Source of the DNA: Heliocybe sulcata | Lineage: Eukaryota > Basidiomycota > Agaricomycetes > Gloeophyllales > Gloeophyllaceae | Length of the DNA stretch: 64,000 nucleotides | Direction of reading: 5' to 3' | Assembly (NCBI GenBank): GCA_004369045.1 | Contig: ML213513.1 | Coordinates: 660,968-724,967 of the forward strand | In this document: piece by piece, positions 1 through 64,000 of the stretch | Numbering within the stretch: position 1 is the first letter of the stretch | Layout of the letters: each line of letters begins with the position of its first letter | Position numbers and translations under genes: made by a program | The notes under the pieces: generated by a model | What the model was told of the DNA's origin: nothing | The model's input: only the letters and a program-made list of their open reading frames with translations | Database searches by the model: none

Positions 1-1895
1 ATTTCCTTATTCATCATTTTGATCAACAGTGCCTCCACGCCTCTGGGTTGATATCCAACAACTATTCATACGTAGAAGCTCTCCCGAAGGACAATGCCTG
101 TCTGTAGCTCGCGGCCCTGCTCTATGGTAAGTGGACTGTCTCGTAACCGCGTAGACTGACCGTTCTACCGGTGAGCTGCGACACTTATTGCACTAGTGCC
201 GTCGTTACGTCAACGTTGTCGGCGCAGACTGTTAGGAGGCTTGAACGTGATCGAGATATTTTCAATTCATACCGGGCGCTCAGTGATTCAATAAGTAGGC
301 GCCTTCTTATTTTCTCGGACACACGATTGACGCGTTTTGTCAGCTTGAACTGCAGATAGATTGCACGTAAGTTGTCATCATTCACTTCATTGCTTTGCTT
401 ATACTTTAACATGGATATGGAGATGTTTTGTCATGTGGGATCACCGCTTCCGCGTTATCACCATACTCCACCGTTATTCTCATAGTCGACACCGGTAAGT
501 CTGAGTCCCGGTTCCTGGCCATAATCTCTCACTTTGATCTACAGCCTGCGCCTATGGTGTCTCCGCAGTTGACATTGTCTGGTATCTCTGAAAGGCCCAT
601 CACCCGGCGTTGAGCCGCGCTGCTCCGGTCTTCCACTTGTTGACCCACTACGAGGTATTCCTTACTAGAGAGTCTTTGATCACGTCGGCCGTGACGAACA
701 TGATGATGAGCATCCGATAGGTTTGTGGGCTCTCGGTTATGTAAGGCATTTCTCATCGACAGCCTATTAGTGTATGGGATCCTGGTGACGTTTAGAGATC
801 CGCCTGAGGAGGCGATGCGGCGCAAGAAATACGTGCGGCTGGTATGCTTGATGTGAGTATGAATCCAACTTTGTTATATATACCGGTACGCCACCGTCTA
901 GTATGCAATCCAGCGCCATGCCATGTCTCTGTTGCTCTCGGGAGTCATTTATACTTCGCACGTCGCAAGTAAGTCATCGCAATGTATTTGACCATCTTGA
1001 GCCTCTTTTAAGCATTTGTCTCTAGTACATAGCAATGACATCTCACTAGCAGCTCGTCGTAACGAATTTTAACTCCTGAAGCTCTCAATCCCGCTTATAC
1101 GTGCTACTTGTCCCCCACGCTAATATTCATACTTCTAGTAACGCTTGGCAAAATGGTCAAGAGCTCTACCTCTATAAGGCTCTTACTGTGTTTACTCTCA
1201 AGCCCGATGAAAGTGGGCTGGAGTTGGCAATAACGGTCTCTGCGCCGTCCGACCTCCACGTACCCTAGGGAAACCAGAGAATACTCCTGTTTCGTCAGAT
1301 GTCTGTCCCAGGGCCGCGTCGGCTTCGGATGCTTGCATTTGACAGAAGAATTGTGCGGTCTTTGAGAAGGTGTATCTGAGTATTGCAGTCCATGTTTCAT
1401 GTGCCACAGACATGTAAGAAGGAAACCGCTATGCCACAAGAGGGGAAGGCGCCACAGCCGCAAACCGGAACAAATACGTAGAGATGTGGCGTAGACGCGG
1501 AACTCCTCCGAGACGGGCGCTGGTTATGCCACCGACTCCAATTCGTTCGACCGAGTAATCAACGTTGCAACGTTGAACCATGGCCTCAGCTATTCAGCAT
1601 ATTCCGATCGAAAGCTCCTGCAAATGGAGTACTGAAATTCTGAGAAGGATGCGACAAACGCGCTGTGTGTCTTTGCACTAGACATACCGGAAACAGTAAT
1701 TCACAAACCGATTTCGGTGAGATTTGACTTTCACCGAAGTATCGCGACGTATCGCGACGTGGACGCGTCAATCTCAGGTCAATCACCGATAAATCTAATT
1801 AATGCTCTTTTAGGAGAATCATGCATTGCGGAACGCATTCCTCGTCTTTATATTCATCCTTCTTTCGACCTCGTCGTCGCTGCTGAGGCTTCTAC
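1..1895. other. Gene-free stretch, left edge
   Basis: No exon with a convincing splice structure or family motif is visible on either strand. The open frames are short and lack the codon preference of the genes to the right. The last 200 bases presumably hold the promoter of the methyltransferase that starts at 1896; I see no clear TATA box there. Confidence 0.5.
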
Positions 1896-4800
1896 ATGAC
1901 GCTCGCCGACCTGCGCGCTCTGCACGCCGTCATTGGCGATGCCATCGACGATATTGAACGCGTCTACGCATCGTACAATCAGACGTTCATGGAGGAAGAC
2001 GAAGACCGCCATGATCCTCGCTGGCGCTCGCCGTCTCCAGCATCAAGCGAGGATTCATACTACTCTACTGCGACATCATTCGACTCATCGAGGCCCTCAA
2101 CTCCGACCCACTCGTCGTCTTTCCCGACGACACCTTTAGACCCACTGTCGCCCATCGAGTCTCAATTTCCCAGGATTCAGCTTGATTCTCCGTTTTCACC
2201 GGCCAAGGGCTCATCTAGGGCGTTACAATCAGGCTTCGAATACCGTAGTCGCGTGGACGAACACGTCGACTTTCCGAGCTTGCACGGATCATACGACGCC
2301 AACAGCCCTTCGGAAAAGCTCACTGCTCATCCTGAAGTGGCAAGCGCAACGAAGAGAATTGTATCTGCTTCCGGGCAGCTCGGTGTCATGGTGCAGGCTC
2401 CGTTCCTGACATTGTGCGACGGATGCATGGGGGTAAGTGCTCGTGTAACATGGTAATTCATTTATATTTAACCTTTGACAGTATCACCTCCCGTCTTGCC
2501 TTCGCTTTCTCGAGGCATCCCATACGGTCGAGATCATTCGGGACACTGGGAGCAAAGGCATGCACGTCAATGATATCGCCGCGAAGAACGGATGCGACCT
2601 TGGGAAGCTCACGCATATTCTGCGGCTGTTGGCAACGCATCATTACCTTATCGAAGTGTCGGCCGACACATTTGCTCTTAACCGGATTAGCAGTGCAATG
2701 GATACAGGTAAATCATGGGAAGATATTCTGGCAAACCCGGAAAAAAAGTATGAGGGTACTAAAGGTGTAGCAGCGTTCGTCGCAATGTGGTAAGAGTTCT
2801 GCATTTCCTTCACTCTGTCAGGACAACTGCTGACCCTTTTGCTCTATGTATAGCTCAGATGAACTGTTCAAGGCCGCTGCTTGGATGACTGACACCTTCC
2901 TGCCGCCTTCTATAAACTCTATCGCGGCTCGCGCTGCGACACCAGTGCTGCTGACTCCCCAGTCTCCGTCATTTCGAGCAATTGGCCCTTTGCCGCCGCC
3001 GACACCGTTTAGCGCCCTTGGGACTCCTGCTCCCATAGCCGGTGCCAACTCTTCTCGGCCTACATCACGTCGCGCAGACCCTGATGCGAGTGAGTTTCAA
3101 GAAGGCAGAAGTGGCACAGAAGCTCTTCTTACGAGTGGACTAGGCGAGCACTTTGGTCTTGTTGGTGGGACGGAAGCTCTTCTCTGCGACTGGACCCGAC
3201 GTTCTGAAGGCTCAGATAGCACTACCAAGAAGAGTGCGATTTCAAGGCGAGAGCCTAGCCCAGCACGTTATCCGACGGGGCTCGCAGCTCCGTGGAGTCC
3301 TATGTCTCCTTCACTTCCGCGACACGCCCGAAGGCCCTCTGATCTTGATCCGATACCATCCAGTCCAGTCATATCTAGAAGAAACGACTACAATGTCCCG
3401 GGTAGTCCGATTACACTGCGACAGCAACCTTCAAGACTATTTTTCCCTGGGAGTCCCATAGTAAATAGGCCGCGCTCCCATTCTCGCCACCCGTCATTGC
3501 TACAATCTCCAGCTCCCTCGCGGGTGCTTTCGCCGAAGCAGTCTTTCAGCAATCTTTCTTCCAAGTCGTTGTCGCCCAAGCCATCGCTGACATCGCTCTC
3601 TCTTAATTTCGCGCTGCACTCTCCGTCTCCTTCGAGCGATGCAACCCTGGTGAATGCGGAATCAGAAGTAAAGTTGCATCTGAGTAATTCGCCGACTCAT
3701 TCGCCATTCAACACGGCGTTCAAGACGGAGAAGGAGTTCTTCGCGTGGCTGGAGGGGAAGGGCAATGAAGGGAGGTTGAAGAGGTTTGGATGTGCCATGA
3801 CAGGGAGCGGAGGGTGGGAAGATGTCGGAGGTGGTGGAGTACTAGGTACGTTCGAAGTGCTTCCTCGTCTACTTATATCGTAGTAATGAATAATCCGCAG
3901 CGTTTCCGTGGGATACGCTGCCGGAGGGCTCGCTCGTCGTTGATGTCGGTGGCGGCATCGGGAGTACGAGTCTGCTGCTGGCGAAGAAGTATCAGGACTT
4001 GAACTTCATGGTCCAGGATCGGGTGGGCGTGGTGAAGATGGGTGAAGAGGCATGGAGGGAGAGGGCGCCAGAGTTGTTAGATGGCGGGCGCGTGACGTTC
4101 CTAGGTTAGTTGTCCGGTGATGACCAGAGTATATGCACTGATGTTTATTTCTCCTGTATCTTAGCCCATGACTTCTTCACTCCGCAGCCGACGTTGCCTG
4201 CGCCACCTGCGGTGTTCCTGCTGAGGGTAATTACGCATGATTGGCCGGACGAGTATGCTAGGAAAATACTGCTTAATCTGCGGAGAGCGGCCCTCGATGT
4301 ACAAGGTGGGGTGAAGACGAGGTTGGTCGTTGCGGATCATGTCTTGCCTCTGGCTTGCCAAGATTTGGTCGTTCAAAGAGGCGCTGATGACGGCGATGGC
4401 TTGATGGAAACGAGGTTGCCGAGTTGGAGACCGCCGCTTCTGAGCAATCTGGGCAAGGCCAGTGCGAACGCGTATTGGATGGATCTGACTGTGAGCGGCT
4501 GTGGATATTCGTTCTGGCGGATCCAATTCACTGACTATGGTACTCCTCTAGATGCGGTGCATATTCAACAGTCAGGAAAGGACTCTCCGAGAGATGCTCA
4601 CGCTCTTGGAGAGCGCTGGATGGAAGGGTACGGTGATGAGCCGTGCGGAAGGTAGTCTGTTCGGTTGTGTCATTGCGGAACCTTGTGGCATTCCCTCGGA
4701 GACGCTCATTGCGGAGCAGGAGGAGCAAGCTAAGCTGAAGCTTCGTGCGGCTGAGGAAGCCGAGCGGGAGCGGACGTGGGCGCCGAGTATGGGAGACACC

Positions 4801-5013
4801 TTTGGGAGCAGAGTGTACCTTCCCGAGGCTATCGACTTCGATGAGGGTGGGTTCGACTGGTTTGACTTCAGAAGGGTGGAGTTTGAGAGGGAGAAAGAAA
4901 AGAAGAAGACGAGGAGGCGGAAAGTGGTGAGCTGTATGGATGTGAGGGAGTTGAGGATGGGAAGGGAGGAAGTGGGTGCCGAGGGATTGGAGGATTTCTG
5001 GGGTGGATTGTAA
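1896..5013 (+). CDS. SAM-dependent O-methyltransferase (plant/fungal OMT type) with a long disordered insert
   Basis: Modelled exons: 1896-2432, 2482-2789, 2854-3845, 3901-4104, 4165-4490, 4552-5013; 942 residues. The SAM-binding motif VVDVGGGIG lies near residue 625. The sequence HDFF and then RVITHDWPDE follow in the order expected for class I OMTs of the sterigmatocystin/caffeic-acid family, and the HDW histidine is the usual catalytic base. A winged-helix dimerisation region with HVNDIAAKNGCDLGKLTHIL is at about residues 180-280. Two features are odd. A Ser/Pro-rich, low-complexity segment of about 300 residues separates this region from the catalytic domain, and there is a charged C-terminal tail (EREKEKKKTRRRK). 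The protein is therefore more than twice the usual length of about 400 residues. The substrate is unknown. No biosynthetic cluster genes adjoin it. Confidence 0.85.
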
Positions 5014-7536
5014 ATTATCTTACTGATGGACTTGGCGACGTTCCTTGTGACTGTATTATTTACTATGTTTTGTATAATACTAGATTAGCTAAGTTATTTA
5101 TTTGCTTGCGGGCATGACCGTCTTGACGGTGGATCTCGGATGAAATACCAGTGTCAAGTAAACTGGCCGGAACTTGTAACTTATATAGTGCTAGCGGTAT
5201 GCCGGTTCTCAATATTTCAATCATCAGAGGGAGGCCCAATATTGGGGAGCACGGTTGCTATTGCGACTCATGTCAATCAGACAGTTCCGGTAATCGCATG
5301 AAGTACTATTCTGAGTCTTTTGCAGGAGCTCATGAAGCCGCTTGATGCAGTTTGATGCGGGATGATAGAGTTTAACTGAAAACTCCGGTATACGTAGACA
5401 GTAATTGGCTTCAACTTCTGAGACCTTTGCAGCGCGAGCAGTCTTGGAATATATACCAAATGTGGAGATATCATATCCATTTAAGGATGTCAAGCCTCCG
5501 GTCCCGGGTGCCGGCAAGCTTTGTCCAAGTATTTCTTGAGGTTAGGGTCTCTTGATCCTTTCCATCCTTGATGGTTCGCATCAGCATGCGGTCCTGATCC
5601 TACTAAGTCCGTTTCTACCGAAGAACGACGCAGAGGAACAGCTTGTCTTGTTCACTCAGGATATTGTGACGGTCATTCGTTCGAATTACGAGAATTTGGA
5701 TCTCGTTCCGCAGCGGATACCAATGCATTTTTGGGGGTTCGAAAGAAGACGCTGCGCGCGTCATATAAAAATGTGAGAATACTGAGCCTGCTCAAACTCA
5801 TAATGCTGACGGAATCCCGTTAACTACGAGGGACCTTGGGAGTAAAGCTGCCTTAAATACGCTCGACACGGTGGATACTCGGCCATAGGCAGAGGCACAG
5901 CGCCCAAGAGCTCATCGGCCAAGGTCATAGCTTATCTTTCTTCAGCAAATATCTTCCGTGTTATTCCCACTGGTGTCCAGCTGACAATCCTTAGTAGGAC
6001 AGCCGCTGAGTGCAGAACGCAATAGCTTGTCAGTCCTCTTACAAATTGAAAAACAATTGAGGTGCTGGCACTCGCAAGACCTGCGATCCGATAATGGTTC
6101 TCCCGGCCGTCGCGTCCGGGAAGCCCTCTGCAACGCTGATAATCTTCAGAATCCATCCAAGAAGCGCCGCGATCATATGCGGTTACTTGGCTGGCAGCTT
6201 CTTCTATATCTTGAACACTATCTTGCCGACGTCGCGCAACATCCGTGCAGTTGTCCTGGCTCAGGGATGAGTAGTGAGTTGAATATAGTTGGACTCGCGT
6301 GGTCATGTAGCTTCGGAACCGGGACTTCCGAACCAGCGGTACCCAGATTGTGTTGCATTCTAACGTGCGTACTTACGCCTTGGCGCTAACTCACGCTCCA
6401 AGGCACACATCTGATCGTTTTCACAGACACGGGTACCACTACCACACGGCAAGAATAACCTCGGGTCCGATAGCTCATCGTTTCGCATGCGTACGCCACA
6501 CCCAAGGTGGTTCCGGGTGCACTAGCACTCCTTGAGTTGCCGGGCAGACCAATCACTTAGTCCGAATTACCGGCTGTCCGCGTCGGTGAGCGTCTCATTG
6601 CTTCATTGGGCTCTAGGATATAGTTTCTTGCTTGTTCAGCATGGGCTTCCTGTGGAGCACGCAGGAACTATAAATGCTTACCGCACTATCTTGGTCCAGA
6701 GTATTATCGCCGACAGTATATCATCCGACGAGACAGCTGTAAGTAATGTTCTCATCTCGGTGACCACGCAATGGAGGTCTTCTACCCGCGTCACCAGTGT
6801 CTGTGAACCCCGACACCGACACTAGAAAAGAAGGGGTTCCTTCGTGCATCGTGATGATTCTACGGGGGAGGCAATGACCTGCCGTATGATCTTCGACTGA
6901 TACTCTAATTAGCGCGTTTCCGGAACGTGCGCGACCCTCTGGTGTAGAATCTCCATGGGTGGACTGCTATTAGCGACACTCGCGGGAGCTGATCACGCAA
7001 CTTGAGCCTGGTCCCCAAGATCACAAATCTGTAGCGGGTCTTATGAATGTCGTGAGTGCATTACGCGTCTCTATACTTAGTCTGGCTGAAGCTCGTATAT
7101 CCATGTGGCTTGATCGCCGGTCAGGCCGCTACTGAATGACACCGTCTGACAAGGAGATTGTAACGCAGAGATTGTCGGGATCAGCATAAGGTACTCATTA
7201 ATATTAAAGACACCGGCTGCTTGGAATGATTAACTGCCCGGCTACCTACGCGGGCCGAGTCGATGACGAGGATAAGAATACCTCCAGGAAGCCGTCCAGG
7301 CGGATGAAATGGAGCCCCATGTGGTGGAACGCGAACCGGAAGTCCTAGAATAGGATACTCGGGAACCTGAGGTCAATGAAGGGGAAAGACAGGGTTACTC
7401 AGGCTATCTAGGAAGGGCATTCAGAAGACCGATGACTTCTCTTCTTGGTGCATGGCTCATTAACCCTGAAGATGGCGAGATACAGACTCGCAGGCTCTAG
7501 TATAAAAGTGACACAACATTGACACAAGACTTCCCA
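5014..7536. other. Gene-free stretch with one weak coding-like relic
   Basis: Mostly featureless. One frame on the + strand, about 7282-7500, reads like protein (acidic, then FRRPMTSLLGAWLINPEDGE) but has an internal stop, no start and no family match. It may be a decayed gene fragment. A TATAAAAG on the + strand at 7501 serves no visible gene. Confidence 0.35.
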
Positions 7537-8295
7537 CTAGACTAAACCCGGTATAAGTGTATACGGTACCCGGGCGGCGTAATCCTCCCAGATCTTTCCG
7601 AATCTTATCTTCAACTCCTCATCCTCCACCCTCAATCTCTGCCTTAAACAATTCGCCGACCATATACATAGCGCCATCCACGCAACAAGCAGCGGCGCGC
7701 CGCCTCTCTCCAGGATGCCGCACTGACGGAACCAGGAATTGCGCGAGCACATGACGGTGGTAGCCCCCGCTAACACGAGAAATATGCCGGTATAGCTGGG
7801 ATGCCGGACATAGGCGTAGGGCCCGCCCGTGACGAGACGGTGTTCCGGGCTGATGCTCACTTCGAAGGTGAATAACCGTCCTAGCGTCTGGAAGCACCAC
7901 TGGCGGATAAAGCATCCGAATACCATCATGGATACTCCCAACAGGAAGGTGGGCTCGATTTCGAGGAGGCCGAGTGGGAGCTGCCTGAAGCAGGTGTAGC
8001 GCTGGAACTGTGCGGGCACGAATGCCACTGCGTATGTCGCAGCCGCATCGCATAGGACTCCAAGAGCCGCTCCAGCCTGTTCATGGGGATATGCAAATGA
8101 GAATGGGACATAGATGTGAAAGAGCGGTACACGCACTTGACAGCTGAACGTGACCCATCGCACCCTTCTCTCAAAGGTGCTAGTCTTCTTCAGTTGCTCC
8201 TCTTGAGGAGGAGGGGGGTTGGGTGCGCGAAAACATAAATGCGATGACGCCGCGCATGCTAGCAGGAGAGCGATTCTGAGAGATGGAGAGTGCAT
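7537..8295 (-). CDS. Isoprenylcysteine carboxyl methyltransferase (ICMT)-like membrane protein
   Basis: Single exon, 252 residues. Several hydrophobic segments lead into the ICMT signature GGPYAYVRHPSYTGIFLVL (about residues 157-175). The C-terminal part has VEDEELKIRFGKIWEDYAAR followed by VPYTLIPGLV, the paired SAM/substrate motifs of ICMT and related phospholipid methyltransferases. The family methylates the C-terminal prenylated cysteine of CaaX proteins such as fungal pheromones and Ras, at the ER membrane. A cleavable or first membrane segment is at residues 7-22. A TATATAA lies 45 bp upstream of the ATG. Fungi often carry several ICMT-like copies, so this may be a paralogue rather than the STE14 orthologue. 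Confidence 0.82.
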   Translation of the reverse strand: MHSPSLRIALLLACAASSHLCFRAPNPPPPQEEQLKKTSTFERRVRWVTFSCQVRVPLFHIYVPFSFAYPHEQAGAALGVLCDAAATYAVAFVPAQFQRYTCFRQLPLGLLEIEPTFLLGVSMMVFGCFIRQWCFQTLGRLFTFEVSISPEHRLVTGGPYAYVRHPSYTGIFLVLAGATTVMCSRNSWFRQCGILERGGAPLLVAWMALCIWSANCLRQRLRVEDEELKIRFGKIWEDYAARVPYTLIPGLV

Positions 8296-11200
8296 GGTTT
8301 GCCGGCCGTGATGAGTGCACGGGTACAGGTATAGCTGTCCTTATATAGGCCAAGGCTGCTATGCCGGACGCTTCAACAAAAATACGCGCATGCGGACTTG
8401 TGGGTCCTGACGGGTCATTTGGGGATTAGTCAAGTATAAGGCAATCAAGGAAGCTGGGACGCTCAGACGTAGGTAAATTAGCGGGCAGGACCCCACGTTT
8501 TGGCTCGGCCTTCGTGTAGCGATGCCCATAGAAGAGAACCACTTTCGGCCATTTACCTAACAAACTTCGAGTGGGGGCCCTGGATTGCATCGCGACGCGT
8601 TCCGCCGAGCTTCGGGCGTCTGCAAGATAATCGAACCAAACTACTATCCTTGTGTGGCACTGCCAGGTACTTTCTCTATCATCAGCAGATCGTCACGGGT
8701 TCCTGCTTCTGCCGGATAGAATGAGGCAGTCGGCCGTCTTATATTATCAGTGTACATGTTGCGAAGTCTTTTGAGCTGACTGACTTTCGCGACCGGAGAT
8801 GATACCGATAATTCATTCGAAGGCGCCACGGCCTGAGCCAAGGACGTAAGGTTCTTGGTAGCGTATGGAAAACCACCTAGAGGCGCACACAGGACAATGC
8901 TGAAGCCAGACTGATTGTTATTCGGCAGTAACTTATGGTAAACGGGTTCTGTCGCTGGAGCAGTTGCATGCTCACTTCATTATCCTGCTATAGGAAACGT
9001 TGCTTTCGGGGTTACAGGTGCCTACCAAGTTATTTAGTAGACTTGCGTGGATATGATAGCGAGAAACATCAGGCTACCATCGACAACATGTCGGAAGCAT
9101 ATCTGCGATCTCCGCCAAATGTTACCTTCGCCTACTTCTGAGTCTCGGCAATGCCGCAGCTTGCATAGTTCCATTCCGCGGTCTTTTCGCAGCACTGATC
9201 TCAGATGCCCCCAAGCTCGGGAGACCCCTCTTGACTAAATGATATATGTTTGACGTTTGAGCGAAGCGTTCTAGTTTATTGCGTCAGTGTTGTGAAGAAA
9301 TAAGTTCGCATAGCTCGCTTTCTCAGGACGTCGCCAAGCCGAGAGCAAACGGGGGAAAGTTATCTCACCTCAATATAGGAACTATCCCACCATACTTTTG
9401 GCAACGTCCAATGGAACCCCGACAGAAATCACCGAGAAAGTCGCTCATTTGGGTCCACACGTTGCACGGGAAGACCACCATGACCGGCCTCCTCGAATAC
9501 ACCCAGCGTGCCAACTCATGAATTAGACGATTCTTTTCCTTGACCGGCTGTATTGAAGTAGCAACCAGAGGTAACTGGGTTAGACATCAGACTAGGAATC
9601 TTGAAAGTGAGTTCTCTCTGTCAAAGCAGAGCGAGCAAAACGGATACACGTGCTGCGCCTCGTGCTTCGCCACTTGACCGAGTAGGAAACCGATACCTTC
9701 TGCAGAGCCGAGCTGCATATCGCCGGTTTCGGATGCTCGTGTCGAATTTTCCTGGGTCGACCATGCTGAGGAAAGTACAGCATTCATTTCGAGTATGTAT
9801 CGCAAGAATCGATTTTGACCAGACAGAGTAAGGAAAGTTATTGTGGCGAGCCGGCGCGCGGCCCTTGCCGTGAAGATGGGTGACAGGCGGATCAAGAAAT
9901 CTTTTGACGGAATTCACTGGATTCAGCGACTGACACGATGTTCAATTCCTTGGTTGGCACAAAATGGGACCCGCGAGATTGCTCCGACAACTGGCAAATC
10001 CTTCAACAAGGACCCGGGTGGCAGACGAACTGCATACGGGCTCGAGCTGATTAGAAGAAACGGCAGCCGAGGTTCGTAACTCTTGATCGCGCCGTAGGTT
10101 ATCACTGAAACTCCACGCATAGATATATAGAAGGCCTGAGGACGGCAGAAAGAATGGTATCCGGTCGACGAGACAAGTGCTTGATTAACTCTCTGACCCA
10201 TGCAACTTCAGAGACATGCCATGATTGGCAAGTACGAGCGATCGGCTTGCTTTCCTCGCAAGGGCGCCTGTCGCTGATGTACTGGATTTGGAAGGTGAGT
10301 GTAAAGAATCTTGGAACATGGGGTCCCTGGATAAGGGCTGTAGACTCAGACTCAGGTGCCCTACGGATTATGGAAGGAGATCCGTCCGACCCGGGGAAAT
10401 TATCTACCAAACTCAGTCTTCTAGCACGAAGAAGTCACTCAACACTGAAGCTGATCTCTCAGGTCAGTGTATACACTGTACAACCATGCCTGGATGAACT
10501 CTGAGATGCTTTCACAGATAGAAGTGATAGACGGCCCGTAACTTGTTCTTGTGGAAATATATGCTGCGGTATTTTGGGCTGCTCTGGACAGCTGGTACGA
10601 GCGCTACTCTCTGTTTCACTCTACCAGGACGGTGTCAGCGTTCTGACATGACGAATAACCAGGAAAAGAACAATAATAATCAACGGCAGCGACGCGTCGT
10701 CATTGAATGACATGTAGACCTACGCAGGGTCGTCGCGCTTTCTCTGTTTTGGAACATGCTCAAGCTTGCTGCAGCGAGACCCCTGCCGATGTCGGCACTT
10801 CCGACCATGCGAGGCAATTGCAAAACATCGTGGAATCCTGCGAAGTTTCAGAGGTCGCGGCCGTTCAATTTAAGATGCTGCTCCCATCGTTTCCAGTTTT
10901 TGAATGCGGGTGATGATGATGATGGAAGGAACCCAAGCTGTGTGTTGAGTCCTTCCATATCTTGTCCAGCGCTTATTTGCTTGATCCTTCTCCTCCGTGG
11001 TAGCACGGGTTCAGCGAACGTTCGCACACTGGAACTCCTTTCATGGCTGGGACCCCTTTCTTTCCACAGTGCGTGGTGAACATATTAAACGGCTGCGGAA
11101 CCCTGTCTTCCTTCTGTGGGACGAGAGCGCATCCAGGTGCGGTACGAAGACAAACTATAAACACTAACAGGGAGTCCAGTGCCTGGCAGACCGGCGGACT

Positions 11201-12724
11201 CATGTTATAGTGAATGGTACTCACAAGATTCCCTTAGCATACCATTCCATGCGTCATTTATGGACTATCGTGGCAACATCCGCCCGGGAACCTGTCTGCT
11301 TTCCTTCCTTGGAGACTAGGCTTTGTACCCCTGATCCTTACTAGGCGACCTTCGACGGTGTTCACGGCGTTCTGCTTGATGTCCGTATGGCTAGGGTGTT
11401 GGCGAACATGCTGGTGTTCAAGTGATCAATATTGTCGAAAAGCGGTCAATTAATTCCGGCAATTTCCTGGGCTCTCGACGCGGACTGTATGGTCGTAGGC
11501 CTGCCCATGAAATCTACCATCGATATGAATCCGTCTCGAGTCCGGTCTCCCTGCGCACTGTCATTGTCTCCGTGGTAATGAAACGCTAGCGTGTACACGG
11601 AATTTCGCGGGCGCTGGGAGCCAAGTTCTTTCTTCGGTGATTAGGCGTTGCGCCTACCTTGAGATATATGGCGAATAGGCGCGCATTCCATTGTCAGCCT
11701 ACGGGTTACTGTCGCGGTAGCTTGGCACAAATTTCAAGGTGACTGACTGACAGTTCATCAACCTCGCTTGTTTATCGACGCTTTATCGAAGCCCTGCCTA
11801 ACACTCTTTGGTGTATCCTGGAATATGCTCGATCCCCTCCTAATCAATAAAGAAAGACGCCCGATGTCCTGGTTCTCGGAAAATCTCGAGTCACCCTAGA
11901 GCACGGCTACTGTGGTAACCGCAGCCAAATTCTGGTTGACATATCATCTGGCCAGAAGGTCAAGCTGTTTGCGTCAATGTCAAGGTAGCTCGCGACATGA
12001 TCTGTGGGTACAATCTCACACTCGAGAGCTGTCTAGGTTACTACTCTCGGGCTGGAGATTGATTTGCCCAGGAACGTGGTTTTTCAATGGCCGGCGAACA
12101 GACGGCGCGTGTGATGACTCCGCTTCGGTATGGATGCATTGGTTGAATTCTGAAACGCTCTTGCCTAACGCACGCCTGTCAGCCCGTGAAATTGCCGTAC
12201 GGTTGAAACAGGTGCCGCGTATATATGCGTCGTCGATTTCATTTCCGTTCCTCATTTGTTTCCTATCAGGATTATACTTTCTTGTTCGACACGAGATGTC
12301 TGACAACACTATACATCAAGATCCTCGAGCATATTTGAAGTGTGTTACATCTAGCTTTTCATCGTTACGCGTAACAGCACGGTCGTTCTTGATCGTGCTT
12401 TTACTCCCGCCGGCGGGTGGCATATACCCATAGGAGACAACTGGGTTACCTATCACCCGTACAACTATCGCGATGCTGGATTAAACGCAAAGAGGCGCGT
12501 ATAGTCTGCAAGCTGGACGCTTTCCATTTATCCTTCCACTATCGTCATATGAATACCATATCCAAGCGGCCGAAAAGGCACATACGCCAACTAGGTTAAC
12601 TGCTCACGCGCACGACTCAGGTATCATGAATTGCATGCCATTCACCAAAAATCCAAGTTTAGGCCATGTACGAGCTGTGCAAGAAACATCGCAACCGCTG
12701 CCGAATCCCAGCGCCAGACGCGTA
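8296..12724. other. Long gene-free stretch
   Basis: 4.4 kb without a supportable exon on either strand. Open frames are short, overlap on all strands and lack motifs. I saw no terminal repeats, target-site duplications or transposase/RT motifs, so I cannot call it transposon-derived. Confidence 0.5.
8341..8347 (-). promoter_or_regulatory. TATA box of the ICMT-like gene
   Basis: TATATAA on the minus strand, 45 bp before the start codon at 8295. Confidence 0.55.
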
Positions 12725-15136
12725 TCACGTTGTCTCAAACCGTTTGAGAGCTCTGGGTCTCCCTGTCACTCGCCTCCCCTGCGAGATACGGTCTGCGATG
12801 GTCTCCACTATGTCACCATCCTCAGTCTCCTCCAGGACGCGCCTGATGAGAACTTCCATGTTACCCGAAGTACCCGCCTTCTGCATTCGCATACTGGGGG
12901 CGGGGACCGAAGGGAAGGATGTAGGCTCAGGTGTAAATTCAGGAAGTCGCTCGTTGACAATGTCGGACCGACGTCTGAAGAGACGATGAAGCTTGTCAGC
13001 CAAACCAACATTTGGACGTACAGAGGTTGATGTGACACTCACGCGTCCTCGAAGTTCCGGATGTATCGCCGCATGTTGTTACCCTGGACGCTCAATGCGT
13101 CAGGGCCGAGCCGCGGTGCCAATGTCGAAGACGGGTTCTCGTTGTCCGGAGAGAGCTCGGATGCGCTCTCAGCTTCTTCTCTGTTACGAAGAGACAGATC
13201 ATGTCAGAGCTAATGTACTACTGTGGCGGATGAGCACAGTGAGGCGGTGCGAACCTGAGAAGCTGGAAAATCCTCTGCATCTTGCCGACCGCCAAGATCT
13301 TGTTCTTGATCTCTTGCCTCCGCTGCGCGAGCTCGTTCGCGGTCATAGCGAGATCCGCCACGGGACGAGTCTCGTCCTCGTCAGAGTCCACCGAGTCGAG
13401 CTCCTCTTCACTGCAGATACTGAGAATAGCCAGAAGCATCTCAGTGACTCAAGGAAAGGCGGATATGAACATATATATGCCTGTCAATGACGGGTACAAC
13501 GTACTCTTCGCCCCAACAAATGGCAGACTCCACGTGAAGGCGTCCATGAAGTTTGGTAACCAATATGGATGTGATGTCCAGTTAAACTGCCGGATCGTGA
13601 TGTTCTTGTTTGCATACTTCAGGACAGCGCCCCGATTGTGGTATACGTCAAGGTAATTCGGAGCGGAGAATATTGTGATGACGGAGGTAAATTTCTTCGC
13701 GGGGGTTTTCCGGTACATGCGATACCTGCTCGTCATAATACGTCAAGGTATTCCCGCGGCAGAAGGAGTGTACTCGCCCTTCGTCTTGCGCTTCGTGGCC
13801 ACGTATAACGCCAAGTAACTGATTTCTTTCCAGGAACGAGCACACTGCGGCGTATCTGGTAAAGAAGAGAAGATCAACCTCGGCGGGCAGGCGTATGGCG
13901 CGCGATATGGCAACGTACGTGAAGAAGTAAGAGCAGCCTCTTGTCTGATTGTGCGCGAATCCAAATGTCGTCGAGTCGCTGGGACGATCGAAATCGGCGA
14001 TCGGGTCCGCCCACAATAGGTCGCACAATAGCCCACGGGATCCAGGTTCTTGGAAACGGTCCATCTGAAATATCTTAGTTACCATTCAGTAGACGGGAGT
14101 GAACATATTCACTTTGTATAAGTCGTCCAGCGTGTTCAGCTCGGGAGAGATCCCTCCGTGGACACAGAAGAATCTCCCATCGACAACCGCTGCCACAGGT
14201 AGTGCACAAAACGATTGTATGCAGGCCTCGTATACACGGGCGGAGTACTTGTGGAGACCTGATGGGCATGAAACTAAGATTACAGAAGCAAGATCCTCAG
14301 AAAGTCCCTCACATTCTTGCTTGAACGTAAAATATTCAGTTAAATGCCGGCATTCGTGATTTCCGCGTAACATGAAGACTTGATTGGGATACCATATCTT
14401 GAGGCTATAGAGATACAATAGACACTATAGCGTAGCACGAGGCAGTTGGCGGGATATGGTTGGGGAGGGTGGAGAAAGCGCTCACTTCGATACCGAAACA
14501 ACCTCGATCAACATAATCTCCCAGAAACAGATAGTTGCCATTTGTTACAGGTCCTCCAATCTCAAATAGCTTTAATAGATCGTACTGTCGTGAAGTTTAG
14601 GACAGCAACAGATCGAGAGTCATGTTGGCAGACTTACATATTGACCATGGATGTCTCCACATACTGAGAGCGCCCGCCGTCCTCGTGTCAAGTATCTTGA
14701 CCGGAGAATAACCAAGACGTACTTGTTACGGGACCGTCCACACTCAGCAGATTGGCCTCCCTAGACAGGACCTCCGTCGCTTGTTGGAGAATAGACAAGG
14801 CTTGTAATTCGGTCAACCGACCTTCCCGATAGAAATGGTGTCTCAGGAAGTCCGCGTTCGGTTTGCGCTCTCCTGCCTCATCGGTAGTCCAGAGCTGTTC
14901 GTCCGAGGGCCTGGAGGCGATAGGTTCAGGGACCTGCGCGAAAGGTTACCACACGAAACACAAAAGAACCGCACAAATTCGGGAAATGAAGGTCTACGAA
15001 CAGACTTGACCTGCCGCTCCGTCGTCTTCGCCGAAGGCTGCCCACGGGGCACTACTCTGGGCGTGCCATCTCGCTCCTGGATGCGGTAGAGAGCGCTCTG
15101 ATAGTAGTTTGAAGGAACCTGACCGTCGGCGGCCAT
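12725..15136 (-). CDS. Calcineurin A-type catalytic subunit (PP2B), diverged
   Basis: Twelve exons (minus): 15136-15002, 14933-14723, 14663-14638, 14584-14486, 14424-14313, 14258-14113, 14064-13919, 13855-13778, 13725-13505, 13447-13255, 13180-13043, 12974-12725; 584 residues. All parts of a Ca2+/calmodulin-dependent Ser/Thr phosphatase are present: KTTERQVKS at the N-terminus, metal-site motifs [17 protein letters not shown] and [19 protein letters not shown], the B-subunit helix ending [12 protein letters not shown], a calmodulin-binding stretch (about 434-456, [17 protein letters not shown]), and an autoinhibitory segment [17 protein letters not shown] split by the last intron. Intron 13726-13777 starts with GC, since only that donor restores [14 protein letters not shown]. 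Several residues that are near-invariant in the family are changed (see findings), so this may be a second, diverged copy. Confidence 0.92.
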
Positions 15137-15528
15137 GAAGTCGGCGAGGATGCGGGAGAGTTAGAAGGGAAACAGTATTGTCGCCGGCACTCCACATTCG
15201 AAGTCTGCAGCTGCACTTATGCCGCCCGCTGGGATAGCCGACTGGAGAATACTTCTGGCTGCAGCATGTATCCTTTGCTCGAGTCGAGCCTCACGACGAG
15301 CCCGAGGCCGTAGCATACTTTGTATGCTTCAGGGTCGCGTCGGCCACTGGCTTCAACCAAGTCTCTATTTCCGATCGCGCCTCGGAAGTCCGGGCACTAT
15401 TCCGACCTATTTAGACACATATACTACATTGTTTACAGCAAACATCGTGGACTGGAACACGATAGCTCTAAGTACTTTTAGTCGTTAGTAAAGAACAGTA
15501 ACATAGATTCAGGGAGGACACCCTGCGA
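15137..15528. other. Promoter interval between calcineurin A and ARG5,6
   Basis: 392 bp between two tandem minus-strand genes. It must carry the calcineurin promoter and the ARG5,6 terminator. I see no distinct motif. Confidence 0.4.
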
Positions 15529-18476
<2,948 letters not shown>

Positions 18477-19500
18477 GATTGACCAAGAAGATGAAAGGCG
18501 ATACGGCCAGTCAGGACCGACTCGAGCCTTTTATACGCTCTTTAATGAGCAGTGTATGCGATGAAGCAGTGCGGGGAAATAGAGCTCTATCTGCGGCTAG
18601 ATTACGGCACTTAAAATCATTAACAATTCTCACGACCTCCAAATACGGTGTTATCCTCTCAATAGACGCCCGTGCCACACCAGCAGCCCTACTGGCAAAA
18701 ATATACAGAGGCCCCAAGATCAGCTACTGATTTGCTCTATATTTCTATACGAAGCCTACAGGCATAATGGCGAAGAAGGAGAACAGAACAAAGTAACGAA
18801 CTCCTCTGTGTCCGAGTGTGGCTAGCGCTGCCACACTCGCCTCATCCTTCTTAATATTTGTACATAACTCCCTCACCACGCTCTCCATTCCAGCCCCAAT
18901 CCTCAGATACAATTTTACTTTTAGAATGCCAGGTAACCCTCAAGAATTCACGCCTGCGCTAATGGCAAAAGTGACTGAATAGACGCCCCCGTGCATTGCA
19001 GTCCCATATGTCAGGCTAGGCGCCGAACGAGGGGAAATGACTCGGACCACAAGGCGCAGCAACTTCTACAGTAGTTCTGCCTGATGCGACAAAGGAGATC
19101 CAGTGCTATTGCTGCTATGAATGGCGGTGCTGGGAAGGTACCATACTTGCTTGAGCGTCAGCGATTCTGAGCAGCATCGAGCCGATGTGGTATCGCATCG
19201 CCGTCACGGGACTCGTACGCGTCGCGTATGTGGCTGCGACCGACTAAGTTATTCAACTTACCACACGTATTGTGTCGCGTTCCGACGGGCACAGAGCGGT
19301 ACTTTCGAGTTTACAACAAGTCAATCGGGAATTAATGATTGATTAATCGATACTAGTAGCAATCGTACGACAGCGAGTGAGTAGATGAGGTTAGTCATGC
19401 GTGAGGGGTATTCTCGTAGCATGGGTCTGACAGACGACATTCATTAATATGCGTTCAGGAAGAATTGGACGAGCAGATCTCACATACTAGCATCATGCCC
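18477..19500. other. Intergenic, promoter side of ARG5,6
   Basis: Apart from the ARG5,6 TATA box, no feature or exon can be supported. Confidence 0.45.
18528..18535 (-). promoter_or_regulatory. TATA box of ARG5,6
   Basis: TATAAAAG on the minus strand, 52 bp before the start codon at 18476. Confidence 0.6.
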
Positions 19501-20230
19501 TTAGAGGCCGAGGATCTGGAGGACCTCCTGGAGGTTGAGGGTCAGGAGGGTGGGGACCAGGTTCTGGACGAGGCCAGTGACGGCAGCCAGGAGGCCACCG
19601 ACGACGGAGCCAACGGCAGCCAGAACGGCCTGGAGGAGGTGGCCGACGGCAGCGCCGAGGGGCGCGAGGATGGGGAGGATCGCAGAGACCTCGCCCTTGA
19701 GCAGCGTGCTGACGGTGCCGAGCGCGCCGAAGACCAGCGTCAGGATGTTGGCGACGAGCGTGGCGACCTCAGCGACGGTGAGCTGGGCGGTGCCGGTGAC
19801 GGACGCGAGGATAACCTCGATGGGCTGGCCGACGAGTGCCTGGAGCTCAGGGACGATCTCCTCGAGGGTGGAGGTGAGGGTCTGGACGATCGGGGTAAGG
19901 ATCTCGACAGTCGCGTTCTCGACCGTGCAGAACTCTGCAAAGGGAAATTAGACACGCGTAAATATAATATTGGAGAAGGGACATACGGATCTGCTGGGTC
20001 AAGGGGGTGATCTTGGTCTGGACATCGATCAAGATCTCCTGGACACCCCGTGGAGCATCGGCACGGATGCTCAGGTCCTTCGCAACACCGCCGACAACAG
20101 GGACGTTGGAGACAACACCCTTGACGGTGTTGACGGCGCCGGACACAGCGGAAGTGTCAACGGGGGCGGCGGAGGTGAGGCCAGCGAAGGCGACGGCGGC
20201 GATGGAGAAGATGGCAGTGAAGGAGCGCAT
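19501..20230 (-). CDS. Secreted hydrophobic helical protein of unknown function
   Basis: Two exons (minus): 20230-19987 and 19934-19501; 225 residues. An N-terminal signal peptide (MRSFTAIFSIAAVAFAGLTSA, cleavage likely before APVDTS) is followed by alternating polar and hydrophobic stretches. The C-terminal 140 residues are almost entirely Leu/Val/Ala/Gly/Thr, with amphipathic-looking units such as QAVLAAVGSVVGGLLAAVTG. There is a single mature cysteine (QFC), so it is not a class I hydrophobin. Codon choice is strongly biased to C/G in third positions, unlike most neighbours, which suggests high expression. TATATAA lies 111 bp upstream. I do not recognise the family; a surface-active wall or interface protein is one guess. 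Confidence 0.8.
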
Positions 20231-22053
20231 TTTGTAAAGATTGTGGGGGTTGGGTTACAGAGAGGTTTTCTGAGGGGAGAGAGGAGGAGAAAAGGCGACT
20301 GGAAGTCAATGGGGAATTTTGAGACGAGGCGGGAATGAGATTATATACTATCGCAGTTAGGGTGGCCTCACCGGGAGAAAAATAGGAATCTTCCTTAGCT
20401 TCGATGATCTGACATCAGGAATTCGGGGTAGACACAGTTCGGCTAGAAGTAACCATCATTTCGGACTCTTCACTTACCGACGCATTCCATTCTTCTACGC
20501 GCTCGGCCACCTCGTACTCGAGCCGTCGCCAAAGGCATGACCTATATTCAGGTCAGTCGGCGGTCCGTTGCTCTGCTGTCAGTCTTTCCAGTTCTCCAGA
20601 CGGCGTTCTCGGAGAAAGCTGGCTTGTCCAAGTGACCTGCAGACAACTACTGCATCAATTGAGACAGACCCTTGTAACCCAGATTCCAGCAGAAAGTGGA
20701 GTGCAGGAGAAGATCGACGGTTGCGTGAGACGTACGGGATACGTTTCAGTCGGTAGTCGGTGAATGAAACAGCACGGCGTGACCCTCATGACGGAGCCAA
20801 ACATAGCAGCCGAGGGATGGATGACGGAAATTATGGCATTCTAGGGTATAAGAAGCCAAAACAACTTGGCGGCGGTGGAGCGGTAACCGCTGCCCTATTC
20901 TGGAGAACAAACCAGGCGCCCGCTTGAGTTCAATGCGTTTAGCGTTTTAGCATCCACGTTGTTGTCGGGACCGATGGGTCGAAACGCTGACGTACGATAT
21001 GAGGTGGCACCAGTCGCTGGCCGTCGGGTACGGACTGAAACGTCGGTCTCCGGCTCTTCAGTGCTGCGCGCTGCGCGCGATGGTGCCGACGACTTCGTCA
21101 GCACTGTCAGGCTAGGACCGCTAGGCGTCAAGGGATTAGAACCCCGCAGTAAATCACTCTGTCTCAGAGCTGCAGATCCCCGAGTACAGCGAATTGATGA
21201 TCGATGAGCAGGAATGAATGTTGAACGCTACTACATAGTCCGAAATCATCGCGTAGCTTGAGAATCGCGTAATGACAGAAGTCTCTCGCGTCGGATGTCG
21301 ACAGTGTTGGCGAATCGAGGCGCCGGCGACGAGCATGACGACCAGCAAGAGCCGAAGCGGAAAGATGATGGCAGTGGACAACCCATATGTCGCGCGCCAT
21401 GTCGTCGCACGCGAACGTAACTCATCCTGCTCGCCTCGTTCTGTACTACTCACTAATTGAAGCTCCTCAAGCGAGAGATGACGAGATGGCAACCGGAATC
21501 TTTTTCAAGTTGCCCACGTCGACTCGGCGTCCCGGATCACTAAACGTATACGGGTCCTCGTATACCGCCGGCAACTTCATTGTCGCAACTCCAAATCTCT
21601 CAATTGTGATCGCAAGAGCTTACCATCTAATCCCAGCTGTAGAAATCAGTCTGTTCTCCTCCTACTAAAGCGTTACCTGATGACGTCTAAATGGGGCTGT
21701 TCCATTCGGACAGGGGCTGCTTTGAACAGTGGTGGTGAGCAGAGGACCCGCTGTTCGCTCCATTCGCTGAACAACTCCTCGCTACAGCGATATCGCATCC
21801 CAAGATCATGCTTGTGCCAGTCATACACAGTACTTGAGAGCAAGGTGCGTTACCTGTCCGTATAGTGGACCGGTCTAGCCAGATAGACGAGAAGCAAAGG
21901 GAACGGTCAAAGAGCGCTTCCATGTAACCGGCGCTCATCGTTCGCGCCAGGAGCTATGGGCGAATGACTAGTGCATCTTCCTGGTATCATAATGAAGATC
22001 ATAACATCGTGTATCGTCATAGCTGATGGGAGAGACATACACCCGTACACAGC
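20231..22053. other. Gene-free stretch
   Basis: 1.8 kb with only short open frames on both strands. A GC-rich patch near 21060-21085 repeats CTGCGCG-like units. No supportable gene. Confidence 0.45.
20341..20347 (-). promoter_or_regulatory. TATA box of the secreted hydrophobic protein gene
   Basis: TATATAA on the minus strand, 111 bp upstream of the ATG at 20230. Confidence 0.5.
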
Positions 22054-23486
22054 TCAAGACTCTCCAAGACTCGCCACAAACTCGCTCACGGCCGTCCAGT
22101 ACCCCTGCTGCACGCATGTATCATCTATCCAAACAGGTCAGCATCGCTCCGCGCAGCACAGATCGTTCGAAACGGGAACGTACTATGATGCCCTTTCTCA
22201 AACAACACAAACCGACTCCTCCCAGATCCTCTCTCCCTATCATCCCTGACCTCCTCCGTCTTCACCTCCTCGGTTGGCTGCTGGCCCCTCTTCTCTGCAA
22301 TCTTCCACAAGGCCTCCATATGATCTGGTGGCACGACTTCGTCCTGCTTACCGCTCAGCATGAGGATCGGAGTCGAAGGAGGGATTTGGGGTAGTTTCGT
22401 GAAGCTCTCCCATTTTTGGTGGCAGAGGAAGGAGAAGGGAGAGAGAATGGGGAGCGCCTGGGGAATGAGTCTCGGGATGGAGAGGAAGGTGTTCTCGAGG
22501 ATGAGGGCTTTCACCTAGGCAACTTGGTTCAGAAAGTGCGGGCAAGAAAAGAGTCCAGCGACTCACAGTCTCAAGGTTGCGACTCGCGAGGTCAATGGAT
22601 ACAGCGCCACCTATAGACTGACCATATAGAATCTAGTCAAGGTCAGTACAATCCGTCCGCCGAGCAAGTAGTGCACGGACTACGGGTGTTCTCGATAGCA
22701 CGGGATGCGAGGTGAGGTAATTGAGCGCTGTCTGTGCGTCTTGCTGAATCCCTTCAGCAAGTCTCAGCGGGCATACGCAATACACTACTGAAAATGTCAG
22801 ACCTTTCTCAGAGGGGGAGCCTTCCGAACGACCATAACTGTTAAGAGATTATATTCTGAGTTGTGTGACTGCGACCGACCCAGAAGTATACGCACCCTCG
22901 ATAAGATACCATCATAACATTACACCGCATCTTGATGTAGAACACCTTCGCGAGCGGTATTCGATGTCCCATATTCCCGCCATTTCCATGGAACATCATA
23001 ATCGTCGGTCGAGTAGCCGGGAACTATCACCGCTCGTCTCATTTCGCACCAGTCAGGACCAGAAGGCACGCTCACCTCCTCCGCCGACACGTCCAGCTCT
23101 CCTGGTACAGGCGTCGCCTGCGACCCCAGATCTGTCTTCTGCACCATCAAGTAGCATTGTATCTTCACATTGTCGGCCGTCGTGAGCCGTAGGTCTTCAT
23201 AGGGCAGACCAAAGTCGGACGGTACGGGGACTTCTACTTGGGTCGCGTTAGCAACGCAGTTTCCTCCTTCACGTCTGTAACACACCTGTACGAGACCCCG
23301 GAGGATATGCAGAAGGGTATATTAGATAGTTCTGGCCATAATAGAGCAGCCCAACGCCTGTGGTCTTCAGTAGCAGCCACCTGCTCGAGGTTAAGAGCGC
23401 GCACCGATGGTCGAAAGGCCGGCTGCGGTGGCAAACGCGCCCTGTAGGTTTCGCAGTCGGTTAAGTTTTCGAAGCTCCTTAAACAT
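22054..23486 (-). CDS. BEM46/ABHD13-family alpha/beta hydrolase
   Basis: Nine exons (minus): 23486-23405, 23357-23286, 23233-23076, 23023-22896, 22837-22803, 22751-22684, 22632-22567, 22514-22184, 22124-22054; 336 residues. The order matches the conserved eukaryotic Bem46 family: N-terminal membrane anchor (AAGLSTIGVGLLYYGQ) with YLIYPSAYPPGSRTEVPVPS, oxyanion HGNGGNMGHR, the nucleophile elbow YGQSIGGAV, then LILENTFLS, the acid in MLSGKQDEVVP, and the catalytic His in EKGHHNDTC. The third family landmark LPYEDLRLTT is present. Yeast and Neurospora members are ER/eisosome-associated and linked to cell polarity; the substrate is unknown. Every phase fits and the gene looks intact. Confidence 0.92.
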
Positions 23487-25002
23487 GGTTTGTGCTGGCT
23501 CACTTTCGCGAAGCCTTCAATGCTAGGAATCAGATTCGACGGCATTTCATGGTAAAGAGCACAGCGGTTATTCGGTCTCCACGTGCGGTGACGCATTGGT
23601 TCCGGGGTCTCCACCCTACGATATAAAAGGTGATCTTGCTGATGGACTCGGTACACTCTCCCCGTGGATGATCCACCTTTGACGAGGTCGAACGAAGGCT
23701 GATGTGAGTAGAAGGTCGCTGCTCTATCAGGTCAGGAACTTCAAAATATATGCACCAGAACCTCGATTATATGCGCAGTTAAAGTCATCCCAGAATCCTA
23801 TGGTACTGGATGGCATTCATTCGCGTCTCTGGACTAGAATTATGAAGGAAAGACGCCCAGATGCTTGGGGAGCAGCAGCTGGACTGATCCGCTGTCGGGT
23901 ACAGAGCTAACATGGCCTCAGCCAGTCCGATGTAGGCAGATCAAGAGAGGAGTCGCTGGATAACAAGCAGTACTTACATCAACAATGCTTCGATTCTCAT
24001 CAACGTGTCTTGTCCGGGTGAGTGATCAACGATTAGTGAATTACGCACTTCTGCGACTGAGGAGATGCATCGCCTAGCTTGAAGTTCAGCACCGAAGCGA
24101 CCTTTGGAGCCATCCGGAATGCAACATCCCTGTACAAGAAGCACTACTCACTGAAACATGTTTTTGCCCCCTCCACCGCTCTTCAAAACATGCCTTGAAA
24201 CCCATATCCTCGATCATCGATGTCGAGGCCGGTGTAGACAAGGTCCAAGTATATGGAGGTTCCGAATATGACGTTGGAGTTCATGAGATAATATAACAAG
24301 AGGACTATAGGCAAGAAGCACAGCCAAGGTATAGAGACACATAAAGAAGTGTAGTGGGGAAGAGAGGGAGGACGGGAGGAGGAAGAACAGAAACGTTGCT
24401 GTGACGTGCGTCACAGTCGCCCTTAATGAACGTGTCGCGACGCGACCATGTCACGTGGTATATAACCTCGCCGGCAGCCTCAGTAGACTGCTCCTATGGC
24501 CCCATTGATGCCTGGGAGCATCGAGAATGCACTAGCCAGACATCGGATATCTACAACTCTGCTCAATAACGGCGCCAGTTTAAGAGGGTAATATAGTATG
24601 GTCGTCGAGAGTATAAGATTCAGGGCATGAAAGTATAATCAAGCCACCAAAGAGACCACAAGAACCTCTCTGGGAAAGCGTTGGTCTCTTCGCATATCTT
24701 GCGAGCCGTAAAGCAGCACGGCGCCACGGCATGGATGGAACCACCGACTGCTCTTGCACAAGAGCAAACAATGCAGACAGAATATGCGCAAGACATACGA
24801 GAAAGATGGATTTATGATCCTGCAGCACGTGGTCGGCTAAAGAGACAGGTTGATGGAACGTGAGCCAGACTGAGATGTGCATTTAGCTCGTGGATCGCAT
24901 CCGGAATACGCCAGGGAAAAATCGGCGTATGTGATGAATTCAAAGCACACCATGACAGCGGAACAATACAAACACAGAGCGGATAATGGGAGCACCAGGT
25001 CG
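23487..25002. other. Intergenic, with an isolated promoter-like block
   Basis: No gene is supported. The block at 24401-24465 (listed separately) looks like a compact core promoter, but the open frames after it are short. A 31-codon frame starts at 24496 and I could not extend it with plausible splice sites. Confidence 0.4.
24401..24465 (+). promoter_or_regulatory. Compact promoter-like block (CRE/UPRE-like palindrome, E-box, TATA)
   Basis: Within 65 bp: GTGACGTGCGTCAC (inverted repeat, 24401-24414), GTCGCGAC, the E-box CACGTG (24452-24457) and TATATAA (24459-24465). This arrangement is typical of a fungal core promoter on the + strand, yet no clear gene follows before elongin C. Confidence 0.35.
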
Positions 25003-25624
25003 TCACACTGAAGAGTCCTTAGTTGTCAGAAGCAGACGCAAGCAGAAAACCACGCAGTTACCTTCGTAATAATCGGCAGCAACTAATCTGAGGTACGAAG
25101 AAAGAAGATTAACTACATATATATGTGTCCAGCACCGTGCATGATCCACTCACAGTTCCAGCGCAAGTTCTGGTGGAATGCGCTCCGTGAAATCCGGGAT
25201 CTCCTCCTTAGGCGGAGTATTCTCGTACTGCGCCTTGTATGCCATGTACTCGCAAAGCTTCTCAACTACGGCCGCTCTAGATAAGGCTCCATTGACTTCT
25301 AACAGCCCTCCACAGAGGAAAGCCGGGACGCACCTAGTGTCAGGGATATCGCACTGGCTCTGAATCGCTTCCCTAAAATTACCTACACGAGAGTTTAGTC
25401 CGGAGTAGCGCATAATAGCTGACATACTTACTTTCGGTGCTTAACATGTTCCTCAGTGTGCCGCTAATCAGAGCCACTTTGCGCTTTACCATGAAAGAGA
25501 AGCCATCAGGTGCGGTTATGAGGACCCAGTCATCTGCCGCTTGAGCATCATCCTATAAAAGTTAATTGCGTGTCTCTCCATCATGAGTGAGTGTCCGTAC
25601 ACTCATTTGGACGTCGCCTGGCAT
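25003..25624 (-). CDS. ELC1: Elongin C (SKP1-like cullin adaptor)
   Basis: Six exons (minus): 25624-25601, 25552-25432, 25382-25334, 25276-25154, 25087-25062, 25007-25003; 115 residues. Elongin C is a BTB/POZ-fold SKP1 homologue that bridges cullin-RING ligases to BC-box proteins and takes part in ubiquitination of stalled RNA polymerase II. The read-out WVLITAPDGFSFMVKRKVAL-SGTLRNML, EKLCEYMAYKAQYENT, PDFTERIPPELALELL and AADYYE follows the family across its full length (about 112 residues in other species). The start MPGDVQMS is inferred from a GT donor at 25600 in the right phase. The last intron (25008-25061) leaves a 5-nt terminal exon; it has no in-frame stop, so a retained form with 18 extra residues is possible. 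Confidence 0.88.
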
Positions 25625-25791
25625 GATGGAGGTGCCGGTGAATGCGCAAGGAATTCTAAGTACGGGCAATCGTGGGAATCTTCGGCAAGGGGAAATCGCT
25701 GCGAGCGGACCTATGCCGGACCCGCTGCAAGACCACTGCACATAGACTTACCATCGACGACCTAAACCCCTGGATATCATAATGTCTCTTC
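25625..25791. promoter_or_regulatory. Shared bidirectional promoter of elongin C and UBC13
   Basis: Only 167 bp separate the two divergent start codons. No TATA box is obvious, in keeping with housekeeping expression. Confidence 0.55.
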
Positions 25792-26554
<763 letters not shown>

Positions 26555-26830
26555 AACTGAGATGGAGAGATAGATGTCTATCCTATGACTCGGTATCGTG
26601 GTGTATGTTATTGTGTATTTTTGTCTTATGCATGACAGCGAACTAGTAGAGTGAAGTTAGCAGCAGGCTTTTGGGACTTTCCGTAGCTCGCTGCATGTTT
26701 TGCCGCATCTGTCCTTCAGGCAATGCCGCCGGCCCATCAACCAATGGAATTATTTAGCCAAATATAGCAGCGGTAGTTGTGGCCCGCTCGGACGAGACGC
26801 CTCTCTGCGTCTACCATATTGCTCATCGCC

Positions 26831-29800
26831 ATGGACGGCGAGGAGCCCTCCTTCCGGCCTCAGGGACCTCCAACATATCATGGTAGCTCAGTCAAGAGAC
26901 CTTTTGCCCAACTTAATATCGACGACGAATGGCCCACTGGCAGCGCAAGTGGAAGTAACGGACGGGCTGGTGGGGGAGTAGTCGTAGGGAGTGATGGTGA
27001 AGAGGGCGACAGACACAAGAGGGCTCGGAGCGAGAGCGACACGTCTGGAGATGAAAGTCTGCGTGCGTTCTCTGCGTCATCATCGTCGCAGGCGGGGTCG
27101 AGTGGCTCGTCAAGCAGTGAAAGCAACGAGTCTTCGTCAGGCTTAGCGAGTTCATACAATGCGAGCGCCCACTCCGCGCTCGTACAGGACGACAGCAGGA
27201 ACTTGCGTTACGTACAGGATGCTGGCCAGGACTCAGGGACGAGATTTGTCGACGAAGCCCCTGGAAGGCCACGTTATGTAGCTGAAGGCCGCCACATCGA
27301 GGCAGGCGAGCAAACCAATCTACGCCAGGAGATCGATGGTGCTGTTGACTCCTCGGTGAGGCAGGCATCTATAGTGAGGCATTTGTCCTACCCTCCCCTT
27401 CCAGTCGGACGGTCCAGCGAGCAAACATCTCACGCGCAAGTCTGGCCGAATGCCGAGGATCACCGCTCTAGCAACAGACTGCACCTCCCAAGAGTCAATC
27501 CCGGAGAGACTGGGGATTTCCATAGCGCCAGCGACCTCTGTGAGCTGTGCGGATTATGTACCTCTCTTGCAGCCTGTGATATCCTCGTTAGTTTCTGTGA
27601 ATCCGCAAGAAGACCTGCAGCCCGGAAATCAGACGTCGTTCACCGCCAATCGTGAAAGTCGGTACAGCACATTGACTGGAGCACTGTCCGAGCACACTTT
27701 GTCACCCACATCGCACTCCGTGTCAAGCCGAATTTTGCCTTCGCCATCAGTATGCTTCTCAAATCTCTGACGTATATTCTATCCCCTAACCATTCCATTT
27801 TTGTAGGCACCGCGACCTACTGTGCTGTCGCGCTCGTCTGGATCCTCCGCCAGCCGTGGCCAACCTCCTCCACTACCCACGGACTCCCTGTCTTCACTCT
27901 CTAGGTCCCCTTTGCCCATGTCAGCGGCAGCCAGAATTGGAGCAGCATCCAACGAGTTACCGCGTCCTCTCCATGCGCACAGCTCCGGGCTCGCTGTCGA
28001 AGATGGCTCAATCGAAGACCACCCCACCGAAGATGACCCTATTGAAGACGCCGCTGTAAACTGGAGAAACGAACGATACAGAGTTAACCTCGAGAGAAGC
28101 GGAACCGGTTTACCTAGGATAGCGCCGTCGCATTCTAGATCATGGGAGATCGTGAGCGATGATGATGGGATACAGTCTGGCGGGACCGGGTTACCTAGGG
28201 TGGAACCGTCGTATTCTGGATCATTTGAGATCGTGAGTGATGATGACGGGATACAGTCTAGCATGAACCGCGTCTTTGAGGATCTTCGCTCTTTCAATGA
28301 GACGCTGGAGGCCACCCGGGAAAGTATATCTCTCTTCCTGAATGATAGACCCTCTCCAGTGCATGGCAGTGGAGATGACCATTCGTCAACGAGGGCCGCT
28401 GTAGAGAGTAGACGAGAGTCCTATGCCTCTAGACAACCCCTCAGAACGCCCTTTCGCGGACGGTTGGACCAGGAAGAGGATACGGGATCGTCCCTTAGTA
28501 ACCGAAGCGTCCCGAATGGTATGTTGGAATACTCCAATTCCGGCAATATATAGGCTCACCAGTGCTTCGCTACAGGAACCCGCAACACGTACAATCCCTT
28601 CCCGACTACTCGAGCTGCTGCTGATATCCGCAGTTCTCCAGACCCTCTGGACCTGATTAACTCAGGTATTGTTCCTTTGCACATATTTCGCTGATCTCTC
28701 AACTCATGGCAAGGGCAGGCGATAGAGATGACCTTGCATCCCGTTTTCGTCTTCGCGCCGTCTCCTCCCGGTCCTTCATGGCTCGCCGTACAAACGAGTC
28801 CAGCAATGCAAGCCGTCTGCCGCCGCCGAGCCTAGCACCCCGAACTGAAAGTCATCTACACCGCGCATTACAACTGGAGGGATGGGAAGCAGACGATATT
28901 CTCACCAGCCTGGATGAGCGGGCTAACGACTGGTTTCCTCCGCTTGCCTCGCCCAGAGCAGACGCTGACCATGAGAGGCGACCTTCGGATAATTCCCTAA
29001 GTGAATTAGGAGACTCGAGAACAAGATGGACCGGGATTATCAGGCCTGACCCACCTGTAGGACTTCGCAGTCGTGGGGATGGCATCTCCTCTGCTTCCGA
29101 CTATAGGCGTAGGACTTCCTGGGCGTCGAGTGCTGCGACCTCGCGGCAGAGCGTAGAGTCTCGCTTAGAAGAGGATCCTCGTCGACTGCTAGCAGAGGAG
29201 CATCGGACACCGTTCTCAGTTCCGAGACCTCCGTGGCGTGAGGGGCAGTGGACAGAGTCGGCGGGGACGGCTACTCAGTCCAATCCATCCTTTAATCCCC
29301 CTGCATTAATTCCGCTCCTCGGCAGCGGCGCGTCTCGCACTTCCTTATCTAGAGCTCCGTCAGCGTCGTCTTACCGATCGACAGCCGTGGCATACATTCC
29401 AGACTGGCGTCGCCTAGGGGAAAGGAATATCCCTCCAGCTTACCGTAGATCTGGGCAGACGCGACTGCCAGTGATCCTCCCTCCTTTGACGCGTGCTGCA
29501 AGTGCCCGCAGATTGCCTTCCATCGCCACACTTCCTGAGAACGACGACAGTTCGCGTGATGAGGTTCCAGGCGTGCGTCCTCCAACGAGTTCTGCGGGAT
29601 CAGCTCCGACTGCACTGCCTTTGCCTTCGTGTCCTCATCTCCCCCCCTTGGGTCAGTGGGATGATGCTGATGAATCAGAACTTGCAACCGCCAGCACTGA
29701 TGGATCCGTGCCTTTGGGCCCCTTCGGTCGGTGGGGCGAACCTGATCAGATGCAATCTGCTGCCACAAGTAGGAGTCGATCTCCTCTTCCGGGACCATAT

Positions 29801-31679
29801 GACCAATGGGTCGAACCTGATCGATTAGAACCTGCAGCCGCCGCCAGTAGTCAATCTTCACTGTTCGGTCAGTGGGATGGACCTGATCACTTAGAACCCG
29901 TAGCCACCGGCGGCAGTGGATCCCAATATAGAGGGATTGATCTCAATGCATACCACGACGGGCCGTTCAGAGCTTCTCTGCGAAGATCTATAGAGCTCAG
30001 CCGTTCGAGGACCAGTTCGCAGCCCACGACGCGTTTGTCAGATTCTAGCTCGCGCCCCAGTCTGTCAGCGCTCCACCGGCAAAGGAACTCGTCTGAGGTA
30101 GGCGCCTATGTCAGCATTTCTTTATCCGAGACTGATCCCGATGCAAGGTTTCGTCGCGTTCTCAGCGGGAGGCATTGGCCCAGTAAGTATCGATCCTTTG
30201 TCTCGCTTAGGAACCTGCTAATTCATGCTGGACAGTCGCCTCGGGCGCCTTCATCCGTTGCACACTGCAACTGACGAACATGAACGATCTATATCCAGAG
30301 AGACGCGTCATCCTTCACCCAGGAGACTCGCCCAACGACCACCTGCCACCAATGCAAGGCCTTCTAGGGCGGGCAGCGATCGTCCACTTCCGGATCCTCG
30401 GCGCGTTGACAGCGCGCTCGTATCCGCGGTTCGAGGTAGATTTAGCCGACCAAGGGAAGCTGACATATCATCACCAGACTGGTGGGATCAGTCCCCCGCA
30501 GAGTTACCCGATGATATCTTTTCGGAGTTGAACGACCTGCCGGGCGCCCTGGACGTGGACATCCGACCCCCCACGCGTTCCCATAATGAGTTCCAACAGG
30601 CAATACAGGTACTTCGCAACGAGGGTCGCAGAGATAGTGTCTATGGAAGACGACTACGTCGCAGGCCATGGGACGACATGGACGCTACAGACGCTTCCAA
30701 CGAAACTCAGGCAAGCCGAGAGCTTGAGGAGTGGGCAAGCAGGCGGACATCAGCACGACCTAGAAGCACCACTGCCCGTCCAACAGACCTGATTAGGGAG
30801 CCTTCCCGGAGAGCAACATCCCAGAGGTCCCAGTCCCGTAGTCCGTCCAGAGGTAATCACGACCATGTACGCTCTCATTTTGAGAGACATGCCAGACTAC
30901 GTGCAATGCAGTCCCAGATCCGCCAGCGGCAACAGGGTCAAGATGAAGTCCGGTCACGAGCGGAGCTGCCGCTGCACACGTTCCTTGCGTCACGATATCG
31001 TGCTCGGCGGAACACTGGAAACCTCGGAGACTACATGGTATGTGGCACACGTTGTACTTCTGTCATAGGCTCATAGCAGTTCGTACAGAGAGATCAAGAT
31101 TTCGACTCATCGTACGAAACTCTGCTCGCACTGGCGTCTTCTGTTGGAGACGCTTTACCTCGTTCTACCCCCGAGCATGTCATAGCATCGATGCCTACAG
31201 GATTCTACAAGGACTGGGCTGATGCCGAAAGCGAGACGAGATGCCCGATTTGTTTGGATGACGTACGTGCACATGCCTCCACTCCTTCGCTGACCCTGAC
31301 TGCCCGGTCTGCCTAGTACAAATCACTGGATCCTGTCCTTAAGATGCATGACTGCCGACACTGGCTTCATAAGGAATGTCTGGAGGTATGTAAAGATGCT
31401 CACATTCGCATATATCGATGCTGAACGTGCTGCTAGACATGGCTTCGTAGTGCTACTACTTGTCCTGTTTGTCGGCAGCGCGTCCGACCACAACGTGACC
31501 GTGCACCATCGCCTCCTGTGGCTGGCCCGAGCGTGGAAAATCTGCCGAACCAGAGTGGTGAAGAAGACAGCGATGAAAATCCATGGCAGGTCGAGGAGGA
31601 AGTGGATTGGCTGATGCCACTTCCAATGCATCGTCATCCTCGACACCGTCCCAGGGAGCGACGAGGACAGCAGCAGTAA
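26831..31679 (+). CDS. Large disordered RING-H2 protein, probable E3 ubiquitin ligase
   Basis: Exons 26831-27539, 27592-27749, 27807-28518, 28576-28665, 28719-30186, 30236-31037, 31080-31262, 31317-31385, 31437-31679; 1,477 residues. All introns keep phase. The only recognisable fold is a C-terminal C3H2C3 RING (last 130 residues): CPICLDDY, then MHDCRHWLHKEC, WLRSATTCPVCRQR. The rest is Ser/Arg/Pro-rich and predicted disordered by composition, with two internal repeat blocks: two 25-residue units ending EIVSDDDGIQS (about 28105-28262) and four 25-30-residue units built on a W-[DGV]-x-PD/AD-x-x-x-x-A core (about 29640-29940). The RING points to ubiquitin transfer. Its position directly after UBC13 suggests, but does not show, that the two act together. 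Confidence 0.82.
28105..28262 (+). repeat. Tandem repeat in the RING-H2 gene, two 75-bp units
   Basis: Two adjacent in-frame units encode GTGLPR-x6-SR/G-S-x-EIVSDDDGIQS. They differ at scattered positions, so the duplication is not recent. Confidence 0.75.
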
Positions 31680-31914
31680 CTGGACGGGGAGATTGCCATA
31701 TCTAAGTTGAGGACAATTTAGAGTCTGCCTCCTGGCATTCGCACCTGGAGCTTATACGTGTTGTATCAATATTGGTTTATGTAGCTTATCTATCTATTGG
31801 TTTAACAAGTGCATCTCCATAGCGTCGCGAAGTATACTCAACGGACTAAGTACAAGATAAATAATACAAGCAGTCGCAATGGAAGCGAAAATGAACTTGG
31901 GCATATCATTACCC

Positions 31915-33284
31915 CTATGGCATATCATACTGCTTAAGGCTTTCATGCAATTGGTCGATGTCCCAAGACGTCTCAAAGTCGCTGGAGCTCGTATCGCCAT
32001 GCCTAGGCGGCGAGACGGGTACACCATCGTGGTCATTGGGCGAAGGAGTTACGTCTGGCGTAGGTAAGGATTTCTTGGGTAGCTTATCTCTCTGATTCTC
32101 CTTCGATTGCATCTGTGGCCCCGTGAGCAGAGGTGGTTTGAAACCTTTTCTCTTCATCGGCAAATCCTGTGACGGGGATGTGGCGTAGGTTCTCGATACC
32201 GCGTTGACAACGCGGCGCATCCCCAGGGCAGGAGGGCGGGAGGAGGACTGGGTGGGCACCGGAGGGAGGGTGTCAGGCGAGGGTATTCGGCGTGCCTCTG
32301 AGACATTTGAAGGTCGGGATGTCGGAACTTGCGCGTGAGTGGAGGAGGGTTTGGTGGCAGGTGTAGATGGACGGGGATTACAAGCGGCTTGTGGTTTTGT
32401 GATAGGTGGAGTCGGAGGGCGGGCAGGTGGAGACATTTCGTGGTGATCTTTGCTCGTAGACGCAGGAGGTGGCATCGTGGGTGAAGAAGTCTTATTCGAC
32501 ATTACAGTGGGAGCAGCGAAGGAAATGGAAGAGGCAGACGGAGCCGTGCTTGTTCTGATGTCAGGTGCGGAGCAGTGTCCTTGGGTAGTCCTGCCGGCAT
32601 GGACACTCTCCTTCACATCAGGAGCCCTACCCGCGTCCGCGGGGTATGTTCTTGGAGTACTGTTGTCCCGCTTCAGCTTAGGAGCCTCAGGCGGTTCACC
32701 TACATCCTGTGCGGACTGTACTCTCGCAGGCGGGGTTCCCTGCGCCTTCTCTAGCTCCCTACGTTTGCGTTGCTGAGCCTTCACCGACGTGCGTTCAGCG
32801 GTGTCGCGTAGGGCTTGGTAGAAATCACTGGGGTCGCCGCCTTGCGGTTCTTCAGGTTCGCTCGTGTGCCTGCGTATACGGGACGGGCGCATACGTTTCT
32901 TGCGAGATGACTCGCGTACGGCGGGCGAGCTGTTAGAGCTGGAGGCATCGGTGGCAAGATCCCTGGGCAGGTAGGTGGGTCCGTCGAGGCCTAGTAGACT
33001 TGGAATGCGAGGTACTAGAAGTTTTTGGAAGGTTCATGTTAGCCAGACCGTGGTGTGCAGTAACTTAAGCACCCACTCGGACGAGTCTGGGAGGCCTCCA
33101 GCTGGATCAGCTGGTTAAGCGGGGCGCAGGTACTCTGTGAGCCCTGCCATATCACAATGTCTTCATCCAACGTCCGTTTGCGTTTGGACTTTGCTATCCA
33201 TTGAGAGCCAGTCAGTTGCGAGGAAGGAGGGAAAGGGTCAGAGTCGGGTGGCATACTAGGGCTAAAGTCAATTTCGTCGACCAT
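31915..33284 (-). CDS. Disordered basic protein of unknown function
   Basis: Two exons (minus): 33284-33077 and 33014-31915; 435 residues. The phase-1 intron joins QLEASQTRP to IPRIPSLLGLDGPTYLPRD. No fold is recognisable. The protein is rich in Pro, Ser and Thr, with two likely nuclear-localisation patches (SKRKRTLDED near residue 35 and RKKRMRPSRIRR near residue 120), a charged stretch around QQRKRRELEKA, and an acidic end (SSSDFETSWDIDQLHESL). A nuclear protein is plausible. It is convergent with the RING gene, with 235 bp between the stop codons. I do not recognise the family. Confidence 0.7.
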
Positions 33285-34351
33285 TGTCTGACGTGCCTGC
33301 TTTTATAGTCTTGTGATATGACCTGATAAACAATAGACACTTTGCCCTCTATGGAGGCATGTCTACAAAGGAGGATTATTTTCGTTGGTGCCGTTACAGT
33401 CCTCATTGCAACATAAAGGAGAGTGACGTTACCAACAAAGTCCGGGTGAACAGAGGATTATTTGCAGATCCTCAGGTATAAAAAAACGCTCCCAATTGCC
33501 GCTAGTCTGTTAAATTGATGATTCGAGATAGTCTCCGAACGACATACAGAATGCTGCAGTGGCAGAACGCGTCCAAGATGTTCGTCGCATTGCGCGTGAC
33601 ACGTCGCGTCCAGTCACATTTACTTCCACGTGGCAGCCATGCAGTTCCGCGCGTCTCCGGCGGCAGCGAGACTAGTGAACCAACTCTTCGTGCCTCCCGT
33701 TCATTTGCATTCGCTCTGCACCTCCCAAGCAGTTTGACGTCAACTGCAGGCAGGCTCGGCCTGGGCGATGCTACACAACGCTGAGTTCGGGTGCAGTCCA
33801 ATGCTTTGCAATCACCCACTACGAGACGACCAAGTCGACGATCAGCTGGAAGGCGTATCGAATGCTGCCCATGTTTCGGGGAAATCATTGTTGACACGAT
33901 GATTATCATGTGCCCATCCGGCCCTGCTGCCTGGGACCTTCGCTCGCCTTCGAAGATCTGATGGAGATAATTCGGAATAAAGGGGGAGGTGATATCAATA
34001 GGCACACTGAAGTGCTGAAGTGGCCATTACTTCGTCCTATCCAATCAGCCCTACTTATGCCGTATCGAAAACGGTGCGGATTGTCCGTGCTTCTCCTTCT
34101 GTACCTCTAACACCGTTTCTACCAGAAATTCTAAATATTGTACTATTTTCCCTGCATAACCGGTGCGTCTTACGATACCTGCCCAAGAATACTCACTAAT
34201 TTATGGCATCAAGCGTTCCGCCTTGGACTGCTTATAGACTCGTGACCCGGGTGAAGGAATACGGACCAGAATTCGATTGGTCATCCTGGCGGGTATATCA
34301 AGAGCTCATCCACATCCCATTTCCCCACCCGACGAGAGCCCGTCCTAAGCC
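33285..34351. other. Divergent intergenic region upstream of CE16
   Basis: Contains the promoters of the disordered protein (left) and the CE16 esterase (right). TATATCAA at 34294-34301, about 50 bp before the CE16 start, is a probable TATA box. No further gene is seen. Confidence 0.45.
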
Positions 34352-35478
34352 ATGTCGCGCCTCTTAGCCTCCCTCGTCGCCGTCCTGGCCGTCCTGCCCT
34401 CCACCCTCGCCTTCGGGGGCCCCCTTCCTGGCCAGATCAAGAACCTGGTGACGTTCGGCGACTCGTACACGGACGCTGGCGACCCAGCGGACGGTGGGCA
34501 GGCCTGGCCCGTCTACGCTGCGGACTATGGCCACTTCAACCTGTACCCCTTCGCCAAGTCCGGTGCAGCATGCTCGAACAACCTCACTGACCGCCCGTTC
34601 CCTCCGGTTTTCGAGTACCAGATCCCGACATATCTTCAGGAAGTGCAGAATGGCACTCTGGCTCTCAACCCCTACGAGACCATCTACACGCTCTGGATCG
34701 GTACGAATGACGTGGGGGTGAATGAGCTGCTCACTGGCTCTCAAACCCCTGGGGTTACCCTCGTGAACACAACCCAGTGCGCAGTGAACTGGGTCTCGAC
34801 AATGTACGGCTATGGTGCAAGAAACTTCCTGTTCCAGAACGTGAGTGTCGCATCTCCTTAATGAGATAGTCGAATCTAATATGCCATGCCGCAGATGCTC
34901 ACCCTGCAAAACACTATCCTATACTCGAACTACTCCTATCCTAACCGCTACTACGTCGCCCCGCGCAACACAACGGAATGGAACGTCATGATGACAGAAA
35001 TCACGAACACCGGGAACCTGCTCTCCCGCATGATGCTCGAGAACCTCGCGTACCAGCTGCCCGGCGCGCACATCGGTGCCTATCCTTGCATTTCTGATCC
35101 AATTGGCCCATTAATCATGATTGCCTCGCAGGTATCTTCGACTCGTACGGCCTCTTCTCCGACATGTACAATAACCCAGCGCAATACTTGAACGGTACCG
35201 CGCCGCTGAACGTGACCGGCTGCGTGAATTCGTGCGTCTACCCTGTCAACGCGAACCTCAGTGACACGCCTGGTGTCTGTACCGTTGCGAACGGGACCGA
35301 CCGCGACAGCTTCTTGTGGTGAGTGTCAACGCTCGTTTTCTATGGAACATACATGTTAACATGTTGTCGAAGGTATGACGAGCTACACCCGTCCGAGCAG
35401 GCGGACAGAATTGTGGCACGGGAGATTACAGGCGCGATTCTGAGGACGTCGGAGAACTACACGACCTGGCTCAGTTAA
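34352..35478 (+). CDS. Secreted GDSL acetylesterase, carbohydrate esterase family 16
   Basis: Exons 34352-34840, 34895-35075, 35132-35318, 35373-35478; 320 residues. A signal peptide (residues 1-20, ending STLAFG) is followed by the GDSL block I LVTFGDSYTDAG with the nucleophile Ser, block III WIGTNDVG, and block V DELHPSEQADRI carrying the catalytic Asp/His. This is the SGNH-hydrolase layout of fungal CE16 enzymes, which remove acetyl groups from xylo- and manno-oligosaccharides during plant-wall breakdown. Several N-glycosylation sites (NGT, NTT, NLS) fit secretion. Codon use is C-rich in third positions, as expected for a well-expressed secreted enzyme. Confidence 0.93.
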
Positions 35479-35740
35479 GCATAGAGATTGCCTCGTACTG
35501 ATATTACATCTGTGAATGTACTGGGATGGACAGACTATGCACTGAGTAACTGACTTGAGGGTTGTCGACGCCATCCGCGGTAAAGACTTATCCTATAACT
35601 GCCAATTGCAAATGGACCTTATCACATCTCACCTTCTGGCGCGTCAATACGGGATCAACAATCGAGTATTAATGTCATAGCACAAACCAATGCATTGTCT
35701 CTGAGGTTCGGTCAGATCCATCCCTCCGTCCTGAGTTTCT

Positions 35741-37573
35741 TCACCACACCTTCTGACCCCTGGCAATTCTGTCCTGCTCCGAAGAGCGATAGAATCCAGC
35801 CTTAGCCGTCTTACCGCCCATACGCACGAGGCCCACCAAGTGATGCACACCCGCAATCACCCCATCAATAACAGCAACGTCCTTGCCCACAGCCTTCTCC
35901 ACCGCCGGCTTCAGGAGGGTCATACCTGCACATCCAAGAGTCAATGTATCAGCGCCCTTCGCCACCAACTTCGTCCCCGCCTCCGCCATAATGCGCATCA
36001 CCTCCTCTGTCGGCTTGCTCTCTAGCTCCAGGACGCCGAGGTCGCAACTCTCCACCCCGACACAGAAGCTCTCGAGGCCGTAATGCCTAACGGCATCTGC
36101 TTGCATTATGTTGGAGCGTTCCGAGACCGCTATAATGCCGAAGCGTGCCCCCAGGGTGCGTGCCGCGAACAAGCTGGCCTCCATAATGCCAACGATGGGC
36201 TGCTCGAGCTCCTCCCGTAGCATACGAATCAATGCATGGTCGGAGTAGCATGCGACGAGGATAGCATCGAAGTCGCTGGCAACGGGCAGGACATCACGCA
36301 CGGCGGTGGCAGCAGACAGAATGTTGTCGAAGTTACCCTCAATAGCAGTGGGACCAGGGGCAGAAGCGGTTAGGCCGATGACTTCGACGTCAGGGGGTAA
36401 AGTCGGCTTGACCATCTCAACGCAGTTGTCCGTCATGAACTTCGTTGAGTTAGGATTGCACAGGAGAATGCGGATCTTCTCCCTCCGGACACCATTCACA
36501 GACGTCCCATTCACGACGGTAGCAGAAGTGCCGTCCGTTGAAGGGGGCTCAATAACGCCTGTTTGCTCCGTGATCAGCTTGTAATGCTCTATCCTTCTGT
36601 GCCTGCCAAAGTCGAAAGTCTTCTTCTTCCCTGCTTGACACGCGTCCAGGTCGCAGTCCGCGACGATGACCTCATCCTCTGATGTCCGGCTCTCCGCCAG
36701 GATGTATCCCTCGGGATCCACAATACAACTGCCGGCAATCAAGTGAAACTTGCCATCATCGTACCCACACCTCGCAGCCGACACCGAGAACGTTGCGTTC
36801 GTGTACGAATGTCCCTGCATGGACAGCTTGTGCTGCATGAGCGCCCTCTCCTCGGCCTCCTTGGGATCCATATTGGCATCAGCACCCCATAGGTCCGGAG
36901 CATACCCGGCGGTATTGTAACCGCAAAGAACTACCTCCACACCCTGTAGACCCAACACCCGCCACGACTCTGCCCAACGACGGTCATTACAGATCATCAT
37001 ACCGAAGATGGGATCGCCACGCCCTTCAGGAGGCCCATTCTTCTCCAAACCGGGGACTCGGAACGCCTTCCACCCCAAGTTCCCTGGCTTGAAGTACCGC
37101 TTCTCCAGCTGCTGAATGGCATCCGGGTTCTCAAACGGCTCGAACGTCCCAGGCAGATGGATCTTCCGGTACTTGCTGATGATACTGCCGTCGTGACTAC
37201 TGTAGTAGACGCAAGTATTGAAGTGCTCCGCATCATCTGTGGCCTCAGCGAAACCCACAGATATGTCGACGCCCAGCTCCTGTGCTCGGTCGAACAAGGG
37301 CTTCGTCTGCGGACTCGTCGTGATGTCGCCCTGCTCGTGCCATGACTCGAGTTCGTCCTCGTGGATGATGTAGCGCGGGAAGAAAGTGGTGAAGGCGATC
37401 TCGGGGAAGAGTACGACTTTGGCACCCTGGGCAGCGGCGGCGTCGAGCAGGCGCAGCATCCGCGCCATGGTTTTTTCTCGACCATCGGTGCGGTGGGTTG
37501 CGCCCATTTGGGCGGCAGCAAGACGTACCACGCGAGGCATGACGGGCAGGCGCTTGGAGGGACGAGGTCGCAA
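35741..37573 (-). CDS. Fused N-carbamoyl-D-amino-acid hydrolase and Asp/Glu/hydantoin racemase
   Basis: Single exon, 610 residues if started at 37573; the internal ATG at 37540 (MPRVVRLAAAQMG) is an equally good start. Residues about 15-335 are a nitrilase-superfamily carbamoylase. The catalytic triad is visible as Glu58 in FPEIAFTTFFPR, Lys137 in KYRKIHLPG and Cys195 in MMICNDRRWAE, with the family landmark CGYNTAGYAPDLWG. A Thr/Ser/Gly linker (about 341-364) leads to an Asp/Glu/hydantoin racemase domain, the yeast Dcg1/HyuE family: ILLCNPNSTKFMT, catalytic Cys442 in VACYSDHALIR and Cys548 in TLGCAGMTLL. In bacteria these are two separate genes of D-amino-acid production from hydantoins. The gene is divergent from a hydantoinase. 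No break is seen, so the fusion looks real. Confidence 0.93.
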   Translation of the reverse strand: MRPRPSKRLPVMPRVVRLAAAQMGATHRTDGREKTMARMLRLLDAAAAQGAKVVLFPEIAFTTFFPRYIIHEDELESWHEQGDITTSPQTKPLFDRAQELGVDISVGFAEATDDAEHFNTCVYYSSHDGSIISKYRKIHLPGTFEPFENPDAIQQLEKRYFKPGNLGWKAFRVPGLEKNGPPEGRGDPIFGMMICNDRRWAESWRVLGLQGVEVVLCGYNTAGYAPDLWGADANMDPKEAEERALMQHKLSMQGHSYTNATFSVSAARCGYDDGKFHLIAGSCIVDPEGYILAESRTSEDEVIVADCDLDACQAGKKKTFDFGRHRRIEHYKLITEQTGVIEPPSTDGTSATVVNGTSVNGVRREKIRILLCNPNSTKFMTDNCVEMVKPTLPPDVEVIGLTASAPGPTAIEGNFDNILSAATAVRDVLPVASDFDAILVACYSDHALIRMLREELEQPIVGIMEASLFAARTLGARFGIIAVSERSNIMQADAVRHYGLESFCVGVESCDLGVLELESKPTEEVMRIMAEAGTKLVAKGADTLTLGCAGMTLLKPAVEKAVGKDVAVIDGVIAGVHHLVGLVRMGGKTAKAGFYRSSEQDRIARGQKVW

Positions 37574-37878
37574 CCGTAAAGAGTATCAGTAAGTTGGGTA
37601 CCACGGATGGAATGGAGAGAGCTGCCGTAAAAACATGGTATACTTATACGTTGTTCCTGCATCATTCCAGGACGGCGCACCTCCTTTCCCCATCATGCCG
37701 CCGGTCCCTATCTTATCTCCCACCTTATCTCGATGAATTGGTGGGCAAAGAAGAGAGGTCGGAAAGCTTCCGGAAGTCCGATCCAGGTCACAATGGCACA
37801 TCTAAAAGCATAGATGGGCCTCAGCTTGACTTGGGAGCTATCCAGGTTTATCGGGTCTCTCTCGCTGGCTCGTTCACC
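37574..37878. promoter_or_regulatory. Shared 305-bp promoter of the hydantoin genes, with GATA sites
   Basis: Two GATAAG elements (read as CTTATC on the + strand) lie at 37712-37717 and 37724-37729, 12 bp apart, and a third weaker CGATAA lies near 37845. Paired GATAAG sites are the binding sites of nitrogen-regulatory GATA factors (AreA/Nit2/Gln3 type). Both hydantoin genes would share them. Confidence 0.5.
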
Positions 37879-39460
37879 ATGGAGGTCGATCTCATCATCC
37901 GCAACGCAACCGTCGTGAGTGAAACGTACTGCGATTCTTGAGTAGTGCGGCGCTCAACAGCTACTATGCACCTCTGCAGGCCACCGCGTCCGACATCATC
38001 CCTGACCAGGACATTGTCGTGAAGGATGAACGCATTCTCTGCCTTGGTCAAGGTCTGTCCGCAATCTTCAAAGCAGCCAAGGAGATCGATGCAGAGGGCG
38101 CGTACGTGACACCCGGAGGCATCGACTCTCATGTGCATTTCGACCAGCCCATGATGAGAACAGGCGACACCTTCGAAACGGGCACCCGTTCTGCCATCGC
38201 AGGCGGCACAACCACGATCCTGGCCTTCGCGCAGCAGCGCAAGACCGATATGAGCCTGTACCCCGTCGTGGAGGATTACCACCGGCGCGCGACGGGCAAC
38301 GCCTACTGCGACTATGGCTTCCACCTTATCCTCGCCGAGCCAACGACCAAGATTCTCAATGAAGAGCTGCCGGTCTTAGTCAAGGAGCAGGGAATCACGT
38401 CGGTGAAGTTGTACATGACATACGAGCCTCTCAAGCTCGTCGACCGCCAGATTCTGGACGTCATGATGAGCACCCGCGCGCTGGGGATGACGACCATGGT
38501 ACATGCAGAAAATAGCGATATGATTGACTGGATCACGGAAAAACTAGAGGCGAAGAAGATGACGGACCCGTACTACCATGCTGTGAGCCGGCCGAACATT
38601 GCTGAGGACGAGGCGACGTACCGCGTTATTTCGTTATCGGAGCTCATGGATATTCCCATACTCATCGTCCATATGTCATCCAAGATCGCTGCGTCACATG
38701 TGCGCAAAGCACAGACGCGCGACCTACCCATCCATGCTGAGACGTGCCCGCACTATCTCTTCCTGAAGAGTGACAGACTGAGGGGCGAGCACTTCGAGGG
38801 AGCCAAATGCGTGTGTTCGCCGCCGTTGCGGGAGGACCAGATGGATTTGGACGCCATGTGGCAAGGGCTGAGGAATGGCACATTCACTACGTTCTCCAGT
38901 GACCATGCAGCGACAAAGTAGGTTTGATACTTTCTCCCTCCTCCATGATAGTTCACAACATACGCAGGTTTGACCACCCGCAAGGGAAGAAAGCCGGTCT
39001 CGTTGACGGTATCGCGAGCTTCCGCAAGATTCCTAACGGCCTCCCAGGTGTCGAAACCCGTGTCCCAATCCTCTTTTCCGGCGGTGTCCTCAAGGACAAG
39101 ATCACGATCCAAAAGTTCGTCGAGCTCACAAGTTCTAACCCAGCAAAGCTATATGGACTTGGAAAGAAGGGCACAATTGCACCTGGCTTCGACGCCGACT
39201 TGGTCATCTGGTACCCATCAGGCAAGATGACGCCCTTCCCACTCAGCAATGACAGCCTCCACCACGACATTGACTATACACCGTTTGAGGGTATGGGGTT
39301 CGAGAATTGGCCCAGATGGACGATCTTGCGAGGCGCAGTCGTTTGGGATAGGGATAACGGGGGGCTTGTCGGGAAGAAGGGAGATGGACAGTACTTGAGG
39401 AGGGGTCGCAGTACGCTGAGCAAGCCACGGGAGGTCTTTGTCAATGAGTTCCGGCCATGA
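37879..39460 (+). CDS. D-hydantoinase / dihydropyrimidinase-type cyclic amidohydrolase
   Basis: Exons 37879-37914, 37980-38917, 38968-39460; 488 residues. All metal ligands of the binuclear amidohydrolase site are present: His63 and His65 in GGIDSHVHFDQP, the carboxylated Lys155 in ITSVKLYMTYE, His187 in TMVHAEN, His243 in LIVHMSS, and Asp320 in TFSSDHAATK. The enzyme class opens hydantoins or dihydropyrimidines to N-carbamoyl amino acids, exactly the substrate of the carbamoylase encoded next door. The first exon codes only MEVDLIIRNATV. The protein resembles hydantoinases more than allantoinases by its ligand spacing, but substrate choice (hydantoin, dihydropyrimidine, allantoin) cannot be settled from sequence alone. 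Confidence 0.93.
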
Positions 39461-40505
39461 GTCGTTGGTCAGCAATCCCAGTAACACTCACATCATATAA
39501 CATGAGCAATCGCGATACACTTATACCAGGATAACTGAGCGTGATACATTCATCTTCAACATGCCATAGCTCCGTAAAATTGGTGAACAACAACATACCA
39601 GTGCAATCTACTCGCATCAAGCCCTCCTTTTGATCAGGGTCAATAGAGAGAACACCCTTTGCTGCAAGCTATCCAGGTTTCATCGCTATCCTCTGCTTGT
39701 CTGCATCTTCATGCGTAATGATAATCCATATCACAAAGCTTGAGGTCTTGCTGACGGCCTTCCAAGGTTATATCGTGGTTTACCCCGGCCGACGTTGCGC
39801 AGGTAAGTATATGCATACGAACACGAGCTCGCAGAGACTTTGGAATTTGTGACGTAAAGAGGCAGAGCCACGACAATTAGGTAAGCAATAATGGCCTGAC
39901 ATATGCAGCCAAATTGGGATATGTCTGAGAAGTCATACTTGCACGTCCGTGACCCCGCGCAACCAAGGTCGACAGCCTTGGATAACTCAAGCTCATGTGC
40001 CTTTGTATTTGGTATTTGGCATGATTATTTGATTCACAGCTGGTAGGCTTTACCATTTCTAAACGTCACCTCAAATAACAAGACATGTTAGACATCGCAG
40101 ATCCCGCACGTACTACGCCTATACCTACAGTAACCTAGGTCCAGGGTCCACAAACACCAGAAATAGGTGAGTAGCTCCCTCTATAGTGGTATTGTTACTT
40201 AAAGATAATGACCCTGTGGTCAAGCTCCGCATAGAACCAATCCAGATTTGATCACGAACCATCGCTTGCAGAGGACAATAGTGAAACCATGCGCCCGGCG
40301 CAGCTAGAGCCGTGCGCTTTGGCAGCCCGGCCAAAGTGAAAGGGTCGTACACCAATGCGTATGTCAAAGTGCAGGCTCAATAGCTGGTATATAGGATGGG
40401 CGGGACGATGTCCTCCCCAACGACGCCTGAAGCAGCCTCGACACCTCCCATCTCGAGAAACCAGAGTGTCAACTCCCTTCCTCTAATTTGTCTCGCACAA
40501 CAATA
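39461..40505. other. Intergenic, with the promoter of the repeat orphan
   Basis: No exon is seen. The right end has an inverted repeat CTTTGGC-6-GCCAAAG (40317-40336) and TATATA at 40388, about 113 bp before the next gene. Confidence 0.5.
40317..40336. promoter_or_regulatory. Inverted repeat in the promoter of the repeat orphan
   Basis: CTTTGGC, six bases, then GCCAAAG. The left arm sits in GCGCTTTGGC, closely matching GCGCTTTGCC upstream of the 52.7-kb zinc-finger gene. Confidence 0.4.
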
Positions 40506-41619
40506 ATGTCTATGGACGAACACATCAAGAAGCTCCGCGCTCAGATTGATGGTGGTCCGGAGTCCGGTCTCGGCGGGTCTAACCAGGACCAGCCGACCGG
40601 TGCGTCGACTTCGGGAACCTGGGGCTCATTGAAAAATGAGTGAGTCAAGATACACGCCTGAGAAGAGTCTTGTCTTACATAGTGCTTTGACTTTAGGCTG
40701 GACGATTTCTGGACTTGCTATGCTCCGCAAGAAACGTCTCAATGGTCAAATGAAGATCTCGCAATGTACGTGACCTCTTCCCCTTCGGCGTACTACCACT
40801 AACCATTCCTACAGGTACGGGGTCAACTCCGATGGTACTATCTTTCACCAGGCAGCCCAGGGATACGGAGTCGAAATGACCGATGAATCCGCCAGGATCG
40901 GAACATTGGCTGGGAACCTTTCCTCCTTGCAGCTGGACATCGACGCCATGTACGAGGAGGCCTTTGGCCCTTCAAGTACTCCGTCTCAGGTCGCACATCC
41001 GATGGTTTCCAATGCCTCTTCACAATCGTGGACCTACATTGACTCCGTCTACCAGGAGGTCTTTGGCCCTTCCGTTATTCCTAGCCAGCTCGCGCCTTCG
41101 CCGGAGCGCAGTGTTCCCTCTCCGGTGCTGAACTACATCGATTCCATCTACGAGGAGATCTTCGGCACTTCGAATAACCCTGACCAGGTGGCGTCTTTTC
41201 CGGTACCGGTTGCTCCCTCCCCGTCGTCCAGTGCTCCCTCCCCGTTGTCCAGCGCTACCTCCCGGTCACCGCGCCGCTCCCGTATAAAGTCTGACTGCCT
41301 CCGGTCCGAAAATGATCTATCTCGTGCTTCCAGTTCTTCCTCTATCAGTCTCGAGTCTGCCGAAGACCGTACTGGTCGCAAGCGCAAGCGCAAGCATCGT
41401 CACGCTCATACCACTGTTCCGTACACGAAGAGCAAGGAAATAGTATGCAGTCTAACCTTCGTCATCTTCCTCAGTGTGCTGATGATTCTCACGACTTAGA
41501 AACATAACCCGATGCCCTCTCTAGTGCCCCAAAGCTCGGTAACCCGGAGTCCGTTATCGGCTGGTCTGCCGCAATATGAATGGTCGTTTGAAGAAGGGTG
41601 TTTCCTGCGCATAGGGTAG
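40506..41619 (+). CDS. Orphan protein with three internal repeats
   Basis: Exons 40506-40639, 40697-40765, 40815-41442, 41500-41619; 316 residues. Three units of about 40 residues follow one another from about residue 90: IDAMYEEAFGPSSTPSQ, IDSVYQEVFGPSVIPSQ and IDSIYEEIFGTSNNPDQ, each followed by a Pro/Ser-rich spacer. The C-terminal third is basic (RKRKRKHRHAH). The second exon (LDDFWTCYAPQETSQWSNEDLA) is bounded by phase-2 introns that split a Glu and a Met codon, the same places as in the 52.7-kb zinc-finger gene, so the two are probably related; this gene lacks the fingers. The last intron (41443-41499) may be retained, giving a hydrophobic tail. I do not recognise a known family. Confidence 0.72.
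40893..41205 (+). repeat. Three in-frame repeats in the orphan gene
   Basis: Units beginning ID-[AS]-[MVI]-Y-[EQ]-E occur three times, followed by FG[PT]S. They are spaced unevenly (roughly 110 to 130 nt) and have diverged at the DNA level. Confidence 0.7.
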
Positions 41620-44373
41620 GCGCCAGGTGTCCGCGCTCTCGTCATACTCTCCTTGTTTATTTTCTGCTTGTGGATTATTCTTCCTGCATGCGACGACACA
41701 CTATACGTACATATGCCCTCACTCTCCCGACCAAGTCACTTTCCTTACCCTTAGAATCTATGATCTAATATAGTCCTTAGTTTAATAAACAAAGCCCCAA
41801 TAACACTCATTCACATTCTTCAACGTTAGCCCAATAGCCGTCGATAAAATTCAGAGGCAACCACAACCGCCGCCACATGTACGCATGGCCACATCGCGCC
41901 ACCTTTGAGAGCGTGACCTCCGCACGTGTAGTCACGTCTCATTTGAATTGGCGCTTTTCACCCGCGCCCGCCCGCCGACTCTCGAGCCCGCCACCTGCGC
42001 TCGCCGCTGCTGTTCTGCTTCGTCTTTTTTGTATACTCTGTGCATGGAGCTGATCGCGCATGGTTAAATCTTGTGCGGAATATCTCGAAGGTTGGCAACT
42101 TAATCTGACGACAACGACGAAGCCCATGTCCAGCCTCACCCACTGTAGCTCCTAATATTCTGTCCATTGGCAGTCCAGACAAACCTCGAACAATTACTAC
42201 GGAACATTTCTGGCTCATATGTCGTTGGTATAAAATTCCGCTTGCTGATATCGTACGGTATCGGCTATGAATTCCTGAAGTCGAACGAAGGGAGGGAATG
42301 GATGCCAGTTGCAGGAGACTTACTCGACCAGGTGCTTACTATGCGGTTGATCTTCACACAACTGAACGGCACTAACCGTCTCCTCTTTGCCAGACCTGAG
42401 CTTCTTTTGCTTCTGGTTGCGTCAGACTTCACAAAGCGCTACGCCTACGCGTGACTTCCGTGGAGCGCTCGGGTTCAGTCACCCCAATGCAGGATGGCAG
42501 GATGGTCTTCGCCACAGTCGGGCATAAAGGCTCTTGTGGCTCGACTTCGCAACGTGCTGTGCCATGCTGCTGTGATAGCTGCTTCTGTGCAACTCCCCTC
42601 CGCAAACGGGCATGCGCCAAGTGGCGCAGCTGTCCTTAACCGTACAAGAGAACGACCCTAGTATGTATATAGAGATGTGAGCAATGCTACCATTGGTTTA
42701 AGCGTGGATGTGACGTGCCTATTCCAATAGTGAGGAATGAAGGCGATCTGTGCACTCAGGAGACGTATGGGCTCTCTAAATCCACGAGAGTTGAGTGAGC
42801 AGAAGTCGATTGAGAGTCTGTAGATTGCAACGTACCGCATGCAGCTGGTCTTCGATACCCCATCAGGCTCACGCATACAACGCCCGTGGAGCCTCTGCTG
42901 GCATATAAGATGCCCATGTGGTTCCGAGGTAGGACAAGTTTGTCGTGATATCCCGGTACTGGAAGCATGATGGCTTCGGTGCCGGCGTGACGACTGGTCG
43001 GGATACTCGCCAGCGCGATTAAACCACGCTGCGCTTGGCTGGGTCGTGTTCCTTCACAATGGGCCTTGGGATCAAAGCCTATTGTGGTCAAGGCCGTTGG
43101 AGACTACCTATCAAGGTTGCTTCTCCTTCTGGACTGTCCCAGCATGTAGCCTACTTCGGCTCGAGAGACAGGTGCGCCAAAAGTTATTGACCTTGTGCGG
43201 TCCGGGTCCAGTTTGTCGAAGAGAATTACAGTGCTCCGTATCTAGCGAGAGCACAAGGGAGTGGCGCCGATGGTCCTAAACGCCTCCTAAGGTAGTACGG
43301 TGCTTGTCCGCAATATGCTAATCTTTGATTTGTCTCGGAGGCCCGGCGGCCAGAGTGTAGTGGCGGACTGAGACATGAACAATCGAGCGTAGAAAGGTGA
43401 CAGAGGGTGAAGCAGGCAGACCTCGAGCTGAGGACGTTCACAATCCTCCTAGGATGCATGTTTCTGACGAGTGTACCAATCCACTGCGGGATGCGTGGCT
43501 CGACACTAAGGTATCCGTGCAATCCCTTCCTCCAGTGGTCGCATCTGATGCTATGTAGCAGGGATGAGATTTTGTAACGGAGAACGCCACCATCAGGTAT
43601 GGTGTCAAGTGTAGAGTTGACTAGGAAGGGTCCTTGAGGCACGGGCAGGCCAACCGCCTTGCTCCGGGAACAATGTGGCAGGCGATGGATGCTGTGGCAG
43701 GTTTTTTGGCGTGCGTTGTGTGCGGCACTCTCGCGTCTTCTGATTCGGTGCCCCTCCTGCAAAATTGAAGGGATTCGCTAAGCCTTTCAAGCAAACGAAC
43801 ATCGGAGACTTAACCGCATTCACGGAGCTGGAGGCTGGTGCCAATGGTAGAGGATTGAGTCACAGGTAGCTTCGCGGCGATTATCTTTCTGGCGAACGAT
43901 TCGCAGAACAGAGAAGCGGGAATTAGGTTCATTGCCGAGGTTGCGAAATGTGGATGCTCTGGATGTGCGGACGTATGCAAGCCCTAGGCGTGTGCGAGTG
44001 GCTAAGTACATCGGAGTCCTGGTCCGGCCAGCTTGGCAGAAGGTGCGGTGGCGACGCTGTCTCGGGCTTTGTTGAGACTGAAGTTGCTCCAGCAGATGAA
44101 CGCGGATGATGCGGTAGTGGACGGGCTTAAGCATAGTGCTGCTACGGAAGATGACTTGCGGGTCTTTGTCGCGGGTCACACGTGCCACACGCGCTCAGAC
44201 GCGTCTGTCCGTGATTCTGAGAACTTCGACCCCACCACTGAAATTTGTCGCTGTTTGCACTGGGTAAAGGGCATCATCGTCTTTCTCCTTCGCTCTTCAG
44301 TGGACCCACGATCTCTCTCCTGTTCTTGTGATTCTTTTCCTTGTCGCATCATTCCCGAGCTCTCTGATTCCTC
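41620..44373. other. Gene-free stretch with a 16-bp palindrome
   Basis: Open frames near 42167-42454 (+) and 43226-44188 (-) were examined; none gave consistent splicing or a family match. A perfect palindrome TGCGCCAAGTGGCGCA (7-bp arms) lies at 42613-42628. Confidence 0.4.
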
Positions 44374-45291
44374 ATGGATATCTCCGCGGCCGCACTCAAT
44401 TTGGACGATATTAGTTGACGAGGAACGACTCGACCAGAGCAGTGCTCTAACGTCAGTAGTGGGGTCAGTCTTCTCTCTTACATGGTCAAAACCGTGCGCT
44501 GATATTGACCTGCGATCGTGTAGTGGCCATGGCATATCGCCGTAAGTGCCTTCTCGTACTATACCGTTAATGAAATCCTGCATTACTCTTGCGATTCTTA
44601 CTTTCTAACTTAATCCATCTTGGTTGTAACAGCCTGGAAGATGTGCGAGCGCCAGATACCTTGAGCTTGCTCTTCAGAGACGTGTAAGTGCATCGTTTCA
44701 TGGTGCTGGACGGTTGTTCAGTTCTCGACCAGTGCGAATTTACCCGCTCCGGCATATGTGCATCGGCCGAGGCGTGTGCAGGAAATCTATGTGGATCCAT
44801 TCGACGTGATGTCTTCGGTAACCGAATCCTTAAACAGTCGGTGAACTGTGCTGATGCGCTCGTTGTAGCCTCCACCCCAGATTGGTCTGGAGAATATGGA
44901 GCCCGGGGAACCTCTAGTCGTCGATGTGCGGTTCTTCCCTTCAAAGGAGGACTATGCCGTATGTCGCGGTCCGGAGGGTTGCGGGCGCATTGTGCCCATG
45001 AACCCTGCAGTTCTAACCGACCATGTCCGCGACCGCCATCTGGCTTTAAGATACGGAACTCAAGGCCTTGCACCCCGCAAAGTCAGGTGCATAATGGAGG
45101 GCTGCGAAAGTCTTCAACGCTTTGACTCTTTGGCCCGCCATCTCAAGCGCAAGGATCACATGAAGGAGATTCATGTATGTCCGCTCTGTGATAACAGCTA
45201 TTCGAGAAAGGACGCACTTTCGCGTCACATTACGGATAACATGTGTTCTGGCTGCTCTGGCTGTCGCACAAAAGCTCTTCACTCTTACTGA
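44374..45291 (+). CDS. C2H2 zinc-finger protein of a local paralogous family
   Basis: Exons 44374-44413, 44469-44541, 44633-44683, 44733-44817, 44869-45291; 223 residues. The last exon is secure; the first two exons and the start are less sure (weak GTTGAC donor). The C-terminal half carries three zinc-binding units: C-x5-C with HVRDRH, RCIMEGC with HLKRKDH, and HVCPLCDNSYSRKDALSRH ending in a cysteine. The upstream part (APAYVHRPRRVQEIYVDPF) has no known fold. The finger order and spacing match those of the 52.7-kb gene. A DNA-binding regulator is likely by family; targets are unknown. Confidence 0.68.
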
Positions 45292-45762
45292 AGCACAGAC
45301 ACACAAGAAACACTGTACTTCGAGGCAGTGATTAAAGTTCATGATTATCCGCAGTAATAGTTAGCTTGGATACTTGGCAGGAATTGTCTCATCTGTCTCG
45401 ACCGTCTCATTACTTAATTACGCTGTAATCCATTCAATTCAATACGGCCATGGTTGACTTTGCACTCGTTATTATCTCTCCGTCTTTATCAGTTAACACC
45501 GTACGCGCAAGCTTGTTTCCGTACTATCTCTCACAAATAAACAGAGTATGCAGCCAACAAGAACCAATTGATAGATATTACTCGAGCTTTTACTAAACGC
45601 GGATCCGTTCGGGAAGTAGTACGTTGACATTACTACTTTAGTTGCCGGGTTGCGATGCACTCGCTAAGGCTGATTGAATGGATGCAAGCCATATATCATA
45701 GAGAACGGTAATATTGAACTCGTGCATACATGCTACAACTCAGGCGCATATGGAAAGTCCTA
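45292..45762. other. Convergent intergenic gap
   Basis: 471 bp between two stop codons; AT-richer than the genes, no feature recognised. Confidence 0.45.
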
Positions 45763-48700
45763 TCATTCCCCGATTGCTCCTTCCCAAGATGCTGGCGGGC
45801 TACCTTGCCGAGTCAGCAGCACCAAAAGCCTCTCTATCCTCTTCGTAGCACTCTCGAGCTCCGCGAGCCTCGACTCTACTGAACCTGCTAGCTCGGGCTT
45901 GTCCCGCTCCGAGCAAGAGAGCATGGGATGGGTCCAGTCATGAGTCGCTGTATTCTCCGACTTCCCTTTTATCGACTTCTCGTCATGGAACAACCATGGT
46001 CTCTCTCTCTCGAGCTTGATGTCGCAGGCTTGGCACATGAATACAGGGTCTAGAGAACCCATCAGTAACCTGCGTGTTCGTAGAGCGTCAGAGGCGTACC
46101 TTTACACGTCGTACAGAACCAGCACGGCCGACTCAACGGCTGAGCGCAAAAGGCACAGTCCGGGATTGCCTCGCTTCGGCGCAGGAGTTGGTCGACCTTG
46201 TGCATCATGTGCCAAGCTTGATCCGTTACCCAGACGGAGTCACGCATATGAAGGTAATGCCGTAGTTTCAGTAAGCGGTGCTTCGCAGAGTGGTGCATCT
46301 CTTGCCGGTCGACCATGACATCGAAAGATGACCCGCGACAGTCCCGGCATATATTGACTATATGCGCCGTCTCCGTACATTCGAGGCACAGATATCTGGT
46401 CCCAATTATTCGTTGATCGCATTGTGCGCATTCAGACAAGCTGGATGGCATGAGACTAAACATCCCAGAACTTATAGAGGGAGAAGAACGTACAAATGTA
46501 TATTCACCCTGCGAGCTACGAACCGCACTACGAGTTGCAATTGTGGAGGAAGTTCCTTGAGTACCTGATTATCTTGAGGTGACGGAGGATGCATCGCCAT
46601 AATTTCCGCCCAACCATCGTCACAAATGAAGTGAAGAAGACTCAGTGCTAGGAATTCCTTCAATTCCTTGTTCTTGAAGTCGTGAGGAAGGATACCGGTG
46701 GTTCGTGCAAATCGGAGTATCGAATCGACCGTGGCAGACCAGGAGTGCAAGCTGAGGTGGCCTTCAGAGTCCTGGAATTGGGCATCGTTTATGAATGGGC
46801 ATGCGAACGGTTATATAACAGCAATATGCAGCTCACCTGCCGACGTGGATCATGAAGATGCATGACTGCGCCACTGATAGTCCCAAAGGACGCAATATTT
46901 GCTCGTCGGAAAGGGCTAGTTCGCGTATGATGCACTGAAGCGCAACTATCAGTATGCAACCCCAGGCCATTACGCACAGCTGCGGGCGCAACAGGATGAC
47001 TGACCGGCGCCATCATGGTATGTTGCACGCTCTGAAGGCGCAGCATCCGAGATAAGCGGATTGTCATTGGCGCCTAGGATGACTTAGCGACACTACTCGG
47101 AAAGAATGTTGGGGGCGAAGTCGCACCCTTTGTGGCCAGCAGAACATGAACCCGTGATACCGGGAGCGCGAGCTCTAATGGACGAAAAGATAGTATGCCC
47201 ATCCACTCCTTGAGGGCCAAGGGTGCCTCTCTCTCTGCGTGCGCAATTCTACCGTGCTCCGGCACGATATAATCATAGAAGCCTTCCTCGTATATGCTGT
47301 CGGGTCTGTCAAGGTAATATAACTGAAAAGAATGTATTTTAGTTGAAGGATGTCAGCCCGCACAACGCTACTTGGAGATGTCTTACCATCCCGTAGGCAT
47401 AGTTCTGCAGACGGCGCGACGGATTATGATTTTGCTGCTTGAAGACCTCTTAGGGATGGGGTCAACGAGCATCATAAGCGTAAAACGGCTGAAACGCTCA
47501 CCTTTAAGGCCGCTGATACGGTCAAACGTGCACCGCCATATGATGGACAGGGTCTCCCCCGCCAAAGATAATTCACGCTCATCGAGCGTATAGGACTGTG
47601 CAAGTCGCATAACGGTAGACAGACGATCCAAGAGTAGATAGAGGACAGGCGCAATGTACTGAGTATAATGGGTCGGATAAGTTCATATGGGTCGCAGAAG
47701 GACGGAAAGAGCCTACAGTTTCAAGCCTCATCCTTCCTGTTATGATATGAAGTGTATTGGGTGCGTCAACATGGAACTTGAAATCTTCGAGTTTGACTCT
47801 CAATCGTTCTTCCTCCGAGTCGACGTGGTCAGAGAACTTTTGATAAAGCTTCTCGTTGTAGTCGTAATGCTCTAGACCTTCTTCAATGCCCTTCAAAAGA
47901 CAATCCACCAAAAGTACAGCGCAGGACCCCAAAAAGCGATCCGCCAAGGCACGATTAGCAGGCAGGACTTGATCTTTATAGTGAAAAATCGTGCAAAGGG
48001 TGCTTTTGATCTTTTCATGGTAATGAAACAAGACCTGGGGAAAGCCTGATGGTCGCGGTCAGCCTCGTATAATCCTACTACGAGGGTGAACCACGCCTGC
48101 TCACCCGCTGCCCAATACGCCATCCAATGAGCGAGGCTGGCGTTTGAGGCATCAGCAGATTCCTGTAGCACAAATATATGTCGACGAACCTCCATGACTT
48201 AGGTCTGATACGGGGATCAGAGAAGTGGTTCGCCTCCTGTACGCTAATGAACCCCGATGCATCATCATCCAAAGCTTCGATGAGAGGCTGCAGCCTAACG
48301 ATGTCGATGTATTGCAATGCCCAGCGATCTCCTGCATTAATCGGCCGCAGGATCTCCTGCGTACCTTCGTCGTCATTTGCGCTTGAGTCTGTCTGAAACT
48401 CTCGGCCGGTCTGTCTATCCACCTCGACGGACTGCGTCATGGTGCTAGTCTGTGTTGCAAGCTCAAGCCTCTCCGTGTAATGACTCTGGACAGCTACGAC
48501 AAAGTGTCGCGCCTTGACGATGCCTTTCCACTTCTACAGAATACGGTAAGCACGCACAACGGAATCCAGCTAAGAGCACGCCATACCATTTCTTTCCATA
48601 TACGACGAAGTTCCTGAGACATGGATGTTGTCCACATCACTTAAATATCAAGGACATGACACGTGTAATCACTCACAGGGTCGACGATTCGGTCATGCGA

Positions 48701-50398
48701 TCCAGAAGACAGTGATCGTATAATCCGATCGCTCTCGTTGTGTATCTCGTCTTCGATATCCTTCATTTGCGAGCGAAACTTCCTTTCAAAGACCTCTTCA
48801 TTCTTGGCGAGCACTGTGTCCACGTCATCCCTGAGCTGCTTTCTCGCCGAATATACAAGCTTCTTGACGATCTCTTCTGAAGAGCCCCGCTGCGAACCGA
48901 GAGATGCCAGGGCTGTCGAATTGGAATCGATCTTTTCACTTGCTAGAACCAGCTCCGCAAAGTCCTTTTCGGCCCATTGGTCTAGACCTCTCCGACTCTC
49001 TATACGCCTTTGGAGCTCCATCTCCTTCGGACTCCGGCAAGCATCAAACATCATAAGCATCTTCTCCCTGTCATTTAGCGACTTCACGTCAACCCCGATA
49101 GCGTCTATCGTGAGCTTCATGGCAGCCATGCCTGCGATAACGTTATTGACGTTTGTAACAGTGACGGCGGCGATACGGAGTTGTAAGGATGAGCTCCTGC
49201 GTTGGAAGCTTTGCGAAAATCCGGTAAACCTAGGAGCCCATTCGAAGCTCTTCCATAGTTTCACTGTCAGAGACTATTAAGATACGTGAGTAATTGATGG
49301 AAAGTAAGAAACTTGCCGATCAGCTTGCTATTATAGTAAGCATCGCAGAGCGCTGTGCAAGCTTTGATTTCCTCAGCAATTCCTTCTAGATCAACCCTCA
49401 GTGCTTCATATGTATCCGATTTGTCCTGCGGAAGACTACAGACTGTCAGGCCTTTTTATAACCCTGAGGCTACAATGCACCTACGCCGTAAGAACATGCA
49501 TCAAGTCTTGCATACCACAATATAGGAGAGTGACGGCATTGTCCGTCTTGCGCCAGTGCATATACAGTTTCATCGCAATGACAAAAGGCGCGAGTGCGAC
49601 TGAAACGCAGAACGACAAACTGGGATCAACCAAATGATGAGCGGAGCTTCACACTGTATACTTACTCTTGACAACTGGATGAATCTTCGATATAGCGACG
49701 AGCGCCTCATGGATGTGTTCGTGATTCTCTTCGAACTTGTGAAATGCAACCCGAAGACTTCGTGCTAGCTGAGTGCTCTTCTCTACAGAGACGTCAGACA
49801 TCCGTCAGCGACATAACTCGTCCATTCAGCCGTATAAACGGGCTCACCTACGCCGGAGAAGCGGGTATTATGCTTCAATGGCTCGACCGTTCGTCGGGCG
49901 TCATGCACGGAGCCTGCATGGGATGCGACGGTGGATCATGAGTATCTACTATCTTTACTGAAACGAAGGTAGCTCACCTTGATGATGATTGAACGTCATC
50001 GATGAAGCGTCTGATATATCATGTCCACCTTCGGAACCTTGTTCAACACTGTCAAATGGATCCAATTTACTATCGACTTCTTCCGCCGTTTCGATTTTCT
50101 CGACTGCATAGGGTGTCTATTTGTCAGTATTGAATCGATTTTGATCAGAACACAACGTACTTGTGAATTCGCCTACCGCGACGGCTGCAGGAACTGGATA
50201 CGATTCAACCGAGCCTTGAGGAACGGCATTATTGACAGCACTAAGCCCTAGGTCCGTGGTCGGAGTAATACTTTCTGAGTCATGACCTGACCGAGCGCGA
50301 TGATGGTCATTGCGATGCTTCAGGGGATGCCTGATGGCACCCAGAACTTTCCCGCAATGTTCGTGCTTATCTTCCCGATCATGGTACCGTTCACTCAT
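45763..50398 (-). CDS. EF-hand and ZZ-type zinc-finger protein (agaricomycete family)
   Basis: Nineteen exons (minus): 50398-50161, 50103-49978, 49913-49848, 49782-49666, 49599-49485, 49435-49317, 49263-48677, 48613-48587, 48533-48190, 48136-48105, 48045-47717, 47658-47502, 47448-47387, 47322-47127, 47082-47005, 46934-46837, 46771-46494, 46440-46100, 46049-45763; 1,198 residues, all in phase. An N-terminal charged region is followed by a helical domain (FEENHEHIHEALVAISKIHP, EIKACTALCDAYYNSK). Near residues 545-575 is one canonical EF-hand loop, DDDASGFISVQE, followed by SLAHWMAYWAAG. A ZZ zinc finger (CAQCDQR, YLCLEC, ICRDC, then HRLLKLRH) lies near 990-1055. The end is a coiled, charged tail. 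Architecture matches a protein type I recall from many mushrooms, with unknown role. Intron 49264-49316 is GC-AG. Exons 14-16 are the least certain joins. Confidence 0.82.
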
Positions 50399-52502
50399 AG
50401 ATCTATGGGAGGCATGAGACGTCTCGCCTAAAGATCATCCAGATTCAGGTCATTACAGGTAGACACATGGGGTAAGCGAAGAGGTCACATACGCGCGAGA
50501 CGTTCTCCACCGTCGTAGTCAGCGTCGGCACGACCGTCGTGGTGCTTGGAGCTAAGCGACTTGAACATGACGCAGGGGACGTGTTATTCTTCGCTCAAGC
50601 TATAGGTCGCGTAGCAGGTACGAGTGATGAGCCAAGGGGGAAGCACCTAGGTCCAAAGCAGTCGCTGTTAGGGTCTATAAGGGTTTCTCAGCGCTACTGG
50701 AGGGTCTCGAATGGTCCTGCCTGTGAGAAAATACAAAACCATGGCTGCAATGTCAGTTCACGGCACGGGGATGTAAACAATACCGTTGGAAGCGAGCATC
50801 ATCGCTCAGCGGAGCACATCAGGAATCAGTTCTAGGGTGGAAACGTGTAGTATCCGCTTCCTGCGCACGTCTGGGGCTCTCTCAGAACGCGGTCATTCAG
50901 TAAACGGACTTTCACCTATCCGGCTTCACAAAGAGTGAAGTGGAACCTTGTCCAATGTGCCTCCGCGAAGCCTCACGCGTTGTCCATGAGGACGAAAGGC
51001 GCTGAGAAATTTGGAGCTCAGCGTCTTTGCGCAATCTTGTTCCGACAGGTAGGCATAGAGATTCCTAATTAAGTTGGCCTTTCCACAAGCGCAGCGGCCA
51101 GTTGAGATTCGAGCTGTCCAGCCTCGAGGATTTCATGGCGCTCGAGACAGTGGGGCAACGTGAGAACATACCGGATTTCAACGATCTCTTCTGCAATCAT
51201 CGTTCGTCAGTTGACGACCACGTTTCTCCTGGAGAGTCTATAGATGGTGGACGCCTGAACATGCCGCCTAAGCCATGTAGTCGGGAGGCGATGTATCTCT
51301 CCCTGTTCATGAACGCTGCCAGGAATCTTTATTGATCATGGACCAGCGCCTGTCGAATGCAGCGCACGTATTATTGTGCTTGACGTGGAGCACCGATACT
51401 TATCAGGCGCCGGGAAATGCAGCAGACGTGAGAGATCTTCAGCGCCGGGCCCTTGCTTCATCAAACTCTAGAGCCATACACGAGGAAGCACAGACTCGGG
51501 ACGTTTGTACGCAGTTCGAGCAAGGCCTTCCAAAGACCATGATACCTGTTCCAGAACATAAGCTTCTCCCCAGAGACAATATTCGGCCCGAAGAGAAGCA
51601 AAGGACATGCCAGATGTTATCATACTTGTACCGAGCATGATCACTCGCAGCGCGAGTCGATTTTCTTTCGAAATGTTCCGATGGAGCGATCAAAGGAGCA
51701 ATCGGACCAGCTTTAGCTGCAGTGATTCATTTCATTCGAAGACATGGTGACCACCCGGAAGGGTTGGATGAAGTTTGGCAGTCTAGCCTGGGATTGGAGA
51801 ATACGGTGGGTATCCTGCGACTTCACTACAGGCAGCCGTCGACGATTGATGATACTGAGATGACATCTTATAGTCTAGACCGCATCTCAAAGTAACGTGT
51901 ATCTGCGTGATGCGTGCCGACTCTTGGTGCAGTAGATAGAGTTCGGTTGGTCGTCGCATTGCTCGAGCGGAAGCTGCGGTACGGGTACGAATTCGAAGGT
52001 GAGAGTGCACTTGTACTTGCTTATAATTATTTGTGGCAGGTGGCCCCAAGCAACACGCTGATACCTGCTGATACTGTATTTGTTACGAAAGATAGCGCGA
52101 CTGACTTCCTTTGTTTTCTGCACAATATCTGCGAGATTCCGTAGTCACGATTATTGCGGTGAGTTCTTCAGACTTTAGTACCTGCCGATCCCGGTCGCTG
52201 ATCACGGATCTGAAGCTTGAAGCTTGAAGCCTGAAGCCGTTAGTCCCGAATGCAGTGTACTGCATAAACAGCTCTATGCCTCTTGGTGTACTGTGTTTTC
52301 TCGATTACGAATCAACGGGTTAGGAGCCAAGACCTGCACGACACCGCCGGTTCACACAGAGCCAACTGCACCCCTAGAATCAAACCAAGAGCTGCCATGG
52401 GAGAATCATATGATGATAACCGCGTTCTTTCAGAGTCTTATTACCTCAGTCGCTTAGACTCCAGAGCGGCGCGAGTGCACAGGCGCCGAACATTAGGCGC
52501 CG

Positions 52503-52570
52503 AGCGCTTTGCCACAGGTTGAAGCGCGAGTGGCACCCATCCTCAGGGACGCATGGTGTGGCAAAGCGCT
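52503..52570. promoter_or_regulatory. 14-bp perfect inverted repeat upstream of the zinc-finger gene
   Basis: AGCGCTTTGCCACA at 52503-52516 returns as its exact reverse complement at 52557-52570, with 40 bp between. It ends 18 bp before the TATA box, a position suited to an operator or activator site. Confidence 0.55.
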
Positions 52571-52587
52571 GTGGCGTACCTGCGCGG

Positions 52588-52594
52588 TATATAA
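52588..52594 (+). promoter_or_regulatory. TATA box of the 52.7-kb zinc-finger gene
   Basis: TATATAA, 87 bp upstream of the ATG at 52681. Confidence 0.55.
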
Positions 52595-52680
52595 GCGCTA
52601 TATTATGAGATACACCAGCCATCCACTACTCTTTCCAAGCACCGTGGACCGTTCACATCTCTCATTTCTGGTTGTACACC

Positions 52681-54160
52681 ATGGACGCTGGCGCTGATCG
52701 CGAGCAACCCTCGGACACCCCCCAGGACGGTCCTCAGCTCACTGTGGCCAACTCCGACGATAATACGACTTCTAGCGCCTTTCTAGACGCATTCGACTGG
52801 AGCAAATTCGATGTATGTGATGCCGAGTACGTTGCCTCAACCGTCCCGATTATCCTAGGTTGAACTGGAGATATAGGTGGGCTGCTTTCTGGACGGAAGG
52901 GTCGCAGGAGTCTGCTTCGGAATTAGCTCAGTGGTTCTCCGACAATAGAAACATGTAAGATCATCCTCGTCTATACGTGCTTACATCTCACCCATTTGAC
53001 AGGCACGGGTCCGGTGTCGATTTCCAAGTTCCTGCCAACGATCAGTACAGCTTCCCAATGCCGGCGGTAATTCAGCAGAAGCCTCACAGCCCGCTTTCGT
53101 TGGAAGTAGGTATACCTACCATGTCTGAGGCTCCGTCTTCCGATTCTGCTGAAGGTTTGGCTTCGTCTGCCAGCAGCGATGCTACTTCGGCTTCCTCCTG
53201 GATTCTGCCCTGCAAAGTGTACGTGGGTGATATCTTGCATCAATGATTCATCTAACTTTTCCCATAACAGTAATGGTCATGGTTCTCCTCCAGCATTCTC
53301 TGTTGGAGATGGATTTGTTGAGGTGACTGCGCCCCATTTAAGTTTGAGCTCTTGTCTGCCGTCAGGACAGACTGTCCCTGCGCTTAATCGAAGTCATCAC
53401 CACCGATACAACCCATATAATGACGTATTGGTACGAGTCTATATTGTTCCATGCAGTATACATCCAACTGACGGCTCTTATTTTTCAGAGATATCCTGGA
53501 GCATCTTGCGAGATCCGCATCAGTGGACGCAAGCAGACGCAGACATCACATGATCATACGGAAAGCGAGAACAGGTCTACATGCATCAAATTACCCCGGT
53601 GAGTCCATACCCATGCGCCTATCTCTCAGACATTGATCCGATGCTCCTGTGACAGACTTGTCCATGCAGAGAAGCTCGCGGCAAAGTCGGATGCTACAGC
53701 ATCGACCGGCCACATTGAGGCTGGTCCGACCGGCGATTCGTCACGAGAGACCATGTCAGAATCCATATTCCATCGCCAGCGTCTCCGGAACTATGTCTTG
53801 GCTGCAAACAACAGTACGCATTGCCGATGGCTTGGATGCGGGAAGCGCCTTCCCGAGGACAGGAATAAGGCTGTCGAGCACGTTCTGAAGGAGCACCTGG
53901 ACAGGCCTCTAGCTCGTCAGGGAAATGTTTGCTGCCTATGGGATGGATGCAACAAGGTTATTCCAGGAAACCAGTTTCACCGGCATCTTAGAAGCCTCGG
54001 CCACCTTGCGAGAACTCATCCTTGTCCGGCATGCGGGAAGTTATTGAGCAGGATCGATGTCGTCTATCGGCATCTGCCGACCTGCCCAGCTCTCAAGTGC
54101 TCGAAGTGTAGGAGGCAGTTTGAGACGATGGAGGCGGTAAGAAATCATGACTGCCCGTAG
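52681..54160 (+). CDS. C2H2 zinc-finger protein, long family member
   Basis: Exons 52681-52826, 52877-52954, 53003-53218, 53271-53424, 53489-53598, 53656-54160; 402 residues, all phases consistent. The N-terminal half is acidic and Ser-rich (SSAFLDAFDWSKFDVCDAE, WAAFWTEGSQESASEL). The C-terminal 120 residues hold the fingers: HCRWLGCGKRL with HVLKEH, CCLWDGCNKVI with HRHLRSLGH, CPACGKLLSRIDVVYRHL with a following Cys, and CSKCRRQFETMEAVRNHDC. The acidic front and fingers suggest a transcription factor. The exon 2 borders and FWT motif tie it to the 40.5-kb orphan, and the fingers tie it to the 44.4-kb gene. Confidence 0.83.
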
Positions 54161-54499
54161 TTCGTCTCTTGATTTGCATGATGCTTCTCTTATGCCTCTT
54201 ATGTGTACACTATCTATGATATGCTATATGACTTCATGTTATGCATAAAACTCCGTCGCCACATACCGTACGCGTCGTAACCACGTGCATATGAGCACGT
54301 GATTTACCGGGTGCTTCCGCTCCCGCCAGGGACATGATCAATGGAAGGATTGGCAGTACAACTCAAGTCCTGTATGACCTTCAAATTAGTTTGCTCGACG
54401 TTCATCTCACAACTCGCCCTGGCTCTGCTGTTCGGCGTGACGAAGGATGCTTGAAGATACAAGAACGTAGGTACAGTTATACACGATAAACCAGAGTCC
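54161..54499. other. Convergent intergenic gap
   Basis: 339 bp between two stop codons. No feature recognised. Confidence 0.45.
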
Positions 54500-56085
54500 T
54501 TAAGATGACGCTACATACGCATTGAAGTTATAATTCCTCGGGTTGGTCCGGAAGTTGAAACCATCGGGAGAAAAACGAAGAGTAGAAAGACCACCTCGAA
54601 AGATTGTTACTGACGGACTGCAGTCCTGCCTGAGAGGAACTTGCAGCTTTCCGACGCCCTCAGGCAGAGACATTTCTTCAACCGAGGGCCCGCAAGTTAC
54701 TTGCACTTCCGCTGGTGCTGTCAGTAGCACGACAACCCACAGGAAATCTTGTGTCTGCGACTCGATTGTGAGATGTGAGGAATGGGTTACACCAGTAGAC
54801 TCACCCATTCCCAGTGATCCGGCTTGCCGATCCTGTCGGGCGCATTGGCAGCAGCAGGAGCAAGTCGCGACCAGAGGAAGACTTTGTCCTTAGACACAGT
54901 AGGATAGACGCCGGTCTTGTAGGCTTGGATGTAGTACTGCAAGAGATCCAACCAGCCTATCATACGATGGAGAACTCAGCATATGGCGGACTAGAAGCAA
55001 GGGACTGTACTAACCTTGGTGATCGTAATCAGCGGTCCAGTCATCGGACCTCGACAAATCACCATGTACTGGACCAAGATAGTGAGACTCTCCGAAATCG
55101 TTCCACGTCAAAGCTTCCACAAAAGCGACAGAGTCGCGATTCTCCACTAGGTCCTCCCATCGCCTCGAGAAATGCCAGTTGTCACAGCGGAAGATAAAGT
55201 TCTTGTTGTACGTGTCTGGTCCATAATGCTGAAGCCAGGATTAATGACAACAAAGAAGGTGGGATATCCGAAGTGCTTACAGTGAAAAACCAAGGGGAGA
55301 ACGCTGCCATGTAAGATCGTCCACCGAGATGAGATATGTATTCATTATCCGGACCGAAGTTTGTATCGTAGTTCCCTTGCGGCCAAGCAGAATTCCACTA
55401 TGCCAGACCATCAACGATGAGTAGGCAAAAACACTGTGCGATTAGACTCACATTCAGAGCGCCGTCCATAACCGGTATACCCGAGAACGAAGCCGGATCC
55501 AAGAAGAAAGCTGGAACAAAGTGTACTGGCGGAAGCCCGCTCTTGATGGCGTTCTGCCAGCCCTGATTGAGGTTCCCAGTCCCGAAGCTGCAGTACTCTC
55601 CTCCGAAGGTCGACGCAAGGATCTTAGCCCCATATCTAAGCTGGCTCGGATGAGTCGCGTATCTGGTGATATAATCCCGCAGTCTGTACGCATCGCCAGC
55701 ACCGCTGCATGGGAGGGAGGTCATGTCGAACGAAAGGAAGAGCTTGAAGTTCGTGCCAGAGGCGGCTGTGTATGCGTCTGCGACTCTGGATGCTTCGTAG
55801 TCGTCTCGGCCGACGTTGAGAGCGAATGCGTCTATGCCTTTAGAAGTAGCAAGGGCGATGTCTATGCGAACGCGAAGATCAGAGATGTGAAATTGGAAGG
55901 ACGATATGAGGCCCACCTTTAGCCCAGTCTTGCACCGTATACGGTCGAGTATTGCCGACAATGAAGTGAGCGAACACCATCTTAGGCCCTACATCCCGTT
56001 CCGCCAGAGATGGCATAGCAGTGCAGAGTGCAGCATAGCTAAGTACGACTGAGACCAAGCGTCTCATCTTGACGAGGGAGACCAT
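54500..56085 (-). CDS. Secreted alpha-1,3-glucanase, glycoside hydrolase family 71
   Basis: Six exons (minus): 56085-55917, 55861-55452, 55397-55281, 55228-55015, 54956-54805, 54754-54500; 438 residues. Signal peptide at residues 1-28 (MVSLVKMRRLVSVVLSYAAL, then CTAMPS). The GH71 body starts with KMVFAHFIVGNTRPYTVQDW and continues with GIDAFALNVGRDDYEA, FKLFLSFDMTSLPC, then NKNFIFRCDNWHFSRRWEDL, and the conserved TWNDFGESHYLGP. These enzymes (mutanases) hydrolyse alpha-1,3-glucan in fungal walls, for wall remodelling or mycoparasitism. Upstream ATGs at 56121 are less likely because they lie before the signal peptide. The gene is intact. Confidence 0.94.
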
Positions 56086-56533
56086 GAGGAAGAGGCAAGA
56101 AGTATGGGGGTTGTGGATCACTTAGTCGAAGGTGTTGCGAACGAGTGGTATGCCAAAAGAATGTCGGTGACCGAGGTCGATGTGGTCGAAGGGCAAGATA
56201 GAGGGAGGGAGGACGAAGGCCCTCACCTTATTTATATGCATGACCAGCCGCAGGTCAGCCACAAGGAGGGAGCCGCGCCATGGTCCAGATACGAATACCA
56301 CTCTAGTGTCAGCCGCTAAGGACAAGCGTCAGCCATAACGAAGAAGAGACGCAGTGGTCCCGATAGAAACTTCGCCTGCTCGCCAGGAGCCCAAACCTAT
56401 CCCCGTGTTCTCTTGATCCATAGCCTAAGAAAGCACAGGACAGCATTAGATTGCGAAAAGATCTGTGATAAATTAGTAACATCGAAAGCAAAAGCAGCGC
56501 ACTCAAGACAGGAACGCGAAAGACGAAGTACTC
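56086..56533. other. Tandem intergenic gap between UBA2 and the glucanase
   Basis: 448 bp between UBA2's stop and the start of the GH71 gene, both on the minus strand. It should hold the glucanase promoter; no distinct motif seen. Confidence 0.4.
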
Positions 56534-59013
56534 TCAATCAACCTCAATGATATCATCATCCTCCACCTTCTCATTCGGCGCCTCCAGCAGCACAAGCCCA
56601 TCATCTTCCAACCGTCTCTTTTTACTCGGTGTATAGAGATTCGGCTCAGCAGTCCCGTTGGTTTTGAGCCTCTTCATAGCAGGTTCCAACTCCGTTACCT
56701 CCTCGTCGTCCGGCGCGGCGCGCTTCTTCGGCGGTGTGCTTGGTGGAGGCACCGTCACCTTGACCTTCCGCGGTGGGTCTGGGAGAGGCGAAGGTAGGAT
56801 GAGAGGACCTCCGGAATGATTCGCGCTAAAACAGCATGTCAGCGATCAACCCATAGCTATTTCAAGTCTCGAGTACGGATGACGTACGGCAGGCTGCAAA
56901 TCCCAACCTCGACCGTCGCCACCTCTCCCTCCTCGTCTACGATCGTCAAAAACTTCCCGCGTGTGACACTCAAGCTCTCCAATGTCCTCTCATTATTGTC
57001 ATCCCAATCCGGATCACTCAACACGCGCTGGGCCTCGTACACGCTCACCTCCCTCTCACTACCATCAAGTATGCCCTTCACCACCTCTCCCAACGTCACC
57101 CTTGTTGGGTCACACTGCACCGAGGTGTACGTATTACGGCAGATCCCACAGCTCATGTTCGGCGGGCTGATCATCACGGCACTGAGAGGCATAGTAGGCT
57201 TGAACTGCAGGTGAATGTTGCGCAGGGTATTGTAAGACTTTTTCAGCAAGTGCATTGCCTGGAGGACGATCAGGCCGGCGACAATCGCGTTCGTCGTGGC
57301 GATGGCCGGTATGATGTTGCCGGCCATCTCTGTGAATGCCGTTAGGACAATGTGCGACTTGACATGAGGCGCATACACCTACCCTTGATCTCCCATCGGC
57401 TCTTCCCCGCAATCCCATACGCGGCGGAACGCAAATTCGCAGCGGCGGTGACGAAATCAAGCGTGTCATCGTCATCCTTGTCAAATAATATCGTCTCCTC
57501 CCCGGCGCGCAGCCTTGCAGCCAGGCGCTCCGTACTACCCAACATCACGATCAGCCACTACCACCACCAGTAGATAGACCAGGGCAGCTCGTACCTTGAA
57601 ACGAACAGCGCCAGATTTTCCTGCAAAGACAACGCGCGCTGATCCTTCAATCCTGAGCCGGACGCACCGCTTTGCCCGTTCGTCGCCGCATGTCCGTTGC
57701 TGTTACCTTTTGCCGAACCATTCGTTGCGGGACCAGTAGCCGAGATACCCCGTAGCACGAACGTCCCCTTCTTTACCGCGTCAAAATCCAGCGGCACGGG
57801 CGGTGCGCGAGAGCGCCACATATCCGACATGGATAGGAGGTTGCGGATGTCTGAGTTGAAGACCTGTAAATCATGTTGTTAGATACGCTGGTCGTGGGAG
57901 TGTGTAGAAAAGAACTTGCCTTCTCGAATGCCATCTTTGCGGCGTTGCTAGACTTATCCTTCGATCGCAAGGCTGAACGAACGGCTTTGAAAGCTTGCGC
58001 CTCTTTCCGGAGTGTCGCGATCTCCTGTGCTACGAACATCAATAAGATAACATTTCATCACAAGGGAGGATGTCGACACCTACCGTTCTCGCCCTGTTTC
58101 TCTGCTTCATCCAGCTCTCCGCCGGCGTCCTCGTCCTCGCCGAAAAGCTGCCTGTTCCATACCATGCAGTATTCGTCCCCATGGCGAAGCGATGTCCTTA
58201 CCCTAGAAGATAGCTCTTAGCCCAGACGATGCAGTGGATCGGTTGGGAGGGTGTCGAGCGGATCGTGCAAACCGGGAATGTCTTGGGTGTAGGTTTCGAT
58301 ATACAGTCGAAACACTCCGTTCGATCCTGGAATAGGAGAGATAAGACGCGCCATGGCATGGTCGAACTTCTATCCAACCTTTAGTAGCGGCTGCACCTGG
58401 CCCAGGTACCCAGCCGTTCCTGACTCAACTAGAGGCACCTGGGTGGCCATGCACATTTTGTTTACGTGTCTTCGGGCGTCTAATGTGGGCACGTCAGCAA
58501 GTGCGCTCTGCCTGGAATATAGAGACTTACCGAGGTTGTCAAGGGCGTTGAGAACGATATCAAATCCTCTAAACCACTCCATGTCGAATTGAGGGTCCTT
58601 GATATTACCATGAATGGGGTGTAAGTGTACATTAGGGTTGAACGGGCCTGCGGTCTGCGCGGCTGTCTGCACGGTCGTGAGGCCATAATGAAGGAGTTGG
58701 AGAAGGGAATGACACACCATGGCTTTACTCTTCTTAACATCCTTCTTCCTGAATAAAAACTGGCGGTTCAGGTTTGACAAGTCTATGGTGTCGAGATCGA
58801 GCAGCGTTATTTGGCCAAAACCCGCCAGTACGAGGTTCTTTACTGCATCAAGGCATCGTCAGGGTTCTTCAAGCTAGACATCCTAATAATATAATACGTA
58901 CGTAGCTCGCAACCTATCCCTCCAGCCCCTACGAGCAATACTTTAGTCTCGGGTAGTCGCTCGGACATTTCAGGACCGAGGATGGCGCGTGCGTGCGTGT
59001 ATCTCGCAGACAT
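56534..59013 (-). CDS. UBA2: SUMO-activating enzyme E1, subunit 2
   Basis: Eleven exons (minus): 59013-58902, 58842-58718, 58666-58531, 58479-58379, 58326-58202, 58151-58084, 58029-57920, 57863-57595, 57534-57383, 57329-56888, 56825-56534; 643 residues. With Aos1 it adenylates SUMO and passes it to Ubc9. Visible: nucleotide fold [54 protein letters not shown], the zinc pair TECFDC matched later by MSCGIC, and the catalytic Cys178 in [16 protein letters not shown]. The adenylation core continues as [18 protein letters not shown]. The ubiquitin-fold domain and a basic/acidic tail ([10 protein letters not shown], ending DDDIIEVD, a SUMO-interaction-like acidic end) close the protein. Intron 57864-57919 uses AAG|GCAAGT, a GC-AG site. 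Confidence 0.96.
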
Positions 59014-60142
59014 TTTTGAAGTCCACCCATTCATTGCAGCAATATGCAATACGGTGGGTCGTCAGAAGATGTTAGATGCCAAATAGACGCGTCTACCGAT
59101 CTCGCACAGAGGAGTCGGGGAGGATTACAGTCGGATGTTCGAAATAAGCGCCCAAGGAAGATATTACAATCTGCGTGGGAATATGGACTTAGACGCGCAA
59201 AGCGCGATAGAGCGCGACGTCTCTAGCTTCTCTTATGCATGATGCATCTCCTTGGGCTTTGTTCTCTATATCCTCGCGTATTCATCTTGCTGCTCAGCGT
59301 GGTGATAGCAGTGGCTGCCTATAACAGCACTGGTGCAAGCCCCAGTATCAAGGCTCCGATCACGGCACAACCGCTCGTAAATATTCCACGGCCGCCGTAT
59401 GGCATGAAAACTTGTCTTATGCTCAGGTTCGCACCTAATGCACACTGACGGACCTCCTTGAATCACTGGCTTGTTGACTCTACTTTAAGAGAAGTCCCAG
59501 CGGAGCTAGACTGTCTCGCGTCTTATCGCGAACGATACTGCTAAATGGACCAGAGTGGACCTCTGTCTTTCCCCACTCTGCTGTATGGTCTATACTGTCA
59601 AGACTCGTGAATCGCGGTGCTTACTACGTATCCGATGTCTAAGTACTACTCTGGACAACGCCTTGCACATTAAGGTCCCTAGACCCGCTGTAAGTGAGCT
59701 ATTCCTCCAGAGTGCCCAGAACGTAAGTTCCATATATACATATATCATCCAGGTACACTAAGTTGTGTGGAGTCAGCTGCTTCATTAATCCCCAGTATTC
59801 CGGTTGCAAGCAGAGCTCGTCTGGTCTGGTCTGGTCTGCACTTCCCTGACTGATGTATTTCAGAGTATGTCACACTTTTTGCACCTCTGTTGCAACCATG
59901 CTCTATTAATCTCTGTCGCGTCGCTGCTTAGCGCTTAATACCACTTGCAATTCCCCGAATATGCTGTTATTCCGTCCGGGAGAAATGTGTCCTTTGATGG
60001 TGTACCGCAGATTATATGACTTTGCCATGTATTGCGGGAGATCAATGCTATTCTCTTTATGACTCGGACTCTGTTATTCCTGAGACGAGTTCTGTGCCTT
60101 GTCTCACTATTACCTCGCTCGTTCTCGATAAAACCACGCATC
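59014..60142. other. Intergenic, with a short TCTGG repeat
   Basis: No supported gene. A small tandem repeat of TCTGG/GTCTG lies near 59817-59838. Confidence 0.45.
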
Positions 60143-60730
60143 ATGACTTATCCAACGCCTTACTGCCAAGGCATGGCCGAGCTCCCATCTGCTGCAGAGG
60201 AACGCGCAAGCCTCTCCTCCAGCGATCCCTCCAACCCACTCGTCATTCACCTCCAACATGGCCTGGCATACACTGTTGGCTCTGCGCTGGGCTGCACGCC
60301 GCCAACGATGAACCAATGCCTCCAAGGCTTCATATCGCCAAACAAAGCAGGATTGAGTGCAGGAGCGCGTGCCTGGACGAAGCACTTCCACCGCTCACAG
60401 GCGGATGAGACCAAGGACACTGACCATGGATGGTGGGGCACACCGAAAGGACCGGTTGCGCTGCTCAATGACAGGGCACTAGAGTTATTCTGGAGGGTTA
60501 TGAACAAAGCGAGTTGGCGGAATTTGCATTGGTTGCCGCATCAAGTTCTGGCATATGAGGTGAGGGTGCCGGAGGGGTATGGGATGCGATGGTCACAAGA
60601 TTTGAGTGGTACCCAAGGAGAAGGTTTATGCTCGACAAGTGAAGGGATTAGAGAGGAACAACCATGGATTTTTCGCGGATTTGTAGAGCCCATGATGGAG
60701 GGCGGGCACGAGAAGGGTTGGAGGCGGTGA
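60143..60730 (+). CDS. Single-exon orphan protein
   Basis: 195 residues, no introns, no signal peptide or membrane segment. The sequence has conserved-looking blocks: YTVGSALGCTPPTMNQCLQG, GWWGTPKGPVALLNDRAL, HWLPHQVLAYEVRVPEGYGM, and a C-terminal FRGFVEPMMEGGHEKGWRR. I recall similar short proteins from other basidiomycetes, all of unknown function, so this looks like a genuine conserved gene. Trp/Gly/His-rich end and the phrase GMRWSQD are its clearest marks. The start at 60143 (MTYPTPYCQG) was chosen over an earlier in-frame ATG, whose extension looks non-coding. Confidence 0.72.
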   Translation: MTYPTPYCQGMAELPSAAEERASLSSSDPSNPLVIHLQHGLAYTVGSALGCTPPTMNQCLQGFISPNKAGLSAGARAWTKHFHRSQADETKDTDHGWWGTPKGPVALLNDRALELFWRVMNKASWRNLHWLPHQVLAYEVRVPEGYGMRWSQDLSGTQGEGLCSTSEGIREEQPWIFRGFVEPMMEGGHEKGWRR

Positions 60731-61358
60731 ATAACATTTCTGTAACAAGTCCACATTCCCACGAATATCCTCTCATTCTCTGCTCTCGGATTCCTGCATT
60801 TCCAGCGTTCGTTAGGGCTTGGATGAATTCACGAAGACTAGCTTGTGGAGAGCGGGCCTTCTCTACATCGACCTCCCTTTGAGCTCTTCCCGACGCACCA
60901 AATGGCCACCCGAATCCTCAGAAGTAAGTATGTCGCCAATGGTGCAGCTTAAGCACGCGACTGTGGAAGCCGCAGGGGTAAGTTGAATCCATCGCACAGC
61001 CGCATCAAACTCTGCAGGCGTCTCAGTTACTGCTATGCTCATGCATCTGCTAGGGAGCCTCAGGAACCTACTCCGGTCCCTTAAGGCTAAGTTTTGATGG
61101 CCTTGACGTCCCGGGACTTGTTGACAATGATTGTAGCTATAAGCAAAGTCGCCCGACGGCCGCTATCTCCAGCACGACCTGGATCAGTCTCAACAGCTTA
61201 GACACTTTAGCTTTTTGATGCCTCGAGCATGGGGGCCTCAGATCGTAACGCCACTCGGGAGTTGTAGGGGCAAGGAACCTATAAGAGCGACCTACAGTTT
61301 CACCATTACCTGTCATCAGGCCACCCAACCTCACTTCCTACCAGTCCACGAGCGCGCA
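60731..61358. other. Promoter interval of the cysteine-rich secreted protein
   Basis: 628 bp; TATAAGA at 61280-61286, about 73 bp before the ATG. Nothing else recognised. Confidence 0.45.
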
Positions 61359-61830
61359 ATGAAGTTCACTGCTGCCATCACCACTCTCGCCGTTGTGACC
61401 ACTGCTTTCGCCCAGACATGCGTGCAGGATGACAAGCTCGAGGTAGTGAACTACCCTGGCGGCAACGCGACCGCGTTCTGCGCTGAGTGGAAGTCTGCTT
61501 GGTGAGTAACAGTGTCTTCCTGATGCCTTGTAGAGTTGAAGAGGCTGATGAGTGGATATATCGTAGCCAGAACTACAAGCCCGCCAACACGTCCCTTGTG
61601 TTCACGGGCACAAATTGCCGCGCTGGTAACATCACGCTGCAGAACAGGGATACACAGGCGAGTGTAATATGAGTCGTTTTCACGTAGATTATTGCTGACG
61701 GTGATGTCTCATGTAGGCTTCGGTCACTTGCTCGTTCAGCGCGGATGGTGGATGCCACAAGGCCGCATTCTTCGTCGAAGTCGCGGAGGAGACTGGCGCG
61801 ACTCTCTATGGCCCCTGGACGTCTGACTAG
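61359..61830 (+). CDS. Small secreted cysteine-rich protein
   Basis: Exons 61359-61501, 61567-61657, 61717-61830; 115 residues. A signal peptide (MKFTAAITTLAVVTTAFAQ) precedes a mature chain of about 96 residues with six cysteines: TCVQD, FCAEW, SACQN, NCRAG, VTCSF and GGCHK, consistent with three disulphides. The second intron (61658-61716) begins with GC (CAG|GCGAGT); the nearby GT donor would throw the last exon out of frame and lose two cysteines. Codon use is C-rich in third positions. It is a typical small secreted/effector-type protein; no named family is recognised. Confidence 0.78.
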
Positions 61831-63953
61831 CGGACTATCTAGGTGTACACACTTCTGCTACTTGTCGTGTACGCAATAAAAACCACACAGGCTCCGCGCA
61901 ATCTTGCCAGAACATCATCTTTGCCAGCTTCTGCGTCACTCATAGGCTCTTGTGTGGCGGCGCAACTTCTCTCGTAGCAGGTCCAGACAGGAAGGTCAGC
62001 ATTTTATTGACCATAGGGAATAGGAAGGACGTCAACCGATGTCCTGTTAGTACAAGACACTAAGCGGCCCGGAGGTTGCTACAGATGAATAACAGGGATA
62101 TGGGACATGAATGAAAGTGATGAAAGTGTCCGCTATAGGAATAGAGCACTACGGCTCCTTCGAAGTGATCGAGGACAGTGAATGGTCGCGGAACTCTTGA
62201 GTATGCGAGCTTGACACTAGTCCTTCCACCGAGAGGTCACGTGAGACTTGAGTCTCGTGCGCTGAATGAAGGTGGCAGACACTGAGGTGTGCCGGCGAGA
62301 TTATGGACATCGAGCCACAGAACCAGATAAAGGCGATGAACATGTTCGTCCTGTTTGAAAGTGTTTGAAAGCGAGGGTTTCTCGTTAAGGCGCACTTTCA
62401 AGAGCGACGTCAGCGTTATGCCACAGGTGATCGGACACCACCTGAAAATGCGAGAACAATCTCGACAAGAACAATGGTCGAAAACGAGGCAAAATCAAAT
62501 TAGGTCGACGTAGTAAGAAGCCTCAAGGCTACCCCTGTCCAAGGACAATGGCGACATCACTGATGATATGGACGTACCAGAGCATGGCGTTATCATCAGT
62601 GACCGTGCATTGCAATCCGTGGTCTCCGGGTCACAGGTTGATGTGGCATTTTCTTGAAACATTAGAGTGAGGTACCAGTTAAATGGAAGTGAGCTTCCAA
62701 TGGGTCAGTAGAGACAAAGGGACACTTCCTAGTTACGTCGACCGTGCGCGATTGACAAGGGGACAAATTCTCCAGAGCTCGTCCGATCTGAAAGAAGCGA
62801 TGGACAAAGGGAGGTAGGGGCCCGCAGATTAGCCTCGTCAGCTTTAGTTTTCCACGCCGTAGGTAATATTAGCGGAATCATATCCACCTCTTCTCACTGA
62901 CTCTGCCGACAAACGAGCAGGTAATGGCGGTATTCCCTGCGTTATCGACGAGCAGAGCTGTGGTACACGAATCTGCCACAAAGGAGATGCAGCGGATAAG
63001 CGCGGAAGGAGATATCAAACGGCATGACGCTACTCACCAACGTCCCGGATTGTGCGGTCCGATTATGGGAAGATGGAGCATGATGGCGAACAATGGGTAG
63101 GCTACTGGAAGCAGTCGCGTAAGGCAACTGGAAGCATTACCAGAGTGCCACAAGGCAACTGCCAGACGCGGCGTGGCCGATGGTCGCTTGCGAGATGCAT
63201 ATCCCAATGCGCTTGCTTGAAAGTAAAGCTCAACATACATATGAGATACCCTGAAGATTAGTTCCTCGGCCGATGGGCGAGTTGAGGCCTTCTGCAAGCA
63301 CCTGTGGCATGAGCTTGCCCATTGCAATAGCAGTCATGTAATGCTTGGAGGTGCCTAGAGCGAGCGTCTGAGACAGGCGTCGGTTACGATTCATGCCACA
63401 GGATTACTAAAGAGGGCATGTGACGCCGGCAAGTTCAGGGTGGCTGAGAATCATCGCTGCTGAGAAAATTGCGAATATGGACGTACCCGCTCAAGATCTT
63501 TCATCCGGACGAAGTACACGTCCCTGTTCGTTGTTAGGCAGAGGCGTGCCACGCAATTGGATTAGCGCATCCCTTTCTTCTCATTGTGGCAGGAGCATGT
63601 CGGCTATCTATAACGGACGTAAGAGTAGAGTAAATTTTCTCAAATAGTCTCTGCAATTTAGGCAACAAGCAGTACACTGCAGACAGCCTTCGGCTATAGG
63701 AAAGAACGTTTGCGGGCTTATTGTTCCACGTTTTAGGATGGTTGAGCCACAGCAATCACAACGTGGCTGCCGCCACCGGCCACACCGGTTTGGAAAATTA
63801 GATGACGCGGGCCAGACCGGGTAGAAATGATGGGATACCCCGGGTAAATCGGAGACCACCGGAGACCACCGCCGAGGCAAAATATTCCCATATGTGGCAG
63901 CAGCGCCGTGCCACATCCATGCCACACCGCGAGAAGCCACAGGAAGCCACATC
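61831..63953. other. Gene-free stretch with a GCCACA/TGTGGC array
   Basis: No exon is supported, but the hexamer GCCACA or its complement TGTGGC occurs 15 times between 62314 and 63951, with four copies in the last 45 bp before a TATA box. A 12-bp direct duplication (GGAGACCACC) is at about 63850-63870. Confidence 0.55.
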
Positions 63954-63960
63954 TATAAAG
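63954..63960 (+). promoter_or_regulatory. TATA box at the right edge, gene beyond the window
   Basis: TATAAAG directly after the GCCACA cluster. The coding region it would serve starts beyond 64,000. Confidence 0.5.
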
Positions 63961-64000
63961 AGGCAAAGCATGCTGCACGCAGTTTTCCCCCACTCGCTGT

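Follow-up and report, generated by a model that had tools for sequence, protein, structure and literature searches.

Bacterial gene sets for the hydantoinase process combine three enzymes, a hydantoinase, a carbamoylase and a racemase. Related enzymes are also known from fungi: PYD2, the dihydropyrimidinase of Lachancea (Saccharomyces) kluyveri, acts in pyrimidine breakdown, and yeast DCG1 is a stand-alone member of the racemase family with both cysteines. The hydantoin-5-propionate pathway yields an L-product. In industry, the enzymes of the hydantoinase process are combined as separate parts for the production of D-amino acids (PMC7431475). Transfer from bacteria to fungi and from fungus to fungus is on record for the racemase Pfam family (PMC5169069), in a paper whose main text does not use the terms carbamoyl or carbon-nitrogen hydrolase. 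No description of a fungal hydantoinase/carbamoylase/racemase module was found in full-text searches of an open-access library, and the module is apparently so far undescribed in fungi.

The locus described here lies on contig ML213513.1 of Heliocybe sulcata, within a stretch of 64,000 nucleotides (positions 660,968 to 724,967; the window). The genome, 31.6 Mb in size, is probably that of a wood-decay fungus of the Gloeophyllales, its closest protein relatives coming from Neolentinus lepideus and Gloeophyllum trabeum.

The two genes and the region between them

A hydantoinase, a carbamoylase and a racemase are encoded together in two divergent genes (table 1). The original prediction of three such domains in two head-to-head genes was borne out in its coordinates and by Pfam, and so were the intact metal ligands, the Glu-Lys-Cys triad and both racemase cysteines, all of them nearly invariant in the 120 relatives listed for each protein.

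The fusion gene is one uninterrupted frame from its start codon at 37540 to the stop that ends at 35741, with an N-terminal CN_hydrolase domain (E 1.4e-41) and a C-terminal Asp/Glu/hydantoin racemase domain (E 4.7e-54). The linker between them is the longest run with pLDDT below 50 in the predicted structure, and is almost without consensus residues in an alignment of 30 rows. Within the carbon-nitrogen hydrolases, the carbamoylase domain lies nearer to the D-carbamoylases than to the rest. Its six marked residues, of which we take E47, K126 and C184 to be the Glu-Lys-Cys triad and R187, R188 and N209 to hold the D-carboxylate, are invariant in 120 of 120 listed fusions (the best of 673 matches). 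C431 is kept in all of these 120 and C537 in 119, presumably as the two catalytic cysteines of a HyuE-type hydantoin racemase. At least 120 database proteins, again the best of 673, align with the fusion over 95–100% of the length with both Pfam domains present; those among them that carry a species name are all fungal, and members of the family are mostly labeled "carbon-nitrogen hydrolase." Among the matches listed, the closest comes from Neolentinus lepideus (88% identity over its length), and the relative from Gloeophyllum trabeum is 75% identical.

The amidohydrolase gene is spliced, with two introns of 65 and 50 bp that add to the earlier account; the model was predicted from DNA and chosen among six stop-free models as the one retaining most of the conserved N-terminus. 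Its product scores above the cut-off for D-hydantoinase/dihydropyrimidinase (TIGR02033; 457 vs. 393.25 bits) and below that of the PRK13404 subfamily (588 vs. 647 bits), for which the bacterial protein of locus L097 reaches 790. All six metal-site positions are occupied, presumably forming a binuclear site of four histidines (H63, H65, H187, H243), one aspartate (D320) and the carboxylated lysine K155, and each is kept in 118–120 of the 120 listed relatives (of 7700), the three exceptions all being gaps (two at H63, one at H65). The closest relative among the matches listed is again from N. lepideus (92% identity over 86% of the query), and that of G. trabeum is 87% identical.

Table 1. Features of the divergent gene pair (positions within the window)
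Feature	Position	Strand	Details
D-carbamoylase::racemase fusion gene	35741..37540	-	single exon, 599 aa
Asp/Glu/hydantoin-type racemase domain	35840..36469	-	residues 358-567; C431, C537
Interdomain linker of fusion	36482..36550	-	residues 331-353
D-carbamoylase (carbon-nitrogen hydrolase) domain	36626..37525	-	residues 6-305; E47, K126, C184, R187, R188, N209
Divergent intergenic region	37541..37878		338 bp, four HGATAR-type motifs on - strand
Amidohydrolase gene	37879..39460	+	three exons, 488 aa, hydantoinase/dihydropyrimidinase
Amidohydrolase exon 1	37879..37914	+	splice model
Amidohydrolase exon 2	37980..38917	+	splice model; metal-site positions H63, H65, K155, H187, H243, D320
Amidohydrolase exon 3	38968..39460	+	splice model; stop ends at 39460

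GATA factors control nitrogen genes in fungi. The HGATAR-type motifs of the intergenic region start at 37708, 37713, 37725 and 37848, four compared with 0.8 expected by shuffling (P 0.007), and 1.1% of 1274 overlapping 338-bp tiles of the window reach this number. The modest excess is only suggestive of a shared nitrogen control of both genes; the predicted co-regulation is based on this excess and on the shared region.

Recurrence in fungi and relatives in bacteria

The original prediction had named a lack of pairing in all related genomes as evidence against it; pairing was found in other fungi. To follow linkage we used as a proxy an identical size of the longest contig recorded for a listed fusion and a listed amidohydrolase, taken as a sign that both lie on one contig. 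We compared the best 120 of 673 fusions with the best 120 of 7700 amidohydrolases. Seventeen of the 120 amidohydrolases share this size with a fusion, all of them within the closest 50 and none in ranks 51–120 (P 5e-8). One shared long contig is not proof of adjacency; two of the shared contigs are short (4,579 and 12,564 bases), and locus tags are consecutive in Diplodia seriata (SLS55_008934/008935, an 18th pair), Colletotrichum jinshuiense (EsH8_III_001426/001427), Aspergillus terreus (HFD88_010637/010636) and Aspergillus nanangensis (FE257_005704/005703), which together favor adjacency of the pair. The linkage covers 18 pairs among the 120 listed fusions, 17 by contig match and Diplodia by locus tags, and by these comparisons the pairing recurs beyond H. 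sulcata and is conserved in other fungi. Among the remaining 102 listed fusions, for which these comparisons gave no linkage, are many Dothideomycetes.

The 13 of the 18 paired amidohydrolases that were placed in trees all form one clade with that of the window (support 96 and 97 in two trees), which also contains proteins without demonstrated pairing. Residue markers that would set the closest 50 fungal amidohydrolases apart as hydantoinases were dropped: against ranks 51–120, position 476 alone (S476, near the C-terminus) differed by the criterion applied.

Support also comes from bacteria, where relatives are located in hydantoinase–carbamoylase–racemase clusters. Bacterial and archaeal genomes were scanned with the carbamoylase domain, and of 577 loci the best 80, at 46–53% identity, were kept: 16 of these have both an amidohydrolase and a racemase in their flanks, 9 an amidohydrolase only, 19 a racemase only and 36 neither. 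Of the 25 amidohydrolases, 7 are strong matches (41–47% identity) and 18 weak ones (23–31%). In loci L097, L098 and L102, the three genes are consecutive on one strand. The idea of reading the substrate from the nearest bacterial carbamoylases was set aside, since the nine best loci (L017–L025) have no amidohydrolase or racemase match in the flanks examined. A fused carbamoylase–racemase frame was found neither in the 80 bacterial loci nor in six inspected candidates; for two apparent fused frames (G149, G250) and two stretches spanning both domains (G209, G240), the DNA has carbamoylase frames of 320–387 aa that end before the racemase.

Across 289 alphaproteobacterial genomes, amidohydrolase matches at E 1e-60 or better were divided into a near group (at least 345 bits, 43–55% identity; 53 matches in 47 genomes) and a distant group (60 matches), the boundary having been set after the list was inspected. 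A D-carbamoylase lies within 6 kb of at least 23 of the 53 near amidohydrolases (22 genomes), as compared with at least 1 of the 60 distant ones (P 3e-8, indicative only, as the genomes are related to one another), and the single linked distant protein is a fragment at a contig end whose 48% identity places it with the near group. A racemase is also present for at least 18 of 53 near and 0 of 60 distant amidohydrolases among the matches listed (P 2e-7, to be read in the same way); these counts are lower bounds, the best few candidates having been scored per genome and the weakest matches falling outside the list. The other 30 near amidohydrolases have no such D-carbamoylase linkage among the matches listed. 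By guilt by association, the linkage of the near group to D-carbamoylase and racemase favors a hydantoinase role.

Phylogenies of the domains with bacterial homologs, which the original prediction had proposed as a check, place the amidohydrolases among bacterial enzymes and the fusions in a single clade. In a quick tree of fungal and near-group proteins rooted on eight distant matches, the fungal amidohydrolases including the yeast dihydropyrimidinase group together with the near-group proteins (support 100) and nest among them (92), beside L095 (93). The fungal fusions form one clade relative to joined bacterial sequences (100/100). For the racemase domain the outcome was divided: the fungal domains form a clade of their own (100/98) in an unrooted tree whose center is unresolved, and two bacterial clades fit equally well as its neighbor, a union with 15 rows from D-carbamoylase loci, six of which (L085, L087, L090, L095, L100, L102) have a near-group amidohydrolase, receiving a p-AU of 0.51, and a union with the 19 rows that include both allantoin racemases and the racemases of hydantoinase–carbamoylase clusters L097, L098 and L148 one of 0.52. 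A placement on the allantoin-racemase side was withdrawn, since it came from a midpoint root of the unrooted tree and both unions fit equally. Here and there within the fusion clade are racemases that stand alone, which look like later splits or faulty gene models.

The rooted fusion tree has the Ascomycota on one side with support of only 48/68, and a reading of it as transfer from Ascomycota to Gloeophyllales, or the reverse, was set aside. Colletotrichum and Zymoseptoria, the latter included without demonstrated pairing of its own, are nested with Saccharata, Diplodia and Phyllosticta in the fusion tree (100/98) and also group together in the amidohydrolase tree; with all five genera taken to be Ascomycota, this suggests transfer within that phylum.

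Proposed function and alternatives

We consider the two genes to be a putative catabolic unit for 5-substituted hydantoins, with a probability of about 0.6, in view of the domains, the intact catalytic residues, the divergent layout, the recurrence in fungi and the matching alphaproteobacterial clusters. We infer the substrates, stereochemistry, shared regulation and purpose of the unit as follows. The amidohydrolase would open the ring of the D-form hydantoin to an N-carbamoyl-D-amino acid, which the N-terminal domain of the fusion would split into the D-amino acid, CO2 and ammonia, while the C-terminal domain would racemize the leftover L-hydantoin such that the entire racemate could be consumed. 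A bidirectional promoter would co-express both genes, probably under nitrogen control, and the purpose would be nitrogen scavenging. What holds of the predicted hydantoin unit is the gene set and its conservation; the assignment of the amidohydrolase and of the racemase domain is less specific.

The main rival, though an unlikely one, is that the amidohydrolase is a fungal dihydropyrimidinase of reductive pyrimidine breakdown and that the fusion handles ureido products or something unrelated. Neither sequence, predicted fold nor conserved residues separate the amidohydrolase from dihydropyrimidinase, whose L. kluyveri representative (2fty) is its best solved relative by sequence (403 bits) and a member of the same fungal family. 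The genome holds one other amidohydrolase of comparable kind, a gene we take to be allantoinase-like (C26), and none of the dihydropyrimidinase kind was found in it; two TIGR01879-type amidases, presumably relatives of M20-type carbamoylases, could act as a PYD3-type beta-alanine synthase (C19, 220 bits vs. a cut-off of 204; C6, in pieces and below the cut-off).

A role in allantoin or ureide metabolism, with an allantoin racemase domain and a carbamoylase acting on the ureide product, appears improbable. The closest solved racemases are allantoin racemases, and in tblastn the fungal domain scores 91–130 bits against their clade, from which rows had been picked for high scores, compared with 69–98 bits against the clade of D-carbamoylase loci; yet the three hydantoinase–carbamoylase clusters named above likewise have racemases from the allantoin-racemase clade, and "hydantoin racemase" is a reasonable label for the domain, not a demonstrated one. 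The amidohydrolase stays well under the allantoinase cut-off (TIGR03178; 230 vs. 357.85 bits). With the allantoinase-like gene and one separate stand-alone racemase (C21), allantoin breakdown seems to have its own genes in this genome. C21, here labeled DCG1-like, is 33% identical to the fusion domain and on a very long branch; it is not the same gene, and the parallel drawn in the original prediction is weak. C21 adjoins a frame that by eye resembles an ammonium transporter.

Equally improbable is dedication to one natural hydantoin, such as one from histidine, ergothioneine or damaged protein: retention over a wide range of fungi may suggest a common natural substrate, but the amidohydrolase falls far under the hydantoin-5-propionate hydrolase model (202 vs. 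650 bits), and the carbamoylase is of the D type, as opposed to the L-product of that pathway.

The self-containment predicted for the hydantoin unit is a tentative reading: a carbamoylase of another family is encoded elsewhere in the genome, and no transporter was matched among ten scanned frames of the window (36 listed), three of which match GDSL lipase, NAT with semialdehyde dehydrogenase and ThiF in Pfam and seven nothing.

Comparison with known systems

The predicted function as a hydantoin pathway is likely. If true, it would extend fungal metabolism by a nitrogen-scavenging route so far undescribed, propose a function for a family mostly known by a generic label, and provide a natural one-chain carbamoylase–racemase of possible use in industrial D-amino acid production. 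More tentatively, and at somewhat less than even odds, fungi may have a widespread, horizontally mobile hydantoin salvage that forms D-amino acids, built on two divergent nitrogen-controlled genes and on a carbamoylase–racemase fusion absent from the bacterial loci examined.

PYD2 of L. kluyveri and the Gloeophyllum ortholog share 44% identity over 485 residues, but PYD2 lies outside the clade of the 13 paired proteins and the window's own. The D-carbamoylases of Agrobacterium and Nitratireductor (1fo6, 6led) match the whole N-terminal domain with the same catalytic residues (46% identity to 6led); they are stand-alone proteins of about 304 residues, whereas the fungal domain has short insertions and a racemase behind it. 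The allantoin racemases AllR and HpxA (5lfd, 3qvj) share the racemase family and both cysteines, but are stand-alone, about 28–31% identical in fold alignments, and known for allantoin and not with carbamoylases. An engineered N-carbamylase–D-hydantoinase fusion (Kim et al. 2000, cited in PMC9505000) likewise has two hydantoinase-process enzymes in one chain, but is man-made and joins another pair, whereas the fungal fusion is natural and unites carbamoylase and racemase. Bacterial hydantoinase-process sets have the same three families in neighboring genes (e.g., L085, L087, L090, L091, L097, L098, L102); the fungus differs in having two of the three enzymes in one protein and divergent genes, one of them spliced. 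Judged by sequence, the module is a conserved variant of the hydantoinase gene set known from bacteria, with known enzymes in a new packing.

Fungal fusions, amidohydrolases, and stand-alone racemases

Stand-alone racemases from fungi (P0256, P0258, P0261, P0304, P0314, P0317, and P0320), which share 58–64% identity with the racemase domain of the D-carbamoylase–racemase fusion, branch at several points within the fusions in the phylogenetic tree; this scatter may reflect either repeated splitting or errors in the gene models. The fusions of Colletotrichum and Zymoseptoria (P0022, P0039, and P0080) cluster together beside the Botryosphaeriales, as do the amidohydrolases of these genera (P0140, P0142, and P0163), a placement that for both genes is at odds with the kinship of the species.

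Relatives and neighbors in Heliocybe sulcata

The separate racemase at C21 is probably DCG1-like; by eye, the frames adjoining it (L013, 1–1479) resemble an ammonium transporter. A genome search for further relatives of the window's amidohydrolase found none besides the allantoinase-like gene at C26, which matches it at 32%. Within the window, the domain combination of the minus-strand open frame is that of the arginine gene ARG5,6. The GDSL-type gene seems, with its end read by eye, to stop about 260 bases short of the stop of the fusion gene.

Features in the window and at two other loci
Feature	Location	Strand	Remark
NAT domain of the N-acetylglutamate synthase type with a semialdehyde dehydrogenase domain	window 16315–17499 and neighboring frames	minus	open frame
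GDSL-type lipase/acylhydrolase-like gene	window 34349–35478	plus	
Stand-alone racemase	L013 (C21), about 1895–2700		at least one intron
Allantoinase-like gene	L014 (C26), 2102–3403	minus	in pieces; named by eye

Bacterial D-carbamoylase loci

Eight bacterial loci (L035, L037, L039, L062, L066, L071, L076, and L084), with hosts mostly from the Acetobacteraceae and Roseomonadaceae, encode a second D-carbamoylase as well as a weakly related amidohydrolase (23–31%), and all eight second copies form a single clade. In the racemase tree, the sequences from the bacterial hydantoinase–carbamoylase clusters L097, L098, and L148 are separate from 15 racemases of other D-carbamoylase loci, and fall into the same clade as the allantoin racemase 3qvj.
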